Below are positions 1-64,000 of a DNA stretch of 64,000 nucleotides, piece by piece. The stretch comes from an uncultured Bacteroidales bacterium. Lineage in GTDB: Bacteria > Bacteroidota > Bacteroidia > Bacteroidales > P3. The notes under the pieces are model-generated. The model was given only the letters and a program-made list of their open reading frames with translations, did not search any database and was not told where the DNA came from. How positions within the stretch are numbered: the stretch's first letter is position 1; every line of letters starts with the position of its first letter. The DNA lies in assembly GCA_944321885.1 (NCBI GenBank), contig CALUNB010000002.1, positions 1 through 64,000 of the forward strand, in the 5' to 3' direction. The translations under genes were made by a program, and so were the position numbers.

Positions 1-152
1 GACTGTCGTCGAAGATAGCTTGGTCTCGACATAGCTCGAACTGCGTTCGGCTCTGTGCTCGACTTTCGCTATCTTTGACTGTCGTCGAAGATAGCTTGGT
101 CTCGACATAGCTCGAACTGCGTTCGGCTCTGTGCTCGACTTTCGCTATCTTT
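1..152 (+). repeat. C-cassette array: two identical 76-bp tandem units
   Basis: Positions 1-76 and 77-152 are identical. Each unit starts GACTGTCGTCGAAGATAGC and ends GCTATCTTT, so AAGATAGC and GCTATCTT form the outer arms of a hairpin. An inner imperfect stem is formed by CTCGAAC and GTTCGG. The G after each unit completes TATCTTTG. Related modules occur at 8.7, 29.7, 58.6 and 60.8 kb. The array may continue to the left of the window. Confidence 0.9.
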
Positions 153-153
153 G
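146..153 (+). promoter_or_regulatory. Promoter -7 box at the end of the cassette array
   Basis: TATCTTTG matches the Bacteroidetes TAnnTTTG box and lies 33 nt before the glycosyltransferase start. An identical box is at 70-77 in the first unit. The box is part of the repeat, so the repeat probably supplies the promoter for the 186-4860 gene run. Confidence 0.6.
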
Positions 154-185
154 CCTTTCCTTTCCCCCGCCCCTACGATTTACCA

Positions 186-1337
186 ATGGAAGTAAGACTC
201 ACATTTTCAACATGGGAGATAGGGCTTCTGCTGTTGCTCCTCCTCTGCTTCGCCCAAACGCTGAAGTTCTGCCTGGGCGTATACGCCCGGATTCCCAAGG
301 CGCCTAAGAACTTGCCCGGCCCGGACAAGAAACCGGTCTCGGTCGTCATTCCTGGCAAGAGCCATTCCGAAGCCCTCAAAAAGAACCTCGAATCCTGGCT
401 CCAACAGGAATATCCTTGCTTCGAAATCGTCGTAGTGTATGAGAAATCAGAGGAAGAGACCCACGAAATCCTGGATGACCTAGCCCGGAAATTTCCCCAG
501 CTCAAGCTCGTCCATGCCGACCTCGGGGCCAACTTCATCCACGAGGAGAAATTCGCCCTCTCCCTCGGGGTCCGCTCGGCCCGCTACGAACACGTCATCC
601 TGAGCTCGGCCCTGTTCCGGCCCGTCTCCAAGCAAAGCCTCGACTTCATGCAAGCCGCTTTCAAGCCCGGCATCCAAGCCGTGGCGGGACTCGTCCTCCC
701 CGCCCCGGGGAAAAAGACCTGCGGTTTCAAACAGTTCCTCCGGGTGGATAAGCGCCTCCAATACATGGGATTCGCCCTGTCCGGGCAAGCCTTCACCGCC
801 GAACGCCAATGGGTTGCCTACCGCAAAGATTTCTTCCTCGACCACCAAGGCTACACGCAAAGTTACGCCCTCGACACCGGAGATTTCGACCTCTTGGCCA
901 AACATGTCCCCGATCCGAAGGCCGTGAACGTGCAGCTGGCCCCGGAGGCAGGGGTCGTACCGGCCTTCCCCGCCCGCGAGTCTTTCCTGCAAACAGAAAA
1001 ACAGTTCCAGAACATTCTCTCCTTCCAAAGGACCCGGGCGGGTAAACAAATCCGGCTCAACACCCTTTCGGAAGCCCTCTACGGACTTTGCTTCGTAGGA
1101 GCCTGCACCCTGGCCGGTATCCAGTTTTTCCAAACGGAGCCTTCCGTCATTCCCCTTTGGTTCCTGGTTTTCTTCTTTTTCAGCCTCTGCAAGTCCTGTA
1201 TCCGGGCCGTTTGCATGCAGAAAGCCGGAAACGCTGTCAAAAGCGGATTCTTCTGGTTCGCCCTTCCTTTTTATGGGATTTTATACATACCTTTGCAACT
1301 TGCCCTCATGGCAAGGGAAAAGCATGGGTGGAAATGA
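186..1337 (+). CDS. Family 2 glycosyltransferase-like membrane protein, DxD motif lost
   Basis: This 383-residue protein resembles membrane-anchored GT2 enzymes. It has a hydrophobic anchor at about residues 11-32, a GT-A-like start (PVSVVIPGK at residue 50) and three hydrophobic segments in the last 100 residues. The segment that normally carries the metal-binding DxD reads HVILSSALFRP, so the acidic pair is absent. A downstream GDFDLL still resembles the family's second acidic motif. The gene heads a close-packed run of five genes, and its stop overlaps the sigma factor start as ATGA. Either it has lost catalysis or it uses another site. No substrate can be assigned. Confidence 0.75.
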   Translation: MEVRLTFSTWEIGLLLLLLLCFAQTLKFCLGVYARIPKAPKNLPGPDKKPVSVVIPGKSHSEALKKNLESWLQQEYPCFEIVVVYEKSEEETHEILDDLARKFPQLKLVHADLGANFIHEEKFALSLGVRSARYEHVILSSALFRPVSKQSLDFMQAAFKPGIQAVAGLVLPAPGKKTCGFKQFLRVDKRLQYMGFALSGQAFTAERQWVAYRKDFFLDHQGYTQSYALDTGDFDLLAKHVPDPKAVNVQLAPEAGVVPAFPARESFLQTEKQFQNILSFQRTRAGKQIRLNTLSEALYGLCFVGACTLAGIQFFQTEPSVIPLWFLVFFFFSLCKSCIRAVCMQKAGNAVKSGFFWFALPFYGILYIPLQLALMAREKHGWK

Positions 1338-1927
1338 CAGGTAAAGACGACGACCGTCGGATCGTACAGCAGATTCTGGAAACGGGAAACCAAGGTGCCT
1401 GGACCCGCTTGGTCAACAAATACCAAGCCTCGCTGTTCCAGTTCATGCTGGAGCGCATCCGGACGGAAGCCGAGACCGAAGACCTTCAACAGGAGGTATT
1501 CACCAAGGTTTTCAACAACCTGGCATCCTACAACCCCCGTTATGCTTTCAGTACGTGGCTGTACAACATCGCCAACAACTGTTGCATCGACTACCTCCGC
1601 AAGAAGGGACGGGAGAATGAGCGCCAAAACCTTGAAAGCCTTTCCGAAAATTTTCCCCATCCGGACGAACCGCATTCGGACAAGATGGACGGTTTACCCG
1701 GTGAAGAGGTCCGGGAGATTCCTTTCCCGGTCCGGGCCGAAGCCTTGATGGAGAGTTTGCCGGAACGTTACCGGGAAGTGTTCAGGCTCCGCTACATCGA
1801 ACACCTCAAATACCGGCAAATCGCCGAAACGGCCTCCCTGCCGATGGGGACGGTCAAGACATACCTGTTCAGGGCCAAGGCTCTCCTGAACGCCAACACC
1901 CAAAAAGCCGACAGAAGAAATGCATAA
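1334..1927 (+). CDS. ECF-type RNA polymerase sigma-70 factor
   Basis: The product (197 aa) should direct RNA polymerase to a small regulon. Region 2 covers about residues 25-90 (DLQQEVFTKVF, then FSTWLYNIANN and CIDYLRKK). Region 4 covers about 135-190 (SLPERYREVFRLRYIEHL, then IAETASLPMGTVKTYLFRAK), the helix-turn-helix for the -35 element. The acidic linker between them is typical. I chose the ATG at 1334 because it overlaps the previous stop as ATGA and gives a normal length. A longer upstream reading lies inside the glycosyltransferase gene. No anti-sigma gene is adjacent, so its control is not visible. Confidence 0.9.
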   Translation: MTGKDDDRRIVQQILETGNQGAWTRLVNKYQASLFQFMLERIRTEAETEDLQQEVFTKVFNNLASYNPRYAFSTWLYNIANNCCIDYLRKKGRENERQNLESLSENFPHPDEPHSDKMDGLPGEEVREIPFPVRAEALMESLPERYREVFRLRYIEHLKYRQIAETASLPMGTVKTYLFRAKALLNANTQKADRRNA

Positions 1928-2996
1928 ATTAGATTGGTACATCATCAAGAAATTCCTGGGCTCTTTTTTCCTGTCCATCGCCCTGATTATCGTCATCGTG
2001 GTGGTGTTCGACATATCCGAGAAGCTGGGACAGTTTTTGGAACGGGACGCGCCCCTGAAAGCCATCATTTGCGACTACTACGTGAATTTCATCCCGTACT
2101 TCATCAACATGTTCAGTTCGCTGTTCATCTTCATCTCGGTCATCTTCTTCACATCCCGGCTCGCGCAGAACACGGAAATCGTCCCCATGCTCAGTTCTGG
2201 CATCAGCTTCTACCGCCTGATGGTCCCCTATATCCTTTGCGCCATCTTCATCGGCTTAATCAACCTGCTTTTAGCCAATTTCGTGATTCCCGATGTGAAC
2301 AAGGAAAGAATCGCCTTTGAACGGGTTTATGTCAAGAAACCCTATCAAAACGCCAACACCAACATCCATATCCAATTCGACAGCAACACCTACTATTACG
2401 TGGAAAGCTTCGATAACAAGGCCGACGTAGGTTACCGTTTCACAAGGGAAAAAATCGAGAACAACCGTTTGATTGAAAAGCTCAGTGCCCAGAACATCCG
2501 TTTCGACTCGGCAAAAAGCATTTGGAAATTGGTGGGATACGTAGACCGAAAACTCGTGGCGGACAGCGAAATCGTCAACAAGGGGAACTATATCGAGATG
2601 GCGATGCCCGTGCGGCCTCTGGACTTCGCCGCCGACTACATCAAAGTGGACGAACAGAACCACCGTGAGTTGAACGAGTTGATTGAAAAGGAGAAACTGC
2701 GAGGCAGCAGCCTGGTGGTTTATTACCAGTACGAAAGGATGCAGCGTTTCCTGCACCCCCTTTCGGCGGTCATCCTGACCTTGATCGGCCTGGCGCTTTC
2801 CTCGCAAAAGAAACGCCAAGGCATCGGGATGAACCTCGCCGTTGGTATCGCACTGGCTTTCACATTCATCCTGTTCCTGCAAATGGCCAAGGTGTTCGCC
2901 ACTTCGGGAACCATGCCGGTATGGCTGGCCGCCTTGACCCCGATTATCATTTATGGTATCATCGCGGGTATCCTGATTAAAATGGCCCCGAAATAA
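1920..2996 (+). CDS. LptF/LptG family permease
   Basis: This inner-membrane protein (358 aa) belongs to the YjgP/YjgQ family, the permease subunits of the ABC system that moves lipopolysaccharide to the outer membrane. It has three N-terminal membrane helices (about 12-32, 58-80, 98-122), a periplasmic beta-rich domain (about 125-270) and three C-terminal helices (about 278-296, 303-323, 333-353). The segment MLSSGISFYRLM after helix 2 is typical. It overlaps the sigma factor gene by 8 bp and ends 3 nt before the GH3 gene, so it is in the same operon. The sequence alone does not separate LptF from LptG. Confidence 0.92.
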   Translation: MHKLDWYIIKKFLGSFFLSIALIIVIVVVFDISEKLGQFLERDAPLKAIICDYYVNFIPYFINMFSSLFIFISVIFFTSRLAQNTEIVPMLSSGISFYRLMVPYILCAIFIGLINLLLANFVIPDVNKERIAFERVYVKKPYQNANTNIHIQFDSNTYYYVESFDNKADVGYRFTREKIENNRLIEKLSAQNIRFDSAKSIWKLVGYVDRKLVADSEIVNKGNYIEMAMPVRPLDFAADYIKVDEQNHRELNELIEKEKLRGSSLVVYYQYERMQRFLHPLSAVILTLIGLALSSQKKRQGIGMNLAVGIALAFTFILFLQMAKVFATSGTMPVWLAALTPIIIYGIIAGILIKMAPK

Positions 2997-2999
2997 ACA

Positions 3000-4538
3000 A
3001 TGCCGGTCATGTCGTGCATCAATTCGCTTTATGTATGGCTCATGAAGAACAGGCTCAAAGAGATTGACTCCTATGCCCGGAACGCCCAAGCCATACAGCA
3101 CAAGCAATGGGCTTACCTTGTAGGCAAAGCGGCCGATACCGAGTACGGGCGTAAATACCATTTCCACGACCTCCGTTCCGAGGAGGATTTCCGTCAAAGG
3201 GTTCCATTGGCCTCCTACGAGGACCTCCGGCCCTATGTCGAAAGGCTGATGCAGGGCGAAGACTACCTGCTTTGGCCCGAAAAAATCCGTTGGTTTTCCA
3301 AATCTTCCGGAACCACGCACAGCAAAAGCAAATACATCCCGGTAAGCCGGGAAGCCCTTGCCCGTTGCCACTACAAAGGAGGAAAGGACATGTACGCCCT
3401 CTACATGCGGCAATATCCCGACAGCGGGGTTTTCTTCGGCAAGACCGTTTCCATGGGTGGGAGCCTGCATACCTGGGACACCAATCCCGGCATCCAATGC
3501 GGGGACGTATCGGCCTTGCTCACCCGTTACCTGCCTTCCTGGGCTGAGTCCAGACGCATTCCCAAACGGGAAATCGCAATGATGGAGGATTGGGAAAAGA
3601 AGCTGCCGCTTATGGTCCAAGCCACTTGGAAGGCCGATGTGCGAAGCATCATGGGGGTCCCCTCCTGGATTCTGGTCTATCTGGAAAAACTCCTGGAAAT
3701 TTCCGGCAAACGTTCCCTGCGCGAAATCTGGCCCGGATTGGAACTTCTGATCCACGGCGGGGTAAGCTTCACGCCCTACCGCAAACAGTTTTCGGAAATC
3801 TGGGGAGGCGAAGCCCGCTACTTGGAAACCTACAACGCTTCGGAGGGTTTTTTTGCCATGCAGGACATAAGCGGGGAAGACATGCTCCTGATGCTGGATT
3901 ACGGAATCTACTACGAGTTCCTGCCCATGGAAGAATGGGGCAAGGAAAATCCAGGAACCGTGGGCATCGAAGGAGTGGAAACCGGTAAGAATTACGCCTT
4001 GGTGATTTCCACCAATGCGGGACTTTGGCGTTACCTCATCGGGGACACGGTCGTCTTCACTTCCTTGCGCCCCTACCGTATCCGCATCAGCGGCCGGACC
4101 AAACATTTCATCAACACTTTCGGTGAGGAGCTGATGGTGGACAACGCGGATTCGGCCCTTTCGTTCGCTTGTGCGCAAACCGGTGCCGAAATCGCCGATT
4201 ACACGGCCGCGCCGGTCTTCCTCGACCAAACCAACCAGGCCCGCCATCAATGGCTCATCGAGTTCAAGAAAAGCCCGGAGGATTTAACGGCTTTCACGCA
4301 ATTTTTGGACTCCCGGCTCAAAAGCCTCAACAGTGATTACGAGGCCAAACGATTCAAGGACCTGCTATTGAAAAGCCCGGAAATCGTATCTTTGCCGAAC
4401 GGGACTTTCCACGAGTGGCTCAAAGGACAAGGAAAACTCGGGGGGCAGCACAAGGTTCCCCGCCTGAACAACAACCGGGATTTCGCGGAGGAAATCTTAG
4501 TCTTAATCGGGAAAGACAGGAAACGAAAGGAGGATTGA
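3000..4538 (+). CDS. GH3-family (auxin-responsive promoter family) acyl-adenylating protein
   Basis: The protein (512 aa) has the GH3 fold of the adenylate-forming superfamily, whose plant members join acyl groups to amino acids. Visible signatures are the phosphate-binding loop KSSGTTHSKSKYIPVS (about residues 100-115), YNASEGFF (about 277) and, in the C-terminal half, GDTVVF followed by ISGRTKHFINTFGEELM. Bacterial members are common in Bacteroidetes but their substrate is unknown. It starts 3 nt after the LptF/G gene and ends 1 nt before the DivIC-like gene, so it is co-transcribed with envelope and division genes. That context suggests, but does not show, an envelope-related role. Confidence 0.88.
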   Translation: MPVMSCINSLYVWLMKNRLKEIDSYARNAQAIQHKQWAYLVGKAADTEYGRKYHFHDLRSEEDFRQRVPLASYEDLRPYVERLMQGEDYLLWPEKIRWFSKSSGTTHSKSKYIPVSREALARCHYKGGKDMYALYMRQYPDSGVFFGKTVSMGGSLHTWDTNPGIQCGDVSALLTRYLPSWAESRRIPKREIAMMEDWEKKLPLMVQATWKADVRSIMGVPSWILVYLEKLLEISGKRSLREIWPGLELLIHGGVSFTPYRKQFSEIWGGEARYLETYNASEGFFAMQDISGEDMLLMLDYGIYYEFLPMEEWGKENPGTVGIEGVETGKNYALVISTNAGLWRYLIGDTVVFTSLRPYRIRISGRTKHFINTFGEELMVDNADSALSFACAQTGAEIADYTAAPVFLDQTNQARHQWLIEFKKSPEDLTAFTQFLDSRLKSLNSDYEAKRFKDLLLKSPEIVSLPNGTFHEWLKGQGKLGGQHKVPRLNNNRDFAEEILVLIGKDRKRKED

Positions 4539-4539
4539 C

Positions 4540-4860
4540 ATGGCAAAAAACGCATTTATCCGTTATCTCCGGCTGTCACTGGACCGTTTTTGGGCATGGC
4601 CGTACCGGAACTATGCCTTGGTTTCGCTTTTTTTCTTGGTCTGGATCGGCTTCCTTTCCCCGAATACCATCGGGAACCAAATCCGGTCCTACCGCGAGCT
4701 CCGCGAACTGAAAAAGACAAAAGCTTTTTATCTCCAGGAAATCCAATACCACGAGAATCTCATCCAGCGCCTCAAAAGCGACCCAAGTTTCGTGGAAAGG
4801 TATGGGAGGGAGACTTATTTGATGAAGCGCGACGAAGAGGACATCTATATCTTCGAATAA
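4540..4860 (+). CDS. Septum formation initiator family protein (DivIC/FtsB-like)
   Basis: This small bitopic protein (106 aa) has a cytoplasmic N terminus of about 25 residues, one membrane helix (about 26-42) and a charged coiled coil (about 50-82, RELRELKKTKAFYLQEIQYH). It then has the short conserved tail of the family (ERYGRETYLMKRDEEDIYIFE is its region). DivIC/FtsB proteins bridge FtsL and FtsQ in the divisome. It is the last gene of the run beginning at 186, separated by 1 nt from the GH3 gene. Confidence is high because order, length and motifs all agree. Confidence 0.9.
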   Translation: MAKNAFIRYLRLSLDRFWAWPYRNYALVSLFFLVWIGFLSPNTIGNQIRSYRELRELKKTKAFYLQEIQYHENLIQRLKSDPSFVERYGRETYLMKRDEEDIYIFE

Positions 4861-5139
4861 AAACAGACCGTTCCGGACAAGCCGTCTTTCTTTTTGTCCT
4901 TTGCCGTTCATTTTTCGAAGCCCGCAAGAAAAGGAAGCCAGCAAAACCCAAAACAGGCGAGAGGAGTTTCTAATCCTGTTTCCTGGCTTCTTCCCGTTTG
5001 TTGATGTTGTGGAGCTGGACACCTGCTAAATCCAGGCAATGACCCCGGCCAAGCAAAATACGGCAAAAACGATAGTCAAGTCCATATCATTCATCTATTT
5101 TGCGAGTCTCCGGAAAGCACCGGGAAGCAAAGGCAAAAC
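4861..5139. other. Intergenic region without a recognised gene
   Basis: I see no convincing gene or RNA here. A 19-codon reading on the minus strand (start near 5092, MDLTIVFAVFCLAGVIAWI) is hydrophobic and is followed in another frame by a charged tail. It could be a frameshifted small membrane protein but is too short to call. Confidence 0.4.
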
Positions 5140-5173
5140 AAAAAAGCCTCTCGAATCCAAAGATTCAAGAGGC
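5140..5173 (-). terminator. Rho-independent terminator of tRNA-Leu(CAA)
   Basis: On the minus strand GCCTCTTGAATC pairs with GATTCGAGAGGC around a short loop and is followed by six T. The stem is almost identical to the terminator after the tRNA-Leu pair at 26.1 kb. Confidence 0.85.
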
Positions 5174-5181
5174 CGTTTTCG

Positions 5182-5265
5182 TACCTGAGATCGGAATCGA
5201 ACCGATACGGGTTTTACCCCATTGGTGTTTGAGACCAACGCGTCTACCTATTCCGCCACTCAGGC
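5182..5265 (-). tRNA. tRNA-Leu(CAA)
   Basis: An 84-nt class II tRNA without encoded CCA. The acceptor GCCTGAG pairs with CTCAGGT, the D-arm contains GGTAGACGCG, the anticodon loop is CTCAAAC (anticodon CAA, reads UUG) and the T-loop is TTCGATT. A long variable arm is present, as expected for leucine. Confidence 0.95.
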
Positions 5266-5293
5266 TTTCGGTCTTTCCTGTCGGAAAGGGCTG

Positions 5294-5301
5294 CAAAAGT
5301 A
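5294..5301 (-). promoter_or_regulatory. Promoter -7 box of tRNA-Leu(CAA)
   Basis: On the minus strand TACTTTTG ends 28 nt before the mature tRNA 5' end and matches TAnnTTTG. Confidence 0.7.
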
Positions 5302-5358
5302 CACATTTTTTTTAATACTCCAAACTTTTCAGTCCTTTCCTTCAAAAAAAAATTTCCT

Positions 5359-6600
5359 TTAGGGAACCGACGGCTCTTCCGCAGGCATGTCGGCAGGGGC
5401 CAGCAGGTTTTTCAAGACATCGAAACCGTTCCCATCCAAATAAACGGGAAAGGGAGGTTTGACCCGCAAAGGCAATTCCACCGCCACTCCCAAAGCCGCC
5501 GTACCCAATTGCTGCAAAGGGTCCTTCTGCCCGTCGTACACTTCTTCATCCTTCCCTGAACCCCCGGCTTCAACCTTGGCCAAGACCTCCGGCAGGCGTT
5601 CCCTGTCCAAAACCCGGAAAGCCACCAGGTAGTTCTTGTTGGCCAGGAAATAGAAATCGAAATCCAGAATATCGCAAACAGTTTCAAATTTCTCGTCGCA
5701 GACCCAACGGTGGCCCGAATCGGTCAACAATTCCGCCCGCCCCCCTTGGGGATGGTTCATCACCAAGGCAATCGTGTCCATCGAAACCGGCCGCAATACC
5801 CCGTCCAGTTTCAGATACAAGACCCGTTTCTCCAACCGGTGGTCCACATAAAAATCTTCCTTGTACAAAGTCCCGCTCGGCAAAAAGAAACTCCACTTGC
5901 CCTGTTTCTTCCCCTCCTCGTACCATCCTTCCACCGCCAACACGCTGTCTTTGAAGAAAGCCGCATACCGTCCATGGGACAGATTCAGTTTATAGGTATA
6001 TTCTTGGAACCCATTCTCCACCTGTTCGAACCAGAAGCCATTGCGCAAACCCCGGAACCACTCCTGGTGCATCAGCAAGCCAGCCGTGTCGTAATATTCC
6101 GAAACCCCGTGCTTCAAACCTTGCTCGTAAGATTCCGTCTTGACCAAACGCCCGTCAGGAGCATAGAATTTCCAAACACTGTCACGCTGCTTGTCCAAGT
6201 AATAACCCTCACTCAAAAGGCTCCCGTCAGGATAATAGAAAAAGTTGTGGCTGGCATAACCGCCCCTGAAATAAAAGGCCTTGGCCACCAAGGTGTCATG
6301 ACGGGTATAGGAAAACCAACCCTGGGGCATGCCGTCCTTGAAGGTTCCCCGGTAATCCAATCCCCCTTCTTCCGCCTTATGGACCCACAAACCTTGTTTC
6401 CGCCCTTTGGCATCCACTTGGTTGGTATCCGCTGCCGCCATGGCATCCGTTGCCAACACAGAACCCGTAACCACCGTCCCGGCTTCCTCAGGAAAAGAAG
6501 CGTTCTTATCCCGTCCCATACCCGAAGCATGGCCCGGCAAGAAAAGGATACCGGCAGCCCCCGGCAAAAAGACCAGGCTCGCGCTCCACCTATTCCGCAT
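5359..6600 (-). CDS. Exported YwqK/MORN-variant repeat protein
   Basis: The product (413 aa) begins with a signal-like segment (MRNRW, then SLVFLPGAAGILFLPGHA) and then carries a series of roughly 22-residue repeats of the form Y-x-DG-x-L-x-x-E-x-x-Y-x-G-x-x-x-G-x-W (for example YYPDGSLLSEGYY and FYAPDGRLVKTESY, about residues 60-270). This is the MORN-like pattern databases label YwqK. The name 'antitoxin' attached to that family is not supported here: no toxin gene is near. The C-terminal 140 residues are not repeat and are unassigned. The start at 6600 is chosen for the signal peptide; it overlaps the upstream glycosyltransferase gene by 11 bp. Confidence 0.78.
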   Translation of the reverse strand: MRNRWSASLVFLPGAAGILFLPGHASGMGRDKNASFPEEAGTVVTGSVLATDAMAAADTNQVDAKGRKQGLWVHKAEEGGLDYRGTFKDGMPQGWFSYTRHDTLVAKAFYFRGGYASHNFFYYPDGSLLSEGYYLDKQRDSVWKFYAPDGRLVKTESYEQGLKHGVSEYYDTAGLLMHQEWFRGLRNGFWFEQVENGFQEYTYKLNLSHGRYAAFFKDSVLAVEGWYEEGKKQGKWSFFLPSGTLYKEDFYVDHRLEKRVLYLKLDGVLRPVSMDTIALVMNHPQGGRAELLTDSGHRWVCDEKFETVCDILDFDFYFLANKNYLVAFRVLDRERLPEVLAKVEAGGSGKDEEVYDGQKDPLQQLGTAALGVAVELPLRVKPPFPVYLDGNGFDVLKNLLAPADMPAEEPSVP

Positions 6601-7573
6601 GCGTACCCTCCTTTTCCGCCCCCAGGCCCAAATCCTCGGCAATCAAATAGGAATTCCGCGTGGGTGAGTTACGGCCTATCAACTCGGCCAAATAACCCGC
6701 CAAAAAGAGCTGCAAACCCATAATCATGAATACCAAGAAGATATAGAAATAAGGAGAAGAGGTCACCAAGGGAGCCGGGATGCCGTGGTTGAGGCAATAC
6801 AATTTCTGCGCCCCGATCCAAACCGCGGCCAGGAAGCCCAATACGAACAGCAACAAGCCGATGCTCCCGAAGAAGTGCATGGGCTTCTTGGAAAAACGCC
6901 CGACGAAGCTCAACGACAACAAATCCAGGAAACCGTTGATGAAACGGTTCATCCCGAATTTGGTCTTGCCGTACTTGCGGGCCCGGTGCTGGACCACTTT
7001 TTCCCCCACATTCCCGAATCCTGCCCACTTGGCAATGACCGGAATGAAACGGTGCATCTCGCCATACACCTCGATACTTTTGACCACCTCGTGACGGTAG
7101 GCTTTCAAACCGCAATTGAAGTCATGCAAATGGATATGGGAAACCCGCCGTACCGCCCAATTGAACAATTTGGTCGGCAAAGTCTTCGACAATGGGTCGT
7201 AACGCTTTTTCTTCCAACCCGAAACCACGTCGTATCCCTCTTCCTTGATCATCTTGTACAAGGCAGGAATCTCGTCGGGACTGTCCTGCAAATCGGCATC
7301 CATCGTGATGACCACATCCCCATGGGCCGATTCGAAACCCTTCTGCAAGGCTGCCGACTTCCCGTAATTGCGCCGGAAACGAATTCCCTTGAAACAGGGG
7401 TTCTCCCGATGCAAAGCCTGCACAACGGGCCAGGACTTGTCCTTGCTCCCGTCGTCCACGAAAATCACCTCGTACGAAAAGCCGTTGGCTGCCATCACTT
7501 TCCCGATCCATGCAGCCAATTCGGGCAATGATTCCTCCTCGTTGAACAGAGGCACAACTACCGATATGTCCAT
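6590..7573 (-). CDS. GtrB/DPM1-type family 2 glycosyltransferase
   Basis: This enzyme (327 aa) probably transfers a sugar from a nucleotide sugar to polyprenyl phosphate on the cytoplasmic face of the inner membrane. The GT-A domain starts at residue 1 (MDISVVVPLFNEEESLPEL) and contains VDDGSKDKSW (about 37) and TMDADLQDSPDEI (about 92), which includes the metal-binding DxD. Two membrane helices follow at about 231-255 and 266-290, as in GtrB/ArnC-like proteins. I chose the ATG at 7573 because the family begins at this point; the longer reading adds 29 residues with no similarity. It is 100 nt downstream of the polyprenyl synthase gene, which makes the lipid class it would use. Confidence 0.9.
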   Translation of the reverse strand: MDISVVVPLFNEEESLPELAAWIGKVMAANGFSYEVIFVDDGSKDKSWPVVQALHRENPCFKGIRFRRNYGKSAALQKGFESAHGDVVITMDADLQDSPDEIPALYKMIKEEGYDVVSGWKKKRYDPLSKTLPTKLFNWAVRRVSHIHLHDFNCGLKAYRHEVVKSIEVYGEMHRFIPVIAKWAGFGNVGEKVVQHRARKYGKTKFGMNRFINGFLDLLSLSFVGRFSKKPMHFFGSIGLLLFVLGFLAAVWIGAQKLYCLNHGIPAPLVTSSPYFYIFLVFMIMGLQLFLAGYLAELIGRNSPTRNSYLIAEDLGLGAEKEGTHAE

Positions 7574-7673
7574 AATATTTGGGATATTTGGCTCAAAACT
7601 CTCCGGGGAACGCAAAACACGTCGATGCGGCAGGGCGCCGCTTCCAAAACCGGGGGGCATCCCGGCCTGTCCC

Positions 7674-8660
7674 TCAGCAAGAAGACTCGCCTATTTCCAA
7701 AAGCAAACCTTCGAAATCCGCCCGAGGACGTTGCAAGGCCCGGTACAATGCCAAAGCTTCCCGCGTGCATTGACGGGCTTTTTCCCGGGCATATTCCAAT
7801 CCGCCTGCTTCCTTTATGCGGCCGATCATCGAATCCAGCAAACCGGCATCCTCCTTCTGCTCCGCATGCAAGGCTGAAAGCCGGTCCAAATCCTCGAAAA
7901 AGGTGCTTTTGGCTTCCGCACCAGCCTTGTACAGGTAATACAAAGCCGGTAAGGTCAGTTTGCCCTCTTTCAAATCGTTCCCGTACCCCTTCCCGCTCCG
8001 GGCCTCCTTGTCCAAATCCAGCAAATCGTCCTTGATTTGGAATGCCAGACCGATTTGCCTGCCGATTTCCTTGGTCTTTTCCACTTCCTCGGACGAAGCC
8101 CCGGCCGCATAAGCCCCGCATTGGCAGCAGCATCCGAACAAAGCCGCCGTTTTGCCACCCACAATCCTGAAATAAGCATCCTCGTTGGCTTGGCGGTTGT
8201 TGGCGTACTGCAACTGCAAAAGCTCGCCCCCGCTCATCTGCCGGATTACCTCCACCAGCATGATCAAAAGCTGGATGTCACTCTCCCCGTAAGCACGCAA
8301 AAAAGCGTTGGTCAAAAGGTAATCCCCGGCCAAGACAGCTACTTTGTTCCCGAACATGGCCCGGATCGAGGCATTGCCCCGCCGCATGTCGGCCATATCC
8401 ACCACGTCGTCGTGTACCAAAGACGCCGCATGCACGACCTCCACCAGAGAAGCCGCCAAATAAGCCTGTTCCGACACTTCCTCCTTGTACAATTTATAGG
8501 CTTGGAACACCAGAACGGGACGTAACTGCTTTCCTTTGGACTGGAATATCTGTCCGCTGATATGGTTGATGAATTCGAAATCACCCGCTATCAGATCCTT
8601 GAATTTCTCATCAAACAAGGCCATCTCCCGAGCCAAAGACGTATGAAAATCGTAGGCCAT
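7674..8660 (-). CDS. Polyprenyl (trans-isoprenyl) diphosphate synthase
   Basis: This 328-residue enzyme extends allylic diphosphates with isopentenyl diphosphate to make the quinone side chain or a similar polyprenyl chain. The first aspartate-rich motif is DDVVDMADMRRG (about residue 82) and the second is QIKDDLLD (about 208). GKQLRP (about 43) binds diphosphate. An unusual cysteine-rich stretch, LFGCCCQCGAY, precedes the second motif. The start MAYDFHTS at 8660 fits the family. The upstream promoter box at 8697-8704 is part of a C-cassette, so this gene appears to be driven from repeat sequence. Confidence 0.93.
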   Translation of the reverse strand: MAYDFHTSLAREMALFDEKFKDLIAGDFEFINHISGQIFQSKGKQLRPVLVFQAYKLYKEEVSEQAYLAASLVEVVHAASLVHDDVVDMADMRRGNASIRAMFGNKVAVLAGDYLLTNAFLRAYGESDIQLLIMLVEVIRQMSGGELLQLQYANNRQANEDAYFRIVGGKTAALFGCCCQCGAYAAGASSEEVEKTKEIGRQIGLAFQIKDDLLDLDKEARSGKGYGNDLKEGKLTLPALYYLYKAGAEAKSTFFEDLDRLSALHAEQKEDAGLLDSMIGRIKEAGGLEYAREKARQCTREALALYRALQRPRADFEGLLLEIGESSC

Positions 8661-8696
8661 GATTATTTCGTATAACTGCCAACACCGGCAAAGGTA

Positions 8697-8704
8697 CAAA
8701 GATA
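8697..8704 (-). promoter_or_regulatory. Cassette-borne promoter -7 box for the polyprenyl synthase
   Basis: On the minus strand TATCTTTG lies 36 nt before the ATG at 8660. It is the terminal part of the hairpin cassette that fills the gap to sufE. A second copy is at 8782-8789. Confidence 0.65.
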
Positions 8705-8977
8705 GCGCAAGCCGAGCGCAAAGCCAAGCCTTCAGGCTTGAGCTTGGCCGAGGCGCAGCCTATCTTCGAGGACGAAGTCCTCAAAGATAGCGAAAGTCGA
8801 GAGCAGAAGCAAAGCCTACTTTGATTCTGCCGTTCGAGTCTCGAAAAACAGTGCAAACCGAGTGCAGAGCCAAAGCCCCGAGTAAGCCGAGCGCCATGCC
8901 AAGCCATTCCCTCGCTTGGGCATGGCCGAGACGGAGGGGCTTCGGCGTAGCCAGATTGCCCATTATCACGCACCGCC
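8697..8977 (-). repeat. Composite repeat: F2 left end followed by two C-cassettes
   Basis: Read on the minus strand, the F2 end GGCGGTGCGTGATAATGGG (8977-8959) is followed by the F2 body with its palindrome and CCCCTCCGTCTCGGCC. Two hairpin modules ending in TATCTTTG (8789-8782 and 8704-8697) come next. The linker between modules, GAGGACTTCGTCCTC, is a perfect hairpin. The composite covers nearly the whole sufE-to-polyprenyl-synthase gap. The F2 right end is missing. Confidence 0.85.
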
Positions 8978-9394
8978 CTTCTTCATGCCAAAAGCCAAAG
9001 CATAAAGCTTGATTTGCTTCAACATCGCCGTCAAGCCATTGGAACGGGTCGGGGAAAGATGTTCCTTCAACCCCATCCGGTCCAAGAAATCCACCGGGGC
9101 ATCCAAGATATCCTGAGGCGTCTCCCCCGAAAACACATACAACAACATGGACGCAATTCCCTTGGTAATCACAGCATCCGAATCTGCCTTGAAATAAACC
9201 TTCCCCTCCTTCAACTCCGCCTTGATCCAGACCCTCGACTGGCATCCCTTGATCAAAAAGGAGTCATTTTTGTCCGCATCGGGCAAAACCGGGCAATCCT
9301 TGCCCTTTTCTATCAGCAAGGCGTAACGGTCCATCCACTCGCCCAGGACCGAAAACTCCTCTACCAGCTTGTTTTCTTTCTCTATTATGCTCAT
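8966..9394 (-). CDS. sufE: SufE-family sulfur acceptor protein
   Basis: SufE accepts persulfide sulfur from the desulfurase SufS for Fe-S cluster assembly. The protein (142 aa) has the family length and the acceptor cysteine in IKGCQSRVWI (about residue 51). The start at 9394 is supported by GGAGGAAAAA just upstream. The partner sufS is far away at 55.0 kb and no sufBCD is here. The last codons, GGC GGT GCG TGA (Gly-Gly-Ala-stop), are the first 12 bases of an F2 repeat end, so the repeat provides the C terminus and stop codon. Confidence 0.93.
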   Translation of the reverse strand: MSIIEKENKLVEEFSVLGEWMDRYALLIEKGKDCPVLPDADKNDSFLIKGCQSRVWIKAELKEGKVYFKADSDAVITKGIASMLLYVFSGETPQDILDAPVDFLDRMGLKEHLSPTRSNGLTAMLKQIKLYALAFGMKKGGA

Positions 9395-9440
9395 TTTTCC
9401 TCCAATCTTTTTTCTATTCCTCCTCACACTTTCTTCTTTC

Positions 9441-9590
9441 GAAACTGTTCCAATTTGTTTGTTCAAGTCATCGGGAGGGGATTTCGAGGAATGGGGGCTT
9501 TCCTAAATAGCCCCGATGGACAAACGAAACCAAAAACCGATCCCTGCAAATCCAGATTTTCCCGGATGGCAAGAACTTTCAAACAGTTTC
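9441..9590. repeat. R1 MITE-like element, short intact copy (150 bp)
   Basis: The ends are GAAACTGTTC and AAACAGTTTC, imperfect inverted repeats flanked on both sides by TTC (9438-9440 and 9591-9593), a candidate 3-bp target duplication. Its interior (TCATCGGGAGGGGATTTCG, then AGCCCCGATGGACAAAC) matches both halves of the 281-bp copy at 58.5 kb, but the central hairpin cassette is absent. It has no coding capacity. Confidence 0.8.
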
Positions 9591-9671
9591 TTCAAAACAG
9601 CAAACATTCCCAAAACCGTCCTTTTCCCCGTCCCAAGCCCATGAACCCCATCTCCAGGCAGAAGCTTCCCG

Positions 9672-11069
9672 TCAATACCCGTATTTGCCACCCCACCAAT
9701 CCCGCAAGCGCTTCCGCATTTCCGCTTCCCGGACATTCGCACCCGGCTCGTAAAACACCGTCCCCTTGATAGCATCCGGCAAAAACTCCAAATCCGCGAA
9801 ATTCCCTTCATAATCATGTGCGTACTTGTATCCGTCATGATACCCGAGGTCCTTCATCAACTGGGTCGGGGCATTGCGCAAATAAAGGGGAACCGGCAAA
9901 TCCCCTGTCTTCTTAACGGCTGCCAAAGCCGCGTCGATAGCCATGTAGGAAGCATTGCTCTTTGGAGAACAAGCCAGATAGACCGCCGTCTGGCTCAAGG
10001 TAATCCGGCATTCAGGATAGCCAATCTTGTGCACCGTGTCGAAACAGGCGTTGGCCAGCAGCAAAGCGTTCGGGTTGGCGTTCCCGATATCTTCCGAAGC
10101 CAGAATCACCATGCGCCGGGCAATGAATTTCACATCCTCCCCTGCCGCCAGCATCCGGGCCAGGTAATAAACCGCCGCATTCGGGTCACTCCCCCGTATG
10201 GACTTGATGAAAGCCGAAATGATATCGTAATGGTTCTCCCCTTGCTTGTCGTACAAAGCCAGGTTCTGCTGGATCAAGGAAGTAACCAATTTGTTGTCGA
10301 TGACCAGCTCCCGACGGGCTTCCCCAGCCTCGGCTTTTCCGAGCGAAACCAGACTTTCCCCCACGACCACTTCCATCGCATTGAGCAATTTACGCCCGTC
10401 CCCGCCCGAAATCCGTTTCAGGGCTTCGGTTTCCTGCAAACGAATCCGCAACGGATAGTTCGCCTCCACATAGGCAACCGCCCTTTGTATCAACGTATCC
10501 ATCTCTGAAGAGGAAAGCGGCTGCAAGACATAGACTTGGCAACGGGAAAGCAAGGGTGGAATGACCTCGAAGGAAGGGTTTTCGGTGGTCGCCCCGATAA
10601 AAGTGACCAACCCCCGTTCCACCGCCCCCAACAAGGAATCCTGCTGGGATTTGCTGAAACGGTGGATTTCATCGATAAACAAAATCGGTCTCCCGTTTTC
10701 AACCCCGTCCAAGCCTTCCACGACCTTTTCCGTTTCCCCTGCATCCTCCCCGCCGAACAAAGACAAGGCATCACGCTGCTTCGAGGCTTGCTTTTTTTGC
10801 AAGGCCTCCGCTTTCTCCAATACCTCGCGGACTTCTTTTACCCCGGCCAAAACCGCGCTCAAAGTAAAGAACGGACGCTTCAGATATTGGGAAATCAGAT
10901 AGGCCAATGTCGTCTTGCCCACCCCTGGAGGTCCCCACAGAATCATGGAAGGCAGATTCCCCGACACGATGGCCTTGCGCAAAACCGCATCCGGTCCCAT
11001 CAGGGGAGTCTGGCCGATATATTCCTCAAGACGTCGAGGACGAAGCCGTTCTGCCAATGGAGGGTTCAT
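9672..11069 (-). CDS. rarA: Replication-associated recombination protein A (AAA ATPase)
   Basis: RarA/MgsA is a clamp-loader-related ATPase (465 aa here) acting at stalled replication forks. The N-terminal AAA domain has Walker A WGPPGVGKTTLA (about residue 47), Walker B FIDEIHRFSKSQQDSLL (about 122) and a sensor-1 GATTENPSFEV. The C-terminal tetramerisation part contains SFIKSIRGSDPNAAVYYL-like sequence and the motif DIGNANP, typical of MgsA. The start MNPPLAERLRP at 11069 is confirmed by a 4-bp ATGA overlap with the upstream methyltransferase stop. Confidence 0.95.
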   Translation of the reverse strand: MNPPLAERLRPRRLEEYIGQTPLMGPDAVLRKAIVSGNLPSMILWGPPGVGKTTLAYLISQYLKRPFFTLSAVLAGVKEVREVLEKAEALQKKQASKQRDALSLFGGEDAGETEKVVEGLDGVENGRPILFIDEIHRFSKSQQDSLLGAVERGLVTFIGATTENPSFEVIPPLLSRCQVYVLQPLSSSEMDTLIQRAVAYVEANYPLRIRLQETEALKRISGGDGRKLLNAMEVVVGESLVSLGKAEAGEARRELVIDNKLVTSLIQQNLALYDKQGENHYDIISAFIKSIRGSDPNAAVYYLARMLAAGEDVKFIARRMVILASEDIGNANPNALLLANACFDTVHKIGYPECRITLSQTAVYLACSPKSNASYMAIDAALAAVKKTGDLPVPLYLRNAPTQLMKDLGYHDGYKYAHDYEGNFADLEFLPDAIKGTVFYEPGANVREAEMRKRLRDWWGGKYGY

Positions 11070-11785
11070 GCCAACAACAAAAATACGGTATTCTTCTTCT
11101 GTATCGATGCCGGATTCCCGCGCCATTGGGCCACGGTCCGGGTCAAAATGCTCTCATCAGGCAAGGTGATGTTGGAAGCCACGCAAAGCCGGGTGGAAGC
11201 ATGGCATACCGAAACAAGGCTCTCGAACATGGCCTGGCTACGGTACGGCGTTTCTATGAACAACTGGGTCTGGTTCTTCCGGCGCGAGACCGCCTCGATT
11301 TCCCGGATAGCCGCCTCCCTTTCCTTGGGTGAAGCCGGCAAATATCCGTTGAAACAGAAACTCTGGCCATTCAAACCGGAAGCCATCAAAGCCAAGAACA
11401 AGGAAGACGGCCCGCTGAAAGGCACCACTTTCACCCCTTTCCGCTGTGCCCAATCCACGGCCAAGGCCCCCGGATCGGCCACGCAGGGCAAACCCGCCTC
11501 GGACAACACGCCCATATCCTGGCCCGACAGCTCCTTCTCATCCACGCCCTGGGCCAGCAAGACTTCCTCCAGGCTCCCGGCCCGGACATGTTCGTTGAGT
11601 TCCACGAACAAGACCTCTTCAAAAGGCCGGGTGTAACCTATCTTGCGGAGGAACCTGCGAGCCGAACGCAAATCTTCCACGAAAAAGGCGCGAAGGTGCC
11701 GCATCCGGGACAGGTAGTCCGCCGGCAAGACCGAAGCCGGGTCGGTATCGCCCAAGCAGACAGGCAGCAACAACAATCTCGCCAT
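11066..11785 (-). CDS. RsmI-like tetrapyrrole-methylase-family SAM methyltransferase
   Basis: The protein (239 aa) is the Bacteroidetes form of the SAM-dependent methyltransferase family that includes RsmI (2'-O-methylation of 16S C1402). Visible features are the N-terminal LLLLPVCLGD, the glycine-rich GVLSEAGLPCVADPG (about residue 90), PFSGPSSLFLALMASGLNG (about 122) and TQLFIETPYRS (about 165). It is a diverged version, so the exact target is uncertain. It lies 10 nt after dnaA and overlaps rarA by 4 bp, suggesting a dnaA-methyltransferase-rarA transcript. Confidence 0.85.
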   Translation of the reverse strand: MARLLLLPVCLGDTDPASVLPADYLSRMRHLRAFFVEDLRSARRFLRKIGYTRPFEEVLFVELNEHVRAGSLEEVLLAQGVDEKELSGQDMGVLSEAGLPCVADPGALAVDWAQRKGVKVVPFSGPSSLFLALMASGLNGQSFCFNGYLPASPKEREAAIREIEAVSRRKNQTQLFIETPYRSQAMFESLVSVCHASTRLCVASNITLPDESILTRTVAQWRGNPASIQKKNTVFLLLA

Positions 11786-11795
11786 GCACCCTCCC

Positions 11796-13211
11796 CTAAT
11801 TCTTTATCTTCTTTTCCAATTCTTCCACCATGGCACGGAAATTCTTGTCCGTCTCCACCATGTTCATGACCGTCTTGCAAGCATGCAACACCGTCGAATG
11901 GTCGCGCTTCCCGCATTGGGAACCGATGGCCGCCAAAGAGGCCTTGGTGTACTTGCGGGCAAAAAACATGGCCAGCTGCCGGGCCGTCACGATGGGACGG
12001 AACTTCCGGTTGGAGTTCAATTTGTCGACCGGCAAATCGAAATAGTCGCAAACGACCTTCTGGATATAATCTATCGAAATCTCCTTGACCGAGTTGTGGA
12101 CAATCTGGTCAATCATCCGTTTGGCCAGGTCCATGGTTATCGTCTTCTTGTTCAAGATGGACTGGGCCAGAAGCGAGTTCAGTACTCCTTCCATTTCCCG
12201 CACGTTGGTCGAAATGCTGTAAGCGATGTATTCAATCACATCCTTGGGCATTTCCACGCCGCTGGTTTGCAATTTCCGCTTGAGTATCGCAATCCGCGTT
12301 TCCACGTCCGGAACCTGCAAATCAGCCGCCAAACCCCATTTGAAACGGGACAGCAAACGCTGCTCTATCCCCTGCAATTCCACCGGAGGTTTGTCTGAAG
12401 AAATCACAAGCTGCTTCCCGCTCTGGTGCAGCTGATTGAAAATCTGAAAGAAAGCGTCCTGGGTAGCCGGTTTCCCCGCCAACTTGTGGATATCATCGAT
12501 CAACAAGACGTCGATGACTTGGTAAAAATGCGTGAAATCATTGGTCGTCTTGTTCTTGCAAGCATCCATGAACTGTTGGGTGAAAAGCTCGGCCGACACG
12601 TACAAAACCGTCAAATCCGGGTCGTTCAACTTGGCCTGCAAACCGATGGCATTCATCAAATGGGTCTTGCCAAGCCCCGTCGCCCCATGGATGAACAAAG
12701 GATTGAAAGCAGTCTTGCCCGGCTTCTCGGCAATGGCATAACCTGCAGCCCGGGCCAAGCGGTTGCAATCCCCTTCCACAAAATTGTCGAAGGAATAGTT
12801 TTCGTTCAACTGGGAGTTGATTTTGATTTTCTCCAAACCCGGAATCACAAAAGGATTGGGCAAATGGTCTTTGGGTGGTACAGGCATGGCGGTAGGATGG
12901 TTTCGGGTTTCCCTTTTATAACTGCTTTCGGCATGGATGGCATACGAGTCCGTATTGTCCACGACCACCGAGTATGTCAAACGCCCCTCCGGCCCCAAGA
13001 CACGGTGTATCGTGGACCGAAGCAGTCCAACATAGTTCTCTTCCAACCATTCGAAAAAAAACGGACTGGGAACTTGTATGGTCAGGGTATTATCTTTCAA
13101 CGACACAGGCCTGATTGGCAGGAACCATGTCCGGTAATTGGCGGATTCTCCCAAATTGTCCCGGAATATCTTCAGACACTCCTCCCATACGGCGATATAG
13201 TTTTTTTCCAT
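11796..13211 (-). CDS. dnaA: Chromosomal replication initiator protein DnaA
   Basis: DnaA binds origin boxes and opens DNA for replication. All four domains are visible in 471 residues: domain I (VWEECLKIFRDNLGE), a short linker, the AAA domain with Walker A GATGLGKTHLMNAIG (about residue 171) and Walker B LLIDDIHKLAG (about 232), and domain IV with the DNA-binding signature KRDHSTVLHACKTV (about 440). The start at 13211 gives the family N terminus. The upstream gap holds two degenerate DnaA boxes and a CATCTTTG sequence (13376-13383) that could be a variant -7 box. Confidence 0.97.
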   Translation of the reverse strand: MEKNYIAVWEECLKIFRDNLGESANYRTWFLPIRPVSLKDNTLTIQVPSPFFFEWLEENYVGLLRSTIHRVLGPEGRLTYSVVVDNTDSYAIHAESSYKRETRNHPTAMPVPPKDHLPNPFVIPGLEKIKINSQLNENYSFDNFVEGDCNRLARAAGYAIAEKPGKTAFNPLFIHGATGLGKTHLMNAIGLQAKLNDPDLTVLYVSAELFTQQFMDACKNKTTNDFTHFYQVIDVLLIDDIHKLAGKPATQDAFFQIFNQLHQSGKQLVISSDKPPVELQGIEQRLLSRFKWGLAADLQVPDVETRIAILKRKLQTSGVEMPKDVIEYIAYSISTNVREMEGVLNSLLAQSILNKKTITMDLAKRMIDQIVHNSVKEISIDYIQKVVCDYFDLPVDKLNSNRKFRPIVTARQLAMFFARKYTKASLAAIGSQCGKRDHSTVLHACKTVMNMVETDKNFRAMVEELEKKIKN

Positions 13212-13379
13212 GGTTTGGTTTGGTTAACAAGAGGACAAGCGGCAAACACCATCCCGGAACAGGACACATGCGCACGGCTTCAAACTCAAGATGAAGATTC
13301 CGAACTTTGCCAACAAGGTCGAATTCTGTTGAAAAGTGGGTTTTTCAACCCCACGATCGCCGCTTCCTTCCACTGCAAA

Positions 13380-13740
13380 GATGGAGCAAAAAAAGATAAG
13401 AAAAAAATGCCCCGAAACTTGTTTTTTTGAGAAAAACATATAGTCCATCCCTTGCAAAATCCCAAGCAACGGGGGCTTTCCACTACAAAATCTTGACGTT
13501 GCAAAACCCCCACTCCGGCAAGCCTCCCGATAGGGAAGGAAATCGCTTCAACCTCTTTTTTTTCCACATACTGTTGATTCACAAAAAGGGAGGGGGAATT
13601 CCTGATTCTTCCCCAAAAAAAATTCACATGTTGATAAAAATTTTCCGAACCGGACAGGTCACGGGCTTCCGGGGAAGCCGGACCGAAACCATCCGTTTCC
13701 GGGACATTTTGCCGGATTTTATGTAACTTCAAGCTCGCGA
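13380..13740. other. Possible replication origin region beside dnaA
   Basis: The 680-bp gap upstream of dnaA is richer in A/T runs than its surroundings. It holds TTTTCCACA (13560-13568) and TGTTGATAA (13629-13637), each one mismatch from the DnaA box TTATCCACA or its complement. A small hairpin, GTTGAAAA/TTTTCAAC, lies at about 13330-13353. I see no box cluster or AT-rich repeat strong enough for a firm call, and gene strands do not switch cleanly here. Confidence 0.3.
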
Positions 13741-13893
13741 TTCAAAAGGTGTTTCACCTCAAACCGCTGATTCATGGAATCTTGAAACCGTTTGGCAACC
13801 TATCCCGCCCAGCCGGTCCCTAGGGGAATCCAACCCGCCTTGGAACTGCAAATCGGCGGTCCCCAAACCGTTTCACAAGCAAAAAACAAGATT

Positions 13894-14319
13894 ATGTACC
13901 ACTTTGAAACCAAAATCCGGACCTGTTATGCCGACGTGGACCAGATGGGCTATGTCTACTATGGCAACTACCCCAAGTTTTACGAGATAGCCCGGACCGA
14001 AACCATCCGTTCCCTGGGCATGTCTTATAAGGAAATCGAAGACCGGGGTGTCATGATGCCCGTCATCGAAATCGGCATCAAGTACAAACGGGCCGCCCAT
14101 TACGACGAACTCCTTTCCGTCCATACCTTCGTCAAGGAAATGCCCCAAGGAGTCAAGATGACCTTCTTCCACGAGGTCTACAACGAAAAAGGAGAGCTGT
14201 TGAACGAAGGTTTCGTCACCCTCGCTTTCATGCGTTCTTCCGACCACCATCCCTGCCGGGTTCCCGGATTCCTGAAGGAACTCCTCGCCCCGCATTTTTC
14301 GCGGACAGAGATGGAATAA
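13894..14319 (+). CDS. Acyl-CoA thioesterase, 4-hydroxybenzoyl-CoA thioesterase family
   Basis: The protein (141 aa) is a hotdog-fold thioesterase of the YbgC/4HBT type, which hydrolyses acyl-CoA or acyl-ACP. The family signature is near the N terminus, YADVDQMGYVYYGNYPKFYE (about residues 10-29), with the catalytic aspartate in DQMG. Length and the tail FVTLAFMR agree. The longer upstream reading lacks similarity, so I took the ATG at 13894. It stands alone between dnaA and rny. Substrate is not predictable. Confidence 0.9.
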   Translation: MYHFETKIRTCYADVDQMGYVYYGNYPKFYEIARTETIRSLGMSYKEIEDRGVMMPVIEIGIKYKRAAHYDELLSVHTFVKEMPQGVKMTFFHEVYNEKGELLNEGFVTLAFMRSSDHHPCRVPGFLKELLAPHFSRTEME

Positions 14320-14427
14320 GGACAGGGATGCAAAAAACGAGACCATAGGAGCCATATCCCGGAGAGAAAGATTCGAATTTCCTGACCGTCAGCAAGCCAG
14401 CGGCGGGGATTTCCCCGCCCCGGATGC

Positions 14428-14462
14428 AAAAAAGCCGGGGACAATCACTTGACCCCGGCTTC
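14428..14462 (-). terminator. Rho-independent terminator after rny
   Basis: On the minus strand AAGCCGGGG pairs with CCCCGGCTT and is followed by a run of T. It lies 22 nt past the rny stop. A second GC hairpin (GGCGGGGA/TCCCCGCC) is just beyond at 14402-14419. Confidence 0.85.
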
Positions 14463-14483
14463 CCAAAGGAGTATATCCTCGTC

Positions 14484-16019
14484 TTATTTCGCGTAATTGA
14501 CAGCCCGCGTTTCGCGGATGACCGTAATCTTGATTTGTCCCGGATAAGTCATTTCTTCTTGGATCTTGCGGGACAAGTCCAACGAAAGCTGGCACGCCTG
14601 GTCATCGCTCACCTTGTCGGCCCCCACGATGACACGCAATTCACGTCCGGCCTGGATGGCGTAGGTCTTCACCACGCCCGGATAGGACAATGCCAAGGAT
14701 TCCAAATTGTTCAAACGGTTGATATAAGCCTCCACCACTTCGCGGCGGGCACCCGGACGCGCTCCCGAAATGGCATCGCAAACCTGGACAATCGGGGAAA
14801 TCAGGTTCGTCATTTCCACCTCGTCGTGGTGGGCACCGATGGCGTTACAAACCTCGGGACTTTCCTTGTATTTCTCAGCCAGCTTCATCCCCAGGATGGC
14901 GTGCGGCAATTCCGGTTCGTTGTCGGGTACCTTCCCGATGTCGTGCAAAAGCCCCGCCCGTTTGGCGATTTTGGGATTCAAGCCCAATTCTGCCGCCATG
15001 GTGGCACAAAGGTTGGCCGTTTCCCGGGCATGCTGCAAAAGGTTCTGCCCGTAAGAAGAACGATACTTCATCTTCCCGATCATGCGGGTCAGCTCGTTAC
15101 TCATGTTCAGGATTCCCAAGTCGATGCATGTCCGCTTGCCGGTTTCCATGATTTCCTGCTCGATTTGCTTCTGGGTCTTGGCCACCACTTCCTCGATACG
15201 GGCCGGATGGATACGTCCGTCCGTCACCAGTTTATGCAAAGAAAGCCGGGCAATTTCGCGGCGAACCGGGTCGAAGCCCGAAAGGATGATGGCATCGGGA
15301 GAATCATCGATGATGATTTCCACGCCTGTCAAGGATTCCAAAGCCCGGATGTTCCGGCCTTCCCGGCCGATAATCCGTCCTTTGATTTCCTCGTTCTCCA
15401 GATTGAATACGGAAACCGTGTTTTCGATGGCATGTTCGGTCGCTGTCCGCTGGATGGTCTCGATGACGATTTTCTGGGCTTCCTTGTTAGCGGTGAGCTT
15501 GGCTTCGTTGATGACATCCTTGATTTGGCTCAATGCCTCTGCCTTGGCCTCGTCCCGCAAGGAATCTATCAACTGGGTCTTGGCATCCTCGGCCGAAAGC
15601 CCCGCCAGAACTTCCAGTTTCTTGATTTGCTGGGCCTGAAGCTTGTCCATCTCGGACTGCTTGCGGCTGACGACCTGCAGCTGGTTGTTCAGATTTTCTT
15701 TCAAGATGTTGAGTTCGTTGTTCTTGCGTTGCAACTCTTCCATCTTGCGGTTCAACTCGGTCTCTTTTTGCTTGAGCCGGTTCTCGTTACGACTCAGGTT
15801 GCTGTTCCGTTCGGCCACGCTTTTGTCGTGTTCCGACTTCATCTGCAAGAACTTCTCCTTGGCCTGGAGCAATTTCTCTTTCTTGAGCATTTCTCCCTTT
15901 TCCTCGGCTTCCGCCAGGATTTTCTTCTGCTTCTTTTTAAGGAGAACCGAATTGATTACTGCCCAAAGGCCAAGGCCGGCAGCGAAAGCAATAATGACAA
16001 ATAGGACATTTACATCCAT
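14484..16019 (-). CDS. rny: Ribonuclease Y
   Basis: RNase Y is a membrane-anchored endoribonuclease that starts mRNA decay. The 511 residues show an N-terminal membrane helix (about 5-24), a long charged coiled coil (about 28-200), a KH domain with [15 protein letters not shown] (about 214-228), and an HD domain with LLHDIGKV (about 333) and [12 protein letters not shown] (about 365). The C-terminal RDVVEAYI-like helices and QIKITVIRE end are typical. It is followed by a terminator and preceded by 6S RNA and zapA, an arrangement I recall from other Bacteroidetes. Confidence 0.97.
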
Positions 16020-16063
16020 TTCTTTTGGTTTTTATGGTGAGTAAAAGCCTATCAAAAGTAAAA

Positions 16064-16260
16064 GAAGAAAAACCGCATGCCCTATAGAGTTATAGAAAAC
16101 TCCTACTCTATATTCATGGGGCAGCCTGTTTTTTCAGGTTTCTTATGTCTCCAAAGGAGATTCCCGAAGGAATTCAAAGCCTACCATCCCAAACCTGAGC
16201 CTTTCCCCAAAGTTTAAAATGTTGAGTTTTCAAACTGATGGTGGGCGATGCGGTTTTTCT
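16064..16260 (-). ncRNA. ssrS: 6S RNA
   Basis: 6S RNA mimics an open promoter and sequesters RNA polymerase. On the minus strand the 5' segment AGAAAAACCGCAT (16260-16248) pairs with GCATGCGGTTTTTC (16080-16067), closing a rod of about 195 nt. Inside, CAGGTTT pairs with AAACCTG, and a terminal hairpin GAATTCC-TTCG-GGAATC caps it. A side hairpin TATAGAGT/ACTCTATA lies in the 3' arm near the central bubble. Location between zapA and rny supports the call. No coding frame here is credible. Confidence 0.75.
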
Positions 16261-16477
16261 CCTACCAGTAACATGTCAAGGAACAATGATATCGCAATTC
16301 CAAATGCAGCCTTTCCGGAGCATCCTCCTTCCCACGAAAGGGAACAGCCCCCCGGAACATCCCGGCCACTCGCCACGCGTACGGACTTTGACATCCGCCG
16401 GGCTTCCTTCTCTCCACACCAAGGGAAAGCGGCGAACGCCCCCTGTGGCATCCGGCTTGCAGCAAAGCAAATCCACC

Positions 16478-16756
16478 TCAAAGGGACAATATCCTGTCCA
16501 CCTGCTGCAACCTTCCAAGCAAATCCCGATCCCTATATGCCAAACCTCTCTCGTTCTTAAGCGAATTGAGCGTGTACTGTAACGCTACCATCGACAAAAG
16601 ATCCTGGTTATCTTTAAACGCATAATTCCGTGCGTAACTCTTCAAGCCTTCGTTGATTTTCCGGGCGGCTTCCCTGATCAAGGGCTCATCCTCCGGATCG
16701 ACCATCAGCTTGTACGGTCTCTCACAGATATTCACGCTTATAGGTATCTCGCTCAT
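16478..16756 (-). CDS. zapA: Cell division protein ZapA
   Basis: ZapA (92 aa) cross-links FtsZ filaments. The protein starts with SVNICERPYKLMVDPEDEPLIREAARKIN, the family's beta-hairpin and first helix, and continues into a helical coiled coil (NQDLLSMVALQYTLNSL). Length matches the family. An R1 repeat separates it from the coiled-coil gene upstream, and 6S RNA lies directly downstream. Confidence 0.92.
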   Translation of the reverse strand: MSEIPISVNICERPYKLMVDPEDEPLIREAARKINEGLKSYARNYAFKDNQDLLSMVALQYTLNSLKNERGLAYRDRDLLGRLQQVDRILSL

Positions 16757-16770
16757 TCTCCCTGGTCTAA

Positions 16771-16962
16771 GAACCTGTTTAAAATCCTTACCATCCTGGT
16801 CACCTGGATCCCGAGGAACCGCTTCCCTGTCCTGTCAATCCAGCGAAAACCGTTCCAAGTTTTTTGGCATCCCCTCCGCATGGCCTACCGCCACCCCGGG
16901 AATGCGTCCCAAAATCCATTGGAAGCCCTCGCCCGATGGTCCAAACAAATTTAAACAGCTTC
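16771..16962. repeat. R1 MITE-like element, 192-bp intact copy between zapA and the ZapB-like gene
   Basis: It begins GAACCTGTTTAAAA and ends TTTAAACAGCTTC, and is flanked by TAA on both sides (16768-16770 and 16963-16965). Its right part matches, in reverse orientation, the left part of the 58.5-kb copy (CCCGATGG, CAAATTTAAACAGCTTC). The right end runs into the ZapB-like gene and provides its last codons and stop. Confidence 0.82.
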
Positions 16963-17271
16963 TAAAAGCATCAGGCAACGGTCGATTTCTTTAATCAAGC
17001 CGTCAATGAATGCCTTGGCTTTTTGCGACTCTTGCTTATCGGTGTTCCGATTCAAGCTACCGCTTACTTTTAATATGCTGTTTTTATTCTCTAGCTCTTT
17101 CACCTTCTGCTTGTACAGTTCCAAAGAGACTTCCAACTCCCCCACCCGGGATTTCAGTTGCCGGTTCTCCATTTCCATGCGTTCCAGAATCCTCCTCAAG
17201 CCGAGGGCTTTCTGTTCGATTCCGGAAACCAAGAACTCCAAATTGTCCACTTTCTTCCTGTCAAGCATCAC
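16951..17271 (-). CDS. ZapB-like coiled-coil protein
   Basis: This 106-residue protein is almost entirely coiled coil (about residues 5-72: LEFLVSGIEQKALGLRRILE, then MENRQLKSRVGELE) with a helical tail. No enzyme motif is visible. Its position just upstream of zapA suggests a division-associated coiled coil like ZapB, by context only. The final codons GAA GCT GTT TAA (Glu-Ala-Val-stop) are the terminal sequence of an R1 repeat, so the natural C terminus was probably altered by insertion. The promoter box is at 17348-17355. Confidence 0.72.
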   Translation of the reverse strand: MMLDRKKVDNLEFLVSGIEQKALGLRRILERMEMENRQLKSRVGELEVSLELYKQKVKELENKNSILKVSGSLNRNTDKQESQKAKAFIDGLIKEIDRCLMLLEAV

Positions 17272-17347
17272 CGCAGGACAGGGACACGTTTTCCCGCGTC
17301 CATAATGGCCGGATTCCCATCCGGCCTGCCCTTACGGTTTCACTCCG

Positions 17348-17355
17348 CAAAGATA
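17348..17355 (-). promoter_or_regulatory. Promoter -7 box for the ZapB-like/zapA transcript
   Basis: On the minus strand TATCTTTG lies about 76 nt before the ZapB-like start. Confidence 0.6.
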
Positions 17356-17424
17356 CGGCAAAAAGGGAGATTTAACAAATGCCAAAAAATCACAACCGCA
17401 TTTTGCCATTTAAGGGAATTGCAC

Positions 17425-17432
17425 TACTTTTG
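17425..17432 (+). promoter_or_regulatory. Promoter -7 box of the SRP RNA
   Basis: TACTTTTG ends 6 nt before the predicted RNA 5' end, the spacing expected for this box. Confidence 0.75.
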
Positions 17433-17437
17433 CGGCC

Positions 17438-17541
17438 GGGTAAGTCTTACACGACCAGCTCCCTTCTAATCCCCCAGGGCCGGAAGGCAGCAAGGGTACG
17501 AAGGTTGTAGCGGTGCGATGTAAGGAGCTTACCCTTTTTTT
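17438..17541 (+). ncRNA. ffs: Signal recognition particle RNA (4.5S type)
   Basis: The RNA scaffold of SRP, which binds Ffh and targets membrane proteins. The conserved domain IV reads CCAGGGCCGGAAGGCAGCAA (17470s-17490s), with its GGAA tetraloop and asymmetric bulge. The ends GGGTAAG and CTTACCC pair, and a run of eight T at 17535-17542 ends the transcript. Length of about 100 nt fits the small bacterial type. Confidence 0.96.
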
Positions 17542-17658
17542 TGCCCGGTCTGGAACGCTTGCAGGAGACGGTTTTGCTAAAAACTTGGCCACGAAACGCG
17601 CAAGCTTCCTCGAAACGGCGGGATATTTGGAGAACGGATTCAAAGCTTTCACCAGGAA

Positions 17659-18267
17659 ATGCTGCTGAAGACATACGGACAAGGGCTTCAAGCCAAACAG
17701 ATAGATCATATCGTGGAATGCCTCCGGCATGGGGGTATCATCATCTATCCCACCGACACCCTCTACGGCATGGGAACCGGGCTTTCCAACATCAAAAGCA
17801 TCAACCGGCTCGCCCAAATCAAGCTCAAACGCAAGGAGAACCTCAACTACACCATTCTCTGCCACGATTTGAGCCGGCTTTCCCATTACGCGATGCCGAT
17901 TTCCAACCCCTTGTTCCGCTTCATCAAGTCCCATGTACCGGGACCTTTCACTTTCGTGCTGAACGCCAACAACGAGGTTCCCAAGATTTTCCAAAGCAAG
18001 AAGAAGACCATCGGAATCCGGGTCCCCGACAATTTAATCGTGCACCAGATTGTGGAAGCCTTGGGCGAACCCTTGCTCAACACCTCCATCGACATCGGTT
18101 CCGACGAAATCGAATACGCCACCGACCCCGAAGCCATCCACTACCGTTTCGGGAAACAAGTGGACTTGGTCATCGACGGCGGCATCGGGAGCACAGCTTA
18201 TTCCACCGTGCTCGACTGCACCAAGGACGAAATTGAAATTATCCGCCAAGGCATAGGCGAAATTTGA
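17659..18267 (+). CDS. Sua5/YciO/YrdC family protein (YciO-like)
   Basis: The protein (202 aa) belongs to the family that includes TsaC, which makes threonylcarbamoyl-AMP for tRNA t6A. The core YPTDTLYGMGTGL (about residue 30) is present. The following segment, KLKRKENLNYTILCHDLSRLSHYA, is the YciO form rather than the KxR-P-x-PL form of TsaC. The usual SxN motif region reads NTSIDIGS. I therefore infer a YciO-like protein whose t6A activity is uncertain. It follows the SRP RNA and is 37 nt before holA. Confidence 0.85.
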   Translation: MLLKTYGQGLQAKQIDHIVECLRHGGIIIYPTDTLYGMGTGLSNIKSINRLAQIKLKRKENLNYTILCHDLSRLSHYAMPISNPLFRFIKSHVPGPFTFVLNANNEVPKIFQSKKKTIGIRVPDNLIVHQIVEALGEPLLNTSIDIGSDEIEYATDPEAIHYRFGKQVDLVIDGGIGSTAYSTVLDCTKDEIEIIRQGIGEI

Positions 18268-18304
18268 ACTTTAAAACGTATCTTCGCAGGTAAAAACGGG
18301 ATTC

Positions 18305-19342
18305 ATGCCTGCACTCTCCCTACCCTCGAAAGACATAGAAAAGCAAATCAAGGACAAGCAGTTGGCTCCTGTCTACCTGTTATGGGGTGAAGAGGACTTC
18401 TTCATCGACCGGCTGACCGCGCTCTTTGAAACCCAGCTTCTGGACGAGATGCAAAAGGAGTTCGATTTCTCCCTTTATTTCGCCCCCGACCTCAAGAGCC
18501 AGGAACCGGGTCTGAAGGGTGTGATGGCCAATTGCAAGCAATTCCCGGTCATGTCGCCCTTCCAGGTGGTCATCATCAAGGAAGCCCAAAGCCTCGACAA
18601 CTGGGGCCCGGTGGAAGACTACCTCCAGAACCCCGTCGCCACGACCGTCCTCGTCTTGATTCACAAGCACAAGAAGATAGACAAACGCAAATCGGTTTTC
18701 AAACGTATCGAGAAGGTGGGATACAGTTTGGAATCCTCCCCGCTTTCCGAGGCCAAATACCGCAATTGGACCGCCCGGTATATCAGTGAACGGGGATACT
18801 TGATCCAGAACCAAGCCTTGGCCCTGCTGAACGAATCCATGGGCAACAATTTGAACCTGATGGCCAACGAGCTGGAAAAGCTTTTCATCAACCTTCCCCC
18901 GGGTACGGAAATCAACGAGGAAACCATCGAGAAATATATCGGCATCAACAAGGATTACAACGTTTTCAAACTGGAGGAGGCCTTGGCGGTCCGGGATGTG
19001 GTCCGGACCCGGAAGATTTGCAATTACATCCGCCAGAAGCCCAAGGACTTCCCACCCCAGTTCGTCCTGCCGCAACTCTACCGGTATTTCGTGAAAATAC
19101 TGCAAATCCATTATGCGAAAGACAAAAGGCTCGCCCATAACGAGGTGTTGAAAATCACGGGAATCGCCCCGTACTACTTCGACCAATACGAAAGGGCCAG
19201 CCAATACTACAATTACCGGAACACGGCAGCCATCATCCGCTTGATCCGCCAATACGATGCCAAGGCAAAAGGCGTGGATTCCAACGGAATGGAAATTGCC
19301 GACTTGATGGACGAACTCACGTTCAGGATTTTGCACATATAG
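18305..19342 (+). CDS. holA: DNA polymerase III subunit delta
   Basis: HolA (345 aa) is the clamp-opening subunit of the clamp loader. The N-terminal domain starts with PVYLLWGEEDFFIDRLTALF (about residue 22) and shows the AAA-like fold without a Walker motif. The middle has NLNLMANELEKLFI and the C-terminal domain ends with YRNTAAIIRLIRQYDAKAKG. These are family landmarks. A weak box TATCTTCG lies 19 nt upstream, but the gene may be read from the previous one. Confidence 0.93.
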   Translation: MPALSLPSKDIEKQIKDKQLAPVYLLWGEEDFFIDRLTALFETQLLDEMQKEFDFSLYFAPDLKSQEPGLKGVMANCKQFPVMSPFQVVIIKEAQSLDNWGPVEDYLQNPVATTVLVLIHKHKKIDKRKSVFKRIEKVGYSLESSPLSEAKYRNWTARYISERGYLIQNQALALLNESMGNNLNLMANELEKLFINLPPGTEINEETIEKYIGINKDYNVFKLEEALAVRDVVRTRKICNYIRQKPKDFPPQFVLPQLYRYFVKILQIHYAKDKRLAHNEVLKITGIAPYYFDQYERASQYYNYRNTAAIIRLIRQYDAKAKGVDSNGMEIADLMDELTFRILHI

Positions 19343-19360
19343 TAAAACGCCTCCTGCACC

Positions 19361-19663
19361 ATGAACGACAAACTGAATTTCCTCCTCCGAAGCCTGCTGG
19401 CTGTCGCCGTCCAAGACCGGGAAGCCTTCATCGGAAAGTTCGGGCAGCTTTGGGAAGACATTACCGGCGGGGATGCCGAAAGCGGGAAGGCCAAAGGAGA
19501 ACAGCTGGCCCGAAGCATGGACAAACTGAGGGTCGAACTCCAAACCGAAGCCCTTGCCCGGAAAATGTCCAAGGAAGACAAAGCCGAAATCCTCGAAGCC
19601 CTTGCCAAGATAGAGAAACGCATCGAAGAACTGGATCGGAAAATGGAAAGAAGTGCCTCATGA
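19361..19663 (+). CDS. Small helical protein of unknown function
   Basis: This 100-residue protein is mostly helical. It begins MNDKLNFLLRSLLAVAVQDREAFIGK and ends with a charged coiled coil (about 63-96, SKEDKAEILEALAKIEKRIE). It resembles small phasin- or accessory-type proteins often found before UbiB-family genes, but I do not recognise it with certainty. Its TGA stop overlaps the next start as ATGA, so it is probably translated together with the kinase-like gene and may act with it. Confidence 0.65.
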   Translation: MNDKLNFLLRSLLAVAVQDREAFIGKFGQLWEDITGGDAESGKAKGEQLARSMDKLRVELQTEALARKMSKEDKAEILEALAKIEKRIEELDRKMERSAS

Positions 19664-21300
19664 ACATCCTCAACCTGTACAGCAATATCCTCAAAGCCGG
19701 AAGATTCCTGCAAATCAGCCACATCCTTCTGTTGCACGGTATCCGGAACTGGTACTACAACACCCGTTTGGGGAGACGTCGTTTACGCCGCCATCCCGAA
19801 ATCCCGCATCCCAGTACGCCCGAACGGATTCGCATCCTGATCGAGGACCTGGGACCTACTTTCGTCAAGTTCGGACAAATCCTGGCCGACCGTCCCGATG
19901 TGCTTTCCGAACGTTTCCGCCTGCCCCTGAAACAACTACAGTCTCATGTGGTCCCGATTGACGACCAAACGGCCAAAAGTCTGATTGAAAATGAGCTCTG
20001 CAAACCTATCGAGCATGTCTTTTCGTACTTCAACCCCCGATGTATCGCCTCGGCTTCGATAGGCCAGGTCTATGAAGCCAAGCTCCACAGCGGGGAAGAA
20101 GTCATCGTGAAAATCCAACGCCCCCATATCAAAAAGACCATCAAGCTCGATATCAAGCTGCTACGCTGGATGGTAGTCCGGCTCACCAAATCCTATCCCC
20201 AATACGCCTACATGGACCTGCCCGGTTTCGTGGAAGAATTCTCCAAACAGATGGCCAACGAGCTGGACTACTTCAACGAAGCCGAGAACATCGCCCGTTT
20301 CGGCAAGATGTTCGAAAATGAGGAAAAGGTCTACATCCCCAAGGTCTACTCCGAGTTCACGACCAAGAGCTTGTTAGTCATGGAGAAAGTGGGAGGAATT
20401 CCTCCCGACCAGACCGAAAAGCTCAAAGCGGAAGGTTACGATTTGCACGAAATCGCGGTCACGGGAGCCAACGCCTTGCTCAAAATGATTATGGAAGAAG
20501 GCTTCTTCCATGCCGACCCCCACCCGGGCAACATCTTCATCATGCCGGGCAACGTGGTCTGTTTCATCGATTTCGGCATGGTCGGGACCCTGAGGCCCCG
20601 TGAAATGAACTTCATCGCCAACTTCATCATCGGCTTCGTCCGCAAGAACCCCAAAGCCATGTGCACAGCCCTTTTGTCCCTGAGCGGCAAAAAATTCTAT
20701 CCCGACATGGACGAACTGGAATTCGAGCTGGACTCCCTGGTCAAAAGGGTGGGTGGCGCCACAGTGGAAGAAATCAACTTCGCCGGAGCCATGCAAAGCT
20801 GTATCGACCTCTTGGTCAAGCACAAGCTGCGTGTTCCCTCGGGCATGTTCATGCTCGGGAAATCCCTGCTGACCCTGCAACGCTTCGCCGGACAGCTGGA
20901 TCCGTCCCTTCCCCTTACCCCCCTGGTCCTGCCTTTTGCCAAGAAATTGGTTTCGACCCAATACAATGTCTCCAAAGTGGCCGGTTCTCTTTTCGACACC
21001 CTTTCGGACTACCTCAACCTCGCCCGGAGCCTACCGGTTCAAGTAGACGAAATCCTCTACAAAATCAAGGAAGGCAAAATCAGCCACGAGATGAAAGTGG
21101 AAGATGCCGAAGCCATGAACAAGGTCTTGCGCAACGCAGGAAACCGTATCGTCACAGCTATCCTGCTGACAGCCCTTTTCATCGGTTCGGCCCTGCTGAT
21201 GGCCTTGGCGCCCCAGCTCACCTACGGCAAAATCCTGTTCTTCGCCTCTTCGGCTCTCATGCTTTTCATGTTGCTGCTCAGGTTATTCCGGAATAAATAG
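19660..21300 (+). CDS. UbiB/ABC1/AarF-family atypical kinase
   Basis: UbiB-type proteins are atypical kinases or ATPases that assist quinone biosynthesis. Landmarks in 546 residues are the KxGQ motif in FVKFGQILADRPDVLSERF (about 65), EFSKQMANELDYFNEAEN (about 190), HADPHPGNIF (about 285) and the metal-binding IDFGMVG (about 307). Two membrane helices close the protein (about 490-512 and 518-538). The ATG at 19660 overlaps the preceding stop; the longer reading is in a shifted frame of that gene. A terminator follows. Confidence 0.92.
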   Translation: MNILNLYSNILKAGRFLQISHILLLHGIRNWYYNTRLGRRRLRRHPEIPHPSTPERIRILIEDLGPTFVKFGQILADRPDVLSERFRLPLKQLQSHVVPIDDQTAKSLIENELCKPIEHVFSYFNPRCIASASIGQVYEAKLHSGEEVIVKIQRPHIKKTIKLDIKLLRWMVVRLTKSYPQYAYMDLPGFVEEFSKQMANELDYFNEAENIARFGKMFENEEKVYIPKVYSEFTTKSLLVMEKVGGIPPDQTEKLKAEGYDLHEIAVTGANALLKMIMEEGFFHADPHPGNIFIMPGNVVCFIDFGMVGTLRPREMNFIANFIIGFVRKNPKAMCTALLSLSGKKFYPDMDELEFELDSLVKRVGGATVEEINFAGAMQSCIDLLVKHKLRVPSGMFMLGKSLLTLQRFAGQLDPSLPLTPLVLPFAKKLVSTQYNVSKVAGSLFDTLSDYLNLARSLPVQVDEILYKIKEGKISHEMKVEDAEAMNKVLRNAGNRIVTAILLTALFIGSALLMALAPQLTYGKILFFASSALMLFMLLLRLFRNK

Positions 21301-21337
21301 CTTGCTTGGAACCCGGATTCCCAGCGAGTTTTTTTGA
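21301..21337 (+). terminator. Terminator after the UbiB-like gene
   Basis: CTTGCTTGGAA pairs with TTCCCAGCGAG (two G-T pairs) around ACCCGGA-type loop bases, followed by seven T. Confidence 0.7.
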
Positions 21338-21367
21338 TTTTCATTTGGTTTATATTATAAACTACTT

Positions 21368-21375
21368 TATATTTG
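21368..21375 (+). promoter_or_regulatory. Promoter -7 box of the membrane protein/regulator pair
   Basis: TATATTTG with a TTTG at 21344-21347 gives 20 bp between elements, a good Bacteroidetes promoter. The leader of about 100 nt contains a short hairpin (GCAGCCTCCGGTAGCTGC). Confidence 0.75.
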
Positions 21376-21482
21376 CATCATCATTCCCAAAGGATGATGC
21401 CTGGCAAGCAGCCTCCGGTAGCTGCACGACAAGGGCGGGAACCGGACCTGCCCGGACAAAAACCTAAAAAAAACACGACACC

Positions 21483-22088
21483 ATGGAAAACACGGAAAAA
21501 ATGGGGAACACGGAACTTTCCCCGGAAAAAAGCTTGCAACTAATCAGTTCCATCCTCCAGCAAAACCGGCAGGAAATATCCCGGAACACGGGTAAACCAT
21601 TCCTTCTTTGGGGCTGCTTGAGCTTTCTTTCATCCTTGATCATCTGGTTACTTTGGTCACGGACCGGCAATCCGGCTTGGAACTTCCTCTGGTTCGCCAT
21701 GACGTTGACTGGAGCCTTGCTTCATTGGCGTCTGGAGCGCAAAACGGAAGAAGGTGCCACCACCTTCCTCGCTTCGGCCATCGGTTCGGTCTGGATTCTT
21801 TTCGGTTGCACCAGTTGCAGCTTAGCTGTCATCAACATCTTCCTACCCATCCCTATCCTACTCTTCATCATGCTATTGATGGGCTTTTCCACTTCCTTGA
21901 CCGGGGTCTTGATCAAAAACTCCGTCCTGAGCTGTTGCGGTATCCTGAGCATCCTGCTTTGCATCCCCCTCAGTGCCGGACGTTGGCTTTCCGGGCCGGA
22001 CACCCTCTTGGCCATGGCCTTGGCCGCCTTGGTCGGTTTGGTCATCCCGGGCATCATCCTTTATTGTAAAACGGTAAAAAAGGCCTGA
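21483..22088 (+). CDS. Multi-spanning membrane protein of unknown function
   Basis: The product (201 aa) has a soluble N-terminal 40 residues (PEKSLQLISSILQQNRQEIS) followed by about five hydrophobic helices (about 42-60, 66-82, 92-112, 115-150 as two helices, 170-192). I do not recognise a catalytic motif. It ends 2 nt before a small winged-helix gene. Such pairs of an integral membrane protein and a short winged-helix regulator recur in Bacteroidetes, and the regulator probably controls this operon. Confidence 0.75.
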   Translation: MENTEKMGNTELSPEKSLQLISSILQQNRQEISRNTGKPFLLWGCLSFLSSLIIWLLWSRTGNPAWNFLWFAMTLTGALLHWRLERKTEEGATTFLASAIGSVWILFGCTSCSLAVINIFLPIPILLFIMLLMGFSTSLTGVLIKNSVLSCCGILSILLCIPLSAGRWLSGPDTLLAMALAALVGLVIPGIILYCKTVKKA

Positions 22089-22090
22089 AA

Positions 22091-22375
22091 ATGTTTAAGA
22101 AACTCGACCCGCTCCTCCACTCCGAACTGCGACTGGCCGTCATGTCCGTCCTGATTGGCGTGAAGGAAGCCGATTTCAACTTCATCAAGGAACAGACCCA
22201 AGCCACGGCAGGGAACTTGAGCGTCCAGCTCGACAAACTGGCCCAAGCCGGTTACATCCAAGTCGAAAAAGGGTTCGCGGGGAAAAAGCCCCGAACCCTT
22301 TGCCGGGTCACACCCCAAGGGATACAGGCCTTTTCCGATTATGTGGAATGCCTCAAAGGCTATATCCAGCATTAA
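22091..22375 (+). CDS. Winged-helix DNA-binding regulator
   Basis: This 94-residue protein is a stand-alone winged helix. The sequence RLAVMSVLIGVKEADFNFIK then LSVQLDKLAQAGYIQVEKGF shows helix 2, the recognition helix and the wing (GKKPRTLCRVTPQG). It resembles the MarR/ArsR-like regulators annotated as winged-helix proteins of the HTH_27 type. The gene follows the membrane protein by 2 nt. Its TAA stop is followed after one base by an F2 repeat end (22377). Confidence 0.88.
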   Translation: MFKKLDPLLHSELRLAVMSVLIGVKEADFNFIKEQTQATAGNLSVQLDKLAQAGYIQVEKGFAGKKPRTLCRVTPQGIQAFSDYVECLKGYIQH

Positions 22376-22376
22376 T

Positions 22377-22454
22377 GCGGTTTATCCTAACGGACCTTCT
22401 GGCTTTGCCGAAGACTGGCTGCACCTCGCATCTTATCCGTTCTGGCAAACCGCC
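22377..22454. repeat. F2 element, diverged short copy
   Basis: The ends GCGGTTTATCCTAACGGA and TCCGTTCTGGCAAACCGC are inverted repeats of the F2 type. The body contains CTGGCTTTGCCGAAGACTGG, shared with copies at 23.7 and 53.3 kb. It begins one base after a stop codon. Confidence 0.7.
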
Positions 22455-22490
22455 GAAGAGGACAAGTTTCATTTTGCCACGCCAACAAAA

Positions 22491-22528
22491 AGGCGGTGTG
22501 CCGAGCTTTTAGCTCCGACACACCGCCT
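22491..22528 (-). terminator. Hairpin terminator built from F2-type ends
   Basis: AGGCGGTGTG pairs with CACACCGCCT around an inner CGAGCT/AGCTCCG stem, followed on the minus strand by five T. It lies about 120 nt past the aldo/keto reductase stop. The stem is the F2 terminal sequence, so a repeat may have become a terminator. Confidence 0.65.
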
Positions 22529-22648
22529 GAAATTTCATCAACAGTTTGAAGATTTGCCTGACCGCCAAACCTTCTTCCCTCACTTATTACCAAGGACCTC
22601 GTCCTTGAAAAGGGATTTCCGAACGGGCAAACAAGGTTCCGGAAAAAC

Positions 22649-23491
22649 TTACTTGCCCAAGCCGACCAAGAACTTGACCGTTTCCGGGTCGTAATGCGAA
22701 AAGAACAAGCTTTCGGCCTTGTCCAACCGGGCAATGGCTGCCATGTCCTCTTCCGAGAGCATGAAATCGAACACATCGAGGTTCTGGACCATGCGTTCCT
22801 TATGGGTCGATTTGGGAATCACGACCACGCCGCGCTGAATCAGGAACCGCAAAGCTACCTGCGCCACGGACTTCCCGTATTCCGCCCCTACCCGCTGCAA
22901 GACAGGATTCGAGAAGAAGCCGTTACGACCTTCGGCGAAGGGCCCCCAAGACATGATCTGGGTCCCGTACGACTTCATGATTTCCTGGGGTTTGCGTTGC
23001 TGGTTGAACACATGGGTTTCCACCTGGTTCACCATCGGCTTGATTTCGGAAAACTCGGCCATATCGATGAAACGGTCGGGATAGAAGTTCGAAACCCCGA
23101 TGGCCCGCAGCTTGCCGGCCTTGTAGGCCTCTTCCATGGCCCGGTACGTACCGTAATAATCGTTGAACGGCTGATGAATCAACATCAAGTCGATATAGTC
23201 GGTCTGCAGCTTGCGCAAAGACTCGTCGATGGAAGCCTTGGCCTTTTCGTAACCCGCATTGGAAATCCATACCTTGGAAACCAAGAACAGCTCCTGACGC
23301 GGTATCCCGCTTTTCTTCACTGCCGCACCGACCCCTTCTTCATTATGATAGGCTTGAGCGGTGTCCACCATACGGTAGCCCACGCTCAAAGCGTCCGCCA
23401 CGCAACGTTCGCATTCACCGGGGTTCACCTGATATACCCCGTACCCCAGAACCGGCATTTCCACGCCGTTGTTCAATTTTACTGTTTCCAT
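22649..23491 (-). CDS. Aldo/keto reductase
   Basis: This NADPH-dependent oxidoreductase (280 aa) has the TIM-barrel signature of the AKR family, close to the 2,5-diketo-gluconate reductase type. Catalytic residues are visible: Asp and Tyr in VDTAQAYHNEEGVG (about 42-55), Lys in LVSKVWI (about 74) and His in LIHQPF (about 107). The cofactor segment VVIPKSTHKERM (about 231) is also present. The start at 23491 is consistent with the family (VKLNNGVEMPVLGYGVYQV). A -7 box lies upstream at 23601-23608. Its substrate is unknown. Confidence 0.93.
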   Translation of the reverse strand: METVKLNNGVEMPVLGYGVYQVNPGECERCVADALSVGYRMVDTAQAYHNEEGVGAAVKKSGIPRQELFLVSKVWISNAGYEKAKASIDESLRKLQTDYIDLMLIHQPFNDYYGTYRAMEEAYKAGKLRAIGVSNFYPDRFIDMAEFSEIKPMVNQVETHVFNQQRKPQEIMKSYGTQIMSWGPFAEGRNGFFSNPVLQRVGAEYGKSVAQVALRFLIQRGVVVIPKSTHKERMVQNLDVFDFMLSEEDMAAIARLDKAESLFFSHYDPETVKFLVGLGK

Positions 23492-23600
23492 ATCGTTGAT
23501 TTTTTCAGGAAGCGCCCGCCCGGAGACCGTGGAACAGGTTCCGGCTCCTGTCCGGAACCTGCCCTTTCCCTTGAACGTGCCGCTTCGTTTTTTTTCGGGG

Positions 23601-23608
23601 CAAAAGTA
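23601..23608 (-). promoter_or_regulatory. Promoter -7 box of the aldo/keto reductase
   Basis: On the minus strand TACTTTTG lies 109 nt before the ATG. Confidence 0.65.
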
Positions 23609-23664
23609 CGCAGTTCCAAATAGAAAGCTCTTGCACGAATGGCGGTTTCCTTTTCACTTTTTCC

Positions 23665-24049
23665 GGCGGTTTGCCATAACAGGCAATCTGGCTTCGCCGA
23701 AGACTGGCTGCACCTCGGCAAAAACGGTGCAAGTTGAGAGCCATGCCGGACTTGTTCGGAAATGGCCGAAACGCAGTCCGTTTTCGATGTAATCCAAGCT
23801 CAAGCATGTTGGGCTTCGGCTCTGCACTCGGTTTGTACAATCTTTGCAGCGTTGCTTTGGTTGCACAGAAAACAGGCAGAAGCGGTTCCAGAAAATTTCC
23901 CCGCACCAAGCCCCAACTTGGTCACGCCCATCAGGACACCGCTGAACCCGGTTCCGGTACATCTACCTAACCCAAGTCTGTAAACAGAATCCTGAACCCC
24001 TCCCTAAAAATTCACCTTTTCAAGATTGTAAGAAATTCGAAACAGCTTC
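23665..24049 (+). repeat. Composite repeat: F2 left end, decayed cassette, R1 right end
   Basis: The F2 end GGCGGTTTGCCATAAC (23665) is followed by CAATCTGGCTTCGCCGAAG and GGCTGCACCTCGG. A cassette-like stretch then ends in GTACAATCTTTGC (about 23841-23853). From about 23988 the sequence (ACAGAATCCTGAACC to GAAACAGCTTC at 24049) matches the right third of the R1 element at 58.5 kb. No gene is visible in 23492-24142 apart from promoters. Confidence 0.7.
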
Positions 24050-24065
24050 TTAACCCTTTTATCCG

Positions 24066-24073
24066 TATTTTTG
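24066..24073 (+). promoter_or_regulatory. Promoter -7 box of the alkaline phosphatase
   Basis: TATTTTTG matches TAnnTTTG, 69 nt before the ATG and 16 nt after the R1 end. Confidence 0.6.
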
Positions 24074-24142
24074 AGCCACATTCACGGAACAGGAAAGGCC
24101 CGGCCCCGTTAGCCTCCTTGCCGTTCCCCTTAACGAAAACCC

Positions 24143-25807
24143 ATGAAAAGAATTCTTTTCCTCTTAACGGGCATCGCCCTCTCCTTGAGCCTCAAAGCCC
24201 AAGAAATCAAGAATGTCATCCTGATGATTCCCGATGGTTGCAGTACCGAATGGCTGGCATTCGGCCGCTGGATGAACGGAGGTGTTCCTCTCCATATCGA
24301 TGCCCAAATCCGGGGTTTGGTCCGGACGTATTGTTCCGACAGCCCTATCGGGGACTCGGCGCCCACGGGAAGCACCTACGCCACCGGACATCGTTCCCGG
24401 GACGGTTTCGTAGCCACCTATCCCGACCGGAGCATGGACAGAACCGGAAAACGTTTCGCCACCGATTCCAACCTCGCGTTCCGCCCCATGGCCACGTTGA
24501 TGGAGGCCGCCCGGCAAAAAGGCATGAAGACCGGGGAAGTCGTGACCTGCTATTTTCCCCACGCCACACCGGCAGACTTCTTAGCCCACACGCCCGACAG
24601 GGACCAGTATTTCCGGATTTGCAAGCAGATGGTACACCAAGCCCCGGACGTGCTTCTGGGCGGGGGCAGCTATTTCATCGATTCGGCAAACCGCCTGGGC
24701 GGTTTCGATGCCCAAGCCATCTTGAATCAACAAGGCATCGTTTACACCCGGGACTTCACCCAAGTGCAAGAAGCGGCCCGCCAAGGAAAAGACAAAATCT
24801 GGGGTTTGTTCGCCCCCTATGAACTACCCTACGAAATCGACCGGCCTGCAAACCAAGCATCCCTGGCGGAAATGACCCGGCAAGCCATCGAAATACTTTC
24901 CCAAGGCGAAAACGGCTTCTTCTTGATGGTGGAAGGCAGCAAAATCGATTGGGGAGCCCACGACAACGACATCCCTGCCACGCTCCACGACTTCCTGGCC
25001 TTCGACCAAGCAGTGGGAGAAGCCTTGGACTTCGCCCGCCGGGACGGCCAGACCCTCGTGGTCGTCGTCCCCGACCATCAGACCGGAGGTCCCAGTATCG
25101 GCAATTACCGGAGCAGCAACATTTACGCCGAAATCAGCGTCGAGGATATTTTCGGCAAGATTACCCGTTTCGACAAAAGCGTGGAACAGGCCTGCCGGGA
25201 AATCATCACCTCGGCCCGGACTCCGGATTTGACCCGCATGAAGGAAGGTATCCGGGAATCCCTCCGGCAGGACTTCGGCATCGGAACACCGGAGCCTCAA
25301 ATCGTGGACAGCTTAGCCGGGATTTTCCTTCGGAAAGGTTTCGGGGACGCGAGCGTGCGTGCCTTGGCTCAAGAAATCAACCGTCATTCTTATATAGGAT
25401 GGACGACCCACGGGCATCATGGCGGAGATGTGTTCCTGGCCATCTACCATCCCCAAGGACGAGTTCTCCAAGGGGTCGTGGACAACGAGGAAATCGCGCC
25501 CTATATCTGCCGGGAAGCCGGATTGGGTAATCTGGACTCACTCTCGGCCCGCCTGTACCAACCCGTGGAAAGGATTTTCCCCGGTTGCAAGCTCCGGATA
25601 CAAGGAGAACCGGAGAATGAAAGCCAGGACCCCGCCTATGCGGACATCCGTTTCGAGGGCAAGAAAATCCGCCTCTTTCCCAACAGCCCTTATTGCGAAA
25701 TCAACGGAAAACGAGTGGATTTGCCGGGACTTTGCATCTATAATGGAAAAGGCTTCTACCTGCCAATCCTGGAGACGTGGATGCCGGGGAAAGCCAATAC
25801 CCTGTAA
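24143..25807 (+). CDS. Exported alkaline phosphatase (PhoA superfamily)
   Basis: This secreted phosphomonoesterase (554 aa) has a clear signal peptide (residues 1-19, cleavage after LKA). Metal and nucleophile sites are visible: MIPDGCSTEW (about 29), the serine nucleophile in GDSAPTGSTYATG (about 70), FFLMVEGSKIDWGAHDND (about 255), VVPDHQTGG (about 309) and WTTHGHHGGDVFLAIY (about 418). These correspond to the three-metal site of alkaline phosphatases. It is a single gene with its own promoter, followed by tRNA genes. No phosphate-regulation site is recognisable. Confidence 0.93.
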   Translation: MKRILFLLTGIALSLSLKAQEIKNVILMIPDGCSTEWLAFGRWMNGGVPLHIDAQIRGLVRTYCSDSPIGDSAPTGSTYATGHRSRDGFVATYPDRSMDRTGKRFATDSNLAFRPMATLMEAARQKGMKTGEVVTCYFPHATPADFLAHTPDRDQYFRICKQMVHQAPDVLLGGGSYFIDSANRLGGFDAQAILNQQGIVYTRDFTQVQEAARQGKDKIWGLFAPYELPYEIDRPANQASLAEMTRQAIEILSQGENGFFLMVEGSKIDWGAHDNDIPATLHDFLAFDQAVGEALDFARRDGQTLVVVVPDHQTGGPSIGNYRSSNIYAEISVEDIFGKITRFDKSVEQACREIITSARTPDLTRMKEGIRESLRQDFGIGTPEPQIVDSLAGIFLRKGFGDASVRALAQEINRHSYIGWTTHGHHGGDVFLAIYHPQGRVLQGVVDNEEIAPYICREAGLGNLDSLSARLYQPVERIFPGCKLRIQGEPENESQDPAYADIRFEGKKIRLFPNSPYCEINGKRVDLPGLCIYNGKGFYLPILETWMPGKANTL

Positions 25808-25859
25808 GCGTTTTTTCCGGGGTGCGGAAAAGAAAATTTGTTTTTCCAAAAAAAGATAG

Positions 25860-25867
25860 TATCTTTG
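25860..25867 (+). promoter_or_regulatory. Promoter of the tRNA-Leu pair
   Basis: TATCTTTG with TTTG at 25837-25840 upstream; the box ends 10 nt before the first mature tRNA. Confidence 0.75.
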
Positions 25868-25877
25868 CGCCCCTGTT

Positions 25878-25961
25878 GCCCAGATGGCGGAATTGGTAGA
25901 CGCGCCACTTTGAGGGGGTGGTGTCGGTTTCGACGTGCAAGTTCGAGTCTTGTTCTGGGCA
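25878..25961 (+). tRNA. tRNA-Leu(GAG)
   Basis: Class II tRNA with acceptor GCCCAGA/TCTGGGC, discriminator A, anticodon loop TTGAGGG (anticodon GAG) and T-loop TTCGAGT. No CCA is encoded. Confidence 0.95.
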
Positions 25962-25993
25962 CAAAAGCAAAGGTCTCCGTTTGACGGATACCT

Positions 25994-26077
25994 GCCCAAA
26001 TGGCGGAATTGGTAGACGCGCTAGTTTCAGGGACTAGTCTCAGCAATGAGGTGCAGGTTCGAGTCCTGTTTTGGGCA
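25994..26077 (+). tRNA. tRNA-Leu(CAG)
   Basis: Class II tRNA with acceptor GCCCAAA/TTTGGGC, discriminator A, anticodon loop TTCAGGG (anticodon CAG) and T-loop TTCGAGT. It lies 32 nt after tRNA-Leu(GAG), in one transcript. Confidence 0.95.
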
Positions 26078-26083
26078 CTGTGG

Positions 26084-26119
26084 AAGCCTCTTGAATCCTC
26101 GGATTCGAGAGGCTTTTTC
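26084..26119 (+). terminator. Terminator of the tRNA-Leu pair
   Basis: GCCTCTTGAATC pairs with GATTCGAGAGGC, followed by five T. The stem is the same as that after tRNA-Leu(CAA) at 5.1 kb; only loop bases differ. Confidence 0.88.
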
Positions 26120-26409
26120 GTTTCCGGAAAGACTGCGAATCCCAAAACCATGACCGTAAACGCCAATCATTCCCCTACCCTCAAGAGAAAACTCCAACGC
26201 ACAACATCGAAAAAGCCAATCGGGAAACCGAAATAAGCACTTCGACCCTGAAGTTCCAAGATAGGAACGCAAAACTTTCCCTATTCTATATTTTTTATTA
26301 CTTTCGCGCTTTGAAAATTTGGCAGGTGTGCCCTGGCTTTCCCAAAGCTGTCCAAGGGCAAGAAGCCAAGCGGGAAAACCATTGAAAACAACATTTAGCG
26401 TTCAATACC
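26120..26409. other. Intergenic region before the TPR gene
   Basis: No gene is visible. A TATATTTTTTATTACTTTCG stretch around 26287-26305 contains TACTTTCG, one base from the -7 consensus, and may be the promoter of the TPR gene. Confidence 0.45.
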
Positions 26410-27099
26410 ATGGCAGAAAAAGAGGAAAAAGGCGAAAAAGTCGTTGAAAACGTAGAAGTAGCCCTTGAAAAGACGGGGGATTTCTTTGAAAAACACAAAT
26501 CCTTAATCATCACCGTTTTAATTGTCATTGTTGTTTTGGTGGCCGGATATTTCGGTGTCAAATACCTGTACTTGGCCCCGAAAGAGAAAAAGGCGGCAAC
26601 GGAGATGTTCCATGCCCAACGCTACTTTGAGATGGACTCCACCCAGGTTGCCTTGAACGGTGACGGGCAACATCCCGGATTCCTCGAAATCGCGGATTCC
26701 TACGGCTCCACCAAAAGCGGGAAACTGGCCCACTATTATAGCGGTCTCATCTACCTGCACCAAGGCAACTTCCAAGAAGCTGTCGCCCATCTGGAAAAGT
26801 GCAGTCCGAAAGACCCTGTGCTTTTCATCCTTTCCCGCCAAGCCTTGGGTGATGCCTATTGGGAATTGGAACAACCGCAGAAGGCCTTGAACTGCTATAA
26901 TGAAGGCGCTTCCAAGTACGATAACGACATCCTGACACCGGGCATCATGATTCGTGCGGCCTCGGTACATGAAAGCCTCGGCCAATACGACCAAGCCTTG
27001 AAAGTTTACGAGAAACTGCGCAACCAGTTTCCCTTGTCGAACGAAGCCAGGGATGCCGACCGTCAGATTGCCCGCCTGAAAGCCAAAGCAGGCAAATAA
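26410..27099 (+). CDS. Membrane-anchored tetratricopeptide repeat protein (YfgM-like)
   Basis: The product (229 aa) has a charged N-terminal tail, one membrane helix (about 36-57, LIITVLIVIVVLVAGYFGV) and a periplasmic part with three or four TPR-like helical pairs (about 95-225, with GKLAHYYSGLIYLHQGNFQEA, ALGDAYWELEQPQKALNCY and SVHESLGQYDQALKVYE as landmarks). This topology matches YfgM-type proteins, which assist envelope protein folding, but the role here is inferred from architecture only. A strong terminator follows. Confidence 0.85.
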   Translation: MAEKEEKGEKVVENVEVALEKTGDFFEKHKSLIITVLIVIVVLVAGYFGVKYLYLAPKEKKAATEMFHAQRYFEMDSTQVALNGDGQHPGFLEIADSYGSTKSGKLAHYYSGLIYLHQGNFQEAVAHLEKCSPKDPVLFILSRQALGDAYWELEQPQKALNCYNEGASKYDNDILTPGIMIRAASVHESLGQYDQALKVYEKLRNQFPLSNEARDADRQIARLKAKAGK

Positions 27100-27118
27100 G
27101 AAAGACTCCCGTCCATGA

Positions 27119-27168
27119 AGGGGGACAACCGGAACGCTTCCAGAAGCCCGGTTATCCCCTTTCTTTTT
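27119..27168 (+). terminator. Terminator between the TPR gene and ribH
   Basis: GGGGACAACCGG pairs with CCCGGTTATCCCC, followed by TTTCTTTTT. Confidence 0.8.
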
Positions 27169-27219
27169 ATCGGGAATCCCGCTTGTCAGAGAAGTTTTAC
27201 CCATCTAAAAGAACGAACC

Positions 27220-27702
27220 ATGTCCACACAAGACCGGGTATTGGACAATACCCAAAACAACCTCCCCGTCGACAGGGAACACCGCTTCGTGGTCCTGTAC
27301 GCCGAATGGAACCAGGAAATCACCCATGCCCTCCGCGACGGATGCCTCGAAACCCTCGAACGCCAAGGCGTTACCCAAGACCGGATTTCGTGCGTTGCCG
27401 TGCCGGGCAGCTTCGAGCTTTCTTCCGCCGCCGCATGCTTTGCCGCCCGGGAAAATATCGACGCGGTGATTTGCTTGGGTTGCGTGATCCAAGGGGAGAC
27501 CCGCCATTTCGACTTCATCTGCCAGGCAGTGGCCCAAGGTCTGACCCAAGTGGGTATCCAATACCTTAAACCGGTCATTTTCGGGGTCCTGACCACTAAC
27601 ACCCGGGAACAAGCCCTGGAACGCGCCGGCGGGAAGTTAGGCAACAAGGGTGCCGAAGCCGCCGAAGCGGCTTTGCTGATGCTGGAAGCCTGCAAGAAAT
27701 AG
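27220..27702 (+). CDS. ribH: 6,7-dimethyl-8-ribityllumazine synthase
   Basis: RibH makes the penultimate intermediate of riboflavin from ribitylaminouracil and dihydroxybutanone phosphate. The protein (160 aa) shows AEWNQEITHALRDG (substrate loop), VPGSFELSSAA (about 63), the catalytic histidine region GETRHFDFIC (about 93) and FGVLTTNTREQALERAGG (about 122). The ATG at 27220 removes an unrelated 35-residue extension. No other rib gene is in the window. An F2 repeat starts 6 nt after the stop. Confidence 0.95.
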   Translation: MSTQDRVLDNTQNNLPVDREHRFVVLYAEWNQEITHALRDGCLETLERQGVTQDRISCVAVPGSFELSSAAACFAARENIDAVICLGCVIQGETRHFDFICQAVAQGLTQVGIQYLKPVIFGVLTTNTREQALERAGGKLGNKGAEAAEAALLMLEACKK

Positions 27703-27708
27703 GTCTAA

Positions 27709-27834
27709 GGCGGTGCGTGATAATGGGCAATCTGGCTTCGTTGCTGTCGAGTCTCGAACTCAGTCACGTACTTCAGTACGCTCCTTCGTTCTCGCTCTCA
27801 GCGCCTTGCATCTTACCCATTCTGACACACCGCC
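27709..27834. repeat. F2 element, 126-bp copy with both ends
   Basis: The left end GGCGGTGCGTGATAATGGG and right end CCCATTCTGACACACCGCC are inverted repeats. The body has CAATCTGGCTTCG and a hairpin GTACTTCAGTAC. The element sits between the ribH stop and fmt. Confidence 0.85.
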
Positions 27835-27919
27835 GAAAATGTGACCAAAAATTTATTTTGACACACTCTCACAAACCGGATTTCCGGTCATTTGGGGAAA
27901 AACGACTACCGAAAACGCC

Positions 27920-28915
27920 ATGAATGAAAGAATCGTTTTCATGGGCACGCCGGAATTTGCTTCCGCCTGCCTGAAAGCCTTGGTCCAAGCCGGGATGGAC
28001 GTGGCCGCCGTGGTCACCATGCCCGACAAACCCATTGGAAGAGGTCATAAAATGGGTTCGTCCGATGTCAAAAAGACGGCCTTGGAATTAGGCCTACCCC
28101 TGCTCCAGCCCCAAAACCTCAAAGACCCGACCTTCTTAGAAAGCCTGCGGGCCTACGATGCCGCCTTGCAAATCGTGGTCGCGTTCCGCATGCTGCCCAA
28201 GGAAGTCTGGGCCATGCCCCGTTTAGGGACTTTCAACCTCCATGCCTCCCTTCTGCCCAAATACCGGGGAGCCGCCCCGATACAACGGGCCATCTGGAAC
28301 GGGGAAGAAGAAAGCGGGGTCACCACCTTCCTCTTGGACAAGGACATGGACACCGGGGCGATTCTTTTCCAGGAAAAGCTCCGTTTGGATGCCGAAGAAA
28401 CCGCCGGCAGCCTGCACGACAAGCTCATGTCCATCGGGGCACCCTTGGTGGTCAAGACGGCGCGCGCCCTTTTCGAAGGTACCGTCCAAGCCGTTCCCCA
28501 ACCCAAGGCAGACGTTCCCTTCCCCGAGGCCCCCAAGATTTTCAAAAAGGACTGCGTCCTGGACTACCATCTCCCGGCCGGACTCCTCCACCGCCAAGTC
28601 AAGGCCTTGAGTCCTTACCCGGGTGCCATCGCTTATTTGCACAATACGGAAACAAACGAAACAACACCCATCAAAGTACTTGTAAGCCATTTTTCCAAAG
28701 ATATCCAAAAAAGTTATACACAGGGAGGCGTGATTTCCGACGGGAAACATTTTCTCGGAATGGCTTGCAGCGAGGAAAGCGCCTTGTTTTTCGACAAAAT
28801 ACAACTCCCTGGGAAAAAAGCACTTACAATAGAAGAGTGTTTGAGAGGATTCCGGCTTGGAAATTGTAACACACTCTCTTTTAGCAAAGTTATGAACATG
28901 GACAATGCGAACTAA
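27920..28915 (+). CDS. fmt: Methionyl-tRNA formyltransferase
   Basis: Fmt formylates initiator Met-tRNA using 10-formyl-tetrahydrofolate. The 331 residues show the N-terminal VFMGTPEFA, the catalytic segment FNLHASLLPKYRGAAPIQ (about 108, with Asn-His) and the following TTFLLDKDMDTGAIL. The C-terminal OB domain begins near LHRQVKALSPYPGA. It is transcribed alone, between an F2 element and the HU gene. Confidence 0.96.
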   Translation: MNERIVFMGTPEFASACLKALVQAGMDVAAVVTMPDKPIGRGHKMGSSDVKKTALELGLPLLQPQNLKDPTFLESLRAYDAALQIVVAFRMLPKEVWAMPRLGTFNLHASLLPKYRGAAPIQRAIWNGEEESGVTTFLLDKDMDTGAILFQEKLRLDAEETAGSLHDKLMSIGAPLVVKTARALFEGTVQAVPQPKADVPFPEAPKIFKKDCVLDYHLPAGLLHRQVKALSPYPGAIAYLHNTETNETTPIKVLVSHFSKDIQKSYTQGGVISDGKHFLGMACSEESALFFDKIQLPGKKALTIEECLRGFRLGNCNTLSFSKVMNMDNAN

Positions 28916-28961
28916 CAGACTATAAGGGTGTTCGCTCTTTTGGTTTTTTACTCAAGTCTTT

Positions 28962-28969
28962 TATTTTTG
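28962..28969 (+). promoter_or_regulatory. Promoter of the HU gene
   Basis: TATTTTTG with TTTG at 28939-28942, 19 bp apart, 43 nt before the ATG. Confidence 0.75.
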
Positions 28970-29012
28970 TATCATTAGTTATCTTATTGTTTAACACCTA
29001 AACATAGAAACG

Positions 29013-29285
29013 ATGAACAAAACAGAATTGATTGATGCCATGGCTGCGAAAGCTGAGCTTTCCAAAGCCGATGCCAAAAAAGCGCTCGAAGCTTACATGG
29101 ATGCCACCGCTGAAGCTTTGCAGAAGGGAGACAAAATCGCCCTTGTAGGTTTTGGAACTTTCAGCGTGCAGAAACGCGCTGCCCGCGACGGACACAATCC
29201 CCGTACAGGGAAGAAAATCAAGATTGAGGCAAAGAGCGTTGTCAAATTCAAAGCAGGTGCCACGCTGACAAACAATTTGAAGTAA
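29013..29285 (+). CDS. HU-family DNA-binding protein
   Basis: A 90-residue histone-like nucleoid protein. The helical dimerisation half (MNKTELIDAMAAKAELSKAD) is followed by VGFGTFSVQKRAARDGHNP, the DNA-binding arm with its conserved RxGxNP-type tip, and a final helix. It has its own strong promoter. Its TAA stop is directly followed by an R1-like end (GAGCTGTTCAAG). Confidence 0.96.
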   Translation: MNKTELIDAMAAKAELSKADAKKALEAYMDATAEALQKGDKIALVGFGTFSVQKRAARDGHNPRTGKKIKIEAKSVVKFKAGATLTNNLK

Positions 29286-29877
29286 GAGCTGTTCAAGATT
29301 TTTTCCAGTCCTGGAATTCCCCTGTCGGAAACCTTTGTTTTTCCGTATCCATTCCAGCAAGGAACATGACATGAAGTAAAATCCTACCTTTTTCACTTCT
29401 GGTTTGCCAGAAACTGAACGGTGTGCCCGGGAAAAAGCCCTTACCGGAAACGTGGATTGCTCCCCCTTGTGTGAGGATTCCCTTCCGGAAGTCTTGGATT
29501 CCTTCCTTTCCTGGCGCACCGTTTTTTAACAGCTTTCCGCCGGTCTCCCCGCAAAATCAAAAAAACATCTTTACCTGAACAGGAACAAAAGTTCGACGGC
29601 GGTATTCATAACGGGTAATCTGTTCCGCCGAAGCCCCTCCGTCCCGGCCTTGCTCAAGCAAAGAACCGCTTGGCATGGCTCTCGGCTTTTGCTATCTTTG
29701 ACTGTTGTCGAAGATAGGATACGGTTCGGCAGATCCAAACTGGAAACTGCGTTTCCGTTTGTCTCTGCACTCACCTTTCCGTATCTTTGCCCTTGATTAT
29801 CGGCGGAGCCTTGCGGGGAACACGCTCAGGCTCCGTCAGTTCGACCAAACTTGAATCGTGAAATTTAAAACAGCTTC
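29286..29877 (+). repeat. Composite repeat region between the HU gene and rseC
   Basis: An R1-like end (GAGCTGTTCAAGATT) starts directly after the HU stop, and a partial R1-type end (TTTTTTAACAGCTTTCC) is near 29537. An F2 left end (GGCGGTATTCATAACGGG) starts at 29598, followed by CCGCCGAAGCCCCTCCGTC and two C-cassettes ending at TATCTTTG (29693-29700 and 29782-29789). An R1 right end (AAATTTAAAACAGCTTC) finishes at 29877. I see no gene in this gap. Confidence 0.72.
29782..29789 (+). promoter_or_regulatory. Cassette-borne promoter -7 box upstream of the RseC-like gene
   Basis: TATCTTTG at the end of the second cassette, 106 nt before the RseC-like start. An identical box is at 29693-29700. 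Confidence 0.55.
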
Positions 29878-29895
29878 CAAGCGTCCCATTGCATC

Positions 29896-30339
29896 ATGGC
29901 AGAGATAATCAAACATGAAGGTATCGTAACGAATGTCGAACCCGGCTCCGTCACGGTCAAAATCCAATCCACCTCGGCCTGCGGGTCTTGCCACGCCAAA
30001 GGCCTATGCCAAATGAGCGAAAAAACAGACAAAGATGTCGTTGTCAAGACCAAACACAGCCAAAGTTACCAAGTAGGAGAAACGGTCGATGTGTCCCTCA
30101 CCTCCGGTCTGGGCATGAAAGCCGTCCTCTATGCCTATGTGTTTTCCTTGGTGGCCGCCGGTATCGGCTTCTTCCTGGGCTCGCTGTTCACCGACAACCA
30201 AGGCATCTGGGGGCTTTGCGCCCTTGCCGGCTTGGCGCTTTATTTCGTTGTCTTGAAATTGGTTTCCCGGAAAATCAACAATAAATTCCATTTCGGCATC
30301 GCCCATAAGACGGAACTTCCGTTGGAAGCCCAAGAATAA
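29896..30339 (+). CDS. RseC/SoxR-reducing-system family membrane protein
   Basis: The protein (147 aa) has the RseC layout: an N-terminal domain with the cysteine cluster CGSCHAKGLC (about residues 29-38), then two membrane helices (about 75-95 and 100-120, AVLYAYVFSLVAAGIGFFLG and CALAGLALYFVVLK). In many Bacteroidetes this gene heads the rnf/rsx electron-transport operon. Here the next gene is fabG and no rnf subunit is present, so it is an orphan or the operon has been rearranged. Confidence 0.9.
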   Translation: MAEIIKHEGIVTNVEPGSVTVKIQSTSACGSCHAKGLCQMSEKTDKDVVVKTKHSQSYQVGETVDVSLTSGLGMKAVLYAYVFSLVAAGIGFFLGSLFTDNQGIWGLCALAGLALYFVVLKLVSRKINNKFHFGIAHKTELPLEAQE

Positions 30340-30397
30340 CAGGAAGTGCGGCAAACGCATCTCCATTGCATCAGTTATCAATCTAAAATTCACGAAT

Positions 30398-31144
30398 ATG
30401 AAACTCTTACAAGACAAGGTGGCACTCATCACCGGTGCCTCCCGGGGTATCGGGAAAGCGATTGCCCTCAAATTCGCTTCGGAAGGAGCTTCCATCGCTT
30501 TTACCGACCTCAAGGATGACGAGAACATGGCAGCCTTGGTCAAGGAACTGGAAGCCATGGGCGTGAAAGCCAAAGGATACGCATCCAACGCGGCCAACAC
30601 GGAAGAAACCGCGAAGACGGTAGCCGCCGTCCATGCCGATTTCGGCCGGATCGACATCCTGGTCAACAACGCCGGTATCACCAAAGACGGCCTGTTGCTC
30701 CGGATGAGCGAAGAACAATGGGATGCCGTCCTCAATGTCAACCTCAAATCGGTCTTCAATTTCACCAAGGCCGTAGCCCCCATCATGAGCAGCCAAAGGA
30801 GCGGCAGCATCATCAGCATGAGTTCCGTGGTAGGGGTTTCGGGCAATGCCGGACAAGCCAATTATTCGGCTTCCAAGGCCGGTATCATCGGCTTCACCAA
30901 GTCGGTAGCCAAGGAATTCGGCAAGCGGGGCATCCGCGCCAACGCCGTGGCCCCGGGCTTCATCATCACCGACATGACCGCCCAGCTTTCGGAAGAAGTC
31001 CGCAAGGATTGGGCCAGCAAGATTCCCTTGCACCGTGGCGGGACCCCGGAAGACGTAGCCAATGTCTGCTTGTTCCTCGGCTCGGAACTTTCCTCCTACG
31101 TGAGCGGACAAGTCCTGCATGTATGCGGCGGGATGAACATGTAA
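30398..31144 (+). CDS. fabG: 3-oxoacyl-ACP reductase (FabG-type SDR)
   Basis: This short-chain dehydrogenase (248 aa) reduces 3-oxoacyl-ACP with NADPH in fatty acid synthesis. The cofactor motif is TGASRGIGKAIAL (about residue 12), the structural motif NNAGITKDGLLLRM (about 88), and the catalytic Ser, Tyr and Lys are in MSSVVGVSGNAGQANYSASKAG (about 139-160). The C-terminal GQVLHVCGGMNM matches FabG. Assignment to FabG rather than another SDR is strong by these motifs. Confidence 0.94.
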   Translation: MKLLQDKVALITGASRGIGKAIALKFASEGASIAFTDLKDDENMAALVKELEAMGVKAKGYASNAANTEETAKTVAAVHADFGRIDILVNNAGITKDGLLLRMSEEQWDAVLNVNLKSVFNFTKAVAPIMSSQRSGSIISMSSVVGVSGNAGQANYSASKAGIIGFTKSVAKEFGKRGIRANAVAPGFIITDMTAQLSEEVRKDWASKIPLHRGGTPEDVANVCLFLGSELSSYVSGQVLHVCGGMNM

Positions 31145-31208
31145 GATTATTCTGAACACAAACCTCTAAGAAGAAGAGGCTGTGTCAAAATAAAATTTTC
31201 ATGGAACC

Positions 31209-31250
31209 GGCGGTGCATCAGAATGGGATTACCCGTTATCACGCACCGCC
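31209..31250. repeat. F2 element reduced to its two ends (42 bp)
   Basis: GGCGGTGCATCAGAATGGG and CCCGTTATCACGCACCGCC are separated by only ATTA. It is either a minimal F2 unit or an internal-deletion derivative, 64 nt after the fabG stop. Confidence 0.85.
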
Positions 31251-31314
31251 ATCCATTCCCTAGGGTTCCGGCACCCCATCGTGCTTGGAAAACCCAATCT
31301 CAGAAGCTCCGGAT

Positions 31315-33477
31315 ATGATTCAATTCTCGGTCCCCTATTGGTACTTAGGAATAGCTGCCCTGGTCGCCGCCGCCTATACTGCCGCCTTGTACCACAAGAA
31401 CAAGAAAGACGGGCTGGACCGGGTCTGGAGACATATCTTGGCCAGCATCCGTTTCCTGTCCGTCTTTTTGCTTTGCGTTCTCCTGATGTCCCCCTTGGCC
31501 AAAGGGGAAAAGGAATTCATCGAGAAGCCGGTATGCTACATCGCCGTGGACGATTCCCGTTCCATGCGGGCCGCGCTCAACCCCCGTTACCGGGAACAAA
31601 AAGACGATGACAGCCTCGCTTTCATCCCTTCCGGTTTCGCCCAAGAAACCCAGAACCACATCGACCGGCTCGCCCGGAATCTGTCGGACAACTTCCAAAT
31701 AGAAAGGCTCAGCTTCGGACAAGAGATCCGGAGCGGCGCGGAAGCCCTTTCTTTGAACTACGAGCAGGAAGCCAGCGATTACGCCCAAGCTTTCGATTTC
31801 ATAGCGGGGAAACACCCGGACCGGAAAGCCGTCTGCATCCTGGTCTCCGACGGACAAGCAAACCGGGGCCGGAATCCGGTTCCGGCATACCGATCCTGTC
31901 CCTTCCCACTCTACACGGTCGGCATTGGCGACACGATTTCCTATCCCGACATCTACATCGATGACTGCCGTTTCAATCCCTATACCTTCCTAAACAACCG
32001 TTTCCCTGTTGAAATCCGGCTCGGCCAGCAACAAGCGCCCAAAGCCCTGAGCCGCTTGAGCCTCTCCGAAAACGGGAAAATCCTCCATCAACAAACCATC
32101 GATTTCTCCAAGACGGAAAACGTTGTCCAATGGGAACTCGAAGCCACGGAAAGCGGAATCCACCGTTACACCCTGCGTTTGGAAACCATCGGACAAGAAA
32201 AAAACACGGAAAACAACCTAAAAGAAATCGTCATCCGGGTTTTGGACAACCACCAAAAAATCCTGATTATAGGAAACAACCCGCATCCCGACCTCTCCTG
32301 CCTGCACCAAAGCTTGTCCCTCCAGGAAAAATACCAAGCCGAAGTAGTCTTGGCCAAGGATTTGCCCCGGAAATTTCCCCAAGCATCCGCCTTGCAAGCC
32401 TACGACTTGTTCATCCTGCACGGCCTGCCCTCCCGTTCCTTCCCCTTGGACGAATACCGGGAATGGCTGGAAACGAAGCCCTGCTGGTATGTGATAAGCC
32501 CTTCCACAACCTTGGAACGCATCGGCAAGACAAGGATAGGACTGGAAATCCAAGCCAAAAGCGAAGCCTGGAACGAAGCCCAAGCCAGCGTAAACCCCGC
32601 TTTCAGCTTGTTCGCCATCGAAGCGGAGGAAGCCCGGAGCATCGGCCGATGGCCTCCCCTTTGGACACCTTTTGCCGACTACCAAAGTGCCGGAAACGGT
32701 CGGATTCCTTTGTACCAAAATATTTTAGGAATCAACACAGAAAATCCGCTGTTATGGATTTCCCCTCCTTCGAACCGGAGCTGCGCGGTCCTTTGCGGAC
32801 ACGGGCTGTGGCGGTGGCGCATGGCCGACTACCGGAACGAAGGCAATACCGGAATTTTCGACCGGCTGATAGACCACTGCGCCGCTTTGCTTTCGGAGGT
32901 GAAACCGGACGAAAACCTGATTGTCCGCTGCCCGGACTTGCTCCGGAACACCGAGGCCCTCCATGTCTCGGCCAGCCTTTACAATCCAGATTTCGAGAAA
33001 GTCCGGTCCGCCCGTCTGCGGATGTACCTGCGCCAGGAAGAAAACGGGCAGGAATACGTTTTCGAGTTCCTGCCCCAAGGCGAAGAATATTTCCTCGATG
33101 CCGGTTTCCTGCCCGCCGGGAACTACACCTACCGGGTCGAAGCCCGGAACGGGGAAGAATCCTATGCAACCGATGGCAGCCTCTGCATTGTCCGTTCGCA
33201 ATGGGAGAACCTGCAACTGCCTACCCGTTTGGAATTGTTGCAAAGCTTGGCTCTCTCTTCGGGGGGGAAATCGTACTACGCGGGCTCCGCCTATGAAGCC
33301 CGACCTGGAATCTGGGAAGAGCTGGAGCAAGAAATTTCGAACCGCAGGGAACTCAAGCCGGAAATTTCCTATCGGGAAACTTATCTTCCATTCCTCGAAA
33401 GTCCATGGCTCCTCGCAATCATCCTTTTCCTTTTCTGCTTTGAATATTTTGCCCGGAAACGTTTCGGGAACCTTTGA
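31315..33477 (+). CDS. Membrane protein with VWA domain (BatA-like N terminus)
   Basis: The protein (720 aa) has two N-terminal membrane helices (about 8-25 and 42-60), a VWA-like domain starting at VCYIAVDDSRSMR (MIDAS DxSxS, about 73) with ILVSDGQANRGR (about 173), a long extracytoplasmic part and one C-terminal helix (about 693-711). Bacteroidetes carry conserved proteins of this size with this layout, usually annotated only as VWA proteins. A central KILIIGNNPHPDL segment may start a glutamine-amidotransferase-like fold. The ATG at 31315 is favoured because the first helix starts there; 31285 is also possible. Confidence 0.82.
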   Translation: MIQFSVPYWYLGIAALVAAAYTAALYHKNKKDGLDRVWRHILASIRFLSVFLLCVLLMSPLAKGEKEFIEKPVCYIAVDDSRSMRAALNPRYREQKDDDSLAFIPSGFAQETQNHIDRLARNLSDNFQIERLSFGQEIRSGAEALSLNYEQEASDYAQAFDFIAGKHPDRKAVCILVSDGQANRGRNPVPAYRSCPFPLYTVGIGDTISYPDIYIDDCRFNPYTFLNNRFPVEIRLGQQQAPKALSRLSLSENGKILHQQTIDFSKTENVVQWELEATESGIHRYTLRLETIGQEKNTENNLKEIVIRVLDNHQKILIIGNNPHPDLSCLHQSLSLQEKYQAEVVLAKDLPRKFPQASALQAYDLFILHGLPSRSFPLDEYREWLETKPCWYVISPSTTLERIGKTRIGLEIQAKSEAWNEAQASVNPAFSLFAIEAEEARSIGRWPPLWTPFADYQSAGNGRIPLYQNILGINTENPLLWISPPSNRSCAVLCGHGLWRWRMADYRNEGNTGIFDRLIDHCAALLSEVKPDENLIVRCPDLLRNTEALHVSASLYNPDFEKVRSARLRMYLRQEENGQEYVFEFLPQGEEYFLDAGFLPAGNYTYRVEARNGEESYATDGSLCIVRSQWENLQLPTRLELLQSLALSSGGKSYYAGSAYEARPGIWEELEQEISNRRELKPEISYRETYLPFLESPWLLAIILFLFCFEYFARKRFGNL

Positions 33478-33483
33478 ATCGAA

Positions 33484-33520
33484 AACGGCTTGGTTCCGGA
33501 AAACCGTCCCCAAGCCGTTC
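33484..33520. terminator. Hairpin between convergent genes
   Basis: AACGGCTTGG and CAAGCCGTT form a stem between the VWA gene (+) and phoH (-). On the minus strand it is followed by TTTTCG. Confidence 0.55.
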
Positions 33521-33555
33521 CAATGAATCCTGGAAAAGAGAATGATGCGACAAAT

Positions 33556-34947
33556 CTACAAAAGACGACCCGCCACTTCCGCCAAGGGGCTCCTTTCACC
33601 TTTTACCAGGTTCACCGTGGCAAACAACTCTTCCCCGAACATGCGGTCGCAAAGGTAGCTGAGCCCGTTGGAACGCGAATCCAGATAGGGGGAGTCGATT
33701 TGGTGCAAGTCACCGGTAAAAACCATCTTGGTCCCTTCCCCGGCCCGCGTGATAATCGTCTTCACCTCGTGCGGGGTCAAATTCTGGGCTTCGTCCACGA
33801 TAAAGAAGGTGTCGGACAAGCTCCGCCCACGGATATAAGCCAAAGGCGTAATCTGGAAATTCCCGCTCTTCTGCATTTCCTCTATCTGGGCGAACTCCTT
33901 GGAAGAAATCCGGGTCTTGTTCTTGATGACCGCCAAATTATCGTAAAGCGGCAGCATGTAGGGAGCCAGTTTCTCGTTGGCATCCCCCGGCAGGAACCCC
34001 ATGTCCTGGTTCTGCAAAGGGATGACGGGACGGCTCAGCAAAATGGATTTGTACGAATCCATCTGCGCCAAAGCCGCTGCCAAAGCCAACAAGGTCTTTC
34101 CGGTTCCCGCCACCCCGGTCAAAGCCACCAGCTGTATGTCCGGACGCATCAAGGCATCCAAGGCGCACGCTTGCTCGTCATTGCGGGGTGAAATACCGGA
34201 AACCGTGCGGGCTTCCACCTTGACCACCGATTTGGTACGGGCGTTGTAAAACACGGGCATCCGGGTATCGGCACTTCCTATTTCAAAATACTCGTTATCC
34301 ACCGGCTTCACCTTCAAGGCCTTCGGACTAAGGCCTTCGGGCTTTTCATAAAGGCTCGCTATCAACGAATTGTCCACTTTCACATGGCCGACCCGGCGTT
34401 TATTCAGTTCCTCTTCGTCCGGACTCTTGTCGTTCAGGTAATCCTGGGAAGGCATTCCGAACGCCTTGGCCTTCATGCGCAGGTTCACATCCTTGGTTAC
34501 CAGGCAAACATGGCGTTGCGGGTTTTCTTCCTGCAAATCCAGAGCCACGGCAAGGATACGGTGGTCGGGAATATCTTCCATGGCCGCATCCTTCATTTCC
34601 GGGCGCAAACCCTTCCCTATTTCCACGCTCAGACGGCCCATACCCTTTCCTAACGGGACTCCGCCATCGAACAAACCCTGACCGGAGAGTTTGTCGAGCG
34701 AACGCATGATTTCCCTGGCATTGAAATTGATTTGATCGTTCCCCTTCTTGAAGTGGTCGATTTCCTCCAAATCCACCAAAGGAATCACAATGTCGTTGTC
34801 TTGGAACTTGTACAAAGCCCGGTAATCGTGCAAAAGCACATTGGTGTCCAAGACAAAAATCTTAGGCAATTTCTTGGCAGGGCTTTTACCTTTCCGGGAG
34901 GCTTGCGGGGCCTTGCCTGTCCCTTGGGTCTTCTTTTCCGTTTTCAT
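33556..34947 (-). CDS. PhoH family protein with N-terminal PIN domain
   Basis: The 463 residues join a PIN ribonuclease domain (FVLDTNVLLHDYRALYKF, about 30; further Asp residues at about 130-150) to a PhoH ATPase/helicase domain. The latter has Walker A GVAGTGKTLLALAAAL (about 273) and Walker B FFIVDEAQNLTPHE (about 370) with FTGDLHQID. This is the YlaK/PhoH2 architecture, thought to unwind and cleave RNA. It has a basic, Ala/Lys-rich N-terminal tail of about 28 residues. It stands alone between convergent and tandem neighbours. Confidence 0.95.
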   Translation of the reverse strand: MKTEKKTQGTGKAPQASRKGKSPAKKLPKIFVLDTNVLLHDYRALYKFQDNDIVIPLVDLEEIDHFKKGNDQINFNAREIMRSLDKLSGQGLFDGGVPLGKGMGRLSVEIGKGLRPEMKDAAMEDIPDHRILAVALDLQEENPQRHVCLVTKDVNLRMKAKAFGMPSQDYLNDKSPDEEELNKRRVGHVKVDNSLIASLYEKPEGLSPKALKVKPVDNEYFEIGSADTRMPVFYNARTKSVVKVEARTVSGISPRNDEQACALDALMRPDIQLVALTGVAGTGKTLLALAAALAQMDSYKSILLSRPVIPLQNQDMGFLPGDANEKLAPYMLPLYDNLAVIKNKTRISSKEFAQIEEMQKSGNFQITPLAYIRGRSLSDTFFIVDEAQNLTPHEVKTIITRAGEGTKMVFTGDLHQIDSPYLDSRSNGLSYLCDRMFGEELFATVNLVKGERSPLAEVAGRLL

Positions 34948-34985
34948 AGGCTATGTTTTGAGAAAATGTCTAAACCATTCTTCAA

Positions 34986-35019
34986 TCCTTTCAGGATTAT
35001 AAAAATTTCAAACAGCTTC
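34986..35019. repeat. Solitary R1 right end
   Basis: TCAGGATTATAAAAATTTCA followed by AACAGCTTC matches the right terminus of R1. No left end is visible nearby. It lies between phoH and the TlpA-like gene. Confidence 0.6.
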
Positions 35020-35055
35020 ATGGAACCGGGAGCAGGATTGAGGGGCGACCATCCA

Positions 35056-36237
35056 CTAAAGGGCGTCCAAATCCCGATAAAATTCAGGAACCTCTCCCAA
35101 ATACTTGGCTTTGACCCGCAAACCAGGTTCCAACAACACCTTGGTCGGGAAACCGCTGACCCCGTAAGACAAAGCCACATCGTTTTCCGCCGTCCCGTTC
35201 ATCACATTAATCCAGGCAATACCTTCCTTTTCTACCATCGCCCGCACTTTTTCCACTTTGTCGCGGCAGGCGATACTGATGAACACCACTTTGCCCTTAT
35301 GTTTGGCATAATATTCCTTCATTTGGGGAATTCCCTTGACACACCAAGGACACCAGGTTCCCCAGAAATCCAAAACCACATATTTGTCGGTGTAATCCGC
35401 AAGGGAAACGGCTTTCCCGTCCAAACCGGTCAGGCTGAAAGCCGGAGCCACGGAACCGGGAACCAGCTTGGCATCGTTGGCGCGAAGCAGCAAACGGTGT
35501 TCCGAAGCCGCTTTCATCTTGTCCAGCCGTTCCTTGAGGATACCGTCCCGGACCGAAGCGTCCAATTTGTCGTAATAAGCCAGGAATGTGTCTGGTTCGG
35601 GATTTTGCAACAGGAAGAAAGCCGACATCAGGTTGTCCGGATTGTCTTGGACATAGCTCAAGGAGGCTTGACGTATGGACTGGGAAAGCCCGGCCCGCAA
35701 AGCATACAAACTGTCCAGATATTTCTCATCGGCGTTCTCGTAGCCCTCTTCCAACTCCTCGGCAATCTGGTCGGCCAGAATCTGACTCTTGACATACAAG
35801 CTCTTGGCTGCATTGCGCAAACCCGACTGGGTCTGCAAATCGCCTGAACCCGTCAAGTCATAGGCCAAGAACCCGTCCTCGTAACGGGCATCCAAACGTA
35901 TCTTCTCTCCCGGCATGGCCAGGAATACCACTTGATGGCTTGCCGGTACCGAAGCCCGGCCATTCCGTACCCGGACATCCTTGTCCACCACGACATGCAC
36001 TTCGGTCGGCGAAGTCAAGGAGGGGTTCCAACAGAACCTGCCTCCGGTCATCCGGACCGTGTCGTACAAAACCGAATCGGCCATGGCAAGAGGGCTGGCC
36101 GAAATATACACATTGGCGGAGTCCACGCCCTTGAAACGGGCATCCAACAAGGCATCCTGCTTGGAACCGCAAGCAACGGACAACAGGGCCGGCAGAACCA
36201 CCGGCACTCCTTTTTTCAATGTAGAAACAAAACTCAT
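35056..36237 (-). CDS. TlpA-like thiol-disulfide oxidoreductase lipoprotein
   Basis: This envelope protein (393 aa) has a lipoprotein-type signal (LLSVACGSK, Cys at about 23). A DUF4369-like N-terminal half (about 30-150), a helical middle and a C-terminal thioredoxin fold follow. The active site is FWGTWCPWCVKGIPQMKEYY (about 298), with the CPWC motif, and the cis-proline segment VSGFPTKVLLEPG follows (about 362). Such proteins reduce or isomerise disulfides in the periplasm and are common in gut Bacteroidetes. No partner gene indicates its substrate. Confidence 0.9.
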   Translation of the reverse strand: MSFVSTLKKGVPVVLPALLSVACGSKQDALLDARFKGVDSANVYISASPLAMADSVLYDTVRMTGGRFCWNPSLTSPTEVHVVVDKDVRVRNGRASVPASHQVVFLAMPGEKIRLDARYEDGFLAYDLTGSGDLQTQSGLRNAAKSLYVKSQILADQIAEELEEGYENADEKYLDSLYALRAGLSQSIRQASLSYVQDNPDNLMSAFFLLQNPEPDTFLAYYDKLDASVRDGILKERLDKMKAASEHRLLLRANDAKLVPGSVAPAFSLTGLDGKAVSLADYTDKYVVLDFWGTWCPWCVKGIPQMKEYYAKHKGKVVFISIACRDKVEKVRAMVEKEGIAWINVMNGTAENDVALSYGVSGFPTKVLLEPGLRVKAKYLGEVPEFYRDLDAL

Positions 36238-36287
36238 TTCTCTTTTCTTTTGAACTATTTACGAATGATTTTTGACGGATTTGTTTA

Positions 36288-36316
36288 GAAGCTGTTTAAA
36301 ATCTCTTACAATCCCG
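36288..36316. repeat. R1 end overlapping the ctpA stop codon
   Basis: GAAGCTGTTTAAAATCTCTT followed by ACAATCC (36288-36314) matches the R1 terminus, preceded by TTA. The ctpA stop (36306-36308) and last codons lie inside it. Confidence 0.65.
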
Positions 36317-37946
36317 AAACGCCTTCCACTTCCCGTTCTCCCTTCAAGACCTTGACTGCTTCCAGGAAGTCGTCGTCCTTTTGCAAATAGGTGGGATAGA
36401 AACCGGCATCATCGTACAAGTCCCTCCCAATCAAAGCCTTCAAGGTCAGGCGCATTTCCAGGCCGTATTTGGCAATGCTGGCCGTATCACGCGCCAAGCC
36501 CTTGGATTCCGCATACCGGATGAAGCCCTCGAACAAGGCATCATCCACCTCGAAATCCCGCGTGAAAGCTTCCGCCGAAGGATAAGCTTTCTTCAATTCC
36601 TTCCGGTGCTTGTTCGTGTAATTGAACGAATAATCGTAGCTGTACCCCCGGTTCGACAACTGGTTCATATACACGAAAAGACTATCGGTCTTGTACGGCA
36701 GCAACACATCGGGCACGATACCCCCTCCCCCGTAAACCACCCGGCCATTCTTGGTGTAATAGGCCACCGTGTCGGTATGCAGGGTCGTATCCTCCCCTGT
36801 CATCTCCCCGCTCATGTAACGGCGTATCACATCTTCCTCGTACTCTTCGAAACTACCATCATAAGGCTTCTGGATGCAACGTCCGCTGGGCGTGTAATAC
36901 CGGGCCACCGTCAAACGCAAAGCACTCCCGTCACCCAAATCCATTTGTTCCTGGACCAAGCCTTTCCCGAACGAACGCCGTCCCAGAATCACGCCCCGGT
37001 CGTTGTCCTGGATGGCACCGGCCAGGATTTCGGAAGCTGAGGCAGACCACTCGTCCAACAAGACCGCCAATTCCATGCCTTGGTAAGGACCCTGGCCCGT
37101 GGCATGCAGTTCGGAACGTCTCCGGTTCCTTCCCTCGGTATAAACAATCACATCCCCCTCACCCAACAACATGTCGGCCATTTCCAAGCAAGGGGTCAGC
37201 AAACCTCCACCGTTGGAACGCAGGTCGATAATCAATTTCTCCACACCCTCTTCGGCCAAATCCGCCAAAGCGGCATGGAACTCGATAGCCGTATTGGCGG
37301 CGAACTTGCTCACTTTCACGTAGCCCAAACCTGGTTCCACCACAAAATGGGCATCCACGCTATAAGTCGGTATCACGTCCCTCTTCACCTCCACCCAGAC
37401 CAAACCCTCCGTGCCGGTCCGGCTCAAACCCAATTTCACCTTGGTACCTTTGGGCCCCTTCAATTTCTTCACGATGTCATCCGTGTTCAATTTCTTTCCC
37501 GAAATCGTATCCGGACCTGCCATGATAATCCGGTCCCCGGCTAATACACCGACCCTCTCCGAAGGTCCTCCACTGATGGGCATGATGACCGTCACCGTAT
37601 CGTTGATGACCCGGAACTGGACCCCGATTCCTTGGAAATTCCCTTGGATTTCTTCCTCGGCCGCCTCGTAATCCTTGGGCGGCATATAAGCCGAATGGGG
37701 ATCCAAGCTATGCAAGATAGCCGTCAACCCCTCGGTGTTCAACTGCTCTTCATTGACCGTGTCCACGTAATTGGCTTCGATAAGCTGCATGACCACCCCC
37801 AGTTTGGAACCTTGGGTATAGGAAATGACCTGGCGCGGAAGGGTCTTGACCCGCCGCTGCATCATGAACGCACCTGCCAACAGCCCTATGGCGAACACCA
37901 GGGCCACGAATATCCACGGAAAACGGTTTCTATTCATTTCTTCCAT
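36306..37946 (-). CDS. ctpA: S41 family C-terminal processing peptidase
   Basis: CtpA/Prc-type protease (546 aa) anchored by one N-terminal helix (about 10-28) and acting in the periplasm. A PDZ domain (about 95-170, GIGVQFRVINDTVTVIMPI) precedes the S41 domain. The catalytic Ser is in DEWSASASEILAGAIQDN (about 310) and the Lys in GRRSFGKGLVQ (about 335). The start at 37946 or the internal ATG at 37937 are both plausible; TACTTTTA sits just upstream. The last codons fall in an R1 repeat end. Confidence 0.93.
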   Translation of the reverse strand: MEEMNRNRFPWIFVALVFAIGLLAGAFMMQRRVKTLPRQVISYTQGSKLGVVMQLIEANYVDTVNEEQLNTEGLTAILHSLDPHSAYMPPKDYEAAEEEIQGNFQGIGVQFRVINDTVTVIMPISGGPSERVGVLAGDRIIMAGPDTISGKKLNTDDIVKKLKGPKGTKVKLGLSRTGTEGLVWVEVKRDVIPTYSVDAHFVVEPGLGYVKVSKFAANTAIEFHAALADLAEEGVEKLIIDLRSNGGGLLTPCLEMADMLLGEGDVIVYTEGRNRRRSELHATGQGPYQGMELAVLLDEWSASASEILAGAIQDNDRGVILGRRSFGKGLVQEQMDLGDGSALRLTVARYYTPSGRCIQKPYDGSFEEYEEDVIRRYMSGEMTGEDTTLHTDTVAYYTKNGRVVYGGGGIVPDVLLPYKTDSLFVYMNQLSNRGYSYDYSFNYTNKHRKELKKAYPSAEAFTRDFEVDDALFEGFIRYAESKGLARDTASIAKYGLEMRLTLKALIGRDLYDDAGFYPTYLQKDDDFLEAVKVLKGEREVEGVSGL

Positions 37947-38038
37947 ATTGTAAAAGTACAAAAAAAAGCGGAACGGCTGGAAGCCCTTCGACCCCGGTCT
38001 CCCGTCCTGGCAAACAAGCCTCCGAGGGAAAAAACAAC

Positions 38039-38078
38039 GGACCGGAACCAAGCAAGAAACACCCGGTTCCGGTCCGCA
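38039..38078 (-). terminator. Terminator after the TPR gene
   Basis: GCGGACCGGAACC pairs with GGTTCCGGTCCGT around a 15-nt loop; on the minus strand a T-rich run follows. It ends the gyrA-TPR transcript. Confidence 0.8.
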
Positions 38079-38120
38079 AATGTTTTAATCCCGATTGAAG
38101 AAATTCCGGGTAAACCGGCC

Positions 38121-39275
38121 TTATTCGGCGGCCCCGCTCAATTCGTCAACCTTGGCCTTGGCTTCCTGTGCCTTGGCCGTATCGCCTACACGTACATACA
38201 ACTCCCGCAAAATCTGCCATACGTTGATATTGTCAGGCTGCACTTCCACAATCTTTTCCAAATAAGGGATGGACAAACTGAAAGCTTCCTTGGCCTGGGC
38301 CATCAGCTGTTCATATTCGTCCGCAGCTTCCAACGGCAACTGGTTGGCCTCGGTGTTCAAGCGGTTGCCTCTTTCCAAATACAAGTTACCCAAATCGATA
38401 TAGGCGTCCAAATAACCGGCGTTCAGTTCGATGGCTTTCTTGAATGCGGCTTCGGCTTCGGCTTCCTTGCCTTCATTCTGGTAAGAAACCCCCAGATACC
38501 GCTGGAAGTCGGCATCCTGCGCCCATTTGATCAAAGCGGCGTTCAAAATGGAAGAAGCCTTTTCGTTATCCCCGGTACGGATGTACACCGAAGATGCCGA
38601 CAAGTACAAGTTCCTGTCTTCGGGAAAGATTTGAAGGCCCTTGTCCATGACAGCCTGGGCCTCGGCGTCCTGCTTGTTTTGCAGATAGGCTTCGGCCAGA
38701 TAGATATAGGCCGTGGAATTCAACCAGCCTCCATCGACCACTTCTTTGAGATACTTGATGGAAGTCTCGATCATGCTTCCTTCGTTGAAAGCGCACAAAG
38801 CCACATTGAATGCGGCATTCGTATCATAAATCCCGTTCAACTGGCTGACCTGGAAGGACTTTTCGAAATCGGAAACCGCCTCGGCATAAGCCTTTTCTTC
38901 GAAGGCTGCCGCTCCCCGGTCATAATAATTACCCGCCAAGTTGTTCAAATCCGTACGCAACATCAGGGTCTTGCCCGGATCCAATTGGATGGCCTTTTCG
39001 AAAGATTCCCTGGAAATGTCGGCTGCTCCAGGATAGTTCCTGGCAACCAAGGGATTCCCCGCGATGGACAGATACACTTTCCCCCTTGTCATCCAGGCAT
39101 CGAAAGAAGATGCCGTTTCCGGGTTCTTGACCGCTTCATCAATCAAGGTTGCCGCCTCGGACAATTCCGCCTTGTTCAGAAAACGCTTGGCTTTGTTGAC
39201 ATTCTTCACCTGTGCCATTCCGGACCCCAGCAAACCCAGGCAGAGCAATCCGGAAACAAAAAGTCTATTTTTCAT
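38121..39275 (-). CDS. Exported tetratricopeptide repeat protein
   Basis: The product (384 aa) has a signal peptide (about 1-21, LFVSGLLCLGLLGSGMA) and about seven TPR motifs over residues 30-375 (for example AYAEAVSDFEKSFQVSQ, YIYLAEAYLQNKQDAEAQAV and AGYLDAYIDLGNLYLERG). It is probably a periplasmic scaffold. It begins 14 nt after the gyrA stop, so it shares the gyrA transcript; this gyrA-TPR pairing does not reveal a specific function. Confidence 0.9.
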   Translation of the reverse strand: MKNRLFVSGLLCLGLLGSGMAQVKNVNKAKRFLNKAELSEAATLIDEAVKNPETASSFDAWMTRGKVYLSIAGNPLVARNYPGAADISRESFEKAIQLDPGKTLMLRTDLNNLAGNYYDRGAAAFEEKAYAEAVSDFEKSFQVSQLNGIYDTNAAFNVALCAFNEGSMIETSIKYLKEVVDGGWLNSTAYIYLAEAYLQNKQDAEAQAVMDKGLQIFPEDRNLYLSASSVYIRTGDNEKASSILNAALIKWAQDADFQRYLGVSYQNEGKEAEAEAAFKKAIELNAGYLDAYIDLGNLYLERGNRLNTEANQLPLEAADEYEQLMAQAKEAFSLSIPYLEKIVEVQPDNINVWQILRELYVRVGDTAKAQEAKAKVDELSGAAE

Positions 39276-39289
39276 GCGTGTTTAAAATT

Positions 39290-41848
39290 TTACAAATTTT
39301 CTTCCTGGGATTCCCCGGTTTCCGTACCAGGTGCCTGGATTTCCGCTTCCGGGGAAGCGGATTCCCCTTCCAAATCCGGACCTTCTTCCTCCTCTTCCAT
39401 GGCCACCTTGGCCACCGAAGCAATGGAATCCTTGCCCTTGAGTTCAATCAGCTTGACACCCTGGGTCGCACGGCCAACCACCCGCAAATCCTTCACGGCC
39501 ATCCGGAGAATGATACCCGACTTGTTGATAATCATCAAATCATCCTTGTCCGTCACATCCTTGATGGCAATCAAGGCACCGGTCTTGTCGGTAATCTGGA
39601 GCGTCTTGACCCCTTTTCCGCCCCGGTTGGTTTCCCGATAATCTTCCAAGCTCGAACGCTTCCCGAAGCCTTTCTCGGAAACCACCAGCACATCGCTTTC
39701 GTTTTCGGTGGGATCTACGCAAATCATGCCTACCACCTCGTCCTGTTCATCGGCCAAAGTCACCCCGCGGACCCCGGACGCGCCACGTCCCATCGGACGG
39801 ACCGTTTCTTCCGGGAAACGAATCGCCTTGCCCGAACGCAAAGCCATCATCAGCACGGATTTGCCATTGGTCAGACGGGCTTCGAGCAATTGGTCGCCCT
39901 CCCGCACCGTAATAGCCAAGATACCGTTCTGCCGGGGCCGGGAATAGGCTTCGAGCGAAGTCTTCTTGATGATTCCCTTCTTGGTGCAAAGCACGATATA
40001 GTTATTGGTGATATATTGCTCGTCCTTCAAGGTCTTGACATTGATGCAAGCCTTCACCTTGTCGTCGGAAGCAATGTTCATCAAATTCTGCAAAGCGCGG
40101 CCTTTCGACTGCCGGGAACCTTCCGGGATATCGAACACCCGCATCCAGAAACATTTCCCCTGTTCGGTAAAGAACAACATGTAGTTGTGCATCGAGGCCA
40201 CGAACAAATGTTCCACGAAGTCCTCGGTCCGCACATCCGAACCCTTCATGCCCTTCCCGCCCCGGTTCTGACGGCGGTACTCGGCCAGACGTGTCCGCTT
40301 GATATACCCCATGCGGGAAATGGTAATGACCATGTCCTCGTCCGGAATCACATCCTCGATATTGAACTCGGCGGAATCATAGACGATGCGGGTCCTACGG
40401 GCATCCCCGTACTTGGCCTTCACGTCCAGCATTTCTTCCTTGATGATAGCCATGCGTTTGCCTTCATCGGAAAGGATGGCATGGCATTCGGCGATGAAGC
40501 GCTCCAAGTCGTCGTACTCCTTCTGGAGCTTTTCACGTTCCAAACCGGTCAACTGCCCCAAACGCATTTCCACGATGGCCTTGGCCTGCAGCTCGCTGAA
40601 AGCGTATTGCTCCATCAAGCCCCGCTTGGCTTCATCGATGGTCTTGGAAGCCCGTATCAACGCGATGATTTCGTCCAGGATATCCAAGGCCTTGAGCAAA
40701 CCTTCGAGAATATGGGCGCGGGCCTCGGCAGCGGCCAAACGGAATTTGGTCCGGCGGATGACGATTTCGTGGCGGTGTTCCACGAAATTGGCAATCAAAT
40801 CCCTGAGATTCAACAGGCAAGGTTTCCCGTGGACCAAGGCGATATTATTGACGCTGAACGAAGTCTGTAAAGCAGAAAGCTGGTAAAGCTTGTTGAGCAC
40901 GACATTGGCCACGGCATCGTTGCGCAAGTCGAACACGACCCGGATGCCGTCCCGGTTGGATTCGTCCCGGATATCCACGATTCCGTCAATCTTCTTCTCG
41001 TTGACCAACTCGGCAATCCGTTTGATCATCTCGGCCTTGTTGACCATGTAGGGAATCGAACGCACGATAATCTGGTTACGGCCGCTCTCCGTGGTCTCGA
41101 TTTCAGCTTCACCCCGGATCACCACACGTCCCATCCCGGTCGCGAAAGCATTACGAACCCCGTCGTAACCGTAAATGACACCTCCCGTGGGAAAATCGGG
41201 CGCCTTGACATACTGCATCAGCTCCTCCACGCTGATATCGTGGTTGTCGACATAGGCAACCACCCCGTCGCAGACCTCGGCCAGATTATGCGGGGCCATA
41301 TTGGTAGCCATCCCCACGGCGATACCCGAAGAGCCATTTACCAGAAGGTTGGGAATCCGGCTGGGCAAAACGGTAGGCTCCTTGCCCGAATCGTCGAAAG
41401 TGGGCTGCATGTCCACCGTATCCTCGTCGATATCCTCGAGCAATTCTTCCGAAATCTTGCGCATGCGGGCTTCCGTATAACGCATGGCTGCCGGCGGATC
41501 CTGGTCTATCGAACCGAAGTTCCCTTGGCCGTCCACCAAGGGATAACGCATCGACCAATCCTGGGCCATGCGGACCAAAGCCCCGTAAATGGAGCTGTCT
41601 CCATGGGGGTGGTACTTACCGAGGACTTCCCCGACAATCCTGGCCGACTTCTTATAGGGTCCCGAGGCCGAAATTCCGGCCTCGTTCATGGCATATAATA
41701 TACGGCGTTGCACAGGCTTCATCCCGTCCCTCACATCGGGCAAGGCACGCGAAACGATAACCGACATCGAGTAATCGATATAAGCCGATTGCATCTGCTT
41801 GTCGATATCGACCTTCACGATTTTGCCGTGTTCTCCGATTTCTTCCAT
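39290..41848 (-). CDS. gyrA: DNA gyrase subunit A
   Basis: GyrA (852 aa) cuts and religates DNA in negative supercoiling. The winged-helix and tower region includes [14 protein letters not shown] (about 37) and the active-site tyrosine in [10 protein letters not shown] (about 120). The C-terminal pinwheel carries the GyrA box as [12 protein letters not shown] (about 535), which separates it from ParC. An acidic tail closes the protein. TAATTTCG at 41900-41907 is a one-mismatch -7 box upstream. Confidence 0.97.
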
Positions 41849-41982
41849 TTCTCGCTTAACTTTCTATCAATCTGTTGCTTTCGCATTTATTCCAAACAGC
41901 GAAATTACAATTTTTCCCCGCATATTCCAAGAAATGGAATGTTTTTCGTCTTTTTCAAGCCCTTCCATCCATGCAAAGCCCG

Positions 41983-44568
41983 TCAAAGCGTGTCCGTTCC
42001 CGGCAACGCTTGCGTTTCTTCCGCCTTGGGGAGCACCGTGAAGGTCAAAACCTTCAGCTCCCCGTCGGCATCCACGTTCAAAGTATCCCCTTCATGGAAT
42101 TCACCCTTGACCATCCTTTCGGCCAACTCGTCTTCCACGTAATGTTCGATGCAACGGCGCAAGGGACGGGCGCCCAAATCGGGGTCCCAGCCTTTTTCCA
42201 TCAAGAACTCCTTGGCCTTCTCCGTCAGCTCCAGCCCCATGTCCATGCGGTCGAGGCGTTCCCGCAATTTGCGCAACTCGATATCGATGATTTTGAAAAT
42301 ATCGGACTTTCCCAGGTTGTTGAACACGATCACATCGTCGATACGGTTCAGGAACTCCGGCGCGAAATGCCGTTTGAGCGCCTTGTCGATGATACTCCGT
42401 GCCATTTCCTCCCGGGCTGCGTCCTTGGCTGCCGTCTGGAAGCCCACGCCTTGCCCGAATTCCCGGAGTTGCCGCGACCCCAGGTTGGAGGTCATGATGA
42501 TAATCGTATTCTTGAAATCCACCTTGCGACCCAAGCCGTCGGTCAACTGCCCGTCGTCCAGCACCTGCAACAACAGGTTGAAAATATCGGGATGGGCTTT
42601 CTCGATTTCATCGAACAACACGATGGAATAGGGTTTGCGGCGGACTTTTTCCGTCAGCTGGCCGCCGTCTTCATAGCCCACATAACCCGGAGGCGAACCG
42701 ATAAGACGCGACACATCGAATTTTTCCATGTACTCGCTCATGTCCACCCGGATCAAAGCCGAGTCAGAGTTGAACATGTATCGGGCCAAAATCTTGGTCA
42801 GGTAGGTCTTGCCCACCCCGGTCGGTCCCAAAAAGATGAAGCTCCCGATGGGCCGCGAAGGATCCTTCAGACCGGTGCGGTTCCGACGAATCGCCCTGAC
42901 CAATTTATGGATAGCTTCGTCCTGGCCGATTACCTGGGATTCCAAGACCTCTTCCATTTTCAAGAGTTGGGCTTTCTCGTCCTGGGCCACCTTTTGCAAA
43001 GGCACGCCCGACATCATCGAGACCACTTCCGTAATATCCTCTTCCGTGACCCAAGGCCGGTTCTCCTCGCTTTCCTGGACCCATTCCCGGTTGAGCCTTT
43101 CCACCTCTTCCTTGAGCGAACCCATCTCGTCGCGCAAGCGGGCCGCACGCTCGAACTCCTGCTGGCGGATGGCTTCCATCATCTCCTTCTTGGTCGCCTC
43201 GCTCTTGGCTTCCAGTTCCAAAAGGGATTGCGGCACGTCGCTTTGACGCAAATGGACCTTGGAACCGGCCTCGTCCAAAGCATCGATGGCCTTGTCGGGC
43301 AGAACCCGGTCGGTGACATAGCGTGTGGTCAAATCCACGCAGGCTCTCAAGGCCTCCTCGCTATACCTGACCACATGATGGTCCTCGTACTTGCTCCGGA
43401 TATTGTGCAGGATTTCCAAAGTCTCCTCGGGCGAAGTGGCTTCCACCAAAACTTTTTGGAAACGGCGCTCCAAGGCCCCGTCCTTCTCGATGCTCTGGCG
43501 GTATTCGTCCAAGGTCGTCGCCCCGATGCACTGGATTTCGCCCCTGGCCAAAGCCGGTTTGAACATGTTGGAAGCATCCAAGGCCCCGGCGGTGTTCCCC
43601 GCCCCCACAATCGTATGTATCTCGTCGATGAAGATGATGACCTCCGGATGCTTCTGCAACTCGTTGATGATGGCTTTCATCCTCTCCTCGAACTGCCCCC
43701 GGTACTTGGTCCCCGCCACCACCGAGGCGATATCCAAGGTCATAAGCCGCTTGTCCTTGAGCAAACGGGGAACCTTCTTGTCCGCAATCCGCTGTGCCAA
43801 GCCTTCGGCAATCGCCGACTTGCCCACGCCCGGGTCCCCGATCAGAATCGGGTTGTTCTTCTTGCGGCGGCACAGGATTTGGATAATCCGGTCCAATTCC
43901 TTCTCCCTGCCTACCACGGGATCGAGCAGTTGCCCGCGGGCGGCCTTGGTCAAATCCCGGCCGAAATTATCCAGAACCGGGGTATCGCTCTTGGCGTTGG
44001 CGGCCTTTACGGTGTCGGTACCCGCCGGGATGTTCCCCATGCGGGACCGGTCTTCATCCTCCCCGTACTCGTGCATCCCGATGCCTTCTTCCGAATTCTC
44101 AGGCGAAAGCTTGGAAGAAGCCGCCACCGAAGCCTGGACATAGGCATTCACATTATCATAGGTGACCCCCGCCGCATTGAGCAGGCTTCCGGCCAAACTG
44201 GCTTCGTTTTTCAAGATAGCCAACAAAGCATGCTCCGGTTCCACCTGGTCTTGTTTTAGCCGGAAACATTCCACTTGCATCAAACGGAGCATCCTGTCAA
44301 GTTGTCCGTTCACCGGCAAATGCCGATCCTTGTCTTCCGCCTCGCTGAAATCCCGGCGGGCAGGACGTACCGCCTCTTCTATTTTTTGACGCAACAGTTT
44401 GGGTTCCACACCCAAACGCATCATGATTTCCACCGCCTTGTTATCTTCCTGGCGCAACATACCCAAAAGCACATGCTCCACGCCCACATAGTCATTGCCC
44501 ATACGCATGGCTTCTTCCGTACTGTATTTCAGTATGGTTTTAAGTATTTCCGATGTATTGGTTTCCAT
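41983..44568 (-). CDS. clpC: ATP-dependent Clp protease ATP-binding subunit (ClpC type)
   Basis: ClpC is a Hsp100 unfoldase (861 aa) that feeds ClpP. It has two N-terminal Clp repeats (about 1-145), a first AAA with GDPGVGKSAIAEGLA (about 225), a UVR-containing middle segment (about 430-470) and a second AAA with GPTGVGKTYLTKILA (about 557). The start METNTSEILKTILKYS at 44568 has GGAAAAAT upstream; the longer reading has no family similarity. No clpP is adjacent. Confidence 0.95.
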   Translation of the reverse strand: METNTSEILKTILKYSTEEAMRMGNDYVGVEHVLLGMLRQEDNKAVEIMMRLGVEPKLLRQKIEEAVRPARRDFSEAEDKDRHLPVNGQLDRMLRLMQVECFRLKQDQVEPEHALLAILKNEASLAGSLLNAAGVTYDNVNAYVQASVAASSKLSPENSEEGIGMHEYGEDEDRSRMGNIPAGTDTVKAANAKSDTPVLDNFGRDLTKAARGQLLDPVVGREKELDRIIQILCRRKKNNPILIGDPGVGKSAIAEGLAQRIADKKVPRLLKDKRLMTLDIASVVAGTKYRGQFEERMKAIINELQKHPEVIIFIDEIHTIVGAGNTAGALDASNMFKPALARGEIQCIGATTLDEYRQSIEKDGALERRFQKVLVEATSPEETLEILHNIRSKYEDHHVVRYSEEALRACVDLTTRYVTDRVLPDKAIDALDEAGSKVHLRQSDVPQSLLELEAKSEATKKEMMEAIRQQEFERAARLRDEMGSLKEEVERLNREWVQESEENRPWVTEEDITEVVSMMSGVPLQKVAQDEKAQLLKMEEVLESQVIGQDEAIHKLVRAIRRNRTGLKDPSRPIGSFIFLGPTGVGKTYLTKILARYMFNSDSALIRVDMSEYMEKFDVSRLIGSPPGYVGYEDGGQLTEKVRRKPYSIVLFDEIEKAHPDIFNLLLQVLDDGQLTDGLGRKVDFKNTIIIMTSNLGSRQLREFGQGVGFQTAAKDAAREEMARSIIDKALKRHFAPEFLNRIDDVIVFNNLGKSDIFKIIDIELRKLRERLDRMDMGLELTEKAKEFLMEKGWDPDLGARPLRRCIEHYVEDELAERMVKGEFHEGDTLNVDADGELKVLTFTVLPKAEETQALPGTDTL

Positions 44569-44783
44569 ATTTTTCCTTTCCGATAGGGCCGAAGCCCGTT
44601 TCTCCTCCGGCCCGAAAAAAAATGCGGACCTTCGGATACAACAAATCCCGTGCCTTCGGGGAAACGGGCCTCCCGGCAACACGGAACCTGCCATTTTTAC
44701 AGTCCTTCCAGCATTCCCGGCCTTCGGATTTTCCCGGTCCGGAACTGCCTCCAAAAGGTTTCTCCTCGATTCCCCGGGAAGCC

Positions 44784-45242
44784 TCAATCCACGCCCCGTC
44801 TCCGCATTTGCAATTTGAAATCCTTCTCTTTCAAGCTTTCCCGCTTGTCGTACAGCTTCTTGCCCTTGGCCAAAGCGATGTCGAGCTTGGCCCGCCCGTT
44901 CTCATCGATAAAAAGGACCACAGGAATGATAGTCAAGCCTTTTTCCTTCACCTTGTCCTGCAACCGCCGCAGTTCCTTCTTGTTCAACAACAGCTTGCGG
45001 TCCCGGCGGGGTTGGTGGTTGAAAGCCGAACCATGGCTGTATTCGGCGATGTACATGTTCTTGATGAACAACTCGCCTTGGATGAACACGCAAAAAGCCT
45101 CGTTCACACTGGCTTTCCCCTCCCGGATAGACTTGATTTCGCTTCCGGAAAGCACCAGACCCGCCGTATAGCGGTCGATAAGGAAAAACTGGTACTCGGC
45201 TTTCTTGTTCTTTATGCGTACTTCCGACTTCAAACGAGGCAT
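44784..45242 (-). CDS. smpB: SsrA-binding protein
   Basis: SmpB (152 aa) brings tmRNA to stalled ribosomes. Family landmarks are [20 protein letters not shown] (about 14), [13 protein letters not shown] and the C-terminal [13 protein letters not shown] (about 131), the basic tail that enters the mRNA channel. It lies upstream of clpC, which may degrade tagged products. Confidence 0.96.
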
Positions 45243-45270
45243 GGTTCAAACTTCTTGGCTTCCGTTTCCG

Positions 45271-45295
45271 GAAGCTGTTCAAAATTCATTGCAAT
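45271..45295. repeat. R1-like end on the phosphomannomutase stop codon
   Basis: GAAGCTGTTCAAAATTCATT then GCAAT resembles the R1 terminus. The stop codon (45286-45288) lies within it. No second end is seen. Confidence 0.5.
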
Positions 45296-46626
45296 AACAA
45301 CTCTTTGGCTTCGGCCAGCTTCTTTTCCAGCAAGGGCCGGGAATCGGCTTCCATGATCAAGCGCAGATAAGGCTCGGTATTGGAAGGCCGTACATTGAAC
45401 CACCAATGGCTGAACTCGATACGGTAACCGTCGAAGTCATAGAAAGCCTGAGGTTCTTCCTGGCGCGTGAAATGTTCCCGCAACCGCTCCATGGCCGCCT
45501 GCTTATCCTCGATCCGGAAATTCACCTCCCCGGAATTGGCATACGTCGCAATGCTGTCGATGACTTCCGAAACCGTCTTACCTTCTTTCTTAAAGCGCCC
45601 GAAAATCCCCAACAACAAACTGCATGCCATCAGGCCCGAATCGGAATAGTTGAAATCGCGGAAATAATAATGCCCGGCCAACTCGCCTCCGTAAATCCCG
45701 TCGATTTCCCGGAGTTTCAAGGCGGCATAAGCCCTTCCGACCCGCCACATCTCCATCGTCCCGCCCAAGGATTCCACATGGGCGCGGACAGCCTTCGAGG
45801 TCCTTATATCTTGCAAAACCTTGCCTTTCAAACCCTTCTCCTTCAAGAAGTATTCTCCCAAGACGGCAATCATCAAATCGGGCGAAATGAAACGGGATTT
45901 TTCGTCCACGAACATGACCCGGTCGGCATCCCCGTCGAAAATGACCCCGATATCGGCCTTGTTTTCCCGCACATGGTGCTGGAGGTCCTCGATATTGGCC
46001 GGTTCCAAGGGATTGGCTTCATGGTTGGGAAAAGTCCCGTCCAAGGTATCGTAAAGATAAACAGGCCGGTCCCCATACAAGGAATGTACGAAAACCGAAG
46101 CCATGCCGTTACTGCAATCCATCACGATACGTAAATCGGCCATGTCGTCCGAAATCCACTGTTTCTGGTAGCGCAGGTAATCTTCCCGCTTGTCAAAGGA
46201 TATAGTCTTTCCCTTGGTCGAAGCCGGGACCACCACCCTTTCCGCGAGCCAGCGTTCCAACTCGCCCAAGCCCGTATCATAGCCCACGGGCAGAGCCTGC
46301 GTTTTCGAAATCTTCAATCCATTGTATTCCTTCGGATTATGCGAAGCCGTAATCATAACGGAAGCATCAAACCCGAACTCGGCGGTAGCCCAGTACACCA
46401 TCGGGGTCGTGCAAATGCCCAAATCATAGACATCCGCACCGGCATCCTCCACGCCCTTGCAAAAGGCCGCATGGATTTCGGGCGAAGACAAACGCACATC
46501 CCGTCCCAGCAAGACCTTCCGGGTTCCCAAGAGCTCCGGAAGGAAATACCCGATTTTATAAACATCTTCCTGATTGAAATCCTGGTTGTAAATACCCCGG
46601 ATATCATATGCTTTGAATGCTCCCAT
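45286..46626 (-). CDS. Phosphomannomutase/phosphoglucomutase
   Basis: This alpha-D-phosphohexomutase (446 aa) interconverts sugar 1- and 6-phosphates. The four family motifs are present: phosphoserine loop ITASHNPKEYNG (about 94), metal site DGDADRVMF (about 237), sugar loop GGELAGHYYFRDF (about 312) and phosphate loop RPSNTEPYLRLI (about 411). A mannose-1-phosphate guanylyltransferase is at 51.9 kb, so mannose-6-phosphate to GDP-mannose is a likely route. TACTTTGG (46687-46694) may be a variant -7 box. Confidence 0.94.
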   Translation of the reverse strand: MGAFKAYDIRGIYNQDFNQEDVYKIGYFLPELLGTRKVLLGRDVRLSSPEIHAAFCKGVEDAGADVYDLGICTTPMVYWATAEFGFDASVMITASHNPKEYNGLKISKTQALPVGYDTGLGELERWLAERVVVPASTKGKTISFDKREDYLRYQKQWISDDMADLRIVMDCSNGMASVFVHSLYGDRPVYLYDTLDGTFPNHEANPLEPANIEDLQHHVRENKADIGVIFDGDADRVMFVDEKSRFISPDLMIAVLGEYFLKEKGLKGKVLQDIRTSKAVRAHVESLGGTMEMWRVGRAYAALKLREIDGIYGGELAGHYYFRDFNYSDSGLMACSLLLGIFGRFKKEGKTVSEVIDSIATYANSGEVNFRIEDKQAAMERLREHFTRQEEPQAFYDFDGYRIEFSHWWFNVRPSNTEPYLRLIMEADSRPLLEKKLAEAKELLLQ

Positions 46627-46750
46627 TTTTCCGTTTTTTTGGAATTCTTTTTCCGATTTGAAAGTTTCTGGATGTGGTTTGGATTGCCAAAGTACGCTCT
46701 CTGGATGGAGGCTCTGGCAAGCCTTCTTCTGTTTTCCAGCCAGCCTCTCC

Positions 46751-47449
46751 TTATGATTCCTTGCCCAGCTCCGTGCCTTCCAACAAATCCGGCCTTCTTT
46801 GCCGGGTTCGTTCCAAAGCCTTTTCGTAACGCCACTCGGCTTTCAAGCGGTCGTTCCCGCCCAAAAGCACTTCCGGTACCTTCCAACCTTTGTATTCCGG
46901 AGGCCGCGTATACACCGGGGGGGAGAGCAAACCGTCCTGGAAAGAATCGCTCAAGGCCGAGGTCTCATCGCCCAACACCCCGGGAATCAAGCGGACCACG
47001 GCATCGGTGATGACCGCCGCCGCCAATTCCCCGCCTGAAAGCACATAATCACCGATGGAAATCTCCCGCGTGACCAAATGCTCCCGGACCCTTTCGTCCA
47101 CACCCTTGTAGTGGCCGCACAAAATAATCAGGTTCCGGCAAAGCGAGAGGGAATTGGCCATCGGCTGGTCCAAACGCGGGGCGTCCGGAGAGGTGAAAAC
47201 GACCTCGTCGTACTCCCGTTCGGCCTTCAAGGCCGAGATGCAACGGTCGATAGGCTCTATGCTCATCACCATGCCCGCCCCTCCTCCGTAAGGGTAATCG
47301 TCCACCGATTTGTAACGGTTGGTCGCATAATCCCTCAGGTTGTGCAGTTCCAATTCCAGAAGCCCCTTTTTCCGGGCACGCTGCGGGATGGAATGTTCCA
47401 GGAATCCCGCGAACATTTCCGGAAAAAGGCTGATGATGTCGATTCTCAC
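46751..47449 (-). CDS. trmD: tRNA (guanine-N1)-methyltransferase
   Basis: TrmD methylates G37 of tRNAs reading CNN codons. The 232-residue protein has the knotted SPOUT fold with [14 protein letters not shown] (about 51), [15 protein letters not shown] (about 112) and [14 protein letters not shown] (about 133). It starts with GTG, in a GTGA overlap with the stop of the DUF349 gene, so the two are translationally coupled. Confidence 0.96.
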
Positions 47450-49452
47450 GCTTGCGGGTTTTCTTTCGGGGCGTCTTTCACCATTTTGAGCTTGGCCTCC
47501 AACAAGGCCAAATCTTCCTTGGCCTGCCGGATTTTGCGTTCAAACTCCCGCCGCAAGACATCCGAGCTCTTGGCCGAAGAAATGAAGCCCATGTTGTTTT
47601 CCCAAAGGCTGATATCGGCCCGCAATTTGACAATCCGGTTGTTCAGGGACGAAACATCCTTGCCCGACAAGCGGGAAGCGTCTTCCGGCGTCTGGATATC
47701 AGCGAAGTCTCGGTTCCTGCCCTCATGCCGGTAAGAACCGAAGGCCTTGAATTTTTCATCGATGGCCGAACGGAAATCGGCGTAAACCCGGTCTTTTTCC
47801 TTCATCGGGACATGGCCGATTCCGGTCCATCTCCGCTGCAAATCTTTCACGGCCTCCAACAAAGCGTCCCGGCTGTCCACCGCCAAGGCTTTCGCTTCTT
47901 CCACCAAGGCCTCCTTGGCCGCCAGATTGGCCGATTCAGAGCTACGCAACGAATCGTAATAAGCCGATTTTTTCTGGAAAAACTCGTCGCACGCAGCCCG
48001 GAAACGTTTCCAAATCTTGTCCGACAAACGGTAGGGTACCGGCCCGATTTCCTTCCATTGCTGCTGCAGCTTGAGCAAATCGGCGGTCGCCGCCTTGTAA
48101 TCGGTACGTTGATGGGCAATGTTCTCAGCCTGGGCGCACAAATCCACCTTCAAGTTGAAGTTGTTGGTCTGCTCATCCTTGAGTTTGCGGTAAAAATCCT
48201 TCTTGGCTTCGAAGAAAGCATTCAGACTAGCCCGGAAACGCTCCCAAATCGCATCGTTGTCCGCACGGGGCGCCCGACCTATGCTCTTCCAAAGCTTCAT
48301 CAGCTCTTCCACCTCGGCGGTACCGTCGTTCCAAGCCTTGGCTGTCGTCCGGGTTTCGGCCAGCAAAGCTTCCGCCTTCCCGCAAAGGGCCTGCTTGGCC
48401 AGGAGATTCTGCTCGAGCTCGGCCTGCATCTTGTCGTAATAGTCCTTGCGTTTCTGGGCGATGGCATCCGAAGCGGCCTTGAACCTCTCCCAGATTTCGT
48501 CCTTCTTCTCGACCACCACCGGCCCGATTTCTTTCCAACGATCATGCAACTCATGCAATTCCTTGGAAGCCTTGCTGATGGATTCTTCCATCAAGAGGCT
48601 TTCAGCCTTCTCGCAAAGCTGGAGCTTTTCTTCGAGGTTCTTCTTGTAGTCCAGTTCGCGCAATTCGTTGTTGATCCGGACCTTGTCAAAGAACTTCTCG
48701 ACCAGGAAATGATAGCTCTGCCAAAGGTTGTTCGATTCGGCCCGGGCAATGGGCTTGATTTCCCTCCAAGTTTCGGTCAATTTGTTGAAATCGTCGTAGG
48801 TCTGTTTCAGAGGCTTGTCTTCCTCAATCAATTTCTTGAGTTCCTCCAACAAAGCCTGCTTTTTTTGCAAATTGGCCGCCATCAGCTTCTCCAACTCTTC
48901 CCGCTTGTGCTGGTGGTAGTCCCGGATTTTCTGGCTTACAGCCACAAAACGTTCTTCCCACGTATCCGAAAAACGAAAATCGATTTTATTGCCGCCTTCC
49001 GCCAGGAATTTGTCCAAAGCCGCTTTCTTGACTTCCCCCGTCTTTTCCTTGTATTTGAGGCGAAGCAAGGCCACCATGTTCTTGGAATCCTCCAATTCCT
49101 CCTTGGCATAAAGCTGCTCCAAGCGTTCCACGATTTGCTCCCTGTCCAGACGGGAAAGCTCCTGGACTTCCTCCTCGCTCAATTCCTTGTTCTTCCCGCT
49201 TGGTTCCGGAAGCACGGCGTCCGAATGGGATTCCTCAGCCTCCCGTTCTTCTTCCGCTTCGGCGGCTTCCTCGCGTTGCCGGGCGGCAATCTTTTCCAAC
49301 TGGTTCAAATTCACCTTTTCTTCTGCCGTTTCCGAAGAAGCCTCGATTCCAGCTTCTTCCACCCCGGCAGCCAGGGTCGTTTCGTTCTTTTCCAAGTTTT
49401 CCACTTCCGTCTCCCCGGACAATACCGGGCTTTCGTTTTTCTGATCGTTCAT
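47446..49452 (-). CDS. DUF349 repeat protein
   Basis: The protein (668 aa) is very rich in Glu and Lys and contains about six DUF349 helical repeats (about 150-640), each with a W-K-E-I-G-P-V core such as [19 protein letters not shown] and an F-F-x-KK-x-FY start. The N-terminal 140 residues are acidic and probably disordered. DUF349 proteins are widespread in Bacteroidetes without established biochemistry. It overlaps trmD by 4 bp. Confidence 0.9.
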
Positions 49453-49606
49453 GGGATTTCCATTTTCAGAGGATCATCTCCTGCGGCTCCGGATTGCGGA
49501 CAGTTCCGTTTCCGGTCCCAGCTCCTTGGTCCTCCTGTTTTTTTCTTTCCCGGGAACCGGTGAAAAACCAGTTTCCCGTGTTCCCGGGCATTTTTCATTG
49601 TCAAAA

Positions 49607-51832
49607 TCATTCAGCCGGGACAGCGGCAGCCTCGGAAGCTGCTTCCGGAAGGACGGTTTCCGGAACCTCTTCCACCGGAGCCTGCGGCCTTTCCTTGACC
49701 AAAGTCAACTCATCGATCAAATTGGTCGCACCGGCATACTTGTCGATGATGAAAAGCACGTAACGGGCATCCACCACGATGGTACGTTGCAGCATGGGTT
49801 CGAAATAGATGTCCCCGCTCATGGCTTCCCAGTTACCGTCGAAAGCCAGACCGATAAGCTCACCCTTGGCATTGATGACCGGGCTTCCCGAATTACCACC
49901 TGTAATGTCGTTGGTGGTCAAGAAGCAGGTTACCAAGGTGCTGTCCCCATACTGGCCGTAATCCTTCTTCAGGTACAAATCCTTCAAACCTTGGGGAACG
50001 ATGAAGTCGGGATTCTGGGGATCTTCCTTCTCCATGACCCCTTCAATCGTGGTCGCGAAATCATAATGAACCGCATCCGCCGGCTTGTAATCCTTCACTT
50101 GACCGTAAGAAACCCGCATCGTGAGGTTGGCATCCGGGGCATAAGCCTTGCCAGGATTCATTTCGCGGATACCCTTCACGAACAAACGCATGTTCTTGGC
50201 CAAACTTTCGTTGGCTTCTTTGATCTGCGGCTCCTGCGCCAAGCTGGAGGCAGAACTCAAGATACCCCCTACCAAAGCGAAAGCCGGATCCTTCTGAAGC
50301 TTCTTCAAATCGGGTTTGAGCAGGAAAGCGGCCAAGCTTGCACTGTCGCGCAAAACGGACTTGCTCATGATTTCATCGCTGATGGCATCGAAATCCCCTT
50401 TTTTCTTGGAAACCATCTTCAAGAAGGATTCCGGTTGGTAAGCCTGGTCGATGTCTTGATGATACATACGCAACATGGCAGACACCATATCCCGGTTCAC
50501 CCCGAAATCGAAATCCTTGTACAAGGCGGGCAAACGTTCCAGCAAAGAAGCGGACAAGGTTTGCACTTGCCCGGCATCCCCTCTTTCCAAAGCCGCATAC
50601 AAAGGCTGGAGGTAACGGGTATAAGCCAAGACTTGAGGTCCGAAAACAGCTTCACGCAAATAGATGTTCAAAGTCGCCGTGGCCGGGGAAAGAACCCCGT
50701 AAGCCTTTTCCAGATTGCTCAACACATTGGCGTACTCCGGTTTGCCGGCAGCCCAGGCGGCGAAATCCCGCTCGATGGCCCGTTTCTTTTCCACCACATG
50801 GTTGCGCTTCAACTGCTTGCCTTGGCCGATATAGTATTTCCAATAGTTGGCCACCGAAGCATAGATGGAAGCGTATTGGATACGTACCGTGGGGTCGGCA
50901 TCCATATGCTGGTCCAAGATATCCAGTTTGGCCTGACGGGTCTTCACCACCGCCGGGGCGATATAATCGATAATCTGTTCCACGCCCCAGGACGGCAGGA
51001 AACGTTCGGTGGAACCGGGATAACCCATGATCATCGCGTAATCGTCCTGCTGTACGCCGGCAATGGAAACCGGCAAATAATGCTTGGGCTTCAACGGCAC
51101 ATTTTTTTCGCTGTACTCGGCAGGTTTCCCGTCGGGCGACATATAGACACGGAAGACCGAGAAGTCGCAGGTATGGCGCGGCCACATCCAGTTGTCGGCA
51201 TCAGCCCCGTACTTGCCGATGGAGCTGGGCGGTGCCCCCACCAGACGGACGTCCTTGTATTGTTCATACACCAAAAGGTAAAACTCGTTCCCTTCGAAAT
51301 AGCTCTTCATGTGAACCAGGTAACGGCCATCCTCGCTGGCTTCTTCTACCAACTGCTTGCGGACCTTGTCAATGGCTTCGTTACGTTCCGCTTCACTCAT
51401 ACCGTCGTTCAAAGCTGCCAGCACTTTTTGGCTCACGTCTTCCATGCGGACCAGGAACTTCACGGTCAAACCCGGGCAGGGCAATTCTTCCGCCTTGGAT
51501 TTGGCCCAGAAACCGTTGGTCAGGTAATCGTGTTCGGTAGAGCTATGGTATTGGATCTGCCCGTAGCCGCAATGGTGGTTGGTGAACAAAAGGCCTTCGG
51601 GGGAAACGATTTCACCCGTGCAACCTTCCCCGAACTGGACAATCGCATCCTTCAACGAAGAATGGTTGATGTCGTAGATGTCCTGGGCGGACAGTTGCAA
51701 CCCCAATTCGTGCATCTGCCCGATATTGAGCTTTTGGATTAGGAAAGGCAACCACATGCCTTCGTCCGCTTTCAACTTGAAAGGGACAAGTGCGCACAAA
51801 GCCGCGCACAAGCTTACAAGAGTTTTCTTCAT
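49607..51832 (-). CDS. S46 family dipeptidyl-peptidase, DPP7-like
   Basis: This exported serine exopeptidase (741 aa, signal peptide about 1-22) removes dipeptides from peptide N termini. The chymotrypsin-like triad is visible: His in LLFTNHHCGYGQI (about 84), Asp in the WMWPRHTCDFSVF region (about 225) and Ser in GGNSGSPVINAKGE (about 650). Family work places the specificity residue 18 after the serine, Gly in DPP7 (hydrophobic) and Arg in DPP11 (acidic). Here it is the Gly of FDGN, so DPP7-like specificity is inferred. Gut Bacteroidales use such enzymes to feed on peptides. Confidence 0.93.
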   Translation of the reverse strand: MKKTLVSLCAALCALVPFKLKADEGMWLPFLIQKLNIGQMHELGLQLSAQDIYDINHSSLKDAIVQFGEGCTGEIVSPEGLLFTNHHCGYGQIQYHSSTEHDYLTNGFWAKSKAEELPCPGLTVKFLVRMEDVSQKVLAALNDGMSEAERNEAIDKVRKQLVEEASEDGRYLVHMKSYFEGNEFYLLVYEQYKDVRLVGAPPSSIGKYGADADNWMWPRHTCDFSVFRVYMSPDGKPAEYSEKNVPLKPKHYLPVSIAGVQQDDYAMIMGYPGSTERFLPSWGVEQIIDYIAPAVVKTRQAKLDILDQHMDADPTVRIQYASIYASVANYWKYYIGQGKQLKRNHVVEKKRAIERDFAAWAAGKPEYANVLSNLEKAYGVLSPATATLNIYLREAVFGPQVLAYTRYLQPLYAALERGDAGQVQTLSASLLERLPALYKDFDFGVNRDMVSAMLRMYHQDIDQAYQPESFLKMVSKKKGDFDAISDEIMSKSVLRDSASLAAFLLKPDLKKLQKDPAFALVGGILSSASSLAQEPQIKEANESLAKNMRLFVKGIREMNPGKAYAPDANLTMRVSYGQVKDYKPADAVHYDFATTIEGVMEKEDPQNPDFIVPQGLKDLYLKKDYGQYGDSTLVTCFLTTNDITGGNSGSPVINAKGELIGLAFDGNWEAMSGDIYFEPMLQRTIVVDARYVLFIIDKYAGATNLIDELTLVKERPQAPVEEVPETVLPEAASEAAAVPAE

Positions 51833-51872
51833 ATACTTGTTCGTTTTTTCCTATTTATTCCTATGCTTGGAC

Positions 51873-52964
51873 CTATACGTATTTTTCTCCTTTTTCGGCG
51901 GCGATATCGCCGACAATCTGACGCAGCAGCTGTTCCTGGTCCCTGCGGCAAACCAAGAGGCAATCCCGGTTCTCGACCACGATGAAGTCCTCCAACCCCT
52001 GGAGCACCACCAATTTCTCTTTCGGCATATCCACGAGGCAGTTCCGGGTATCGTAAAGCATGACATTCTTCCCTATCACCGCGTTATGGTGCTTGTCCTT
52101 GGGACGGAACTCGTACAAGGCATTCCAGGTTCCCACGTCGCTCCATCCGAAATCAGCCGCCATCACATACACGTTCTTGGCCTTTTCCATGACCCCGTAA
52201 TCAATCGAGATGCTCTTGCAAACCAGATACACTTTTTCTATGTAATCCTTTTCCAAAGGAGTCCCGTACATGCCCACACCCCCGGCGAACAATTCGTCGA
52301 TTTCCGGAAGGAAAAGCTTGAAGGCCCGCATCGAACTACGGAGCGACCAAATGAAGATACCTGCGTTCCAAAGGAACTCCCCGCTTTGCACGAAAGTCCG
52401 TGCCATTTCCAATCCCGGCTTTTCGGTAAAAAGTTTCACTTTCTTGATGAAAGGGTTGCTGGCGCAGACCTCGTCGGAATCGAACTGGATGTAGCCGTAT
52501 CCCGTGTTCGGATACGAAGGCCGGATTCCCAAGGTGATGAGCCAATCCTGGTTGCTTGCCGCCTCGGCCGCCTCATGGATTACACGGTTGAACACATCCT
52601 GTTTGAGGACCACATGGTCCGCCGGCGCCACCACGACGGTCGCATCGGGATTCAAGGCATGGATACGGTAATTGGCATAAGCGATGCAAGGAGCCGTATT
52701 CTTCCGGTGCGGTTCGCACAAAACCCGGGAAGGAGGCAATTCCGGAAGTTGGCGCAAAACCAAGTCGCGATAAGCCAAACCCGTCACGACAAACACATTC
52801 TCCACCGGACAAAAATCCTTGAAACGGTCAAAGGTTTGCTGGAGCATGGTCCGACCCGTCCCCATCACATCGATGAATTGCTTGGGACAAGCGGAAGTGC
52901 TCATCGGCCAGAAACGCGTCCCCACGCCTCCAGCCATAATAACCACATAATAGTCTTTGTTCAT
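51873..52964 (-). CDS. Mannose-1-phosphate guanylyltransferase
   Basis: This enzyme (363 aa) makes GDP-mannose from mannose-1-phosphate and GTP. The nucleotidyltransferase signature is VIMAGGVGTRFWPMSTSACPKQF (start of protein, within the first 30 residues). VVAPADHVV (about 103) and the C-terminal FGWSDVGTWNALYE (about 265) are also typical. The ATG at 52964 has GAGGAA upstream and lies after the promoter box at 52989-52996; a farther ATG would fall inside that box. With the phosphomannomutase at 45.3 kb it forms a GDP-mannose pathway. Confidence 0.94.
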   Translation of the reverse strand: MNKDYYVVIMAGGVGTRFWPMSTSACPKQFIDVMGTGRTMLQQTFDRFKDFCPVENVFVVTGLAYRDLVLRQLPELPPSRVLCEPHRKNTAPCIAYANYRIHALNPDATVVVAPADHVVLKQDVFNRVIHEAAEAASNQDWLITLGIRPSYPNTGYGYIQFDSDEVCASNPFIKKVKLFTEKPGLEMARTFVQSGEFLWNAGIFIWSLRSSMRAFKLFLPEIDELFAGGVGMYGTPLEKDYIEKVYLVCKSISIDYGVMEKAKNVYVMAADFGWSDVGTWNALYEFRPKDKHHNAVIGKNVMLYDTRNCLVDMPKEKLVVLQGLEDFIVVENRDCLLVCRRDQEQLLRQIVGDIAAEKGEKYV

Positions 52965-52988
52965 TTCCTCGTCGTTTTGCGCGGACGG

Positions 52989-52996
52989 CAAAGATA
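52989..52996 (-). promoter_or_regulatory. Promoter -7 box of the guanylyltransferase
   Basis: On the minus strand TATCTTTG ends 24 nt before the ATG. Confidence 0.72.
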
Positions 52997-53052
52997 AGAC
53001 TTATTACGAATATACATAGGCTGCACGCCTGGAGGAACGATGGCTGGACTAA

Positions 53053-53169
53053 GAAGCTGTTTAAAATTTCTTGCAATCCTGAAAAGACTGGATTTTCAGG
53101 GACCGGGTTCAGGATTTTGTTTGCCCATCGGGGGCTATTCCGGGTCTTGCTTGAGCGATGCTCGAAGAT
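53053..53169. repeat. Truncated R1 element (right half, inverted)
   Basis: From GAAGCTGTTTAAAATTTCTT, preceded by TAA, the sequence follows the reverse complement of the 58.5-kb element almost base for base (CCTGAAAAGA, TTTTCAGGGACCGG, TTGCCCATCGGGGGCTATTC, GAGCGATGCTCGAAGAT). It breaks off exactly where an F2 element begins. Confidence 0.8.
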
Positions 53170-53376
53170 GGCGGTGTGTCATAATGAGCAATCTGGCTTC
53201 GCCGAAGCCCCTCCGTCTCGGCCATGTTCAAGCAAGGAGCGCTGCTTGACATGGCGCTCGACTTACTCGGGGCTTTGGCTTTGCCGAAGACTGGCTGCAC
53301 CTCGGCAGAGTCCAAGCAAGGTGGGCTACGCCGAAGCCCCTCCGTCTCGGCCAAAATACCCGTTATCACGCACCGC
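53170..53376. repeat. F2 element, 207-bp copy inserted in or next to R1
   Basis: Left end GGCGGTGTGTCATAATGAG, right end CCCGTTATCACGCACCGC. The body has GGCTTCGCCGAAGCC, two CCCCTCCGTCTCGGCCA-type blocks and CTGGCTGCACCTCGG. The right end stops on the first base of the decarboxylase stop codon. Confidence 0.83.
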
Positions 53377-54767
53377 TAATAGCCCAAGGTCTTCAACATG
53401 GACTTATAGCTCTGTTCCTTGGCAAACAACTTGGTCGTGTACTCCCCGTTTTCATCCCGGTCGATGATGATGTGCTTGGGAGCCGGCAACAAGCAATGCT
53501 GTATGCCGCCGTAACCCGCCAAAGCTTCCTGGTAAGCCCCCGTATGGAAGAAACCGATATACAAGGGTTCCCCTTCTTTCATCTTGGGCAAGAAAATCGC
53601 GTTGGAATGAGCTTCGCTATTGTAGTAATCCTGGCTGTCACAAGTCAGACCTCCAAGGAAAACCCTCTGGTATTCGTAATCCCAATGGTTGATAGCCATC
53701 AGGATGAAACGCTGGTTGATGCCCCAGGTATCCGGAAGCGTGGTCATGAAAGAACTGTCTATCATGTACCAACGTTCGCGATCGTTCTGCTGTTTCTGGT
53801 TCACGATAGAGTACAGGGACGCGCCGCTTTCCCCCACCGTGAAGGAACCGAACTCGGTGAAAATGTCCGGGTCCGGGATTCCATGTTGACCACAGATATT
53901 CTTGATTTGCGCCACGATTTCCTCTGCCATGTATTCATAATCGTAATCACAATCCAGACGGTTCTTGATCGGGAAACCACCCCCGATATTGATGGCCTGC
54001 AAACTGGGGCAAAGTTTCTTGAGTTCGCAATACAAGCTCACGTTCTTCGCCAATTCATTCCAATAGTAAGAAGAATCCTTGATTCCCGTATTGATGAAAA
54101 AATGCAGCATCTTCAAACGGAACTTCTTGTTCTTCGCAATCCGCTGCTTGTAGAAATCCACAATCTCGTCGTAACGGATACCCAGACGGGAGGTATAGAA
54201 ATCGAACTGCGGTTCTTCTTCCGAGGCAATCCGGATACCCAAAAGGCAATTCTTCTCGATGCACTTGTCCAAATAGTCGAACTCTTCCTTGTTGTCGAGA
54301 ATCGGCGTGGTCTTGGAAAAACCCTGGTTCACCAATTCGGCAATGTTCTCGATATATTGGGGACGTTTGAAACCATTACATATTATATAGTGGTCCTTAT
54401 CCACCAATCCCTGCGCATAAAGCTCGAAAATCAAGTTGATGTCGAAGGCCGAAGAGGTTTCGATATGGACATCGTTCTTCAGAACTTCTTCCAAGACAAA
54501 TTCGAACTGGGAACTTTTGGTACAATAACAATAATGGTAATCCCCTTGGTAATCCACTTTGGCCATGGCCACATTGAAGAGACGCTTCGCCCATTGTATC
54601 TGGGAGGAAATCTTGGGCAAATACGTAATCTTCAGTGGGGTCCCATACTGTTTGATAACATCCATCAAGGGAACATCATTGAAATAAAGCTCCCCGTCGA
54701 CCACCTTGAACTCCTCTTGCGGAAATTCAAAGGTTTGTTCAATCAAGTCGGAATACTTGTTTTTCAT
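53376..54767 (-). CDS. PLP-dependent fold-III decarboxylase, arginine-decarboxylase-like
   Basis: The enzyme (463 aa) has the alanine-racemase-type barrel plus beta domain of Orn/Lys/Arg/diaminopimelate decarboxylases. Lys for PLP is likely in YHYCYCTKSSQFEFV (about 80), INIGGGFPIKNR (about 259) binds phosphate and the acidic EFGSFTVGESGA (about 303) is the PLP/substrate region. This length (about 460) and start (MKNKYSDLIEQTFEFPQEEF) match the short Bacteroidetes proteins annotated as arginine decarboxylase, which would feed polyamine synthesis; ornithine or another substrate cannot be excluded. The ATG at 54767 fits the family. Confidence 0.88.
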   Translation of the reverse strand: MKNKYSDLIEQTFEFPQEEFKVVDGELYFNDVPLMDVIKQYGTPLKITYLPKISSQIQWAKRLFNVAMAKVDYQGDYHYCYCTKSSQFEFVLEEVLKNDVHIETSSAFDINLIFELYAQGLVDKDHYIICNGFKRPQYIENIAELVNQGFSKTTPILDNKEEFDYLDKCIEKNCLLGIRIASEEEPQFDFYTSRLGIRYDEIVDFYKQRIAKNKKFRLKMLHFFINTGIKDSSYYWNELAKNVSLYCELKKLCPSLQAINIGGGFPIKNRLDCDYDYEYMAEEIVAQIKNICGQHGIPDPDIFTEFGSFTVGESGASLYSIVNQKQQNDRERWYMIDSSFMTTLPDTWGINQRFILMAINHWDYEYQRVFLGGLTCDSQDYYNSEAHSNAIFLPKMKEGEPLYIGFFHTGAYQEALAGYGGIQHCLLPAPKHIIIDRDENGEYTTKLFAKEQSYKSMLKTLGY

Positions 54768-54836
54768 TTCTCGATTCAAGTTAACCGGATTCAACCTTTT
54801 TTCCCCAAGTAACTCACTTGGATTGGATCTCGTCTG

Positions 54837-54844
54837 CAAAAGTA
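54837..54844 (-). promoter_or_regulatory. Promoter -7 box of the decarboxylase
   Basis: On the minus strand TACTTTTG lies 69 nt before the ATG. The divergent sufS promoter is 93 bp away. Confidence 0.72.
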
Positions 54845-54929
54845 AGCATTCCGCCTTGAAATTTGCGCGAAAAAAAGAAGATTGCAACAAATTTTCAAGG
54901 GCTTCCCAAACAAATTCTACATTTTTTCC

Positions 54930-54937
54930 TATATTTG
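54930..54937 (+). promoter_or_regulatory. Promoter -7 box of sufS
   Basis: TATATTTG, with transcription expected to begin near 54944, giving a leader of about 74 nt. Confidence 0.72.
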
Positions 54938-54940
54938 GCG

Positions 54941-55017
54941 CCCTGTTTCAAACAGGGATCGTGTCCGGCACTCTGCCAGGACCACTTGCCCGGAAGGGGC
55001 AAAATACACCCATAAAC
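54941..55017 (+). promoter_or_regulatory. Structured leader of sufS
   Basis: Three short hairpins follow in the untranslated leader: CCCTGTTT/AAACAGGG, GTCCGGCA/TGCCAGGAC and TGCCCGGAAGGGGCA. Three stems in about 70 nt before an Fe-S assembly gene could be regulatory, but no known riboswitch is recognised. Confidence 0.4.
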
Positions 55018-56229
55018 ATGGAAACCAAGCAAATAAGAAAGGACTTCCCCATCCTGGACCAAAAGGTCAACGGCTACCCGTTGGTTTATTTGGACAATGC
55101 GGCGACCACGCAGAAGCCCGTCCAAGTCCTGGAAAGGCTCCTTTCCTATTATAAGTCGGAAAACAGCAACATCCACCGGGGGGTCCACCACCTCAGCCAG
55201 GAAGCCACGGACGCCTATGAAGACGCCCGCTCTTACGTGGCAGGTTTCATGGGTGCGGATTCAAACCATACGGTGTTGTTCACCAAAGGCACGACCGAAT
55301 CGATTAATTTGGTCGCCAACGGGTTCCGTTCCTTATTGAAGGCCAGGGACCATGTGGTCGCGACCCTGTCCGACCATCATTCCAACTTCGTACCCTGGCA
55401 ACAAGCCTGCCTGTACAGCGGGGCCCTTTTCCATGCCCTGCCCCTGTTACCCGATGGCGGTCTCGACTTGGAACAGCTTGGACGGCTCTTGACCTTGGAA
55501 CCCAAAATCCTGGTCCTGCCCCACATTTCCAATGTCATCGGAAGAATCAACCCGGTCAAGGAAATTATCCGCATGGCCCACTGTCACGGGACTGCCGTCT
55601 TGGTCGACGGAGCGCAAGCCATCGCCCATCTGCCGGTTTCCGTCAGCGATTTAAATGCCGATTTTTATTGCTGGTCGGGCCATAAAGCCTACGGACCGAC
55701 AGGCATCGGGGTCCTTTGCGCCAAGACAAGCTGGTTGGAAAAACTTCCCCCTTACCAGTTCGGCGGGGAAATGATTGAAGAAGTCACGGTGGAAAAGACC
55801 ACATTCGCCCCGCTGCCATTCAAATTCGAAGCCGGAACGCCTCCCATCGCGGAAGCCTTAGCCATGAAAACGGCCCTCCAGTATATAAAAGGAATAGGTT
55901 TCGAGTCCCTCATGCAACACGGGCAAGACCTCTGTCGATACGCCTTTGCACGGCTCATGGAAATCCCTGGCATGGAGATTTACGGTTCAGACCAAGACAG
56001 ATGCGGGTTGGTTTCTTTCAACGTAAAAGGCGCATACCACTATGATGTAGGAGTCATCTTGGACCAGATGGGCATCGCGGTCCGCACCGGACACCACTGT
56101 GCCCAACCCTTGATGGACTTCCTCGGCATTCCCGGTTCGGTCCGTTGCAGTTTCGCCGTCTACAACACGCGGCAAGAAGTGGACCGATTGGTGGAAGCTG
56201 TCGGCAAAGCGGCCCGGATGCTGCGGTGA
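55018..56229 (+). CDS. sufS: Cysteine desulfurase SufS (group II)
   Basis: SufS (403 aa) takes sulfur from cysteine as a persulfide and passes it to SufE. PLP-binding Lys is in CWSGHKAYGPTGIGVL (about 222-237), and the active-site Cys is in RTGHHCAQPLMDFLG (about 358), the group II RxGHHCA form. The N terminus RKDFPILDQKVNGYPLVYLDNAATTQ is typical. The ATG at 55018 follows the promoter and leader; the longer frame overlaps the divergent decarboxylase gene. sufBCD are not in the window and sufE is at 9 kb. Confidence 0.95.
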   Translation: METKQIRKDFPILDQKVNGYPLVYLDNAATTQKPVQVLERLLSYYKSENSNIHRGVHHLSQEATDAYEDARSYVAGFMGADSNHTVLFTKGTTESINLVANGFRSLLKARDHVVATLSDHHSNFVPWQQACLYSGALFHALPLLPDGGLDLEQLGRLLTLEPKILVLPHISNVIGRINPVKEIIRMAHCHGTAVLVDGAQAIAHLPVSVSDLNADFYCWSGHKAYGPTGIGVLCAKTSWLEKLPPYQFGGEMIEEVTVEKTTFAPLPFKFEAGTPPIAEALAMKTALQYIKGIGFESLMQHGQDLCRYAFARLMEIPGMEIYGSDQDRCGLVSFNVKGAYHYDVGVILDQMGIAVRTGHHCAQPLMDFLGIPGSVRCSFAVYNTRQEVDRLVEAVGKAARMLR

Positions 56230-56291
56230 AACGGGAATCCAGACAAACAGAAAACAAAACGAAAAAAAATACTAAAACATTTTTTTCACCC

Positions 56292-58490
56292 ATGAATGCT
56301 TTAAAAAAACTTTCGATCCTGTGCTTGGGAGGTTTGTTCGGCGCAAGCCTTCAAGCCCAGCAGTACCTCGACAATGCCCTTTATGTAAAACTCAAGGAGA
56401 GTTCGCCCGTGAGCGCCAAAAGCATGGGACGCAAAACCGTCCCCCTTTCTTCCTTGGGACTCAAAATCACCCAGGCCAAAAACAATAAATTCGGTCTCCA
56501 CCAAGAAGCCCGCTCCATGAGCTTGTTCAACAACCCGGTACTGGACAAGACCTTCAGCATCAGCTTCGACAGCACCACCCAAATCGACAAGCTCATCCGC
56601 GCCTTGGAAAACGATCCGAACGTGGAATATGTGGAAAGGGTGCGTATTTATGAAACCTACGGTATCCTCCCCGAACACAAGGAAGGGACGAAAGCCGTAC
56701 CCGACGACCCTTATTACCAACCTGTCGGGGAGGTCGACTTCCAATGGTACCTGAAGCAAGTCAACGCCGAGGGCGCATGGGATATCCAAGCTTCGGGTTC
56801 ACCCAACATCATCGCCGCCGTGGTGGATGGTGCCATCTGGGCTGAACATCCCGAGCTCAACATTCCCACGGAACGGCAACACAACGCCGGCACAGGTACG
56901 GAAGGAAACTCGAACCCTCCCTCTACCGTAACACAAAACGAAACCTGTGATGCGCTCTACAGCGAAAACCCCGATGTGGATCCTTGTCCTTCCTATTCCT
57001 GGTCGCATGGGACACACTGTGCCGGGGTGGTAGGGGCCACTAAAAACAACGGGGAAGGCATTGCATCCTTGGCTTCGGGTGTCACCCTCTTGGCCGTTGC
57101 CGCACATCTTCCGCAATATTCGGAAGCGGTCGTAGGCGGTGACAACGGTATTGTCTGGGCCGCCGAACACGGTGCCAGGGTCATCAGCTGCTCCTGGGGT
57201 TCCACCTCCCTTCCTAGCCGCACAGAGGAAGCAATCCTCAAAGAATGCTACGACAGCAATATCGTGGTCGTAGCCGCAGCGGGGAACGACAATATCTCCT
57301 CACCCCATGCCCCGGCCACATCCCCGCATGTCATCAGCGTGGGTTCGGTGGATGAAGACGGTGGCAAATCCTCCTTTTCCAACTACGGGAACTGGGTACA
57401 CATCACAGCCCCTGGAGGAACGGCCAGCAGGGAAAACAACTATGCCGCCATTTTCAGCACCACTTTCTGCCAAAACCAATACACCCGGCTCTACCACTCC
57501 GGCCTGGGAGATCCGTTCGCAGGCGAGTACTATGACGAAATGAGCGGGACCTCGATGGCCACGCCTCTGGTAGCTAGCTTATGCGCCTTGATGCTGTCCT
57601 ACGATTCCACCCTGACACCGGGTGAGATCAAGGACATCCTTCAAAACACCTCGAGCCATGTAAGCTCCAACTCCCAGTATTTCACACCGCTGGCAGGTAC
57701 CATCGATGCCGCTGCCGCTTTGCAAGCCGTCCAAGGACGCAAATACGATGCCCCTGTCCAGAACCTGACCGTTACCGATTACACCCTTGACTCCCTCTGG
57801 CTGGATTGGGATGCTCCCTCCGGCAACACCCACGACATCCTCAGCTACAACATTTACAAGAACGGGGTACTTTTGGATTCCATGTGGAGCGCGGAAAACA
57901 CTTCCTATATCGACACCACGATCGAGGGTGGCATGACCACCTATATGGTATCCGTGAACTATTCCGATGGTTATACCTCCATCCGCAAGGAAGCACAGGA
58001 AGATATCCCCAACATCTACACCGTCGAAGTCTTCTGCACGCCGAGAAACGCGGGTACGGTTACCGGAGCCGGCCGCTATGCGGAAAACGCCCGTGCAGCC
58101 TTACGGGCTTATCCCGACAGCGGATATGTTTTCCGCCATTGGTACGGCCAAGGTGGCGTGCTTTCGACACGGGACTATTATGAAGTAGTCGTAAGGGAAA
58201 ATGTAAGCATCGATGCCATCTTCGCAGTCGATCCTTCTGCCAACGAAGAACTCTTGGCCGAAGAAACCCGTCTTGCCCCCAATCCCGTACGGGAAATCTT
58301 GGAAATCAACAGCCCTGCTGCCATCGAGACCCTCTCGGTTTTCGACCTCCAAGGCCGTAAACTCAAAGAAATGGATGGCAACAACCAAAATGATTTCCAA
58401 ATGAATGCCAGCTTCCTGAGCGAAGGAACCTACGTGCTGGAACTCCGCACCAACATGGGGACCATCAAGAAAAAGTTCGTCAAATTGTAA
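56292..58490 (+). CDS. Secreted subtilisin-like serine protease with T9SS sorting domain
   Basis: An exported S8 protease (732 aa). After a signal peptide (about 1-22, ending LQAQ) comes a propeptide-like region (about 25-125). The subtilase domain has Asp in IAAVVDGAIWAEHPEL (about 176), His in SHGTHCAGVVGA (about 238) and Ser in SGTSMATPLVAS (about 418). A fibronectin-III-like domain (about 495-575), a divergent InlB B-repeat (about 577-645) and a C-terminal domain starting LAPNPVREILEI (about 657) follow. That domain is the type A sorting signal of type IX secretion. Its TAA stop is immediately followed by an R1 element. Confidence 0.93.
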   Translation: MNALKKLSILCLGGLFGASLQAQQYLDNALYVKLKESSPVSAKSMGRKTVPLSSLGLKITQAKNNKFGLHQEARSMSLFNNPVLDKTFSISFDSTTQIDKLIRALENDPNVEYVERVRIYETYGILPEHKEGTKAVPDDPYYQPVGEVDFQWYLKQVNAEGAWDIQASGSPNIIAAVVDGAIWAEHPELNIPTERQHNAGTGTEGNSNPPSTVTQNETCDALYSENPDVDPCPSYSWSHGTHCAGVVGATKNNGEGIASLASGVTLLAVAAHLPQYSEAVVGGDNGIVWAAEHGARVISCSWGSTSLPSRTEEAILKECYDSNIVVVAAAGNDNISSPHAPATSPHVISVGSVDEDGGKSSFSNYGNWVHITAPGGTASRENNYAAIFSTTFCQNQYTRLYHSGLGDPFAGEYYDEMSGTSMATPLVASLCALMLSYDSTLTPGEIKDILQNTSSHVSSNSQYFTPLAGTIDAAAALQAVQGRKYDAPVQNLTVTDYTLDSLWLDWDAPSGNTHDILSYNIYKNGVLLDSMWSAENTSYIDTTIEGGMTTYMVSVNYSDGYTSIRKEAQEDIPNIYTVEVFCTPRNAGTVTGAGRYAENARAALRAYPDSGYVFRHWYGQGGVLSTRDYYEVVVRENVSIDAIFAVDPSANEELLAEETRLAPNPVREILEINSPAAIETLSVFDLQGRKLKEMDGNNQNDFQMNASFLSEGTYVLELRTNMGTIKKKFVKL

Positions 58491-58771
58491 GAAGCTGTTT
58501 AAATTTATTTGTTTAGGCCATCGGGAGGGGATTTCGCGGGATGGCGCCGCGTTTTTCAAAGGAGGATAGCCCAGCTATCGGACGTGAAAAACGCAACGAT
58601 AGCGAAAGTCGAGCGGGGAATCAAAGCTTGCTTTGATTTCTCCGAGACCAAGCTATCTTCGAGCTTCGCTCAACCTAGACCCGGAATAGCCCCCGATGGG
58701 CAAACAAAATCCTGAATCCGGTCCCTGAAAATTCATTCTTTTCAGGATTGCAAGAAATTTTAAACAGCTTC
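58491..58771. repeat. R1 MITE-like element, full 281-bp copy carrying a C-cassette
   Basis: It starts GAAGCTGTTTAAA and ends TTTTAAACAGCTTC, flanked by TAA at 58488-58490 and 58772-58774. The left TAA is the subtilase stop codon. Inner inverted blocks (CCATCGGGAGGGG, CCCCCGATGGGC) flank a hairpin cassette GATAGCGAAAGTCGAG, AATCAAAGC/GCTTTGATT, GAGACCAAGCTATCTTCGAG. Compared with the 150-bp copy at 9.4 kb, the cassette is the extra middle part. Confidence 0.9.
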
Positions 58772-58801
58772 TAAGCTTTCATTGAAACCCCATGGGGAAA
58801 C

Positions 58802-58832
58802 AAAAAAGCCGGGAAAATCCCCGGCTTTTTTG
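58802..58832. terminator. Bidirectional terminator
   Basis: AAAAAAGCCGGG and CCCCGGCTTTTTT form a stem with T runs on both strands, between the subtilase (+) and the exonuclease (-). Confidence 0.88.
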
Positions 58833-58863
58833 TTTCCTCATCCTCCGTAAAAAAGGCGACAAC

Positions 58864-59682
58864 TTATCTCCGAAACTTCGTCCTGAGACGTATCTCCGTC
58901 AAGACCTGCTTGGTATAAAGTGGAAAATCGGCCTTTTGGACCCAGTCGTAATACGAAGGTTCCGCCTGCAAGACATCCGCCACCTTCTTTCCTTTGTGTT
59001 TCCCGAATCCGAAAACTTCCTCCCCCTTCTCGTCATACAAGATGAACCCGGCCAAATCCGCGCTGGGATGCATGGTCGAAAAAGCCGAAAGCGCCTCCAC
59101 GTTGTTTTCCACCGGATAACTCAACTGCCCGTTCTTTTCCTGGTAAGGGACATGTTCGTAGCGCTGGACCTGGGCCTTCAAGATTTCAAAAGTGGCCCGT
59201 GTATCGTTCATGGCCGCATGGGCGCCTTCCAGATCCTTGCCCAAATAGAATTTCACGGCTGCCGCCAAATTCCGGGGTTCCATCTTGTGGAAAATATTCT
59301 GCACATCAATCATGCGGCGCCCTTCCATCTTGAAAGGACATCCCACCCTCAAAAATTCCTCCACCAGCATCGGCACATCGAACTTGTTGGAATTGAAGCC
59401 TCCCAGGTCGCTGTTACCGAGGAACTGAAGCAAACGTGGAGCAATTTCCTTGAATGTGGGTTCCAAAGCCACATCGGCATCGTAAATATGGTGCACGGCG
59501 GAAGATTCGGGAGGTATCGGAATTCCAGGGTTCACCCGTTGGTAAAACTCTTCCGTCTTCCCATCCGGCAAAGCCTTGATAATCGCGATTTCGATAATCC
59601 TGTCCGAACCCAATTTCAGGCCGGTGGTTTCCAAGTCAAAAACACAAAGCGGCTTGCTCAACTGCAATTTAAATTCTTCCAT
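58864..59682 (-). CDS. DEDDh 3'-5' exonuclease with C-terminal DUF3820-like domain
   Basis: The protein (272 aa) has an N-terminal DnaQ-like exonuclease domain: Exo I FDLETTGLKLGSDRIIEIA (Asp15, Glu17), Exo II FNSNKFDVPML (about 95) and Exo III with His in LEGAHAAMNDTRATFEIL (about 152). From about residue 205 an extra domain reads FGFGKHKGKKVADV then PSYYDWVQKADFPLYTKQ, resembling DUF3820. It is therefore more than a stand-alone polymerase epsilon subunit, and a DNA repair or RNA-processing role is possible. A terminator follows. Confidence 0.88.
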   Translation of the reverse strand: MEEFKLQLSKPLCVFDLETTGLKLGSDRIIEIAIIKALPDGKTEEFYQRVNPGIPIPPESSAVHHIYDADVALEPTFKEIAPRLLQFLGNSDLGGFNSNKFDVPMLVEEFLRVGCPFKMEGRRMIDVQNIFHKMEPRNLAAAVKFYLGKDLEGAHAAMNDTRATFEILKAQVQRYEHVPYQEKNGQLSYPVENNVEALSAFSTMHPSADLAGFILYDEKGEEVFGFGKHKGKKVADVLQAEPSYYDWVQKADFPLYTKQVLTEIRLRTKFRR

Positions 59683-59822
59683 GTCTTATTTCTTTCCGGA
59701 ATCCTTGATTCCCGTTATTTTTTCTTGCAATCCTTTTCGTACCCGCACAAAGGCTTGCTATCCCCTATAGGACCCGCAGCCCGACCGGATTCGGTCCGCC
59801 AAATTTCCCGGACCGGAAAGAA

Positions 59823-60800
59823 TCAGCACATCCCTTCCGGCCATTCTTCCCCGAACGTTTCCCGGCAAAAGCATAGGTATTCCCCCTCTTCCGTAAAATG
59901 TTTAATCCGTTCAAAAGCACTTTCCGGCACAAAACGGCCTGCAAATTTACTCCAAAACAACTTCTGCCGCTGCAAAACCGTTGCTCCGGACAAGCCGGAA
60001 TCACGGTAGTTCCGGAACAAAGCCGCCAAGAAGCGGGCGAACAAACGCGTTTGCTCCTTTTCCGTGAAATGGAAACCACTCAAATAACATGGCAAAAAAG
60101 GATTGGCAATGACGGCCCGCCCTAACATGACACGCCGGACGGAAGGAAAGCGGCGGGCAAATACCAAAGCTGTTTCCACACTGTCGATGTCCCCGCTGTA
60201 AACGCAAGGATGACGCATAACCGGTAAAATCCTTTCAAACTTGTCCCAATCGGCCTTTCCTCCGTAAAGCTGGAGGCCAATCCGGGGATGGACCGCCACA
60301 TAAGCAAGAGGAAAAGCGTTCAAGACATCCATGACAGGATAAATCTCGGAATCCGAAGCATAGCCCAAGCGCAACTTGACCGAAAGCGCCACCGGGGAAG
60401 AAGGCAACACCTTTTCCAAAAAGCTCGCAATCCGGTCCGGATGCGGTAACAACCCACTCCCCCTCTGCTTCCGGGCCACATTCCGCACCGGGCAGCCCAA
60501 GTTCCAATCAAGCGTGGAATACCCCATCGAATGCAAGGCCTCGGCCATCGGCAAAAAATAACCGGCTTCGTTTCCCAAGAACTGGGGTTCCACCTCCATG
60601 CGATTGTTTTCCGGGAACAAATCCTTCAAAAGCGAAAGCCGGACCCGGGCTCCCGGCACCAAGCTCACGAAAGGACTGACTGCCTTCCTCATCCGGGAAT
60701 AAGCCCCGAAAACTTCCATCCAGGCATTCCGGTACGGGTAATCCGTCACCCCGTCCATGGGTGCCAATATCCATTCGACCGACTCCAATTCCTCTATCAT
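59823..60800 (-). CDS. tRNA-dihydrouridine synthase
   Basis: This flavoenzyme (325 aa) reduces uridine in tRNA. The N terminus ILAPMDGVTDYPYRN is the FMN-binding family start, the catalytic Cys is in WNLGCPVRNVARKQRGSG (about 92), and the phosphate-binding HPRIGLQLYGGKADW (about 177) and RRVMLGRAVIANPFL (about 228) follow. Which position it modifies is not known. The ATG at 60800 follows a cassette-borne TATATTTG by only 4 nt, so translation may be nearly leaderless. Confidence 0.93.
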   Translation of the reverse strand: MIEELESVEWILAPMDGVTDYPYRNAWMEVFGAYSRMRKAVSPFVSLVPGARVRLSLLKDLFPENNRMEVEPQFLGNEAGYFLPMAEALHSMGYSTLDWNLGCPVRNVARKQRGSGLLPHPDRIASFLEKVLPSSPVALSVKLRLGYASDSEIYPVMDVLNAFPLAYVAVHPRIGLQLYGGKADWDKFERILPVMRHPCVYSGDIDSVETALVFARRFPSVRRVMLGRAVIANPFLPCYLSGFHFTEKEQTRLFARFLAALFRNYRDSGLSGATVLQRQKLFWSKFAGRFVPESAFERIKHFTEEGEYLCFCRETFGEEWPEGMC

Positions 60801-60804
60801 ATTG

Positions 60805-60812
60805 CAAATATA
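60805..60812 (-). promoter_or_regulatory. Cassette-borne promoter -7 box of the Dus gene
   Basis: On the minus strand TATATTTG ends 4 nt before the ATG and is the terminal part of a tandem hairpin array. Confidence 0.62.
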
Positions 60813-60995
60813 GCGAAAGTCGAGCGCCAAGCCGAACGAAGTTCGAGCTCGGCCGAGACCAAGCTATATCGGTCCGCCAGGACCAATATAGCGAAAGTCG
60901 AGCGCCAAGCCGAACGAAGTTCGAGCTCGGCCAAGACCAAGCTATATCGGTCCGCCAGGACCAATATAGTGAAAGTCGAGCGCCAAGCAATCCAA
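60805..60995 (-). repeat. C-cassette array: 78-bp tandem units (about 2.4 copies)
   Basis: Units restart at 60813, 60891 and 60969 (GCGAAAGTCGAGCGCCAAGC or with one change), spaced exactly 78 bp. On the minus strand each contains TATAGCTTGGTCT, CTCGAAC/GTTCGG and ends CGACTTTCGCTATAT. The linker GGTCCTGGCGGACC is a perfect hairpin. The third unit is cut off and joins CAATCCAAGCCTGCTTGAGC. Sequence and size are related to the 76-bp array at 1-152. Confidence 0.9.
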
Positions 60996-61057
60996 GCCTG
61001 CTTGAGCTTGCATTGCCGAACCGCATGGACAATTGCCAAACATTTTCCTCCTCTTCT

Positions 61058-61065
61058 TACCTTTG
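61058..61065 (+). promoter_or_regulatory. Promoter -7 box of rlmN
   Basis: TACCTTTG lies 117 nt before the ATG and outside the repeat array. Confidence 0.65.
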
Positions 61066-61182
61066 CAAACGGATTCCAGCAGCAAAAGCCCCCCCCCAAA
61101 GGCGGCCCCGCCGCAATTCCAAACTCCGGACAAGACTCCCCCTTTCCAGGGCCTCCTTGCCCCAAACTGCAAACCGCACTCC

Positions 61183-62220
61183 ATGACCAAAGAAATCTTA
61201 TTAGGGAAAACACTTTCCGAACTGGAAACCCTCTGTCAAGAACTCGGTTTCCCCAAATTCACCGCCCGGCAGATTGCCGGATGGATTTATAAGAAAAGAG
61301 TCCGGACCTGGGAACAAATGAGCAATATTTCCCTCAAAAACCGCCAAATACTGGCAGAAAGGACCGAAATCGGATGCCACGTTCCCTTGCTTGCCCGGAC
61401 TTCCCAGGACGGGACACGGAAATACCTTTTCCAAACGCCTTTTCCTCCAAGCGGAGAAGACGGGAAAGAGGCCCGCATAGAAGCCGTCTTCATTCCGGAA
61501 AACGAACGGGCAACCCTTTGCGTTTCTTCCCAATCGGGCTGCCGGATGAACTGCGCTTTCTGCGCCACGGGCAGCCAAGGCTTCAACCACCATTTGCAAA
61601 CCCATGAAATCCTGAACCAGTTTTACAGCATTCCCGAGACCTGGGAGCTGAGCAACATGGTCTTGATGGGCATGGGCGAACCCTTGGACAACACGGACCA
61701 TGTGCTCAAAGCCTTGCAAGTGATGAACGCGGATTGGGGATTCGCCTGGAGCCCTTACCGGATAACCCTTTCCAGCGTGGGAATCCTGCCTGCCCTGGAA
61801 CGTTTCCTTGCCGAAAGCTCCTGCCACCTTGCCATCAGCCTGCATACGCCTTTCCACGAGGAAAGGGCTCGATTGATGCCGGCGGAAAAAGCCTTCCCTA
61901 TCGTGGACACCATAGAACACCTGCACCGTTATCCTTGGCATCACCAACGCAGGCTTTCTTTCGAGTATGTCCTCATCAAAGACTTCAACGACAGCCCCTC
62001 CCATGCCTTGGCCACAGCCCGACTGCTCCAAGGGCTGGAATGCCGGGTCAACCTGATTCCCTGCCACCACGTGCCGGGGAAACCTTTCCAAAAGACCAGC
62101 CAGGAACGCATGGACCATTTCCAGCAAATCCTGCAACAAAAGCACATCATCTGCACCCAAAGAAAGTCAAGAGGAGAAGATATCGAGGCGGCTTGCGGCC
62201 TGTTGGCCAAGACCAAATAG
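61183..62220 (+). CDS. rlmN: Dual-specificity rRNA/tRNA adenine-C2 methyltransferase RlmN
   Basis: A radical-SAM enzyme (345 aa) that methylates A2503 of 23S rRNA and A37 of some tRNAs. The 4Fe-4S motif is CRMNCAFC (about residue 118), followed by GSQGFNHHLQTHEIL and VLMGMGEPLDN (about 163). A segment with ISLHTPFHEERARLMPAE (about 218) and the C-terminal GEDIEAACGLL, which carries the second catalytic Cys, complete the family pattern. The start at 61183 follows the family; the longer reading is proline-rich and unrelated. Confidence 0.95.
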   Translation: MTKEILLGKTLSELETLCQELGFPKFTARQIAGWIYKKRVRTWEQMSNISLKNRQILAERTEIGCHVPLLARTSQDGTRKYLFQTPFPPSGEDGKEARIEAVFIPENERATLCVSSQSGCRMNCAFCATGSQGFNHHLQTHEILNQFYSIPETWELSNMVLMGMGEPLDNTDHVLKALQVMNADWGFAWSPYRITLSSVGILPALERFLAESSCHLAISLHTPFHEERARLMPAEKAFPIVDTIEHLHRYPWHHQRRLSFEYVLIKDFNDSPSHALATARLLQGLECRVNLIPCHHVPGKPFQKTSQERMDHFQQILQQKHIICTQRKSRGEDIEAACGLLAKTK

Positions 62221-62271
62221 CGCCGGGGGAACCAGATTCCTGTCCGGAACCACTCCGGATGACCAGGAAAC

Positions 62272-62320
62272 AAAAAATCCTGGAACCCTTGATAGAAAAC
62301 CAGGGTCCCAGGATATAGGA
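62272..62320 (-). terminator. Terminator of the LuxR-type gene
   Basis: On the minus strand ATCCTGGGACCCT pairs with AGGGTTCCAGGAT, followed by six T. Confidence 0.85.
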
Positions 62321-62335
62321 AAATCTTGAATACCT

Positions 62336-63223
62336 CTAATCTTGCAGGAACCGCCTGAAAAACTCGGATGTCTTCTCGTCCGGTCCCATCCCCAGTTTCT
62401 TGCGGATTTTATAAATGGATGTCTCCACTGTCCGGACCGAACGATTCGTCAAATCGGCAATCTCCTTGGTTCCCATGCCCAAAGAGAGCAAGGCACACAA
62501 ACGGAGTTCGTAAGGAGTCATCTCTTCGGAGGCTTCCGCCTCCACCTTGGGCCAGAATCCGGGATACATTTGCTCGAAGCATGCCCGGTATCGCTCCCAT
62601 TCGCTCTTTGCATCCAACAATTTCAAAGCGGTTTGCAACTCTCCCAGCCGCTCTTTCCGGATTTCGTCGGTCTTGGCCACGGCCAACTTTCTCAAACCGT
62701 CTGTCAAGGTGAGCAAGAGTTCGTGGCTTTTGAACATCAACAAAGCTTGCGCCGCATCCAATCCCGAACGTCCGTTTCCCTCCCGCTTTTCTGTCTTTTC
62801 CCCCATCTTTCCCTCTCCTGCGGGTGTTTCTTCCTTTGGCTCCGGTTCCGGTCGTTGCTCCGATTCCGGCGTCTTCGGTCCGGGATGCCCTTCTTCCGGA
62901 TCGGGGACGTCCCGGTCCTCTTCTGTTCCCACAGCCCCGTCCCCCCCTTGGACGAAGCCTCCAAAAACGACTTCCTCCTTGTCCCAACTGGTATAAGGCG
63001 GCACGGCATTCGCCTTTTCCGGAGCCTCCATCCTTTCTTCGGGAATCCCGTCGGAAAAATCCGGGGTACTTCCCGAACCCGCATCATCGAGACGGCGGAA
63101 AACTTCATCAGCATAAGAAGCCCTCTTTTCCTTACGGACACGAACGAACAAAAACACGGCCACAAGAACCAAAAGAACACTCACAGCCAATACAATCCAA
63201 AGAAAAACAGGTAATTCTTGCAT
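62336..63223 (-). CDS. Membrane-tethered LuxR-type transcription regulator
   Basis: This protein (295 aa) has one N-terminal membrane helix (about 7-27, LWIVLAVSVLLVLVAVFLFV), then a long acidic, Pro/Glu/Gly-rich linker (about 35-150). A helical segment (about 152-225) leads to a C-terminal LuxR-type helix-turn-helix (about 230-290, YELRLCALLSLGMGTKEIAD then SVRTVETSIYKIRKKLGM). No sensory or TPR domain is visible, unlike typical Bacteroidetes LuxR-TPR membrane regulators. DNA binding from the membrane, or release by proteolysis, is possible. Confidence 0.82.
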   Translation of the reverse strand: MQELPVFLWIVLAVSVLLVLVAVFLFVRVRKEKRASYADEVFRRLDDAGSGSTPDFSDGIPEERMEAPEKANAVPPYTSWDKEEVVFGGFVQGGDGAVGTEEDRDVPDPEEGHPGPKTPESEQRPEPEPKEETPAGEGKMGEKTEKREGNGRSGLDAAQALLMFKSHELLLTLTDGLRKLAVAKTDEIRKERLGELQTALKLLDAKSEWERYRACFEQMYPGFWPKVEAEASEEMTPYELRLCALLSLGMGTKEIADLTNRSVRTVETSIYKIRKKLGMGPDEKTSEFFRRFLQD

Positions 63224-63363
63224 AATCTCGCTTTTTGAATCTTTTCAAATCCTTACAAAGCCCGGTCCATCTTTCGGCAAGGAAGTCCCGGACCCGTTCC
63301 TACCGGGCATGTACTTCCTTTGCACATCCCGATAGGTCCGGCAGCCCCTAAGGGACACAAGGG

Positions 63364-63855
63364 TCACATTTCCTCTTCGGCCGCCTTGATTTCGGCATCG
63401 GTGGCTTTTCTCACATCCAGCACCCGCCCCCTGAAATGCAGGGTTTCCCCTGCCAAAGGTTCGTTGAAGTCCAAGGTCACCAGACCATCCTGCCTGTCCA
63501 CAACCAAGGCCTCGTAATACTTCCCATCCATATCCCGGATAGGGATGAATTCGCCTGGCTTCAACTCTATATTCTCATTTTCAGGAACCTCTGCCAATAA
63601 GTCAGATTCAGGGAATTGTACGACCTTTTCTTCATCGTAAGGGCCATAGCCTTGTTCCTCGCCTATCAGGAAATCGAACCCTTCCCCTGCCTCCATACCC
63701 TGCAGGTTCGTTTCCAAGACATCCAGCAGCAAGCCATGTCCAACCAGGATTTCCATCGGGTCGTCTTCCGTGTAACGTTCTATGATTTCTCCTTGTGGTC
63801 CATCGTAACGAAGCGTGTATTCCAATGTGACCATCGTGTCTTTCCCTATCTTCAT
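63364..63855 (-). CDS. SlyD-like FKBP-type peptidyl-prolyl isomerase
   Basis: The enzyme (163 aa) catalyses prolyl cis-trans isomerisation and can act as a chaperone. The FKBP core is split by an insert-in-flap domain as in SlyD: VTLEYTLRYDGPQGEIIERY, then GHGLLLDVLETNLQGMEAGE (about 38), GYGPYDEEKVVQF (about 67) and the second half VTLDFNEPLAGETLHF (about 127). There is no His-rich metal-binding tail. Start at 63855 or the ATG three codons upstream are both possible. A -7 box is at 63927-63934. Confidence 0.92.
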   Translation of the reverse strand: MKIGKDTMVTLEYTLRYDGPQGEIIERYTEDDPMEILVGHGLLLDVLETNLQGMEAGEGFDFLIGEEQGYGPYDEEKVVQFPESDLLAEVPENENIELKPGEFIPIRDMDGKYYEALVVDRQDGLVTLDFNEPLAGETLHFRGRVLDVRKATDAEIKAAEEEM

Positions 63856-63926
63856 TTCGCGCATTTTACAAACACAGGATTCCAAACGGGTCCAAGCCCG
63901 GATGAAGGGTAACCTCCCCCATCTTG

Positions 63927-63934
63927 CAAATTTA
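63927..63934 (-). promoter_or_regulatory. Promoter -7 box of the SlyD-like gene
   Basis: On the minus strand TAAATTTG lies about 70 nt before the ATG. Confidence 0.6.
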
Positions 63935-63986
63935 GCAAAAAAAGTCCGTTCCCGGGAGTACCCCCACGGATTTCCAGGAGATTTCC

Positions 63987-63994
63987 TACTTTTG
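63987..63994 (+). promoter_or_regulatory. Promoter -7 box at the window edge
   Basis: TACTTTTG followed by CAAGCG points out of the window; its gene is not seen. Confidence 0.6.
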
Positions 63995-64000
63995 CAAGCG

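Follow-up and report, generated by a model that had tools for sequence, protein, structure and literature searches.

Hairpin units ending in a promoter box lie directly 3' of native -7 boxes in Bacteroidales genomes

Results

The window analysed here (labelled G000:C2) is the initial 64 kb of a contig that is 90 kb long and belongs to a 2.47-Mb draft genome. Units of a hairpin family were called in it with a covariance model (CM) that was built from 43 diverse units. The first array precedes a glycosyltransferase family 2 gene (186..1337, plus strand; Glycos_transf_2, Pfam PF00535, 4.5e-06) and consists of two perfect 76-bp copies in tandem (1-152), in which the model places one unit at 12..77 (plus strand, CM E 1.9e-14), with the edge box TATCTTTG at its 3' end (70-77), and a second at 88..153 (plus strand), whose gene-proximal box TATCTTTG occupies 146-153, with the start codon at 186, 32 nt further on. 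The inter-unit loop between them, ACTGTCGTCG, spans 78..87 (plus strand). Note that because the window begins at a contig end, the left flank of this array is missing. The second array, on the minus strand, lies upstream of a polyprenyl synthase gene (7674..8660, minus strand; PF00348, 7.1e-64). Its units are found at 8697..8766 (box TATCTTTG at 8697-8704, CM E 1.3e-14), with a second box, TACCTTTG, directly adjoining at 8689-8696, at 8782..8842 (box TATCTTTG at 8782-8789, CM E 4.9e-4) and, in degenerate form with the edge GGGCTTTG, at 8871..8942 (CM E 1.2e-6).

The third array, on the plus strand, comprises an upstream unit at 29631..29700 (box TATCTTTG at 29693-29700, CM E 9.9e-7) and a unit of a GGTTCGG/CACC subtype at 29711..29789 (box TATCTTTG at 29782-29789, CM E 3.8e-11); the gene downstream encodes an RseC/MucC-like protein (29896..30339, plus strand; RseC_MucC, PF04246, 1.8e-27). 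The fourth, on the minus strand, precedes a dihydrouridine synthase (Dus) gene (59823..60800, minus strand; PF01207, 8.3e-24) and has a pitch of 78 bp, with 78-bp copies at 60807-60962. Its gene-proximal unit (60805..60870, CM E 9.4e-13) ends in the box TATATTTG at 60805-60812, with the Dus start codon 4 nt on; behind it lie a unit at 60883..60948 with the decayed box TATATTGG (CM E 1.2e-10) and an outermost, degenerate unit at 60961..61034 that also carries TATATTGG (CM E 2.1e-3). A further unit (58594..58659, minus strand, CM E 3.2e-12) sits inside the repeat R1. Thus, the hairpin modules that the first-pass annotation had placed at five positions are all present, and four of them have, at the level of sequence, the terminal promoter box that it had described, facing a gene that begins a short distance downstream, with the gene identities confirmed by Pfam. 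The module inside R1 also exists, but its edge has decayed to TATCGTTG and carries no box. The flanks thought to be common to all modules are not: CGACTTTCGCTAT, at positions 60 and 136 (plus strand) and at 8799, 58611, 60822 and 60900 (minus strand), is a subtype feature and is absent from the GGTTCGG/CACC-subtype module at 29.7 kb.

R1 is a repeat of ~280 bp (window ~58491-58772) with the ends GAAGCTGTTTAAA..TTTAAACAGCTTC. Inside it is a single unit whose edge has decayed (to TATCGTTTG or a similar sequence) and whose orientation to genes is random. R1 accounts for ~20 arrays genome-wide and is a second route of unit spread. (The window also holds another dispersed repeat, GCGGTTTATCCTAACGGACCTTCTGGCTTTGCCGAAGACTGGCTGCACCTCG, at 22377, 23666, 27709, 53171 and 53253, several copies of which lie shortly past gene ends, and a Bacteroidales small SRP RNA at 17431-17538, Rfam RF04183.)

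Each unit is an imperfect hairpin of 65-80 bases. Read 5' to 3', it consists of a loop of ~3-16 nt that usually ends in CG, a left arm, a covarying stem, a right arm and a terminal TAnnTTTG. The left arm is AAGATAG or AATATAG followed by GATGCGTCTCGGC or CTTGGTCTCGGC and then by the apical part of the stem, which is freely variable; the right arm is CTCGACTTTCGC, CTCACCTTTCGC or similar and runs into TATCTTTG or TATATTTG. In the stem, 96% of cells are paired, and double-sided changes occur in 12 of 14 pairs. This pairing was matched by none of 500 shuffles, and slid controls gave far lower values. Changes at the variable base of the edge box (TATC/TATA) are matched by changes in the left arm. 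The loops between units are variable, mostly 9-15 nt long in this genome, and nearly all end in CG; in our reading, the TTTG of a box can thereby pair with CGAA of the next left arm.

Two variations on this plan were observed. In nested hairpins (L080:150-305, L117, L132, L160, L173 and L290), a unit with the outer stem GCCCC/GGGGC and the end CTTTG lies within another unit near TTGG, as if TTTG or TTGG inside a unit could also act as a target. Related units with other outer stems (CAGTCTTTG, CTGCCTTTG and GTTTATTTG) occur at L037:2354-2419, L169:1265-1329 and L050:1533-1593, and the hairpin family is thus wider than the subtype that carries a promoter box.

When the first module was used as a blastn query, 61 matches were obtained in the genome, the best non-self match at 1.8e-63. 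Among the best 150 candidates scored, the covariance model recovered at least 144 units at E<=0.01, in 98 arrays, none of which overlaps any called gene. Arrays break short-read assemblies (contigs C2, C9, C10, C21, C43, C46, C49, C55, C60, C78 and C83 of this genome end inside or at arrays), so these unit counts are lower bounds. The family was found in all 12 sampled congeners, with 5 to at least 80 matches each (G003, G004 and G009, for example, are low-copy). A sample of 393 Bacteroidales species yielded relatives in 46, representing 27 of 207 genera (E<=1e-6). Across the phylum, 3 of 396 genomes carry the family; all three belong to the Bacteroidales, and no other order in that sample yielded it. 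A pattern scan of named genomes returned Candidatus Pullibacteroides, Candidatus Aphodosoma, Muribaculaceae, Barnesiella, Dysgonomonas, Paludibacter, Alistipes and others, and its few matches outside the Bacteroidales are single and have no hairpin. Dysgonomonas sp. Marseille-P4361 and Paludibacter sp. 221 are among the genomes in which the edge sequence was matched. There were no matches in plasmid and phage records and none, by exact pattern, in IMG/VR, so that known plasmids and phages give no indication of having spread the family. The first-pass annotation knew of no described family with these properties, and we likewise found no published description of the hairpin family in the open-access literature, which is weak evidence given that scope. 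The hairpin family is real and widespread in one order, and its insertion point, described below, is unusual and well documented.

The orientation of arrays to genes depends on the edge. For arrays with an intact TAnnTTTG at the 3' edge, the next gene runs in the same direction in 46 of 47 cases (binomial p 7e-13), whereas for arrays with a broken edge the ratio of same to opposite is 20:19. The sole opposite array and one of the 46 are copies inside R1; without them the ratio is 45:0. Independent loci from other Bacteroidales gave 79:1, and a genome assembled in one contig (G325) gave 24:2. (Gene calls behind these counts came from a simple hexamer caller, and single cases may be wrong.) The arrays are thus strongly related to gene starts, one of the points on which the first-pass annotation had staked its reading.

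The edge motif is that of a known promoter: in Bacteroides, the sigma-ABfr promoter has TAnnTTTG at -7 and TTTG near -33 (PMC7366714). Among 72 units with clearly different stems, 49 have a TTG 18-22 nt upstream of the box, where 7 are expected by shuffling. Nearly all of these TTGs sit 19 or 20 nt upstream of the edge box and, since the TTG is paired in the stem, a structural cause of this spacing is possible. (The PM2 motif described for B. thetaiotaomicron was rejected as a match, because it has elements at -10 and -30; PMC7366714.) At the Dus gene, the distance from box to ATG is exactly 4 nt in five species, two with a unit and three with a native box; a start codon only 4 nt past the -7 box suggests that the Dus transcript is leaderless. 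These features strongly imply, as judged from sequence, that the edge box is transcriptionally active as a promoter. In six of six arrays with mixed boxes, the decayed box lies upstream and the gene-proximal box is intact, the reverse arrangement being absent (sign test p = 0.03), which suggests that mainly the last, gene-proximal box would matter for expression. The proposal that unit number tunes expression is, on the same observation, not supported so far.

We compared ten array-carrying genes with their orthologues in congeners, using one genome per species. For AtoD-like, DUF2723, OmpA-like, MFS and porin-like genes, the promoter of relatives is uninterrupted and has TAnnTTTG at the point of the array's beginning; past the last box of the array, the sequence resumes with what lies behind the native box in relatives. 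At the AtoD-like gene, for example, the site here reads CCCTCTTTTCCA-TATATTTG, a unit ending in TATATTTG, and CAGTTTG, whereas two congeners (G002 and G011) read CCCTCTTTTTCA-TATATTTG-CAGCTTG. At the DUF2723-like gene, the site here reads AAAAGGACTTTTCGC-TATCGTTG, a unit ending in TATCTTTG, and CAAGTTTTCGG, and G001 and G011 read AAAAGGACTTTTTG-TACATTTG-CAAGTTTGATG; the native box at this site has decayed to TATCGTTG. Decay of displaced boxes, here and in the mixed arrays, is what loss of selection predicts. At the OmpA-like and MFS genes, the left box (TATATTTG or TAAATTTG) is kept in several relatives that have no units there, and the porin-like gene has TATCTTTG-CAAGATTG-CTTTTACCGCATGAAAAACAG in G001, which carries an array, as compared with TACATTTG-TCGGACTGT-CTTTTACCGCATGAAAAACAG in G002, which is empty. 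The insertion point is therefore directly 3' of the TTTG of a native -7 box that is conserved across species. Because several relatives are empty at the AtoD, OmpA, DUF2723 and MFS sites, gain in this lineage is the simpler reading.

Extending this to arrays with an intact edge, an exact TAnnTTTG abuts the first loop in 18 of 45 arrays in this genome, whereas a control window placed further upstream has one in none of the 45; 1.1% of random 22-nt windows contain the motif. The remaining arrays of the 45, which have no exact left box, need decay or some other history.

Neighbouring units are identical in some arrays (the first array of the window, C49 and C16) and of different subtypes in others (C21, C93, C63 and C20), so that duplication and repeated insertion both seem to occur; some identical tandem copies may be simple duplications. 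Moreover, two loci in two close species (L139 and L164) have common downstream sequence and different unit subtypes at one site, where units appear to have been exchanged.

Discussion

From these comparisons, we think it probable that the modules are copies of a nonautonomous, protein-less mobile hairpin, which has -7 boxes as its target and substitutes a promoter of its own for the one that it splits. The element would insert directly 3' of TTTG in an existing sigma-ABfr -7 box (TAnnTTTG), and the native box would stay on the element's left, cut off from its gene, while the terminal box of the element, with the stem TTG 19-20 nt upstream, would land at the position of the native box and take over as promoter. 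Insertion would leave a new TAnnTTTG facing the gene, so the site would be reusable and units could stack in tandem. We infer that a unit moves as a folded single strand, in which the left arm would pair with the target box as well as with the terminal box.

A hairpin that inserts 3' of a short motif with no target duplication also follows the logic of IS200/IS605 and REP elements, and the units might then be REP-like elements that depend for their movement on a Y1 (HUH) REP transposase, for instance one of the Bacteroidetes subclass 2.6 with atypical flanking hairpins. For that subclass, Quentin et al. 2018 (PMC6006769) describe atypical flanking structures with genomic copies. According to PMC6006769 and PMC3733652, a guide beside the hairpin foot of IS200/IS605 elements pairs with the target and the end, and REP/REPIN sequences with their RAYT are, like the units, high-copy extragenic hairpins. 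Most unit carriers, however, have no RAYT: Y1_Tnp is absent from 13 of 13 genomes of the genus itself and from 14 of 19 other carriers, including the one-contig G325, and 41 Y1 loci, taken with flanks of ~1.5 kb, contained no unit. REP elements bear an unpaired GT[AG]G or CGTC tag, whereas the units have no GT[AG]G foot, their ends are AAGATAG..CTATCTTTG, and GTC/CGTC inside the stem is paired. Unlike both IS200/IS605 and REP elements, a unit repeats the target motif, a promoter box, at its own 3' end. The resemblance of the units to these elements is functional only, and movement by a Y1 REP transposase, already weakened, is unlikely.

Further searches likewise turned up neither a mobilising enzyme nor an autonomous copy. 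No Y2 transposases were found in the genus, and paired half-element profiles run over ~1.4 Mb of loci returned no repeated version of an autonomous, gene-carrying copy. (A 1.2-kb candidate, L095, was rejected, as it encloses what appears, from a translation read by eye, to be a glycosyltransferase-like protein and not a transposase; several half-element pairs of 116-129 nt were also set aside, as they look like nested hairpins and not like gene-carrying copies.)

Folded sites, variable apical stems, tandem stacking and a common core on both sides would also be expected of integron-like or other site-specific recombination, in which a tyrosine recombinase, or an enzyme like it, would recombine the hairpins as attC-like sites into a TTTG core. 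All carriers have tyrosine recombinases, but generic members also matched in 14 of 14 control genomes. Integron attC sites need an integron integrase in their carriers, and 0 of 18 unit carriers had one over the TIGR02249 cut-off; moreover, there are no cassette genes between units. We regard recombination of this kind as rather improbable.

The presence of a box on both sides of the element could instead reflect an ordinary MITE: a DDE transposase would have duplicated 8 bp of target on insertion, and the box on the right would be the copy. Such MITEs have a direct target-site duplication, which the units lack: at several sites the nn positions are not the same in the left box as in the right (TACC/TATC, TATT/TATA, TACA/TATC), and it is with the left arm of the element itself that the right box pairs, so the right box is part of the element. 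This makes a DDE origin very unlikely. Covariation of the stem would also suit a role in RNA, with the hairpins serving as transcript leader, terminator or processing structures. We give this slightly less credence still, since an edge box that acts as the promoter would leave the gene-proximal hairpin outside the transcript, on its upstream side, no Rfam family matches the units (tRNA and the small SRP RNA being the only matches in the window at gathering threshold) and no U tract follows the stem. Finally, tandem duplication of native promoters with no mobile element, to which the perfect or near-perfect copies in several arrays might point, is refuted for the family as a whole by empty sites and by a common sequence that recurs at ~100 loci with no relation to one another and in 46 Bacteroidales of the 393. 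Arrays of different subtypes argue for repeated insertion and not for duplication alone; duplication remains a local way to add copies.

As probable mobile hairpins, the units fall under the broad concept of a mobile promoter, in that a promoter-like sequence recurs in front of unrelated genes and there is evidence that it has spread. To our knowledge, the Correia elements of Neisseria, which differ from the units in length and architecture, show neither targeting and regeneration of an existing promoter box nor tandem stacking of boxes. As described in PMC10969869, Correia elements resemble the units in being small, intergenic and present in more than 100 copies, and in having promoters that point outwards beside genes. 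A close idea is that of putative mobile promoters (Matus-Garcia et al. 2012; van Passel et al. 2014; both as cited in PMC8049555); going by that description, the units are set apart by the insertion point 3' of the -7 box, the covarying hairpin, stacking and the apparent take-over of native promoters. BrickBuilt, a MITE of Porphyromonas gingivalis, is likewise from the Bacteroidales, always intergenic, built with tandem repeats and proposed as a mobile promoter, with promoter activity in reporter assays; it differs in having terminal inverted repeats around 23-nt repeats, bidirectional promoters and ~19 copies, and is reported from P. gingivalis only (PMC4596501).

More tentatively, the units could represent a new class of mobile DNA that has the core promoter as its attachment site, in which a not yet recognised enzyme moves a single-stranded hairpin, the left arm of which pairs with the -7 box of the host and also with the hairpin's own 3' end, and in which host promoters are replaced one by one while their genes stay expressed, until a noticeable share of promoters is element-derived. 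The mobilising enzyme is a concrete target for discovery. The units would illustrate how a selfish element can spare its host, by targeting a promoter and handing back an equivalent one. At least 45 genes in this genome are predicted to be driven from element-borne boxes, and part of the promoter repertoire would thus be derived from a mobile element. Each insertion would leave a usable site, which would account for tandem arrays and provide a source of natural promoter variation in gut Bacteroidales.
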